From Bacteroidota bacterium (GTDB taxonomy: Bacteria; Bacteroidota; Ignavibacteria; UBA10030; BY39), in assembly GCA_030017895.1 (NCBI GenBank), contig JASEGV010000034.1, positions 1-32,558 on the forward strand: a DNA stretch of 32,558 nucleotides, written 5' to 3'. How positions within the stretch are numbered: the stretch's first letter is position 1; every line of letters starts with the position of its first letter. Of this stretch, positions 1 through 32,558 are shown one piece after another. The translations under genes and the position numbers were made by a program. The notes under the pieces are model-generated. The model worked only from the letters and a program-made list of their open reading frames with translations. It made no database searches and was not told the DNA's origin.

Positions 1-1
1 C

Positions 2-460
2 GTTCACATCGTTCGCCCATTCAGCACCCGCCGCGCTGTAGAAATTATTTCTGCACCAAAAGTATATTCATTCGATACAGGGTTCATCAGCTACCAGCAA
101 AGCTGGCAAAGACTGCATCCTAAAGATATTAGAATCATGTGGGAACACTTTGTGTTAAACGAACTTCATGCTCAATTACAATCGAGAGAAATTTATTACT
201 GGCGTGATAAACGAGGACACGAGGTGGATTTTGTTCTTTCACAGCGGGGAAGCGACCTCATAGCAATCGAGTGCAAATGGTCTGCTAATGAATTTGAGTC
301 GTCGAACCTGCAAGCTTTTTGGAGGCATTACCCAGATGCCAAAATATTTGTTGTTGGAAACGATATTGAGCGATCTTATAGTCGTGAATATAATGGTATG
401 ATGGTTCGATTTGTCAATTTGGCGGCGTTAATAGAGGCAATATTGAACCAGGGAAAATAA
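2..460 (+). CDS. AAA-type ATPase with DUF4143 domain, C-terminal part
   Basis: The reading frame is open from the left window edge to a stop at 460, so this is the last 152 residues of a longer protein; the first ATG inside the window (137) is internal. The residues resemble the C-terminal DUF4143 region of the large family of AAA_14 ATPases: an RPFS strand and a KVYSFDTG strand near the start, then a nuclease-like fold with D in RGHEVDF and E-x-K in IAIECKWS, the usual PD-(D/E)XK arrangement. Members are usually about 380-450 aa with an N-terminal Walker ATPase, which would lie outside the window. Their function is poorly defined; many are found as solitary accessory genes. The following 77 bases up to the convergent ligA end show no gene or clear hairpin. 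Confidence 0.8.
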   Translation, partial: VHIVRPFSTRRAVEIISAPKVYSFDTGFISYQQSWQRLHPKDIRIMWEHFVLNELHAQLQSREIYYWRDKRGHEVDFVLSQRGSDLIAIECKWSANEFESSNLQAFWRHYPDAKIFVVGNDIERSYSREYNGMMVRFVNLAALIEAILNQGK

Positions 461-537
461 GGCTCCGTATCGAAAGTTTTTCCACATCATCAATTCGACA
501 GGTTTAAAAGCTCGCTTATTATTTTTTTATATACTTC

Positions 538-2547
<2,010 letters not shown>

Positions 2548-3330
2548 CTATCGTTGTGTTTGTTCGAGAAACTGCCGCGTTAAAACAATATCGCGTATAA
2601 CAGCCCCTCGTTTGCCTAATGAGGGAACTTCCTTATTGTTGAGTTTAATTTTAATGCCCCCGGCGTTTCCGACTGTAAGTTTGAAATCGTGTGCAGCTTT
2701 CCACGTCATACTTTTATCTGCCAATAAAAGAATTTCGTTTTTTACTTTCTCATCAATTATTAAACTTATCCAGGCGCTTTCGGAAGCTGAAATAAAAAGG
2801 AGTAAACTATCTCCCGACACTGAAGCCGGGGGAAGTAAACCTTGAGGTGAGTGTTTGCTTAAATTAGAAATCGAAGAATCGGGTGTAGGTTTCTTTTCAG
2901 TTTCTTCTACAGCTTGCTGAAACGGGATTTCCGCAACAGTTTTTTCGGTATCATCTCTGAAAAAAGTTAACGAGCCAATCAATCCTACAACCACGATGAT
3001 TGCGAGTATAGCCAGAACGGTAGTTTGGGATGCACCTTTTTGTTTCGACAGGCGGACTTTTGCAGCAGTATTCGGAGACGCAGTTTCATTGTTTATTTGA
3101 GGTTGAGTTGACTGTTCGTATTTTTTTATGCTATCGTCGGGATTTATGCCAACCTGAGCCGCATACTCACGGATAAAAGCCCGCACATAAGCTTGTGGTA
3201 AAATTGCAAATTGTCCCTCTTCAATAGCTTGAAGAAATTTAACGTTAATGCGTGTTGCGGCTGAAATATCTTCCAAAGAAATTATTTGACTTATCCGTGC
3301 ATTCTTTAATTCTTCGCTGCAGATATTCAT
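2548..3330 (-). CDS. rodZ: RodZ-like helix-turn-helix membrane protein
   Basis: This 260-aa protein has the RodZ layout: an N-terminal cytoplasmic HTH_25 domain (about 5-72, with LEDISAATRI and the conserved LPQAYVRAFIREYA segment), a variable linker, one membrane helix (about 103-124) and an outer C-terminal DUF4115-type beta domain (about 173-260, beginning LLLFISASESAWISL). In model bacteria RodZ links MreB filaments to the cell-wall elongation machinery; that role is transferred from the family. It lies 6 bp after the hybrid kinase stop and 3 bp before ligA, so the three are very likely cotranscribed. A plain membrane-anchored XRE-type regulator is the alternative, but the C-terminal domain favours RodZ. 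Confidence 0.85.
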   Translation of the reverse strand: MNICSEELKNARISQIISLEDISAATRINVKFLQAIEEGQFAILPQAYVRAFIREYAAQVGINPDDSIKKYEQSTQPQINNETASPNTAAKVRLSKQKGASQTTVLAILAIIVVVGLIGSLTFFRDDTEKTVAEIPFQQAVEETEKKPTPDSSISNLSKHSPQGLLPPASVSGDSLLLFISASESAWISLIIDEKVKNEILLLADKSMTWKAAHDFKLTVGNAGGIKIKLNNKEVPSLGKRGAVIRDIVLTRQFLEQTQR

Positions 3331-3336
3331 AATATT

Positions 3337-5574
3337 TTAATTTGGTATTGTATTTTTATCAATAGCTTCACGAACCGCTTTGGCAAGCTCTTCGTACATA
3401 TATGGTTTATTTAAATATCCATCTATAGATTTAATAAAATTGTCGTCGTTCAAAATAGTATCGCTGTACCCGCTGCAAATTAAAATTTTGATAGAAGGTT
3501 TTAGCTTCTTCAATCTATAAAAAACCTCTTTACCACTGATGCCGGGCATATTGAGGTCAAGTATCACCAAGTCGTAGATATTGTTGTTCTGAAATTTTTC
3601 AAGGGCTTGAAAACCATCTTGAGCAATGTCAACTTTATATCCAAGTTCACGCAGGATATCGCCACCTACAACGCTGGCTCCTACATCGTCGTCGACGATC
3701 AGCACGCGTTCACTTCCACCGACAAGATTTTCTGCAATTTTATCTATTTCGAAGTCTTCTGTTCTTTCAACTCGCGGAAGATATATCGTAAAAGCAGTCC
3801 CAACACCGATTTCACTATCTACTGAAATATAACCATCGTGGTTTCTGACAACACCGAAGACCACCGATAAGCCAAGTCCGGTTCCTTTCGATTGGTCTTT
3901 AGTTGTAAAAAACGGTTCGAAAATTTTTAAGATGATATCATTCGGGATACCGGTTCCGTTATCAATTATTTTTATCATAACATATTTGCCCGGAGGAACA
4001 TCATTAAAAGCTGCGGGGAGGTGTTCCTTTGTAATGATTGACTTGCATAGCACAGTAATTATTCCACCGTCTGGCAGAGCAGCCTGTGAGTTAATGAACA
4101 AATTTAAGATAGCTTGTTCTAATTGTCCTTCGTCGCCGTGAACAATTAAAATTTCTTTCGACGGTGTCCATTTAACTTGAGTCGATTTAGGAATGCTCCT
4201 TTCGAAGAGATGAAAGGTTTCACTTATAATTTTATTTATATCGGTATTGCGGAAATAAACATTCGATTTTCTTGAGAATGTTAATAACTGTCGTGTAACT
4301 GAAGCTCCCCTGCGAGCCGAATCTTCGATTAGAGTTATGTATTTATAAAATTTATCGCTCTCGGTAAGTTTTCGTTTCATCATCGAAGCAGGTCCGAGTA
4401 TTGAGTTGAGTATATTGTTGAAATCGTGTGCAACGCCGCCAGCCAAATTTCCGATGCTGTCGATTTTTTGCGCTTGGATTATCTTCTCTTCCATCAGTTT
4501 TTGTTTGGTTATGTCGCGTGCAACCATACGGATTAATACCGGCTTTCTTTCGGAGTTGTGAACAATGGAGGTATTTACACTCACGTTTATTCGAGTGCCG
4601 TTTTTGGTTTCCATTATTTCTTCGACACCTTTTAAATCGACTCCGGTATTAAAAATTTCTTTAATGCGATGTAAGATTAAATCGTGGTATTCGGAGGGAT
4701 ATAATTTTGTAATTTTTTTTCCGATTATTTCTTCTTTTGTAAAACCTAAATGATCAAGTTCAGTTTTATTGCAGCTTACTATTATTCCGTCGGAGTTAAC
4801 GCTATGGTACATATCGGGAAGGTTTTCGTATAAATCGGCATACAACCGCTCGGATTGTTTCATTTGTTCGAACAGGTACGCATTATTTAAAGCAACACTT
4901 ATTTGGTTTCTGAAAGCCTGTAGTAATTCGAGTTGCTTTGGTCTGAGTGCATTTGAATCTTTGCTTGCTATTATAATTGTTCCAACAAATTGTGTGTTTA
5001 ATTCGAGTGGAAGCGATGCCCATGTTGGAATGTTATACCGAAAAAACCGCTCGCTGATTAGTTGTTCTTCTTCAAATGTAAATTGCGACGGTTCGTTGTT
5101 TAATTTAAGAGCTTCAGCTAATTTTGAGTCAATATCAATTTGGTCGGGTAAAATTTTGGTTTGAATTTTATAACTATGCTTTAACTCCATTTTGTCTTTT
5201 TCGACAAGATAGATCCAACCGCCATCAGCATTCAGAAGGTCAACTACTTTTTTAAGAGAATTTTGCAGAACTGTTTTCAATTCTACTGAGTGGCTAACGG
5301 CTTGTGCGATGGTGTTGAGGGCAAGCAACTGACGATGTTGTTCGTTTATCTGCAGTCCATATTTTGAAATAAAAAAAACAATCAGAAATCCAAATATACC
5401 GACGGTAATTAATGTAATAAAATCTACCCATCTTAAATCCTGTCCCGTCGCAATGTTGATACTTAGGATCGTCACCATCAACACGATAACTGCTGTTGAG
5501 GCAACAACTTGCGATTGTTCAACCAAGCCTAACGATGAGGTAAAATTTTTGATATGTTTTAAGGGATTTATCAT
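3337..5574 (-). CDS. Membrane hybrid sensor histidine kinase (GAF-PAS-HisKA-HATPase-REC)
   Basis: This 745-aa protein begins with two membrane helices (about 23-43 and 52-70) and almost no outer loop, so it probably senses a cytoplasmic or membrane signal. A GAF domain (about 85-232) and a PAS domain (about 245-360, ending in VARDITKQK) follow. The phosphorylated histidine is H383 in GGVAHDFNN. The ATPase has the N box near N491/N495, the G1 box DNGTGIP (538-544) and G2 GTGLGLS (564-570). A C-terminal receiver (about 622-738) has acidic residues DDD (628-630), acceptor D673 in ILDLNMP and K723. The AHDFNN form of the H box is common in hybrid kinases that pass phosphate to their own receiver. 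No DNA-binding response regulator lies beside it, so the output partner is unknown. It sits 33 bp after the PAP2 gene and 6 bp before rodZ. Confidence 0.93.
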   Translation of the reverse strand: MINPLKHIKNFTSSLGLVEQSQVVASTAVIVLMVTILSINIATGQDLRWVDFITLITVGIFGFLIVFFISKYGLQINEQHRQLLALNTIAQAVSHSVELKTVLQNSLKKVVDLLNADGGWIYLVEKDKMELKHSYKIQTKILPDQIDIDSKLAEALKLNNEPSQFTFEEEQLISERFFRYNIPTWASLPLELNTQFVGTIIIASKDSNALRPKQLELLQAFRNQISVALNNAYLFEQMKQSERLYADLYENLPDMYHSVNSDGIIVSCNKTELDHLGFTKEEIIGKKITKLYPSEYHDLILHRIKEIFNTGVDLKGVEEIMETKNGTRINVSVNTSIVHNSERKPVLIRMVARDITKQKLMEEKIIQAQKIDSIGNLAGGVAHDFNNILNSILGPASMMKRKLTESDKFYKYITLIEDSARRGASVTRQLLTFSRKSNVYFRNTDINKIISETFHLFERSIPKSTQVKWTPSKEILIVHGDEGQLEQAILNLFINSQAALPDGGIITVLCKSIITKEHLPAAFNDVPPGKYVMIKIIDNGTGIPNDIILKIFEPFFTTKDQSKGTGLGLSVVFGVVRNHDGYISVDSEIGVGTAFTIYLPRVERTEDFEIDKIAENLVGGSERVLIVDDDVGASVVGGDILRELGYKVDIAQDGFQALEKFQNNNIYDLVILDLNMPGISGKEVFYRLKKLKPSIKILICSGYSDTILNDDNFIKSIDGYLNKPYMYEELAKAVREAIDKNTIPN

Positions 5575-5607
5575 TTCCGATGAAAATTTATAAAGAAATT
5601 AAATGAG

Positions 5608-6210
5608 TTACAAATTCAAACGGAAAACTACGTTAGCCTGCAAAGCATATGACCTCGAATCGAAAAAGAAAAAAGTATTTAACATCGGCGCATCGTTTTT
5701 ATTTTGATGATGAATAGAGGAGAACCCCTGCCCGACAAGTGTTCCGATGAGGGCGCCGCTCAGAACATCGGATAAGTAATGAGCATTCGAGTTGATCCGT
5801 TGTAACCCGACAATCGAAGCGAGAACGTATGCCGGGATACCTGCCTGCCAGCCATATATTCCGTTTAAACTTGCAGCCATTGCAAATGTAGATGAAGTAT
5901 GTCCCGAAGGAAACGAGTGGTCGTCAGAAAAATTTGGCCGCATCCGCTGTGTCGATAATTTTAAAGTTTGTGTTATTATTTGAGTAACAGCAATCGACTC
6001 TAACAACAATTCTAACTTCGTAAAATATTCTGTAGAAGAGTTTCGTGATATCAAGCTTTCGAAACTAATCAACCCCGCTCCGGCAAAATAGCCCCAACCG
6101 AAAGTTTCGCCAAAGTTGTCGGCTGCTTTAGATAACGATTGCGACATAAACGCCTTTCTATAAAACTCCTTGCTGATACCTGTATCGAATTGACTTAAAG
6201 CGATGATCAC
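5608..6210 (-). CDS. PAP2-superfamily phosphatase (start uncertain)
   Basis: All three motifs of the PAP2 / lipid phosphate phosphatase family are present: K-x6-RP in KLSTQRMRP, the PSGH motif in SFPSGHTSS, and R-x5-H-x3-D in RINSNAHYLSD. Such enzymes remove phosphate from lipid phosphates such as phosphatidate or undecaprenyl pyrophosphate at the membrane; the substrate here is unknown. The start given is a GTG at 6210, but it is doubtful: the same frame stays open upstream to 6480 and reads as a signal peptide ([12 protein letters not shown], then hydrophobic and polar residues) followed by a PYAFIGSAAVIIAL helix, with no ATG, GTG or TTG. The real protein is probably about 70 residues longer at its N terminus. 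It lies between clpC and the hybrid kinase in a same-strand run. Confidence 0.85.
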   Translation of the reverse strand: MIIALSQFDTGISKEFYRKAFMSQSLSKAADNFGETFGWGYFAGAGLISFESLISRNSSTEYFTKLELLLESIAVTQIITQTLKLSTQRMRPNFSDDHSFPSGHTSSTFAMAASLNGIYGWQAGIPAYVLASIVGLQRINSNAHYLSDVLSGALIGTLVGQGFSSIHHQNKNDAPMLNTFFFFDSRSYALQANVVFRLNL

Positions 6211-6418
6211 AGCCGCACTCCCGATGAAGGCATACGGAGTATTGTTTTTTAAAAAAGCAGTTTCAACTCCTTCAACTAAATGATAGGGGTATGTTTGTAT
6301 AAATGATGAAATATTTTTATAACGATAGCTAACAAGTTGAGAGCTATCGGTTTGTGAGTGGGTATAACTGTAAAAAAAAATGGTGCTGCTGATTATTAAT
6401 ACTAAAAACCCCTTATTT

Positions 6419-8923
6419 TTAGTTGCTCTCGCTGGTTTCAGCCTGGGGTTCCTTTTCGGGTTTCGCTTTTTTCGATTTATTCACGTCAACGAATTTGAGC
6501 GTATTGGTTTTAGGATTAAGCTTAATATTTATTATGCTTCCCTCGGAAAATTTATTTCTAAGGATTTCTTCTGCAATAGCATCTTCGACATATTTTTGAA
6601 GTACACGTTTCAACGGACGGGCTCCAAAAGCTGGATCAAAACCTTTGTCGATTAAAAACTCACGGGCTGGTTTTGTAAGCCGCAACTTGATATCCAGTGA
6701 TTCCATACGTTTTACAAGCTCTTCCATTTGGATTTCGATGATTTCATTAATGTGCTGGCGCTCTAGGCTATGAAATATTATAGTATCATCAACGCGATTG
6801 AGAAATTCAGGATTGAACACCCTCTTCAAAGCATCTTCCACAGTTTGTTTCATTGCCGTGTATTTGTCTTTTGGTGTTTCAGTTCCGAAACCAAAACTTC
6901 CTGTAGTTTTAATATCTCTTGTCCCGACATTCGAAGTCATTATCAGGATAGTATTTTTGAAATCAACACGTCTTCCAAGACTGTCGGTCAAGATACCGTC
7001 GTCCAATACTTGCAAAAGAATATTAAAAACATCGGGATGTGCTTTTTCAATTTCATCCAACAGGACGACAGAGTATGGTTTGCGACGGACTTTTTCTGTA
7101 AGTTGACCGCCTTCTTCGTATCCGACATATCCGGGAGGTGCACCAACGAGGCGTGAGATTGAAAACTTTTCCATATATTCACTCATATCAATCCGGATTA
7201 GTGCTTCTTCGGTGTCGAACAAATATTTTGCAAGAACTTTTGCCAATTCGGTTTTTCCAACGCCGGTAGGTCCGAGGAATATAAACGAACCAATCGGACG
7301 TTTCGGGTCTTTCAAGCCGGAACGTGTTCGCCGAATCGCTTTGCTAAGTTTAACGATGGCTTCGGACTGACCGATAATTTGTTTTTGTAGTACTTCTTCC
7401 ATTTTTAGAAGTTTAAGCGACTCTGATTCGGCAATCTTGTTTACAGGAATACCGGTCATCATAGCTACGACATCGGCGATGTGATTCTCAGTAACTTCGT
7501 AAACAAGCGATTCCGATTTTTGCTCCCATTCTAACTTTGCTGTTTCGAGACTGCTAAGTAATTTTTTCTCGAGGTCGCGAAGTCGAGCGGCCTCTTCATA
7601 ATTCTGACTTTTTACGACATGGCTTTTCGATTGTTTTACTTTTTCGACTTCAGCTTCTAAGTCTAAAACGTCTTGTGGTACATGGATGTTAGAAAGATGT
7701 ACACGGGCACCGGCTTCGTCGAGGACATCGATTGCCTTGTCCGGAAGATAGCGGTCTGTAATATAGCGGTCGCTAAGTTTAACGGCTCCTTCAATTGCTT
7801 TGTCGGTGTATTTTACACCATGATGTTGTTCGTATTTGTGTTTTATGTATTTCAATATCTGTATAGTTTCTTCAACCGATGTCGGGTCAATCATTATTTT
7901 TTGAAACCGTCTATCAAGTGCGCCATCTTTTTCTATGTATTGCCGATATTCGTCGAGTGTAGTTGCACCGATACATTGTAATTCGCCCCGAGAGAGAGCG
8001 GGTTTAAACATATTTGATGCATCAAGAGAACCCGAAGCTCCACCGGCGCCTACTATAGTGTGGAGTTCGTCGATGAATAAAATAACATCTTTAGCTTTCT
8101 CAAGTTCATTCATTACCGCCTTCATTCTTTCTTCAAATTGTCCGCGGTATTTGGTTCCGGCTACTAAAGCTCCAAGGTCAAGTGTTACAACACGCTTATC
8201 GTGAAGTACGCGAGAAACTTTTTTTTGTACGATCCGCAAAGCAAGTCCTTCGGCAATTGCAGTTTTACCCACACCGGGCTCGCCTATGAGTACCGGGTTA
8301 TTTTTTTTGCGACGACTAAGCACTTGGGCTACCCGCTCGATTTCTTTTTCACGACCTACTATGGGGTCAAGTTTATCTTCCATAGCTAATCGGGTTAAGT
8401 CCCTACCGAAGTTATCGAGCACAGGAGTTTTCGATTTATCGTTTTTTTTCTCCACTTGAGGAGAGGCGGGATGTGAGCTTGGAGTTTTACCACTAATTAT
8501 ATTATCAAGTTCAAAGCGAACTGCTTCGTATGTAATATTTAGCTGATGTAATATTTGAGCAGCAATATTGTCGTCGTCCCTCATTAGTGAGAGAAGTAAA
8601 TGTTCTGTGCCAATCACATCGGCTTTGAAGAGTTTGGCTTCCAGGTAAGTTATCTTTAAAACTTTTTCGGCTTGTTTGGTGAGTGGGATATTTCCCATAG
8701 TCATCGTTCCGCCGGTTGAACGGACTGCTTCCTCGATTGATTTCTTAAGTTTTTGCAGATCAACGCCTAAGTTGCGAAGTATTTTAACAGCAATGCCCTG
8801 TCCTTCGCGTATAATTCCTAAAAGCAGATGCTCGGTTCCGATATAATCGTGTCCGAGACGCAAAGCTTCTTCACGGCTGAGCCGGATAACATCTTGTACT
8901 CTATTTGAAAAATTACCTTCCAT
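6419..8923 (-). CDS. clpC: ClpC-type AAA+ unfoldase, ATP-binding subunit of Clp protease
   Basis: This 834-aa protein unfolds substrates and feeds them to the ClpP peptidase. It has a double Clp N-domain (about 1-145, EHLLLGII and EHLLLSLM repeats), first AAA module with Walker A GEPGVGKT (214-221) and Walker B ILFIDE (281-286), a middle domain holding a UVR motif ([15 protein letters not shown], 441-455) that marks ClpC rather than ClpA or ClpB, and a second AAA module with Walker A GPTGVGKT (551-558). The FGFG loop after TGS in the second module is the likely ClpP-binding loop. The tail is lysine- and glutamate-rich. The ATG has a good ribosome site (AAAGGA about 7 bases upstream). No clpP is in the window. 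It is the first gene of the minus-strand run ending at ligA. Confidence 0.97.
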
Positions 8924-9029
8924 TATTGTCCTTTATTAGCAATAGCATAAAAAAATTAACATAGTTTTATTTAAACAACATTAATAGATGTAACACTGTT
9001 CCAATACTCATCTATCAACTACCATTTTT

Positions 9030-9058
9030 AATATAACGAAATAGAAAAGATTAATCAA
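9030..9058 (-). promoter_or_regulatory. Predicted promoter of the clpC gene run
   Basis: On the minus strand TTGATT (9058-9053) is followed after exactly 17 bases by TATATT (9035-9030). This would start RNA near 9023, giving a leader of about 100 bases before the clpC ATG at 8923. The same TTGnnT-17-TAnnTT form is seen at other gene starts in this window. The approximately 300-base region between clpC and the divergent TetR gene holds this site and the tetR promoter and operator, and no other gene is visible in it. Confidence 0.5.
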
Positions 9059-9144
9059 ATAATAAAATATTTTATGAAAAGGCATAATTGAAGAAGAAGT
9101 CTTCGAATGAAATTTAGAAAAGAAAATGTATGATGTCTGGTATC

Positions 9145-9173
9145 TTGCATTTCAAAAGATTTTTCGTTATACT
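9145..9173 (+). promoter_or_regulatory. Predicted promoter of the TetR gene
   Basis: TTGCAT (9145-9150), 17 bases, TATACT (9168-9173). Transcription would begin near 9180, directly at the left edge of the perfect palindrome at 9181-9205, so a protein bound there would block the start. The ATG of the TetR gene is at 9224. Confidence 0.55.
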
Positions 9174-9180
9174 TAAGCCA

Positions 9181-9205
9181 ATTAAATGACTGTTAGTCAT
9201 TTAAT
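9181..9205. promoter_or_regulatory. Palindromic operator, probably for the adjacent TetR protein
   Basis: Two perfect 11-base inverted arms, ATTAAATGACT and AGTCATTTAAT, are separated by GTT. The centre TGACT-n3-AGTCA has the size and symmetry typical of TetR-family operators. It lies between the predicted -10 box and the start codon of the TetR gene, 18 bases before the ATG, which points to autorepression. Binding by this protein is inferred from position, not shown. Confidence 0.65.
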
Positions 9206-9223
9206 AATTAAAATATCCCTAAA

Positions 9224-9892
9224 ATGAGTAAGATAGAAAGAAAAGAAAGAGAAAAACAACTTCGCCGCGAATCGATATTAGATGCCGCAGAATCTGTTTT
9301 CTTTGAGAAAGGTTTAATTGCCTCGACCATGGATGAGATTGCCGAGAAAGCAGAGCTTAGCAAAGGTACATTGTATTTGTATTACCGAAGCAAGGACGAT
9401 TTATATCTTGGTGTAATTTGCAGAGGATTCGATATTCTCATCATTAAACTTAATGAATCAGTTTCACCGAATGTTTCGACAATACAAAAGTTACTAAACA
9501 TCGGCTCAGCGTATTATAATTTTTCGCAAAAGCATACACATTATTTCAGGATGTTTTCTTTTCTCGAAAGCCCGCAATTCCATACAATGGCATCTGAAGA
9601 ATTGTTAAACGAAAGTCACAACCAAAGTAAGAGAGCTTGGGATGTTATCATAGATGTTATTTCAAATGGAATAAAAGATGGAACTTTCCGGGAAAACATC
9701 GACCCCGTGCAAATGGCAATAATACTCTGGTTGAATGCTACAGCAATAATGAAATTGAAAGACCGAAAAGATCAATTTTGGATAGAAAATTTAAACGTCG
9801 ATGTAGATACGATTTTGCAAAAATCTAATGCAATGCTTGTATCAACGATGCTCACAGAAAATGCAAAAAGATATTATCAACCGAAATTATAA
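9224..9892 (+). CDS. TetR/AcrR-family transcriptional regulator
   Basis: This 222-aa protein has an N-terminal TetR DNA-binding domain (about 16-63): helix ILDAAESVFFEKG, then TMDEIAEKAELSKGTLYLYY, where the recognition helix is about 45-54. The C-terminal part is alpha-helical and would bind an unknown ligand and form the dimer. The start codon has no clear Shine-Dalgarno sequence, which is common in this phylum. A perfect palindrome lies just upstream, so it probably represses itself and the 61-aa membrane protein gene 25 bp downstream. No efflux pump or fatty-acid gene is adjacent on this strand, so the regulated process is unknown. Divergent clpC could also be affected, but its predicted promoter is about 120 bp from the palindrome. 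Confidence 0.93.
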   Translation: MSKIERKEREKQLRRESILDAAESVFFEKGLIASTMDEIAEKAELSKGTLYLYYRSKDDLYLGVICRGFDILIIKLNESVSPNVSTIQKLLNIGSAYYNFSQKHTHYFRMFSFLESPQFHTMASEELLNESHNQSKRAWDVIIDVISNGIKDGTFRENIDPVQMAIILWLNATAIMKLKDRKDQFWIENLNVDVDTILQKSNAMLVSTMLTENAKRYYQPKL

Positions 9893-9917
9893 AATTTTAA
9901 AAAATACAGGATAAGTT

Positions 9918-10103
9918 ATGAAAGGTTTGTTTTGGACAGTAGTAGGAATAGGAATAGGAGCAGTTGCAGCTTATTTGATTTTAAAACCGGGAGTAGAAAG
10001 TCAGGCATCGTTTCCGATGTTCGTGATGAAAAAAGCAAAAGGTTCGATTAACGACGAAGTTTTTGCCGGAGTAGAGACCAACGAAGACGAGAAATGGATT
10101 TAG
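9918..10103 (+). CDS. Small single-pass membrane protein, unknown function
   Basis: This 61-aa protein has one glycine-rich membrane helix (about 5-22: FWTVVGIGIGAVAAYLIL, with small-residue spacing suited to helix packing) followed by a polar, mostly acidic tail ending in DEDEKWI-like residues. The ATG has a ribosome site (AGGATAAG) a few bases upstream. It is 25 bp after the TetR gene on the same strand, so it is probably expressed from the same autoregulated promoter. I do not recognise the family. Its gene ends within 2 bp of a convergent small reading frame. Confidence 0.7.
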   Translation: MKGLFWTVVGIGIGAVAAYLILKPGVESQASFPMFVMKKAKGSINDEVFAGVETNEDEKWI

Positions 10104-10104
10104 A

Positions 10105-10218
10105 TTAAAACTGACTAGCGATAGTTCTAAACGTGCTTGTAAAAAGGAAGCTGGTTATTCCGATTGCTACGAACCACCAAAGCCATGCGTGCACTCTTGC
10201 TCTTAATGTAGGAAACAT
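10105..10218 (-). CDS. Possible 37-aa membrane protein
   Basis: The minus strand encodes 37 residues starting MFPTLRARVHAWLWW and ending RTIASQF: a short basic N terminus, a tryptophan-rich membrane helix (about 12-28) and a short polar tail. Support comes from position: TTGCAT-17-TATATT lies upstream (10271-10243), predicting a leader of about 18 bases, and GGA lies 8 bases before the ATG. The frame stays open further upstream into antisense of rplU, but the promoter lies inside that stretch and therefore argues for the short form. It is convergent with the 61-aa gene, whose stop is 1 base away. No family is recognised; it could still be a chance frame. Confidence 0.4.
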   Translation of the reverse strand: MFPTLRARVHAWLWWFVAIGITSFLFTSTFRTIASQF

Positions 10219-10242
10219 AATTAATATCCAAACTGTTGATTG

Positions 10243-10271
10243 AATATATATATCTTTTAAACTAGATGCAA
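10243..10271 (-). promoter_or_regulatory. Predicted promoter for the 37-aa reading frame
   Basis: Minus strand: TTGCAT (10271-10266), 17 bases, TATATT (10248-10243). The -35 hexamer is the same as that of the TetR gene and the TATATT box the same as for clpC and the TPR gene. It is back to back with the rplU promoter, the two -35 boxes being 8 bases apart. Confidence 0.45.
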
Positions 10272-10279
10272 GCAGTATA

Positions 10280-10308
10280 TTGACTTTGGTATATTTAATT
10301 TGTAGATT
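10280..10308 (+). promoter_or_regulatory. Predicted promoter of rplU-rpmA
   Basis: TTGACT (10280-10285), 17 bases, TAGATT (10303-10308). RNA would start near 10315, giving a leader of about 40 bases that holds the GGAG ribosome site at 10341-10344 before the rplU ATG at 10355. Confidence 0.5.
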
Positions 10309-10354
10309 TAAGCACAATTTATCGTTTTTTAAACAAATTTGGAGATTTTTAAGC

Positions 10355-10663
10355 ATGTTTGCAATTGTTGAAATAGCAGGACAGCAATTTAAGGTAAGTC
10401 CTTCCGCGAAACTGTTTGTCCCTAAAATAGCAAACCAAGTTGGCAATAAGCTAAAATTTGATAAAGTTCTGCTATACAGCGATGATAAAGGTATCAAGGT
10501 TGGCAAACCAATAGTTAAAGGTATTGAAGTCGAAGCACAAATTTTAAATCATCTCAAAGATGATACTGTGATTGTATTTAAGAAGAAGAAGCGAAAAGGT
10601 TATCGAGTCCGTAAAGGTCATCGGCAACAATATACACACATTGAAATTACTAAAATTGGATAA
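10355..10663 (+). CDS. rplU: 50S ribosomal protein L21
   Basis: This 102-aa protein is a component of the large ribosomal subunit that binds 23S rRNA. It shows the L21 pattern: FAIVEIAGQQFKV at the start, a central beta barrel and the basic C-terminal segment KKKKRKGYRVRKGHRQQYTHIEI. The frame has an earlier ATG at 10280, but the conserved N terminus begins at 10355, where GGAG lies 10 bases upstream, and the predicted -10 box at 10303-10308 lies inside the earlier extension. It is followed 12 bases later by rpmA, the standard bacterial order. Confidence 0.97.
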   Translation: MFAIVEIAGQQFKVSPSAKLFVPKIANQVGNKLKFDKVLLYSDDKGIKVGKPIVKGIEVEAQILNHLKDDTVIVFKKKKRKGYRVRKGHRQQYTHIEITKIG

Positions 10664-10675
10664 GGAAAATTAGGT

Positions 10676-10930
10676 ATGGCACATAAAAAAGGTGGCGGAA
10701 GCTCACGTAACGGACGCGACAGTAATGCACAACGATTAGGTGTAAAGCGGTTTGGCGGCGAAAAAGTTTCAGCAGGAAGCATAATAATTCGTCAGCGCGG
10801 TACCAAAGTATTACCAGGCGAAAACGTCGGAGTCGGCTCGGACGATACAATCTTTGCGCTTGTTGAGGGTGTTGTTAAGTTCGAGAACTCAGGTAAATCT
10901 CGAAAAATGGTAAGCATCGTTCAATCATAA
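10676..10930 (+). CDS. rpmA: 50S ribosomal protein L27
   Basis: This 84-aa protein sits near the peptidyl transferase centre of the large subunit. The N terminus is [16 protein letters not shown], the short form without the cleaved leader found in Firmicutes, followed by the conserved LGVKRFGGE and IIIRQRGTK segments. The ribosome site AAGGA lies 8-9 bases before the ATG. It is cotranscribed with rplU and followed by a terminator-like hairpin. Confidence 0.97.
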
Positions 10931-10958
10931 TCAATTATTTAATACAGTTCTTTGCATC

Positions 10959-11015
10959 GCCCGTAAGAATTAGATTCATCACATAATCTGGTTTCGATCG
11001 GGCTTCTTTTTTTAA
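10959..11015 (+). terminator. Probable intrinsic terminator after rpmA
   Basis: GCCCG (10959-10963) pairs with CGGGC (10999-11003), followed by TTCTTTTTTT. The 35-base loop contains an inner stem, AGATT (10972-10976) with AATCT (10985-10989), so the hairpin would be branched or bulged. The outer stem is only 5 bp, but the T tract and place between rpmA and mdh support termination. Confidence 0.55.
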
Positions 11016-11068
11016 ATTTTTTTAGTTCTTAATTAACAAATCAAATAACTTCTAATCAGGAGGATACA

Positions 11069-12019
11069 ATGAAAATTGCAGTAATTGGTGGTGGTAACAT
11101 CGGTGGTGTGCTAGTACAGGAAATCGTGCGACGTCGGCTGGCGCGCTATGTTAGTTTGGTAGATGTGAAAGGGCCTGATCTATCCAAAGGTAAATGTCTG
11201 GACATTGCAGAAGGCGTACCAATCATTTCATCGAATGTAGTGGTCGAAGGCTCGAAAGAATACGACGTTATCGAAGGTGCGGATTTAGTGATTAACACGG
11301 CTGGCGTGCCTCGTGCTGCCCGGCCTGATGGCACTATTCCCACACGGGAAGAATTATTAGCTACCAATTTAAAGATCACGGATGCTGTGAGCGAAGGTAT
11401 CTCTAAATTCTGTCCGAAGGCGATTATCATTTCGGTTGCTAATCCTTTGGATGCTATCGTTTATCGCCTATCAATGAATTTAAAACCGGCGAGTGAAAGA
11501 TTGATGGGTATGGCTGGTGTTTTAGATTCTTCACGTTACAGATATTTCGTAGCAAATGAAGCCGGTGTAAGCGTTGAGAACGTAGAAGCCATGGTTCTTG
11601 GCGGCCACGGCGACGATATGCTGCCAATCCGTTCGGCATGTCGTATTGCCGGTATGCCAGTAGAAAAATTCATCACAGCCGAAAAATTGGATGCTATCGA
11701 AGCTCGCACGCGCCAGGCTGGTGGCGAGGTGGTTAAGTTATTGGGCAGCGGTTCAGCATTTGTCTCTCCGGCATGGGCGGCATTGGAAATGGCTGAGGCA
11801 ATTATTTTTGACAAGAAAAAAATTCTGCCGGTCTGCGCACTGCTCAAAGGTGAGTACGGTGTCGATGGTTTATTTATCGGCGTGCCGGTCGTTTTAGGCG
11901 CGAAGGGTATTGAAAAAATCATTGTCATGGATTTGAATGACAAGGAAAAAGAGGCTTTCGCAAAGTCCGTCACATCGGTAAAGAAATCGAGCGATGAAGT
12001 TCTGACCCTGTCGAAGTAA
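11069..12019 (+). CDS. mdh: Malate dehydrogenase (LDH/MDH family) with enlarged active-site loop
   Basis: This enzyme interconverts malate and oxaloacetate with NAD in the TCA cycle. The 316-aa protein has the Rossmann glycine motif GGGNIGG (7-13), D32 as the acidic residue that favours NAD, N125 in VANPLD, D153/R156 in LDSSRYR and catalytic H180 in GGHGD. The mobile substrate loop reads GVPR (79-82), then AARPDGTIP, then TREELL; usual bacterial MDHs have about 4 residues between these anchors, here 9. R82 and R93 would serve as the substrate arginines. The ATG has a near-perfect ribosome site (AGGAGG, 5 bases upstream). The gene is clearly richer in G+C than its neighbours and stands alone between two terminators, which may mean transfer or strong codon selection. 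Confidence 0.92.
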   Translation: MKIAVIGGGNIGGVLVQEIVRRRLARYVSLVDVKGPDLSKGKCLDIAEGVPIISSNVVVEGSKEYDVIEGADLVINTAGVPRAARPDGTIPTREELLATNLKITDAVSEGISKFCPKAIIISVANPLDAIVYRLSMNLKPASERLMGMAGVLDSSRYRYFVANEAGVSVENVEAMVLGGHGDDMLPIRSACRIAGMPVEKFITAEKLDAIEARTRQAGGEVVKLLGSGSAFVSPAWAALEMAEAIIFDKKKILPVCALLKGEYGVDGLFIGVPVVLGAKGIEKIIVMDLNDKEKEAFAKSVTSVKKSSDEVLTLSK

Positions 12020-12066
12020 ATAAATCAGCAGCAGTTGTGGCTGAAAAAGAGAATTCTACTTTATGC

Positions 12067-12110
12067 AAGAGCCATTTCTACCGTTTATAGGTGTTATGGC
12101 TCTTTTTTTT
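12067..12110 (+). terminator. Intrinsic terminator after mdh
   Basis: AGAGCCAT (12068-12075) pairs perfectly with ATGGCTCT (12096-12103) and runs directly into T7 (12104-12110). The loop is 20 bases. This is the clearest terminator in the window. Confidence 0.8.
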
Positions 12111-12179
12111 AGCTTGTTTGACGTCACATTTTTTTTAATAGAAACTGATAAATTATAAAAAACAGTAGGTGTGCTCAGA

Positions 12180-14063
12180 ATGAAATTTATCTACTGTATA
12201 GTGTTATTTAGCTTAATCTTTTCTTCTTCCAGTTTTGCACAAACAAGGCATGATGTTTTTGTTCCGGTAGGAGCGAGCGACAGTCTTGATGCAACTTACT
12301 TCATTCCTACAACAGCACCTCCCGCTAATGGTTATCCTGTGATGGTTTTTGTACACGGGTTCGGAGGAAGAAAAAACTCTACAATCCCATCCGCTGAGCG
12401 CTATGCAAAAAGTAGTTATCTCACATTTTGTTATACCGTCCGTGGTCACGGATATTCCTCAGGTAATTCCACTATTATGTCCACACGCGAGAGATTTGAT
12501 TTGGCTGAAGTCGTTAATTTCGTCAAGGCTTTACCGAATGTTGATACTAACTCGATAGGCATTATCGGCGGGTCGCAAGGCGGGCTGCATGGACTCTGGG
12601 CTATCGTTGATAATTTGCCGGTTAAAGCAGTATCGGCGGACGTGATTGTTCCTCGCTGGGCATCGGATATGTTGACGAATGGCGCTGTCAGAAGAACTGT
12701 GCCTGTCCTACTCAAAAATTCTAGCGTCAAATATGACCCCATACAAGACACATTGTGGAATTTACTCACTCGCGATTCATTCGACTCGCTTTACTCTATT
12801 TTCACGGCGCCGCGTGATATCGACACAGTAACTTTGCAATCCTCACAAAAGCCGCTGATGACTTTTATTAAATATCAGGACTTTTATTTTGAAGCAAGCG
12901 ATGGAATCAGAAACATGATTACATATCCCGGTTTGAAGAAAATGTATTTGGGAACCGGGGGACATTTTTCGGACGATAATTACGATCAGTGGCAATACCA
13001 ATTTTCCTGGATAACAAGATGGTTCAAACATTTTTTAAGAAATATTAATACTGGATTCTTTGATGAACCTAAATACACTTACGCTTACAGCAGCCTTCCG
13101 ATGGATTCTTTGGGATATTTCAAGTGGAAACAACACGAGATAAATGAACTACCGTTTCATAATAGTGTGCCTCACCGGTTTTATTTGCATTCGAATGGTT
13201 ATCTAAAATATTCAGCCCCGACATCAGTTAATGAAATCGCTGAGCTTATTAACGATTACCGCGACTCAATGTACAATTTTGAAAGAGCATGGATTGAAGG
13301 CTTTACCGGGCTTCGGTTCGACTCCGCTTTTACTAAACGAACATTAGTTTTCGAAACATCTCCATTAAACACCAGCGCACTTATGTTTGGCGCTCCACGA
13401 ATTAATTTCTATCTTAAGTCGTCTTCCGAAAAATTTCCCGTTAATGTTCAGATATACGAAGTTGATAGTTTAAATAATAAATATTTTATCAACCGGATAA
13501 ATTACGTATCGCGCGGGAATCTAACCGGTCAAATGATTACTGCTGACGTTCGTGGCTTCTTTCATTCACACGAATTTCAAGCAAACAACAGGATCAGAAT
13601 CGAAATCACTAATATTGATAAAACCAACAGGAAGTTACTCGGCAGCGTACCATTCGTTCTGCCTGTTTTTAAATACAGCCGCAATGAAATATTTGTGAAC
13701 GAAATTTATGCTTCATATATCGAGTTGCCTTTAATGACAAACGAATATATTCTAAGAGTTTTAGACCAAACACCGAGCACTTTCCATCTATCTCAAAATT
13801 ATCCGAATCCGTTTAATTCGACAACAGCGTTGGAATATTCTCTTCCACAAAATACTCATGTAACTTTAAAAGTTTACGACATATTAGGCAGGGAAGTAAA
13901 AACCTTGTTCGAGGGGAAACAATTTGCCGGCACATACAAAGCAACTTTCAATGCCGATCAGCTTGCGAGTGGTGTATATTTCTATAGATTAATAACAGCC
14001 GTAACCGATAATAATGTAAACAATTTATCGGGATACACGCGAAAAATGATTTTAATAAAATAA
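12180..14063 (+). CDS. Secreted alpha/beta hydrolase (CocE/X-Pro peptidase-like) with type IX sorting domain
   Basis: This 627-aa protein starts with a signal peptide (1-20, ending SSSSFA). An alpha/beta-hydrolase domain follows, with HGFGG oxyanion strand (59-63) and the nucleophile S132 in GGSQGG; the layout, including a beta-rich C-terminal part after about residue 320, resembles the S15 / CocE-NonD family of dipeptidyl peptidases and esterases. The last 90 residues are a type IX secretion sorting domain (QNYPNPFN, KVYDILGREV, GVYFYRL, basic end), so it is probably exported to the cell surface or medium. The substrate is unknown. The frame has a GTG at 12171, but the ATG at 12180 is better: AGGTG lies 8 bases before it and the signal peptide begins there. 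It is downstream of the mdh terminator and so has its own promoter. Confidence 0.85.
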   Translation: MKFIYCIVLFSLIFSSSSFAQTRHDVFVPVGASDSLDATYFIPTTAPPANGYPVMVFVHGFGGRKNSTIPSAERYAKSSYLTFCYTVRGHGYSSGNSTIMSTRERFDLAEVVNFVKALPNVDTNSIGIIGGSQGGLHGLWAIVDNLPVKAVSADVIVPRWASDMLTNGAVRRTVPVLLKNSSVKYDPIQDTLWNLLTRDSFDSLYSIFTAPRDIDTVTLQSSQKPLMTFIKYQDFYFEASDGIRNMITYPGLKKMYLGTGGHFSDDNYDQWQYQFSWITRWFKHFLRNINTGFFDEPKYTYAYSSLPMDSLGYFKWKQHEINELPFHNSVPHRFYLHSNGYLKYSAPTSVNEIAELINDYRDSMYNFERAWIEGFTGLRFDSAFTKRTLVFETSPLNTSALMFGAPRINFYLKSSSEKFPVNVQIYEVDSLNNKYFINRINYVSRGNLTGQMITADVRGFFHSHEFQANNRIRIEITNIDKTNRKLLGSVPFVLPVFKYSRNEIFVNEIYASYIELPLMTNEYILRVLDQTPSTFHLSQNYPNPFNSTTALEYSLPQNTHVTLKVYDILGREVKTLFEGKQFAGTYKATFNADQLASGVYFYRLITAVTDNNVNNLSGYTRKMILIK

Positions 14064-14070
14064 AAATTAC

Positions 14071-14100
14071 TTGATTGTTTGGAATTATTTTATGTATATT
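14071..14100 (+). promoter_or_regulatory. Predicted promoter of the TPR-larE gene group
   Basis: TTGATT (14071-14076), 18 bases, TATATT (14095-14100). The leader to the ATG at 14154 would be about 46 bases and includes a GGAG ribosome site (GATCGGAGAAACT). Confidence 0.5.
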
Positions 14101-14153
14101 ATGTTAGTATATGAAACGATGCAAAATAAAAATATTAATAGATCGGAGAAACT

Positions 14154-15560
14154 ATGGACACATACAATTTCGACGAATCTGATGATATCGATCAGCCAAG
14201 GAACCAAGATAACGAAACAAAGGATCTTCGGGATAAGATAAAAAATACGAATGGAAAACTTAGTGCTGAAACTTTAGAAGATGTAGTGAACCTCTTCATC
14301 GAAGAAGGAGACTACGCAAATGCGCTGTTTTATATAGATATGCTGATTGAGCAGAATTCATACAGCTCTGAATTCTGGCAGATGAAAGGAAACATTCTCA
14401 GTCTATTAGAGAAGTATGAAGAAGCGCTCGAAGCATTTCAAAAATCATTGATGTTAAATCCTTCAGACAACGAAGTTATTTTGTATAAGGGGATAGTTCT
14501 CGAACATTTGAACAGGTTTGAGGAAGCAAATGAATGTTTTAATAAAGCCATTGAAGAGGAGCCAGATAACGAAGACGCTCTCTTCTCGAAGGCGATTATG
14601 CTTGAAAAAATGAGCAAATACCACGAAGCCCTCCCGATTTTAAAACATCTCCTTCAAATAAAGCCGGATGACAAATTATTAATATATGAAGTCGGCTTTT
14701 GTTATGATATGATGAACAAATTCGATGACGCTCTCCGATATTACAAAAAGAATTTAGAACTCTATCCGTTCAATTATAACGCTTGGTACAACTGCGGTAT
14801 CATTTATAACCGGTTAACGTTTTACATGAAAGCTATCGATCATTATGATATGGCGATCACAATAAACGAGAACTTTACGTCGGCTTGGTACAACAAGGGA
14901 AACACTTTTGCCAACATGGGAAAATTGTACGAGGCGGTCGAATGCTACCAACACGCTATCCGGATCGATTCTGATGACTCGCATGCCTGGCATAATATGG
15001 GCAACGCTTATCAGGAATTAGGGGAATACGACCAAGCGATCAAATGTTTTACTCAGGCGATAAAGATCGATTCTGCTCATTACGAATCATATTACGCGAG
15101 AGGTGTTTCCTATGACTATCTAAAAAAATATCGGAAAGCTTTAGAAGATTACAACCGTGCTTTGATGTTATTCAAAAACGATTCCGACTTATGGTATGCA
15201 AAAGCTGATACTTCATATAGTTTAGGATATTGGCGCGATGCACTGATCAGCTATAAGATGGCTTTGAAAATTAATCCGGAAAATTTATATGCTTTGTTCG
15301 ATTTGGCTGAAACCCTCCTCGAGTACGGATACTACAAACAATCTTTAAAATCTTATAACAAATGTATTGATCTAAAATCCGACTGGGCAGATGCCTACTA
15401 CGGAAAGGCAAAAGTCCTTTTCCTTTTGCAAAAACATCACGAAGCGATTGAATCGTTGAGAAAATCTTTCACGTTAGATGAAACCAAGAAAGAGCTTTTC
15501 GAAACGGAATTTCCGGGCGTCCGTTCTATCAAAGAATTTTTGCAGTTGTTAAAAAAATAA
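14154..15560 (+). CDS. Tetratricopeptide repeat protein
   Basis: This 468-aa protein has an acidic, polar N terminus (about 1-45) followed by about twelve TPR units of 34 residues up to the end, for example AWYNKGNTFANMGKLYEAVE, AWHNMGNAYQELGEYDQAIK and SYYARGVSYDYLKKYRKALE. No signal peptide or membrane helix is seen, so it should be cytoplasmic. TPR arrays bind proteins; the partner is unknown. larE begins 24 bp downstream on the same strand, suggesting joint transcription. The repeats give it a very regular helical structure and no enzymatic domain is present. Confidence 0.93.
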   Translation: MDTYNFDESDDIDQPRNQDNETKDLRDKIKNTNGKLSAETLEDVVNLFIEEGDYANALFYIDMLIEQNSYSSEFWQMKGNILSLLEKYEEALEAFQKSLMLNPSDNEVILYKGIVLEHLNRFEEANECFNKAIEEEPDNEDALFSKAIMLEKMSKYHEALPILKHLLQIKPDDKLLIYEVGFCYDMMNKFDDALRYYKKNLELYPFNYNAWYNCGIIYNRLTFYMKAIDHYDMAITINENFTSAWYNKGNTFANMGKLYEAVECYQHAIRIDSDDSHAWHNMGNAYQELGEYDQAIKCFTQAIKIDSAHYESYYARGVSYDYLKKYRKALEDYNRALMLFKNDSDLWYAKADTSYSLGYWRDALISYKMALKINPENLYALFDLAETLLEYGYYKQSLKSYNKCIDLKSDWADAYYGKAKVLFLLQKHHEAIESLRKSFTLDETKKELFETEFPGVRSIKEFLQLLKK

Positions 15561-15584
15561 TTCTTTCCACACATTCTTCCACAC

Positions 15585-16442
15585 ATGACTTTACAATCGA
15601 GCATTAAATATAACCGTCTCAGGCAAATTTTGTCTGAGATTGAAAACGTTGTTATCGGTTTTTCGGGAGGCGTTGACAGTACACTTCTTTTAAAAGTTGC
15701 AACTGATGTGTTAGGCGATAAAGCTTTAGCCGTAATCGGAAAATCTGAAACTTATCCGGTCCGCGAATACGAAGAAGCCGAATCTTTTGCAAAAAGCATC
15801 GGAGCGAATTACCTCGTCGTTCATACCGAAGAAACCGACGACTTAAAATTCAAAGAGAACCCGCCCGACAGGTGTTACTATTGCAAAAGCGAATTGTTTT
15901 CAAAACTTTCTGCCATTGCTGCTGAAAATAAAATCAAATGGATTGCTGACGGTACAAATAAAGATGACCTGCAGGATTTCAGACCGGGAATGAAAGCAGT
16001 GCACGAAAAAAATGTCCGCTCACCTCTGCTCGAAGCCGGCTTGACCAAACAGGATATACGAGAAATCTCGAAGGAGCTTTCGCTTCCGACATGGGACAAG
16101 CAATCGTTTGCTTGTTTGTCGTCCCGTTTCCCGTACGGTTTTGGAATAGATAAGGAAAAATTAAAAAAAATTGATGATGCCGAAACATTATTGCACGATA
16201 ATGGCTTCAAATATTTCCGCGTTCGGCATCACGACGACAAAACAGTACGCATCGAGGTCGGTAAAAACGAAATCGAAAAATTTTTAGATAAAAATTTACG
16301 CCAGTTATTAGTTCAAAAAATTAAAGAAATCGGTTTCACTTATATCACACTTGATTTAGAAGGATACCGCACCGGATCGATGAACGAAGTATTAACCCAA
16401 ACCGAAACCGAAAATTATTTAAACAATCACAAACAAATATAA
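15585..16442 (+). CDS. larE: LarE-like ATP-dependent sulfur transferase, three-cysteine type
   Basis: LarE adds sulfur to the nicotinate-derived precursor of the nickel-pincer cofactor of lactate racemase and related enzymes. This 285-aa protein has the ATP pyrophosphatase PP-loop SGGVDST (27-33) and the segment SFACLSSRFPYG with C177, matching the sacrificial Cys176 of Lactobacillus LarE. It also has CYYC (C97, C100), so three cysteines are in place as in LarE forms reported to hold a [4Fe-4S] cluster and to act catalytically instead of consuming themselves. No larA, larB or larC is in the window. A general PP-loop sulfurtransferase is the alternative, but length and motifs fit LarE well. 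The ATG has no clear ribosome site. Confidence 0.87.
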   Translation: MTLQSSIKYNRLRQILSEIENVVIGFSGGVDSTLLLKVATDVLGDKALAVIGKSETYPVREYEEAESFAKSIGANYLVVHTEETDDLKFKENPPDRCYYCKSELFSKLSAIAAENKIKWIADGTNKDDLQDFRPGMKAVHEKNVRSPLLEAGLTKQDIREISKELSLPTWDKQSFACLSSRFPYGFGIDKEKLKKIDDAETLLHDNGFKYFRVRHHDDKTVRIEVGKNEIEKFLDKNLRQLLVQKIKEIGFTYITLDLEGYRTGSMNEVLTQTETENYLNNHKQI

Positions 16443-16453
16443 CCGACTTGATT

Positions 16454-17050
16454 ATGTTAAAACAAAATTTGAAAATATTAAACATCATATTGATATTCTG
16501 TTTTTTGAGCGATTTACCGGCATTTGCACAGCGTTCAAAACCAATGAATATCGAAGACCTTGTAAAAAAATCTGAAGTAATTATTCACGGGATTGTAGAA
16601 AAAGTTGAAAGCGGAAAGGATGCTCAATCCGGACTGTTGGTTACTTACATAACAATCAATGTTTATGAAAATTTCAACGGTGCCCAAACAGGCAAATACA
16701 CATTCAAACAATACGGCGGGAAAGCCGATGGTCTTGTTTATTTTCCTGCCGGCAGTCCTCGATTTACCGAAAACGAAGAAGTTATTCTGATGCTTTATCC
16801 TCAAAGCACAAAAGGAATGCAGAGCCCGGTAGGTATGGAACAAGGTAAATTTTCTGTTGTAATCGACAATCGTTCAGGAAAAAAGTTTGTACAAAATAAA
16901 ACACCTAATCCGAATTTGTTCAAACATTTAAAAAATCCGAAAACAGTTTCCAACAAAAAGTGGCTAAAACCTGTTCGTATTGAAAAATACGACTATGTTG
17001 AATTCGCTGAAACCGTTCGTAAACTTGTATCAACATTAAAAACTAAATAG
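16454..17050 (+). CDS. Secreted protein of unknown function, paired with matrixin
   Basis: This 198-aa protein begins with a signal peptide (about 1-26, ending LPAFAQ). The mature part starts MNIEDLVKKSEVIIHGIVEKVES and continues with a beta-rich region (LVTYITINVYENFNG, a glycine turn, then EEVILMLYP), which looks like a small extracellular beta-barrel found in many bacteria; I do not know a named function. The frame has a TTG at 16448, but the ATG at 16454 starts a normal signal peptide. It is 11 bp after larE and 8 bp before the matrixin protease, so it is in the same transcript as the protease. An accessory or regulatory role for the protease is a guess from this pairing. Confidence 0.75.
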   Translation: MLKQNLKILNIILIFCFLSDLPAFAQRSKPMNIEDLVKKSEVIIHGIVEKVESGKDAQSGLLVTYITINVYENFNGAQTGKYTFKQYGGKADGLVYFPAGSPRFTENEEVILMLYPQSTKGMQSPVGMEQGKFSVVIDNRSGKKFVQNKTPNPNLFKHLKNPKTVSNKKWLKPVRIEKYDYVEFAETVRKLVSTLKTK

Positions 17051-17058
17051 GAAACGAA

Positions 17059-19038
17059 ATGCAGAAACTTCGAATACTACTTGCCTGTGTGTTAATTTAT
17101 ATTCAACTTTCTTTTATTACTTTTGCCGGTGGACCTCTCACGACTTATCAAAATAGATCGATAGTGTATAAAACAATGCCGATAACTTACCAGACCGACA
17201 AAGGAAATTTAGGCAATTTCTTAAACCTGACGGCAAAAAATTTGACAATCGGAAGTTTTCAAGTTTGGCAAGATGTCGCATCGTCGAATGTTACATTCCT
17301 CCATCAAGGCGAACTGCTAATCGATGTTGATGGAACAAATTTTACAAACTACTTAGATAATTTTTCTGACGGAATTAATCCCGTTGTATTCGATAATAAC
17401 GGAGCGATAATTGATTCGATCTTTGGCATTGGTGCAAGCGACGATATTTTAGGATTTGCAGGATCAGCTTATTATGATGCAGGTCCCGACGCGGGTTACT
17501 ACGCTGAAGGCGAAGCTGTGTTAAACGGAAAATTTACACAGCCGCCACACAATCTTACAGAAATCCAATATAAAGCTACTATTGTTCACGAGCTTGGACA
17601 TTTTATCGGACTCGACCATACGCAAATAAACGATGAGTTTGCCGGCGATGGAATTACAGCAAACGATATTTATATTCCAACAATGTATCCTACTTCGACT
17701 GATGATGATGTGTCGTTAGCAAATTTGAATCCGGACGATATCGCTGCTGTAAGCTTTTTATATCCTGAACCTTCCTTTACAACTTCGACAGGAAAAATCA
17801 GCGGGACGGTAGTTCGTTTCGATAATTCAGTCGTTCGTGGTGCCAACGTTGTTGCGATTAGTACGACCGATTCTTTGATGAATCAAATTTCTACAGTTAC
17901 CGATTATTTTGTTCAAAATACAGGCGACTACACGATACACGGTTTGTCGGCAGGAGATTATTTTATTAAAATTGAACCGATTATTTCCTCCTTCACAGGT
18001 GGTTCAAGTGTGGGTCCGTATGCGGAAGATGGAAGCGGTATCTCATTTATCAATCCGGTTTTAGCCGAGTATTATAACGGACAGAACGAGTCGCACGACC
18101 CGTTAATTGATTCCGTGAATGCGCGAGTGTCAGTATCTGTGAGTACAGGAATAGTAACGAGCGGAATAAATTTTCTTGCCAACAAAGTGCCCGACCAGCC
18201 ATTAACAAATATTTTGGAATATCACGGAACTCCCAAGTACGTCATTGATTTGCCATCGGAATTTGAAGAAATCGCTTATGCGGTACGGTTTACTCCGGGT
18301 GCGGATGCAAAGTTAAAACGAACAGAGTTTTTAATAAACGGTGGAACAAATGGAATTAAAGGCAACGGAACATTGAAAGTAACAGTTCATAATAACTCAA
18401 CCGGAAGTTTGGGCGGTATCCCCGGAACTCAAATCGGGGTTGCAATAAATATCCCTTTTTCGAATTTAACAAAAGGTGCGTTTAATACAGTCGATTTAAG
18501 CCCGCTTAATATTACTATTCCGAAAGATGTAAATTTTCATATCGTGTTTGAAGTGGTAGGAACAGCGGGTGATACAATACAATTTGTAATAGATGACGGA
18601 GCGAACCAAACGACTCGCAGTTCATCTCTTTTCGATTTAGAGTGGTTAAATTTTCAAGATGTGAATAATTTCGGAAGAGGATATAATTTGGTTATCCGAA
18701 CAGTTGTAGATTTGCTAACCTCGGTAGAAGAGGAAGAAACTTTATTGCCGGATAAGTATGCCTTGATGCAGAATTATCCAAACCCATTTAATCCTGTTAC
18801 ACGAATAAAATTTTCCATTCCCGAAGCTGGTTATGTTAGCATGAAAATCTACGATGTTTTAGGGCGTGAAATTTCAGAACTTGTCAGCGACTGGAAAGAA
18901 GTTGGAACTTATGATGTTGAGTGGGATGGATCTAATTTTTCAAGCGGCGTATATTTTTACAAGCTCGTGGTGAGTTCAACAGAACCACTTGCAGCAGGCA
19001 ACTATACATCGGTGAAGAAAATGTTATTGGCAAGATAA
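17059..19038 (+). CDS. Secreted matrixin-type metalloprotease with type IX sorting domain
   Basis: This 659-aa protein has a signal peptide (about 1-23), then a metzincin catalytic domain with the zinc site HELGHFIGLDH (H177, E178, H181, H187) and a Met-turn in IPTMYP (M209). A carboxypeptidase-regulatory-like beta domain follows (about 244-308, GKISGTVVRFDNSVVRGANV), then a beta-sandwich region (about 380-545) and a type IX sorting domain (about 570-659: QNYPNPFNP, KIYDVLGREI, GVYFYKL, KKMLLAR). It would digest proteins outside the cell or at its surface. The substrate is unknown and no obvious propeptide cysteine switch is seen. The ATG has AGGAAA upstream, overlapping the end of the preceding gene. 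The next gene is convergent, with 37 bases between and no clear hairpin. Confidence 0.92.
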   Translation: MQKLRILLACVLIYIQLSFITFAGGPLTTYQNRSIVYKTMPITYQTDKGNLGNFLNLTAKNLTIGSFQVWQDVASSNVTFLHQGELLIDVDGTNFTNYLDNFSDGINPVVFDNNGAIIDSIFGIGASDDILGFAGSAYYDAGPDAGYYAEGEAVLNGKFTQPPHNLTEIQYKATIVHELGHFIGLDHTQINDEFAGDGITANDIYIPTMYPTSTDDDVSLANLNPDDIAAVSFLYPEPSFTTSTGKISGTVVRFDNSVVRGANVVAISTTDSLMNQISTVTDYFVQNTGDYTIHGLSAGDYFIKIEPIISSFTGGSSVGPYAEDGSGISFINPVLAEYYNGQNESHDPLIDSVNARVSVSVSTGIVTSGINFLANKVPDQPLTNILEYHGTPKYVIDLPSEFEEIAYAVRFTPGADAKLKRTEFLINGGTNGIKGNGTLKVTVHNNSTGSLGGIPGTQIGVAINIPFSNLTKGAFNTVDLSPLNITIPKDVNFHIVFEVVGTAGDTIQFVIDDGANQTTRSSSLFDLEWLNFQDVNNFGRGYNLVIRTVVDLLTSVEEEETLLPDKYALMQNYPNPFNPVTRIKFSIPEAGYVSMKIYDVLGREISELVSDWKEVGTYDVEWDGSNFSSGVYFYKLVVSSTEPLAAGNYTSVKKMLLAR

Positions 19039-19075
19039 TGGTCAATAGTCAATGAATAAATGGATAAATGACTGA

Positions 19076-21505
19076 TTATCTCATTTTTTCTATCGAACTT
19101 ATTTCACGCAGCAAGTCTTTCCTTGTAAATTTCTGCTTGCTCATTACGGTGGTAACTATGTTTTCCATTTTTTCGCGTGTGTCCGGATCGACTTCCATCG
19201 AGGTCAAGATTATTATCGGAATATTCTTCGTTTCATCGTGGTGCCTCATCTGATGTGCAAGCTGAAAACCGGAAATCTCAGGCATTATTAAATCGAGAAT
19301 CATTAAATCGGGTTGCTCTGTTATGGCAAATTGTAATCCTTCCTTGCCGTTGTAGGTTTTTACAACGTCATAACCCTCCGACTCTAAAATTACTTCAATC
19401 AACTCGACCGCAGTAGGGTCGTCATCAATCACTAAAATTTTTGGTCGCACATTGGATGAAGATTTTTTCAGAGGAATTTTTTTTAATGTTGCAAGCAGCT
19501 CTTCCTTGTTAACCGGTTTCACAAAATAATCTGCCGCGCCAAGTGTAAAGCCCAACTTTTTCTCGTCGGTTATGGAAATAATTACTATCGGAATATCTTT
19601 ACAAATCGGATGGTTTTTTAAATCCTTCAATACTTGCCAACCATCTCTCAAAGGCAGCATCAAATCGAGTGTGATTATGTTTGGTCGGAGTGTTTTGGCT
19701 TTCTCGATTCCTTGCAGTCCATCGCGCGCAATCTCGGTTCTGTAGCCGGCGTCGTGAAGGTACATCTCGAGTAGTTGAACAGCTTGTTGATTATCTTCAA
19801 TTATTAAGACAAGTGGCTTTTCTGGTTTCGGTTTGGTTTCGATAATCAGTCCTTCCAGTTCAGATAACTGGTCGTCTGGTTTTTGAGCCAAGAAAGCATT
19901 TTCAATTCCGATGACCATTGGGATATTAATGGTAAAAGTTGTTCCGACGCCCCATCGGCTATCAACTCTGATTTGTCCTCCGTGCAATTCAACCAATCGT
20001 TTAGTGATGGCTAATCCTAAACCTGTTCCTTCTTTCAATGCCGATGTATTTTTTGTCTGTTGGAAAGGTCTGAAAAGTTTTGGAATTTCTTCAGGTTTGA
20101 TACCGGTACCTTCGTCTTTGACGTAGATTTCGATTTCATGTTCAACTCTATTAAATCCGATTTCGATAGAACTGTTGGGTTTGCTGTATTTGAGGGCATT
20201 CGATACGAGGTTCACTAAAATTTGTTTAAACCGGGTTTGGTCCACGAAAAGCATATCTACTTGCGGGCTGGTTTTGAAGACAAGATTAATATTTTTCTTT
20301 TCGAGTTCTTGATTTAAAACGCGCGTAATGGCGTCAGTAAAGTAATCGATAGGAAAGCCCTCGATGTGCAGGTCCATTTTTCCGGCTTCAATTTTCGAGA
20401 GGTCTAAAATATCGCCGATGAGGTGCTGCAAGTGTTGTCCGCTGATTTGTATATTTTTCATAAAATCCCGGATTCTGTCGGGAGGTAAAGTCTGAAAATC
20501 CGATGCAATCAAATCCGAAAAGCCAACGATATTGTTCAGCGGTGCGCGTAATTCGTGGCTGAATGTTGCAAGAAATTTCTTAATAGCATTGTTTGCTTCT
20601 TCGGTTTTTAGTTTTTCGTTCTCAAGCTCGAGGTTCTTCACAGTTATTTCATCAAGCAAACGTTTGCGGCTCAAACCTATAGCAAGTTCGTTTGCAATAA
20701 CGCGGAGTAAATCTAATTCGGTGTTAATAAACTCTTCTTCCTTGCGCGACATTACTTCCAACACACCCTGCAAGTCGCCTTGAACTAACAAGGGAATAGA
20801 TATCAAAGTTTGAAGCCGGTTTTCATCTATCTCCGTCAGGAAATATGCAGCCAACGTACTGCGAGCTAACTCATCGGTTACAATAGTTTTGCAACTTAAT
20901 GCTGTACGAACTGCGATCGAGGTTGCTTTCTCGTCAACAATTTGGTGCTCGATATCCGGCGGGATAGGAATGTTGGAAAACGTGGGAGCCATCAAGTGTA
21001 GAAGCGATGTGCGTGAGTCGTGACGGTAGATGCATATAAATTTTATAGGTATATCTAAAAACTTTGCTATCCGGTCGGCGGCTTCTGTGCACATATCGTC
21101 GGCGTGTTGGGCTGTATTAATCACTTGCGATATTTCCAAAAGCATTTCTTTTTGTTTTTGTTGCTGCTTTTGTTCGGTTATGTCCTGAAAGAAAACTGAT
21201 ATACCGCTTTCAGTCGGATAAATCCGGATATCATACCACGCTTCAAAGCGGTCGTCCTTGTATGAAGATTGAATGGACTGAAAGGTATTCGTTTCCATCG
21301 CAAGTTTATATTTTTCGCCAATCTCAGCATCTTTTGCGTTTTGGAAAATTTCAAAAACATTCTTTCCTAAAACTTCTTCGCGTTTAAAACCGGTACCTTC
21401 CTCGGCGGCTTTATTCCAATACGTAAATCTGTAAAGTTTATCCAACGCAAAAAAACCGCCTGTTATACTTTCTAAAATTTGAATTAACTCTTTAGATGTT
21501 TCCAT
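19076..21505 (-). CDS. Cytoplasmic hybrid histidine kinase with two receiver domains
   Basis: This 809-aa protein has no membrane helix. The order is PAS (about 5-112, ending VFFQDITEQK), GAF (about 118-282), a coiled helix, HisKA with H317 in ATFSHELRAPLNN, HATPase with the N box near N432/N436, G1 box DEGTGIK (464-470) and G2 GTGLGLA (493-499), then two tandem receivers: the first about 565-675 (D614 in TLDLMLP, K663 in VKP) and the second about 688-805 (D738 in ILDLIMP). The second receiver has SKQKF in place of the usual K-P pair near its end. The protein would pass phosphate inside the molecule to unknown outputs; no separate response regulator or phosphotransfer protein is adjacent. AAGGAC lies just before the ATG. 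Confidence 0.93.
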   Translation of the reverse strand: METSKELIQILESITGGFFALDKLYRFTYWNKAAEEGTGFKREEVLGKNVFEIFQNAKDAEIGEKYKLAMETNTFQSIQSSYKDDRFEAWYDIRIYPTESGISVFFQDITEQKQQQKQKEMLLEISQVINTAQHADDMCTEAADRIAKFLDIPIKFICIYRHDSRTSLLHLMAPTFSNIPIPPDIEHQIVDEKATSIAVRTALSCKTIVTDELARSTLAAYFLTEIDENRLQTLISIPLLVQGDLQGVLEVMSRKEEEFINTELDLLRVIANELAIGLSRKRLLDEITVKNLELENEKLKTEEANNAIKKFLATFSHELRAPLNNIVGFSDLIASDFQTLPPDRIRDFMKNIQISGQHLQHLIGDILDLSKIEAGKMDLHIEGFPIDYFTDAITRVLNQELEKKNINLVFKTSPQVDMLFVDQTRFKQILVNLVSNALKYSKPNSSIEIGFNRVEHEIEIYVKDEGTGIKPEEIPKLFRPFQQTKNTSALKEGTGLGLAITKRLVELHGGQIRVDSRWGVGTTFTINIPMVIGIENAFLAQKPDDQLSELEGLIIETKPKPEKPLVLIIEDNQQAVQLLEMYLHDAGYRTEIARDGLQGIEKAKTLRPNIITLDLMLPLRDGWQVLKDLKNHPICKDIPIVIISITDEKKLGFTLGAADYFVKPVNKEELLATLKKIPLKKSSSNVRPKILVIDDDPTAVELIEVILESEGYDVVKTYNGKEGLQFAITEQPDLMILDLIMPEISGFQLAHQMRHHDETKNIPIIILTSMEVDPDTREKMENIVTTVMSKQKFTRKDLLREISSIEKMR

Positions 21506-21543
21506 AGTCCTTATATTTTTATGAGAAGTAAAAAATCAGTTAT

Positions 21544-21572
21544 TAAATAAGCAATTTTTAAATAAGATGCAA
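21544..21572 (-). promoter_or_regulatory. Possible promoter of the second hybrid kinase
   Basis: Minus strand: TTGCAT (21572-21567), 17 bases, TATTTA (21549-21544). The -35 box is identical to that of the TetR gene; the -10 box is less close to TAnnTT. RNA would start near 21537 and give a leader of about 30 bases. Confidence 0.35.
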
Positions 21573-21580
21573 AGAGAAAA

Positions 21581-23065
21581 TCATTTCAGCAAAATCAATT
21601 TCTTGGTTTCCACAAATTTTCCAGATCTCATTTGATAAAAGTAAACGCCGCTCGGAAAATTTTCAGAATGCCATTCTATCTTATATTCTCCGGTTGCTCT
21701 GTGTTCCTCTATCAACGTTTCAACTTCTTCTCCAAGAATGTTGATAATTTTTACTGTAACGAATTCTGAGGTAGGAATATTGAACGATATAGTCGTTTTC
21801 GGGTTGAATGGATTAGGATAGTTTTGATAAAGATGAAAATTTAAAGGTGAAGCAATATGCTGTCCATCAACATTTAATAATTCATCTTTAATTGCAGTCA
21901 TCGCCTGTTTATATGTTGAATCGTTATGAAATAATCCATACGAACCCAATACTTCGCTTATCGAATATTGAGCGATCTGATAGTCCGGATAGAAATAAAA
22001 GATTCCGTAAATGTTCGTATCGGGTTTACATATTCGAATAAAATCTCTTACATATAAAGCCTGTCCCTGTTCTGTAAAAGGATAACCGGGATAGATTGGT
22101 CCCATATCCGATACATATGAGCTTGGATAAGAGAACTCTGAAATGATAATTTTTTTGCCGGTCTGGTCTGTTAATAACGAACATAATTGTAAAAAATTTC
22201 CAAAAGTTACTTGTGTAGGTGAAGGTGAACCCGGGGGATATCCGCTGGTATAATAACTTAGTCCGATAAAATCGAATGGAACACCGTTGTCGATTATATA
22301 TTGGTAGAATGCTTGATGAATACCCTCGAACCAGCCCACCGAACTAATGTGAAGTTTAATCTGTGCGGTTGAATCGGCTCTTTTTGTTCCTCGAATTGCC
22401 GCTTTTAATAAAACTACTTCTTTACTCCACACACTATCTCTTAAATAATTTAGATACGCTCCCTGTCCATTCCATTGAGTTATTTTTCCACCTGGATAAT
22501 AACTACAGATTCCATATTCTATTTCATTACCCATTTCATAAATTTTTACATTCAGCCCCTTCATTTTAAAATAGTTTGCAGTTTCATAACAATTGTGTTC
22601 TATAGCGGCTGCGGTTTGTTCAAGATTAAAGGGTAACCATTCAGCCGGACCGTCTTGTTGACCGGCATGCGTAGCCCTGTCGCTGAAGTAAAAGAAAACA
22701 CTTTGGTTTAAATTGTATTGAGCTGCTTCGTGTAAAACTCGCTCGGCAAATTCACGACTGCACCAAAATTCATTCTGCCAACCAAGAGAGGGCCAGTTCT
22801 GGTATGGAGTGGCGGCAAGTAATTGGCTCGACGTTGTAAGAACACCAACTCTGATCCAGTTAAAACCATTGTTTTTCATCACTTGTAATGGATTTTGATA
22901 TTTCCAGTAACTACTCCATTCTCGATATGCCATATAATCGTTGGCAGTTCCACCGAATTGAAGCGTTGTATTATTCTTTTTATCGACGATACCATGAGCT
23001 GATACGGTAGTATTGATGATAAATATTATAATAATGGCACTTAAAAAATAAAATAAAAATCTCAT
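21581..23065 (-). CDS. Secreted GH53-like glycoside hydrolase with type IX sorting domain
   Basis: This 494-aa protein starts with a signal peptide (about 1-23, ending TVSA). The catalytic domain (about 34-395) looks like a TIM-barrel glycosidase of the GH53/clan A type: acid/base E181 in YEMGNEIEYG at the end of one strand and nucleophile E310 in IIISEFSYP on another, with IRVGVLT and DFIGLSYYT strands as in beta-1,4-galactanases. The substrate may be a galactan, but this is not certain. The last 85 residues are a type IX sorting domain (QNYPNPFNP, KIINILGEEV, GVYFYQM, KKLILLK). An ATG 15 bases upstream (23080) exists, but AAGGAA lies correctly before the ATG at 23065. It follows the ABC-F gene closely. 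Confidence 0.82.
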   Translation of the reverse strand: MRFLFYFLSAIIIIFIINTTVSAHGIVDKKNNTTLQFGGTANDYMAYREWSSYWKYQNPLQVMKNNGFNWIRVGVLTTSSQLLAATPYQNWPSLGWQNEFWCSREFAERVLHEAAQYNLNQSVFFYFSDRATHAGQQDGPAEWLPFNLEQTAAAIEHNCYETANYFKMKGLNVKIYEMGNEIEYGICSYYPGGKITQWNGQGAYLNYLRDSVWSKEVVLLKAAIRGTKRADSTAQIKLHISSVGWFEGIHQAFYQYIIDNGVPFDFIGLSYYTSGYPPGSPSPTQVTFGNFLQLCSLLTDQTGKKIIISEFSYPSSYVSDMGPIYPGYPFTEQGQALYVRDFIRICKPDTNIYGIFYFYPDYQIAQYSISEVLGSYGLFHNDSTYKQAMTAIKDELLNVDGQHIASPLNFHLYQNYPNPFNPKTTISFNIPTSEFVTVKIINILGEEVETLIEEHRATGEYKIEWHSENFPSGVYFYQMRSGKFVETKKLILLK

Positions 23066-23086
23066 ACTAATTTCCTTCATTTATTT

Positions 23087-25057
23087 TCACTGTTTGATAA
23101 TAATATGCTCAAGTTTTTCGCTGTATTCAGTCCACTTCTTATACAGCTCGTCCAACTCGCCCGTTATTTGTTTATACTCGCTATTGGTTGATTTCACTTT
23201 TTGTGTGTCGGAATAAAAATCAGGTTCAGCCATCGCAGCCTGGTATTCGATTTTTAATTTTTCCTTTTTCTTAATTTCTGTTTCAACTGCAGCCAATTTC
23301 TCTTTTATTGGCTTTGTAATCATGTAAAGCCGCTGTCGCTCTTCTGCCTCAAGACGTTTGCGATCCTTCTCTGATATTTCTGTGATATTGCCTTGTGTGC
23401 TAATCGCTCTGGTCGGTTTGAGTGCCTGCGTTTCTTTTTCTTTTGCCGCGATATAATCGGAAATGTTTCCAAGATAAATTTTAATCGACTTGTTACAAAC
23501 TTCAATTACTTTGTTCACAACGGGGTCGAGAAAATGCCTGTCGTGCGAAACAATTAAATATGTCCCCTCAAAATTTATCAATGCTTCTTGCAAAACTTTT
23601 TTCGATCGCATATCGAGATGGTTTGTCGGCTCGTCCATCACTAAAAAGTTTGCCGGCTGGAGTAACATCTTTGCTAACGCTAACCTGCTTTTCTCTCCCC
23701 CTGAAAGAACACGAACTTTTTTAAACACATCATCGCCTTCAAACAGAAAACAGCCGAGGAGCGTTCTGATTTGAGTGCGTGTTTCGCCCTCAGCAACCGA
23801 TTCTACAACTTGCAAAACTTCCATCTCACTCTCAAGCTCGTCCACTTGTGTTTGAGCAAAATAGGCAGTCGTTACATTATATCCGAATTTCATATCTCCC
23901 GATGTCGGCAACTCGCTTTTGCTGATTATTCTGCTAAACGTAGATTTTCCGGCGCCGTTTACCCCAACAAGCGCAAATTTATCGCCTCGTTCGATAGTTA
24001 AGTTAAGGTGATCTAATACCGTCAGATTACCGTGTTTTGTAGGATACTGTTTTGTCAAATCTTTGATTTCCAACACTACTGCGCCCGACTGCTTTGGCTG
24101 GGGAAAGCTAAAACTAATTTCCTTCCCTACTCCCTCGACTTCAATCAAATCGATTTTCTCTAAAAGCTTTATCCGGCTCTGAACCTGTCGCGCCTTTGTA
24201 GCCTTATATCTGAAGCGGTCAATAAATTGTTGTGTTTGTTTTAACTGCTGCTTCTGATTTTTTGCCGCATTAACTAAAAGCTCGCGACGGTTTTCACTTT
24301 CGGTTTCATAAAATGTATAGTTACCCGAATATATCGCTAACTTGCTGTTTGCCAAAGCAAGAGTTTTGTTAGTCATGTTATCAAGAAAAGCCCTGTCGTG
24401 TGAGACGATAACGATTGAGCCGTTGTACGATTTTAAATAAGCCTCTAACCAGCGAAGCGAATCGAGGTCGAGATGATTCGTTGGTTCATCGAGAAGCAGA
24501 AGCGAAGGATTGCTTAACAGTAACTTTGCAAGAGCAATACGCATTTGCCATCCGCCGCTGAACTCGTCAGTTTGCCTGTTGAAATCTTCTTCCGAGAAAC
24601 CAAGCCCCATCAAAACTTTTTCGACTTGTGATTGCATTCGGTAAGCGTCTAAGCTTTCGAGTTTAAGCTGAAGTTCACCTTGAAGCTCTATCAATTCACT
24701 GTAGTCCTGATCGGAGTTTGTTGAGCTTACGAAATTCTGGATTTGTGAATTGATCTCGTCTAACTGCCGCTCAATAGTGTTGATATCCTCAAATGCAGTT
24801 TTTGTTTCCTCGTAAAGTGTTTTATTCGATGAGGTTACAGCTTCCTGAGGTAGATAACCGACCGAAACATAATTAGCTTTTTGAACGGAACCGGAATCGG
24901 TTTGAGTCAAACCGACTAAAATTTTCAGCAGCGTTGTTTTGCCGGTGCCGTTGGCTCCAACAAGTCCAATGCGGTCGTGAGCTCCGATTTGCAAAGTAAC
25001 ATTTTTGAAAAGATACTCGCCGCCGAATTGGATTGATATATTTTGGAGTAGAAGCAT
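23087..25057 (-). CDS. ABC-F family ATPase
   Basis: This 656-aa protein has two ABC ATPase domains and no membrane helix. Domain 1: Walker A GANGTGKT (34-41), signature FSGGW (166-170), Walker B LLLLDEPTNHLD (186-197). Domain 2: Walker A GVNGAGKS (365-372), signature LSGGE (451-455), Walker B LVMDEPTNHLD (472-482). The linker between them (about 225-310, lysine- and arginine-rich helices) is the ABC_tran_Xtn/P-site tRNA interaction motif of ABC-F proteins, and a C-terminal charged coiled coil (about 560-656) follows. ABC-F proteins act on ribosomes in translation or give resistance to ribosome-targeting antibiotics; which applies here is open. Length and the C-terminal coil fit the Uup/YdiF-like housekeeping type. 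It starts 4 bases after the stop of the DNA methyltransferase gene. Confidence 0.93.
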   Translation of the reverse strand: MLLLQNISIQFGGEYLFKNVTLQIGAHDRIGLVGANGTGKTTLLKILVGLTQTDSGSVQKANYVSVGYLPQEAVTSSNKTLYEETKTAFEDINTIERQLDEINSQIQNFVSSTNSDQDYSELIELQGELQLKLESLDAYRMQSQVEKVLMGLGFSEEDFNRQTDEFSGGWQMRIALAKLLLSNPSLLLLDEPTNHLDLDSLRWLEAYLKSYNGSIVIVSHDRAFLDNMTNKTLALANSKLAIYSGNYTFYETESENRRELLVNAAKNQKQQLKQTQQFIDRFRYKATKARQVQSRIKLLEKIDLIEVEGVGKEISFSFPQPKQSGAVVLEIKDLTKQYPTKHGNLTVLDHLNLTIERGDKFALVGVNGAGKSTFSRIISKSELPTSGDMKFGYNVTTAYFAQTQVDELESEMEVLQVVESVAEGETRTQIRTLLGCFLFEGDDVFKKVRVLSGGEKSRLALAKMLLQPANFLVMDEPTNHLDMRSKKVLQEALINFEGTYLIVSHDRHFLDPVVNKVIEVCNKSIKIYLGNISDYIAAKEKETQALKPTRAISTQGNITEISEKDRKRLEAEERQRLYMITKPIKEKLAAVETEIKKKEKLKIEYQAAMAEPDFYSDTQKVKSTNSEYKQITGELDELYKKWTEYSEKLEHIIIKQ

Positions 25058-25061
25058 TTAA

Positions 25062-27653
25062 TTATAATTCCAATACCTTCATCGACTCTTCTCCAAATTG
25101 CGAGATGACACGCACTGCAATTTTCTGCCCTTTCTTTTTTACTTCGATGGGATGCGAGATGTGCCCGTACAGCCGCTCGAACGCTTCTTCATCGATTTCA
25201 ATTCTTAAAGCAGCTTCGGCTTTCTTTTTGGTAGAGGAAAGTGCAAGTCTTGTTAATCCTTTTTTCCAGTTATCAAAATCATCTTTTTCTCCGCCGCAGA
25301 AAAATGCCTGCTTCACGATAAAATTGCTTCCGTCGTAATCGTCGTCCACCATCCAGTAGGCGATGTCGTGGATGTCGCGGGGCTTCACCTCGTCTTTGAT
25401 TGGATCGTAGATGTCGAGACCACGGATTTCTATTTGCACGGTTTTCGACCCCACCCCAACCCTCCCCTTAGTAATGGGAGGGTGTATCATCGCAATGTCT
25501 GGCTCGGCGATGGTTACAAACGATGCCGCTTTCTTGTCCTTCTTCAATAATCCTTCCTGCATCAGGTCGTCGTGCATGCGGATTTTGCTCACTTCAAATG
25601 AACCGAACTTTTCACTCGTAATCGTTTGACTGCTGACATCGCTCTCAAACGAGAAGCCGAGTATTAAAAGCCAATCGGCATCGCCGCGTGTGCGGCACTC
25701 TTTGATGGCTTCGTTCACCGCTGCTTTACTCACAGTTCCAAACTTTGGACCAATATGGATATATGCTTTCCGCTCGCCTTTCTTTGCCTGATAAAAACCT
25801 TCGGCGTGCAGGTACGGACTTGTGAGCGGATCGATGCGAGTAAACACTGCTTGCTCTTGCTTCATTCCGGTTTTCACTCCCGCCGACTTGAGATGATCGA
25901 ACACCTTTTGCTCAAAATTATCATCGGCATCGTGCGATTGAGAGATTTCTTCCGGTGAGAGTGGGTTCAAGCTTTGTAATGTTTCGACAGTAAACGGACC
26001 TGCAACACGGAGCTTCTTGGTGTCCACCTCAGGACGATCGTACAGGGTTTCTTCCTTTGCCGGCTCGTCATTGGCAAGACTCTCGAGCGTAACGTGTGGG
26101 ACTTTCTTGTAGATGAAGCCCTGACGGATATCGCCACCCTTCTCGTCGTACAATTTGTAGTAGGGCAACACCGCAGCCATGAGCCGCTGCTTGGCGATGT
26201 TCAGTGCGATGCGCGATGTATCCGTGGTGATCCATCGCCTGCCCCACTGTTCGGCAACATACGCCGTTGTGCCGCTGCCGCATGTTGGATCAAGTACGAG
26301 ATCGCCGGGATCGGTGGACATAAGAAGACAACGCTGAATCACTTTCACATTAGTTTGAACAACGTACATTAAATCAGTTGCACCCATGAGATCAGACCAA
26401 ATATTTGTTTGTGGCACAACTGGAAAATCTTTTAAATACATTTTATAACGAATCGAGTTCCCTTGAAAATGTATTCGATTCATCTTGTCTAAAGTTTTTA
26501 TACCATTGTGTGTAGTTTTCCAATGGGCAGTCGAACGAGGAGTATACTCTCTGCTATTTAGGGTTATTGGTTTCGATCCTGTTTCACTCCAACCACCAGA
26601 TTCTAGTGAAACTGATTGAAATATCTTATCAAAATTATCACTAAAAAACCGAGATGTCTTTTCTTCAGGAGAAATTCTTCTAACTCCTTTTAGATCTTCT
26701 ATGTAATCATAACCTGAAGGAATATCGTAATCGCTCATCCTCTCTTGATAGAGGTTACGCCATTTGCATTGTTCTTTATCCTTGGCATAACATATAATAT
26801 GATCGATGACATTTGAAAGGAATTTCGAGCTAAAACTTCCAGTTTTCTGAAATGATATTTGTGTAACAAAATTCTCGCTCCCAAACACCTCATCCATTAC
26901 GCTTCGCACGAGGTGAACGTTCTCGTCGGAGATTTGCATGAAGCACGAGCCGCTCGGCGTGAGAAGCTCTTTTGCAACGAGAAGCCGGTCCCGCAGGTAA
27001 GAGAGGTAGGTGTGTATGCCGTCAATCCACGTGTCTCGGTATGCTTTAATTACCTCCGGCTCGCCGCTTACGTCTTCGTCCTTCTCGCCCACAGTGCGGT
27101 TGTTGAGCTTCATCTGCCAGTTGCTTTTGTAGGCAATGCCGTAAGGCGGGTCAATGTAAATCATCTGCACTTTGCCAGCCATACCTTCGCGCTCAAGTAG
27201 CGAGGTCATGGTGAGGAGCGAGTCGCCCAAAATCATACGGTTCTTCCAGTCGTCCTGGTGCTTGTAGTAGCTGCCGGGCTTCTCGGCTTCTTCCACCTTA
27301 ATCATCCCGTTGAACTCGGTGATGAGCGAAAGCTGGTCGGGGTTGGTCTCGGTGTAGCGGTAGAGATTCTTAATGAGCATCTCCGGCGAGATGTGCTCGT
27401 GCCGGTAGAGCGAGCGGATATCCACCTTGAGCAATTCTTCGCGGTTGTCGTTGCCGTACTTATCTTTCCAAAAAAGCTCAGGGTCTTGCCCGCGATGGAC
27501 AACCGGATTGCTTGCCCTGAGCGAAGTCGAAGGGAGAGAAAACTCAGCAGAAGTTTTCGCCTGCACCTTTGGGTTAGATTGCTCGTAACCCGCTTCTTCT
27601 TTAGAAGGGATGTGCGGGCGCTTGTCTTTGTGTTTAAATGATGATATTGACAT
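25062..27653 (-). CDS. Type III-like Mod DNA adenine methyltransferase
   Basis: This 863-aa enzyme is predicted to methylate the amino group of adenine (less likely cytosine N4) in a specific site. It has the beta-class order: catalytic motif IV DPPYG (168-172) first, then a target-recognition region (about 255-430), then the AdoMet-binding motif I DPTCGSGT (455-462). The C-terminal 350 residues (including [17 protein letters not shown] and [13 protein letters not shown]) match the extended tail of Mod proteins that accompany Res-type helicase-nucleases. The N-terminal [10 protein letters not shown] and DPELFWKDK also fit that group, supporting the start. Two interspersed repeats lie in frame inside the gene (27511-27534 and 25449-25484). 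G+C is high in the flanks (about 50-65% in sampled lines) and near 32% in the recognition region. It is 256 bp from the AlbA_2 gene, so it may have its own promoter. Confidence 0.9.
25449..25484 (-). repeat. Interspersed repeat with hairpin, in frame inside the methyltransferase gene
   Basis: CCCTCCC (25460-25466) and GGGAGGG (25476-25482) form a perfect 7-bp stem with a 9-base loop, preceded by ACCCCACCCCAA. From memory, this hairpin type with C-rich flank is a common dispersed element in many bacterial genomes, whose translation gives HPNPP-like peptides. In the gene it encodes the segment [12 protein letters not shown] (724-735), between the anchors EPDIAMI and VQIEIRG. No second copy is in the window. 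Confidence 0.6.
27511..27534 (-). repeat. Interspersed repeat in frame near the methyltransferase N terminus
   Basis: The element contains CCCTGAGCGAAGTCGAAGGG (27515-27534), which I recognise from memory as a short palindrome-like repeat dispersed in many genomes; its opposite strand reads through as CPERSRR. In the gene it encodes LPSTSLRAS (40-48), in the variable linker between the conserved KRPHIP and DPELFW segments. No second copy is in the window. Confidence 0.6.
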
Positions 27654-27909
27654 AATTTTTCAATTCGAAATTAATAATGAAAAAGTAAAAAAAATGTTTG
27701 GATAGATTCTATACACAAATCTATAAGCATTTATGGTTTATTTGAAAGCTTAAAATCAATCAATAGTGCTTGTTTTAATGGATTTTGCCATTTGGTGAAC
27801 CAAAAGCTATAATTTTTATAAACTATTTGAAACTGACTTACCTGTTGATTTACAACGAGTTACAACGCTAGATCGCTATTTCTATATACAATGTATAACA
27901 TTCTATAAC
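27654..27909 (-). promoter_or_regulatory. Leader region upstream of the methyltransferase gene with palindromes and direct repeat
   Basis: This 256-base AT-rich gap separates the AlbA_2 gene from mod. It holds a perfect palindrome TTTGGT-GA-ACCAAA (27791-27804), an 8-base direct repeat TTACAACG (27850-27857 and 27860-27867, period 10) and a palindrome TATACA-A-TGTATA (27885-27897). These could bind a regulator, perhaps the AlbA_2 protein with its winged helices, but no promoter of the form seen elsewhere was found and no coding frame is apparent. Confidence 0.35.
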
Positions 27910-29550
27910 TTATTTGGACCGCCAGTATTTTGTATATCTAAGTTTGCCTGCTTTTGTAATCAACTTTTCTTCCAACATCTGGTACAATTGTGTCTGTATT
28001 TTTCGAACCGGTATTTCTTTACCGATTCGCTCATGAATCTCACCCACGGAACTTCTTGGGTATGTCTTTAAGTCGGCAAGTATGAGTTCTCGCAGTCTTG
28101 GACTCTCGATTTGTTTCAGCGTGGTCTTTCCTTTATACCCTATTTTCCGAAGAAGCTCAGGGTTAACAAAGTATTGCATGCCCTTTGTTTTTCCTTTCGA
28201 TAATACAAGTTTGTTGTTGGTCAACTGTCCAAGCCAAGCCCGTACTTCTTCTAACTTTTTCAATGCTAGAATTTTGCTCAGTTCATTGGCAGAGAGAGAA
28301 CTATGTTGTGCAATTACACCAAGGGTAATAAGTTCTTTTTGTTTGAGTTGATAATCTTTCGATACTTTATCCATCAAGCGTAATGATTCCGCATTAAATA
28401 TTTTTCCATATACTGTAACGATAACACGGTCATATTTCTCCTCTACTACCGGAAGCTGTTTACCGTCAGATATAAGTATTTGATAAATGCGGTCATATCC
28501 GCTGCCTTCACGTTCCATCAGTTTTAAATCATAGAATACTTTAGCAAGGTGTTCGTTACGTCTAACTGATTGATGTAGAATATTTTTTGGTGTGACACCC
28601 AGCGGAAGAAGTCCTGGATTATGTACTTCTAATCTGTCGGTATAAAGGTTGATAAAAATATCTCCCTGCATTACATAGACTCGATGCGCAAGAGCATTGG
28701 CAACTAATTCACGTATGACTTCACGGTTGTATATAGGGATTGAATTCCGAAATATTCCTGATGGGAATTCAATAGATTCATTCCAATCGTCAAGTTTTTC
28801 AACTGCCGATAAAAGCTCTACAGGATTGAGAGAATAATCATCAAAAGAAATCTTCTTTACCTTGTTATCCAAATTATCATAACGAATGAAATGAATTGTA
28901 GGTGAATACAATAAGGCAGCCCTGTCTTCCCTTTGCCCTATCCAAAGAATTCCAAGATTTGTTAAGTATTCATCTTTCACAAAAAAATAATGTTCAAGCA
29001 ACTCATCATCAAATTTATTCCTTATAAAATCGGAGACTCTATCTGAGAATCTAATTGCATCCACAAAATCCTGAAGTTTCCTCTCATCGACTTTTGTTTT
29101 GGGTATTCGCTTTGTTGTTTGTAATTCCCAAACGAAAGCATTCTTTTCTGCTGCTAAACGGCTTAATTGGTCGGGCATCACCGGATGACATTCATCTGAG
29201 ATTCGGATATAGTATCTACCATCTGACGTACCTGCAATTGTTTGTCGACTTGGATAAACTTCAATCTCTATATATTCAGCACTATTTGATGCTTTCTTTA
29301 TTGTAGCCGGAGCTATGCCAAGATTAACCGAATGTTGGCGGATGTATTTGGTTATTTTCTCTGGTAATGAAACATCAATCGTTTGATTCTTCGGTGGAAT
29401 ATCAGTATCATCCTCAATTCCGATGAGAATGGAACCACCTCTGCCATTTGCAAAACAGACAGCAATCCTGACAAGCTCGTGCAAGTCGGGAGATTTGCCT
29501 GTAAGCAGTTTCAAAGATTTTTTCTCTATGTCTTGAGTTTCATTCATCAA
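27910..29550 (-). CDS. AlbA_2 (Schlafen-type) and HATPase-fold protein in the restriction locus
   Basis: This 546-aa protein has an N-terminal AlbA_2 / Schlafen-like domain (about 10-125, with FANGRGGSILIGIEDD and GRYYIRI), a middle part and a GHKL ATPase-like domain of the HATPase_c_4 type (about 275-365: EVIRELVANALAHR, then RLEVHNPGLLP, then EREGSGYDRIYQ). The C terminus (about 390-546) looks like two winged-helix DNA-binding domains. Proteins of this build are usually annotated as ATP-binding or transcriptional regulators and often sit in defence islands. Its ATG overlaps the end of the helicase-nuclease gene by 4 bases (ATGA), so translation is coupled and the two products are probably made together. 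It may regulate the locus or work as a third component; this is inference. Confidence 0.88.
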   Translation of the reverse strand: MMNETQDIEKKSLKLLTGKSPDLHELVRIAVCFANGRGGSILIGIEDDTDIPPKNQTIDVSLPEKITKYIRQHSVNLGIAPATIKKASNSAEYIEIEVYPSRQTIAGTSDGRYYIRISDECHPVMPDQLSRLAAEKNAFVWELQTTKRIPKTKVDERKLQDFVDAIRFSDRVSDFIRNKFDDELLEHYFFVKDEYLTNLGILWIGQREDRAALLYSPTIHFIRYDNLDNKVKKISFDDYSLNPVELLSAVEKLDDWNESIEFPSGIFRNSIPIYNREVIRELVANALAHRVYVMQGDIFINLYTDRLEVHNPGLLPLGVTPKNILHQSVRRNEHLAKVFYDLKLMEREGSGYDRIYQILISDGKQLPVVEEKYDRVIVTVYGKIFNAESLRLMDKVSKDYQLKQKELITLGVIAQHSSLSANELSKILALKKLEEVRAWLGQLTNNKLVLSKGKTKGMQYFVNPELLRKIGYKGKTTLKQIESPRLRELILADLKTYPRSSVGEIHERIGKEIPVRKIQTQLYQMLEEKLITKAGKLRYTKYWRSK

Positions 29551-32387
29551 ATTTCAGCCAGCTTTGCCTTAATCTGGTTTTTTATATCTCTGATATCACC
29601 TGCAATCTCAATAAAATGCCACTCATAGCATTCGTACTTTTCTTTAACTGCATTGATTGCCGGAAGCCAGCGATTTTCGACATACCACTTCTTCTCTTCT
29701 TTGTCATTCGAGAAACCAGATATTTCGACAATCAAATTAACAATCTTACCGCTTTTCGTTTTACACCGAGCGATGAAATCCGGCTCGTACATCGGATTAT
29801 CTTTTCCATCTTTGTTGTACGGAATCTGGAAATCGAGAAAAGCATTCTTTACGTATGACAGAACTTCAGGTATTTCATCCATAGTCTTCGCTGCAATCTG
29901 TTCCCAGCTCTCCGTATCACCAACTACTACGTTCACATGGCTCTTTTTGGTCGGATATGTTTTTCTTGTTGTCTGCCCGCGAACATATTTCGTTGATCCG
30001 AATTTGTTGTAGTGGTTAAACACAGGTAATACAACATCCGTCTTCCTTTGTTCAGCGTAGATACCGAGCATAATATGATCGCATACAGCTTTTGGATCGT
30101 AATATAAAATCATATTTTTAAATGCATCACCGATAAGCTTAAGTTTTGTATCGAACCATTCCTCTACAACTTTTTTTAGTTGATTGAATTGATAGAAATA
30201 GGGGTTACCATCGTCATCTTTGTAAAAATGGTTTATGATATACTTAGTAAGAGTATAAACAACTTCTTGCTTGCGTTTTAATTTTGTTTGGTCTAATGTA
30301 AGCGTTTCTTTCTCGGGTGAAAACGCATTTGCCATGACTGTATATTCAGGATATTTCGAGCCATCAATCTCGAAATCTTTTATCTTACTGAAATCCGATT
30401 TAATAATATCATTCGAAATTTCGATTCGGTATCCAGTAAGATTCGGAAAGGTAATTTCGTATTTAGCATCACGCTCCGGCATTGCATAAACCTGTTCGAC
30501 TTTTTCCGGTTGGACAGGCGTTCCCACTTTTCCTTTTTTGAAAAAGGTAAACGGAACTCCGGCAACCTGAGCATACTCAGATGTAAACTTACCATCTTTT
30601 CCTACTACGTAGGATACACGCCGCAATGCACGACCAACAACCTGCTCGCATAATAACTGTGAACCGAATGCACGAATGCCCAAAATGTGTGTAACGGTAT
30701 TTGCATCCCATCCTTCCGTGAGCATCGAAACAGAAACTACGCAGCGAATGTGAGAGCCAAGCATTCCGACTTTTCCTACAGTATTCACTACCTCACGAAG
30801 AATATCTGCCTCCGCTACTTTTTCTACCGACTTATCCGGGTGGAGTATGCGGTATTCCGATTTGAACCGATTTATTTCAGGTGCAAACACTTTCTTGAAT
30901 TGTTCATCTATCTGATCTGAGTTCTCAAGTGCATCTGAATCAATAAGTAACGTAGGAGGTTTTAACAACGGCTGACGTGTTAGCTTGTCATAGTTATCAA
31001 ACAAATCTAACTTTCCATTCACAACTGTCGTAGTTCCATCTGCATTTGTTAATTCATATCCTGCAATATATTTGAAAACCTCTGACGAAACATTCGTGTT
31101 ATTGCAAACAATAATGAACACAGGGGGATGATCGAACAACCCGCGATAACGTTCATACTCTTTAAAATAATTCGTATAGAGCTGTTCAAGGGCAATTTGA
31201 ATTAATGGTGGAATATCAGGCCTTCCCTCAAGCCTTCGGTGTTTTGCACCAAAATTTGGCAAATCCTTTTTAACATGCTCATATAAGTTTGCTAACTTTG
31301 GCTGCTCTAATTCATGCGTTGGATCTTCTTCAGGTAAGAAAGGAATTTTCACAAGTCCAGATTCAATCGCCTCGACCAATCCAAAGTCGCTGACAACCCA
31401 AGGGAACAAAGTATAAGACTCATAACCAGAACCCTGCAAATAATAAGGTGTAGCACTCAGGTCATAAACCGAACGAATTTTGTAGCGTTGGGATATTTCT
31501 GCAAGTCCAGTGACCCACACAGCGGCTCGTTCGTTTTCCTCTTTCGAAACATCTTCTCCCTTTTTTGCACCGTTATTTTTCGGAAGGTAACAGTGATGTC
31601 CTTCATCATTAATTACAAGAAGGCGTGTCCCAGTTTTGAACTTTCCAATAACTCTGCGTATCATCTGATTATAATCTTCAGTTGCTTCACGTTTATTACG
31701 ACCTTTTTTCCCGTCTAACGGGCTTCGTTTATTCCCTTGTAGCGCCCTTAATTCAAATGAATGGCGATTCGTTACGATGAGGCGAGAATTTAGAGCAAGA
31801 AGTAAATCTTGGTAAAACTCTGAACGGGGCACAAGGTCTCTTAGATGATAATAATCTCTCTCAGAATTCCTGTCGGCATCAGCATAAAGGACACTTAGGC
31901 GATCTCTGATAGTAATACCCGGCGCCACAATCAGAAAATAATCTGCAAATCTAGTATCTCCACGATACTCTTGCCGGTTAAAGTAGTGATATAGAAGCTG
32001 CATCGCCATAACAACGGTTTTACCTGTTCCTGTTGCCATCTTAAAAGCAATTCGAGGAAGGTTGAACTGAATTTTATCGGTGGATATTTTATTCCACTCA
32101 CTCTGTAATCCATTAATAACATGTTGCCCGATGTTCGACTTTTCCGCAATTTCATTTAACCATATCGTCGTCTCTATAGCTTCTCGTTGAGCAAAGAAAA
32201 GTTTGTTAATACGTTGCGGATTGAACCAATAGCTCAATAACTCCTTTGTAACTCGAGTCGTCTCCGGATAGCCGGTTTCTCTCCACTTTTTCACTTCTCT
32301 TCGTACTAGATTTACAATATGTTTTTCATATTCAGCCGATATATCGCTGACATCGAGTAATGACCTTTGTCTCTGCGCAATAGGCAT
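29547..32387 (-). CDS. Res-like DEAD/DEAH helicase-nuclease (BPTD_3080-like restriction enzyme)
   Basis: This superfamily 2 helicase with a C-terminal nuclease fold resembles type III Res subunits and the family annotated as BPTD_3080 restriction endonucleases. Motifs, numbered from the ATG at 32387: Walker A MATGTGKT (117-124), motif II DEGH (261-264), motif III SATP (311-314) and motif VI QVVGRALRR (582-590). The nuclease region (about 835-946) keeps D870 in EPDF and E888 in LIVEIS, but the third residue is S890 where Lys is normal. The ATG at 32387 is not the natural N terminus: the same frame continues upstream to 32525 with family-like residues (RPILNNPYEEP, then LDYDDKRKGRRPF), has no ATG, GTG or TTG, and meets a TAA at 32526-32528. 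Translation should be coupled to the AlbA_2 gene downstream. Confidence 0.88.
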   Translation of the reverse strand: MPIAQRQRSLLDVSDISAEYEKHIVNLVRREVKKWRETGYPETTRVTKELLSYWFNPQRINKLFFAQREAIETTIWLNEIAEKSNIGQHVINGLQSEWNKISTDKIQFNLPRIAFKMATGTGKTVVMAMQLLYHYFNRQEYRGDTRFADYFLIVAPGITIRDRLSVLYADADRNSERDYYHLRDLVPRSEFYQDLLLALNSRLIVTNRHSFELRALQGNKRSPLDGKKGRNKREATEDYNQMIRRVIGKFKTGTRLLVINDEGHHCYLPKNNGAKKGEDVSKEENERAAVWVTGLAEISQRYKIRSVYDLSATPYYLQGSGYESYTLFPWVVSDFGLVEAIESGLVKIPFLPEEDPTHELEQPKLANLYEHVKKDLPNFGAKHRRLEGRPDIPPLIQIALEQLYTNYFKEYERYRGLFDHPPVFIIVCNNTNVSSEVFKYIAGYELTNADGTTTVVNGKLDLFDNYDKLTRQPLLKPPTLLIDSDALENSDQIDEQFKKVFAPEINRFKSEYRILHPDKSVEKVAEADILREVVNTVGKVGMLGSHIRCVVSVSMLTEGWDANTVTHILGIRAFGSQLLCEQVVGRALRRVSYVVGKDGKFTSEYAQVAGVPFTFFKKGKVGTPVQPEKVEQVYAMPERDAKYEITFPNLTGYRIEISNDIIKSDFSKIKDFEIDGSKYPEYTVMANAFSPEKETLTLDQTKLKRKQEVVYTLTKYIINHFYKDDDGNPYFYQFNQLKKVVEEWFDTKLKLIGDAFKNMILYYDPKAVCDHIMLGIYAEQRKTDVVLPVFNHYNKFGSTKYVRGQTTRKTYPTKKSHVNVVVGDTESWEQIAAKTMDEIPEVLSYVKNAFLDFQIPYNKDGKDNPMYEPDFIARCKTKSGKIVNLIVEISGFSNDKEEKKWYVENRWLPAINAVKEKYECYEWHFIEIAGDIRDIKNQIKAKLAEI

Positions 32388-32520
32388 CGTGGGAACAATC
32401 GGTATAAACGGTCTGCGACCTTTGCGCTTATCATCGTAATCTAATCGACCATCAAGATCGGTTTGATAATAAAACTTGGGTTCCTCGTAAGGATTATTGA
32501 GTATAGGGCGGTTCCAAAAA

Positions 32521-32551
32521 TTGACTTATTGAATACTTTTTTTTGTATATT
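32521..32551 (+). promoter_or_regulatory. Possible rightward promoter at the window edge
   Basis: TTGACT (32521-32526), 19 bases, TATATT (32546-32551). It would read out of the window into a divergent gene. The spacer is longer than the 17-18 bases at the other sites, and it overlaps the upstream coding extension of the helicase, so it may be chance. Confidence 0.25.
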
Positions 32552-32558
32552 TAAGAAA

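Follow-up and report, generated by a model that had tools for sequence, protein, structure and literature searches.

Type III restriction-modification combines ATP-dependent cleavage, which needs two sites, with methylation of one strand. In EcoP15I, the Res protein is an SF2 helicase with a C-terminal nuclease, it works together with the Mod methyltransferase, and its nuclease site carries the classical E-x-K.

In several other families of the PD-(D/E)XK fold, the lysine of this motif is described as mobile. In COG4636 it is now found on the helix after the strand that once carried it, and intermediates possess both lysines; the cases given are all3650, from E111 to K127, and Tt1808, from R118 of an EXR to K130 (PMC551604). 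In DUF1626 the motif III lysine is often a threonine and basic residues are found in the next helix, and the migration in DUF790 is reported to be similar (PMC1913061); PMC1189080 also treats lysine migration and DUF790. Bax1, a DUF790-type nuclease, has measured activity, and the aspartate of its nuclease domain matters (PMC7293015). In some restriction enzymes the lysine is replaced by Glu, Gln or Asn (PMC551604, PMC1189080), and the fold also has a non-cutting member, RPB5 (PMC551604). Lysine migration is a kind of variation already known from other PD-(D/E)XK families. For the restriction family studied here it was not found in the literature covered by our search, which returned no treatment of the BPTD_3080 family, either by name or for lysine migration.

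The window, i.e. the whole stretch of 32,558 nucleotides that was analysed, contains a gene pair that resembles a type III system, with a third gene between the two:

25062 to 27653, minus strand: mod, N6/N4 DNA methyltransferase, open throughout (Pfam PF01555; PADLOC MTase_III PDLC03632, 9e-161)
27910 to 29550, minus strand: SLFN/AlbA_2 protein with a RecG-like HATPase_c_4 domain, between res and mod (Pfam PF04326, PF13749)
29547 to 32387, minus strand: res, BPTD_3080-family helicase-nuclease, 946 aa from the first in-frame ATG

The res product is a member of the BPTD_3080 family by its whole-protein score: it reached 1008.1 bits against NCBIfam NF046055 (BPTD_3080 family restriction endonuclease), for a cut-off of 800, and the match was full-length (residues 7-942 on positions 53-969 of a profile of 970). 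The helicase motifs ATGTGKT (118), DEGHH (261), SATP (311) and QVVGRALRR (582) were found in Res. Residue numbering takes the ATG at 32387 as its start, and the frame typical of the family begins about 45 residues further upstream. The Mod-like N6/N4 methyltransferase by which a type III system is recognised is adjacent, with motifs DPPY (168) and DPTCGSGTT (455). Among loci of at least 7.5 kb, the SLFN/AlbA_2 protein was found between res and mod only in the window and in locus L009 from a genome of the same genus; its weak PADLOC matches, pAgo-like and SIR2-Ago-like, are probably spurious. Genes farther away (an ABC transporter ATPase-type protein, a glycoside hydrolase, a histidine kinase and others) are apparently unrelated.

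The residues of the nuclease site are located as follows:

29901 to 29903, minus strand: E829, motif I glutamate (WE) of the nuclease domain, invariant in alignments A1 and A3
29778 to 29780, minus strand: D870, motif II aspartate (EPDF), from the translation, invariant in A1 and A3
29724 to 29726, minus strand: E888, motif III glutamate (LIVEISGF), from the translation, invariant in A1 and A3
29718 to 29720, minus strand: S890, codon TCT, at the usual position of the catalytic lysine, from the translation
29700 to 29702, minus strand: K896, which may be the catalytic lysine in its new place, where the helix following strand 3 begins (family rows, A5, model)
29691 to 29693, minus strand: K899, helix lysine common to Lys-type and Ser/Thr-type members (93 of 93 rows)

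Translation of 29547-32387 on the minus strand confirmed the reading of this site in the preliminary description, namely EPDF with D870, LIVEISGF with E888 and S890, and the TCT codon. The motif I Glu, motif II Asp and motif III Glu are invariant in both alignments (A1, 83 rows; A3, 63 rows). The lysine that should stand two residues after the motif III Glu is absent from Res, where S890 takes its place. This is no bar to membership of the PD-(D/E)XK group, because variants lacking that lysine are described as accepted members (PMC551604, PMC1913061). A Pfam search with the nuclease domain of the window alone matched no family; one Ser/Thr relative, L019, scores above the cut-off of RE_endonuc (PF19778). 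No match to Res was detected in the phage records searched.

To compare the site across the family, relatives were drawn from 395 genomes of the phylum and 391 of the class, two partly overlapping sets, and from genome stretches and 20 of 55 matching plasmid records; the sample is weighted heavily to Bacteroidota, the window's own phylum. Removal of duplicates and of a second copy of the window left 101 rows, window included. Eight were fragments without reach or match at the motif and were dropped, so that motifs were counted in 93. Sixty rows have E-x-K-G, 19 have E-x-S-G and 14 have E-x-T-G (window included). The expectation that relatives carry E-x-K therefore holds for 60 of the 93 rows and fails for the other 33, which have Ser or Thr at the position of the catalytic lysine and come from several phyla. 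Among the 20 plasmid records, 8 are of the Ser/Thr type: Hymenobacter, Methylomagnum, Chondrocystis, Fischerella, a Nostocales strain, Picosynechococcus, Chlorohelix and Rhodococcus, that is, members of Bacteroidota, Gammaproteobacteria, Cyanobacteriota, Chloroflexota and Actinomycetota. The window Res has its nearest relative in the congener L009 (92% identical), with Thr at the site, and the whole branch of the window carries Ser or Thr at position 890. The NF046055 family mixes E-x-K with E-x-S/T members, and the window lies on the Ser/Thr branch. None of the 33 Ser/Thr rows has lost the motif II Asp, the motif III Glu, K899 or the WE of motif I.

From this comparison we conclude that having Ser or Thr here is stable and normal for a sizeable share of the BPTD_3080 family, and that S890 is no lesion. 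The preliminary description had named a large E-x-S subfamily with proven cleavage as what would speak against its reading; the first half of this applies, since a large subfamily was found, of E-x-S or E-x-T type and 33 rows strong. A sequencing error at S890 is ruled out by the Thr of the congener. Two further loci concern the distribution of the types. One same-genus genome (G484) holds both a Lys-type member with E-T-K-G (L106, contig C98) and a Thr-type member (L096, contig C128), and a Ser-type res with three internal stops (L105, genome G660) is near-identical to an open copy in another genome (L100, G579).

A second lysine follows the site, and its distribution differs between the two types. 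Raw MAFFT columns mis-register the helix lysine in Lys-type rows, and the register was set instead by the conserved Trp of the following helix. Counted in this way, every one of the 93 rows has a lysine at W-8 or W-7 (K899 in the window). The position three residues earlier (K896 here) holds a lysine in 32 of the 33 Ser/Thr rows and in 0 of the 60 Lys rows; in the raw columns, with no Trp anchoring, 4 of the 60 Lys rows also have a lysine in the K896 column. The sole Ser/Thr row with no K896 equivalent is the Rhodococcus one (L045, Ser), which has a longer loop. The loop is also longer in an IMG/VR locus (L139), and there the K-x-x-K spacing is still kept; locus L138 has the equivalents of both lysines. 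Alignment A5 contains 23 Ser/Thr nuclease domains, and none of them departs from K896 or K899. A naive Fisher value for K896 against Ser/Thr is 4e-24; as the rows share ancestry, this figure is not a true probability. K896 is thus a conserved lysine at the next helix that tracks the loss of the strand lysine, but it does so over only about two events on the tree.

Since K896 accompanies Ser/Thr in 32 of 33 rows and Lys in 0 of 60, with the other motifs kept, the catalytic lysine is most likely at K896. S890 is a subfamily feature, and we put the probability that the catalytic lysine has been relocated to K896 at roughly 0.6. The earlier suggestion that the role of the lysine had moved to a neighbour, for example K896, gains support from this comparison.

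To place these residues in a structure, residues 700-946 of Res were modelled with AlphaFold2 on 63 sequences. The model has a mean pLDDT of 87.1 and a PD-(D/E)XK topology, with a strand at 882-889, S890 directly after it and a helix at 897-913; the block 890-899, i.e. the loop with S890 to K899, is less certain (mean pLDDT 77). As the model helix begins at 897, K896 lies at its start and K899 in its first turn. A Lys-type member (L018), modelled as well, has the same order of elements in its nuclease part. The best structural matches of the model were TnsA (Z 7.5) and Bax1 (Z 7.2, rmsd 2.4 over 91 residues, 6p4w_B), then Can2 and Hjc among others, in a Z range of 5-7.5 that is middling, values under 8 possibly reflecting only a common arrangement or fold. 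Foldseek returned no match at E 0.001 or better, and phmmer with the whole protein found no relative of solved structure. Profile searches against known structures gave only weak matches, to T7 endonuclease I (E 0.11; 0.89) and to the EcoP15I nuclease domain (E 1.2, 4zcf_C), and in the search giving E 0.89 and E 1.2 unrelated proteins outscored both. EcoP15I Res shares with the window Res the plan of an SF2 helicase with a C-terminal nuclease and a Mod partner, but the two are not close relatives.

The arrangement proposed for the Ser/Thr members has a close parallel in COG4636 and Tt1808, with their PD-EXX-K site. There too, as described, the strand lysine is gone, a conserved lysine lies on the next helix, and intermediates and lineage switches occur inside one family (PMC551604). 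Unlike Res, that family is no helicase-nuclease, its lysine is farther from the Glu than K896 or K899, and its strand position holds a hydrophobic residue or Arg rather than Ser or Thr (PMC551604). DUF1626 resembles the BPTD_3080 family in its motif III Thr, in the Lys or Arg of the following helix and in having both kinds within one family; in contrast, the account of it in PMC1913061 describes no restriction-helicase link. Bax1 is like Res in that it works with an SF2 helicase, XPB, and in that the DUF790 family has a migrated residue (PMC7293015, PMC1913061); it differs in being an archaeal repair factor, the helicase of which is a separate protein.

With the lysine at K896, the following scheme can be proposed. 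The gene res encodes a Res-like helicase-nuclease that belongs to a restriction-modification pair of type III-like kind, and we infer that cutting activity is most likely retained in the Ser/Thr subfamily. E829, D870 and E888 would bind the metal, and the water-positioning lysine would come not from strand 3 but from K896, which presumably reaches the metal site from the start of the following helix. The lysine next to it offers a less likely variant, which we consider doubtful: in the Ser/Thr subfamily catalysis would fall to K899, which both kinds of member possess, and K896 would serve only in DNA binding. K899 has an equivalent in every row and sits in the first turn of the model helix, and the migrated lysines described for COG4636 lie farther along the helix, nearer to K899 (E+11) than to K896 (E+8) (PMC551604). 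However, members that have the strand lysine conserve K899 just as well, so K899 does not follow the loss of that lysine, whereas K896 does.

The strength of this association depends on how often the switch took place. On the tree the Ser/Thr state changes about twice, and the K896 state does likewise; with so few switches, the association of K896 rests on few events. An independent-pairs test of K896 against Ser/Thr gave p = 1, with only 1-2 pairs and hence no power. A single Ser/Thr origin, tested under the plain LG+G4 model, gave a p-AU of 0.114 with 54 rows, and of 0.0052 with 83 rows, L045 and L105 being left out. The Ser/Thr state may have arisen once, twice, or once with a later reversion to Lys in the E-I-K-G group. 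For the family as a whole, we hold it about an even chance that a single type III-like helicase-nuclease family uses two lysine sites, either E-x-K on strand 3 or E-x-S/T ... K-x-x-K with the lysine at the start of the next helix, that several switches between them have occurred, one of them perhaps back to the strand, and that all its members still restrict.

Gene neighbourhoods and selection were then considered. A methyltransferase ORF adjoins res in 17 of the 19 Ser/Thr loci with flanks, the window not being counted; 16 of these ORFs are of at least 786 aa, and one, at a contig edge, is of 410 aa. The two other loci are L044, the record of which ends just after res, and the congener L009, which has a mod remnant of 110 aa. 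In the latter (12672-17672), mod stops after about 98 codons and a CRISPR-Cas locus follows (Cas9-like protein of 1094 aa, Cas1); the rest of mod was not found in that genome, and with mod truncated, Res is therefore left there without its Mod. On the Methylomagnum plasmid (L042, 13561-16069) the pair is followed by genes annotated as CBASS phospholipase and nucleotidyltransferase. Between the window and L009, dN/dS is 0.06 for the whole of res and 0.15 for the nuclease domain: the nuclease domain is under purifying selection. Judged by gene content, the Ser/Thr loci fit working restriction-modification pairs. The earlier remark that the site does not reflect general decay is right. The low dN/dS and the branch-wide Ser/Thr rule out an origin of S890 by random mutation or decay.

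These data also bear on a proposal of the preliminary description, that the protein binds or translocates DNA without cutting it. In its wider form the Ser/Thr subfamily would be nuclease-dead or weakly nicking, Res acting as a translocase or roadblock and methylation being the main output. The catalytic lysine by name is indeed missing from these members, and the fold is described as having non-cutting members such as RPB5 (PMC551604). We nevertheless regard this as improbable: every other active-site residue is kept in the Ser/Thr rows (the acidic residues of motifs I to III and K899, in 33 of 33), which leaves a non-cutting protein unsupported by the family pattern, and the domain is under purifying selection, with one lysine gained where the other is lost. 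Marginally less probable again is a site that needs no lysine, in which the Ser or Thr at 890 and a second metal would position the water. Restriction enzymes with Glu, Gln or Asn in place of the lysine are described (PMC551604, PMC1189080), and position 890 in the non-Lys rows is only ever Ser or Thr, which is not free drift; such a site would, however, leave the exclusive presence of K896 unexplained.

Relocation of the lysine to K896 would thus leave a working nuclease in the subfamily. In this particular genome the gene has suffered a separate damage, at its 5' end and absent from the preliminary description, where an IS-like element separates res from its start codon:

32502 to 32505, no strand: TATA, one copy of a 4-bp target duplication, the second copy being at the junction on contig C53
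32506 to 32558, no strand: end of the IS-like element that breaks into the 5' part of res, containing a 30-mer with 40 genomic occurrences

The reading frame shared with the family runs on upstream of position 32387 with no ATG, GTG or TTG and is closed by a TAA. The family N-terminus (ILNxPYxxP...) can be read in this frame, but ahead of any usable start codon, and the IS-like end cuts it from the native start; this bears on the condition of the window copy and not on its descent. The last 53 bases of the window (32506-32558) have no match in L009, where homology begins at the junction. A 30-mer from this segment occurs in 40 copies in the genome, each near a contig end, and the IS-like end was absent from all 59 other genomes examined. 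The missing 5' end of res, i.e. its ATG and six further codons, was found with the upstream gene at the end of contig C53 (start of L131). There the res fragment is followed by GGGCAGTTCCAAAAATT, and the window side of the junction reads AATTTTTGGAACCGCCC. The ends of the element are imperfect inverted repeats, GGGC[AG]GTTCCAAAAATT, and in the eight copies of the end that were read, the window's included, the adjoining 4-mers consist of A and T only. Because TATA is present at both junctions, the ends are inverted and the L009 site is uninterrupted, we conclude that res is interrupted after its seventh codon by an IS-like element. No transposase or other internal part of the element was found on the contigs seen, because contigs break at its copies.

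A family search of the same genome returned, besides the window copy, only a weak match of another kind. From the reading frames, the window copy of Res is probably not made, or is made without its conserved N-terminus, and the system in this genome is probably off, owing to the insertion rather than to S890. The earlier idea of a silenced system thus likely holds for this genome, but the cause would be the insertion and not the serine. That the whole system here is in decay, S890 included, is very improbable, for although the insertion after the seventh codon of res and, in the congener, the truncated mod beside a Cas9-like gene would fit, the rest of res and the whole of mod are open, and S890 need not belong to any decay because Ser or Thr is the state of the whole branch.

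For the family, the consequence is that requiring E-x-K would mark about a third of the sampled members as nuclease-dead. If K896 is catalytic, the Ser/Thr members would be working defence systems, and the family would offer a clean pair of alternative active sites, comparable by exchanging one or two residues; if the series of two lysine sites holds, the order and the cost of moving a catalytic residue would become measurable. More generally, the absence of a catalytic residue should be checked against an alignment of the family before the system is declared silent; in this genome, the real damage is the insertion at the start of the gene.
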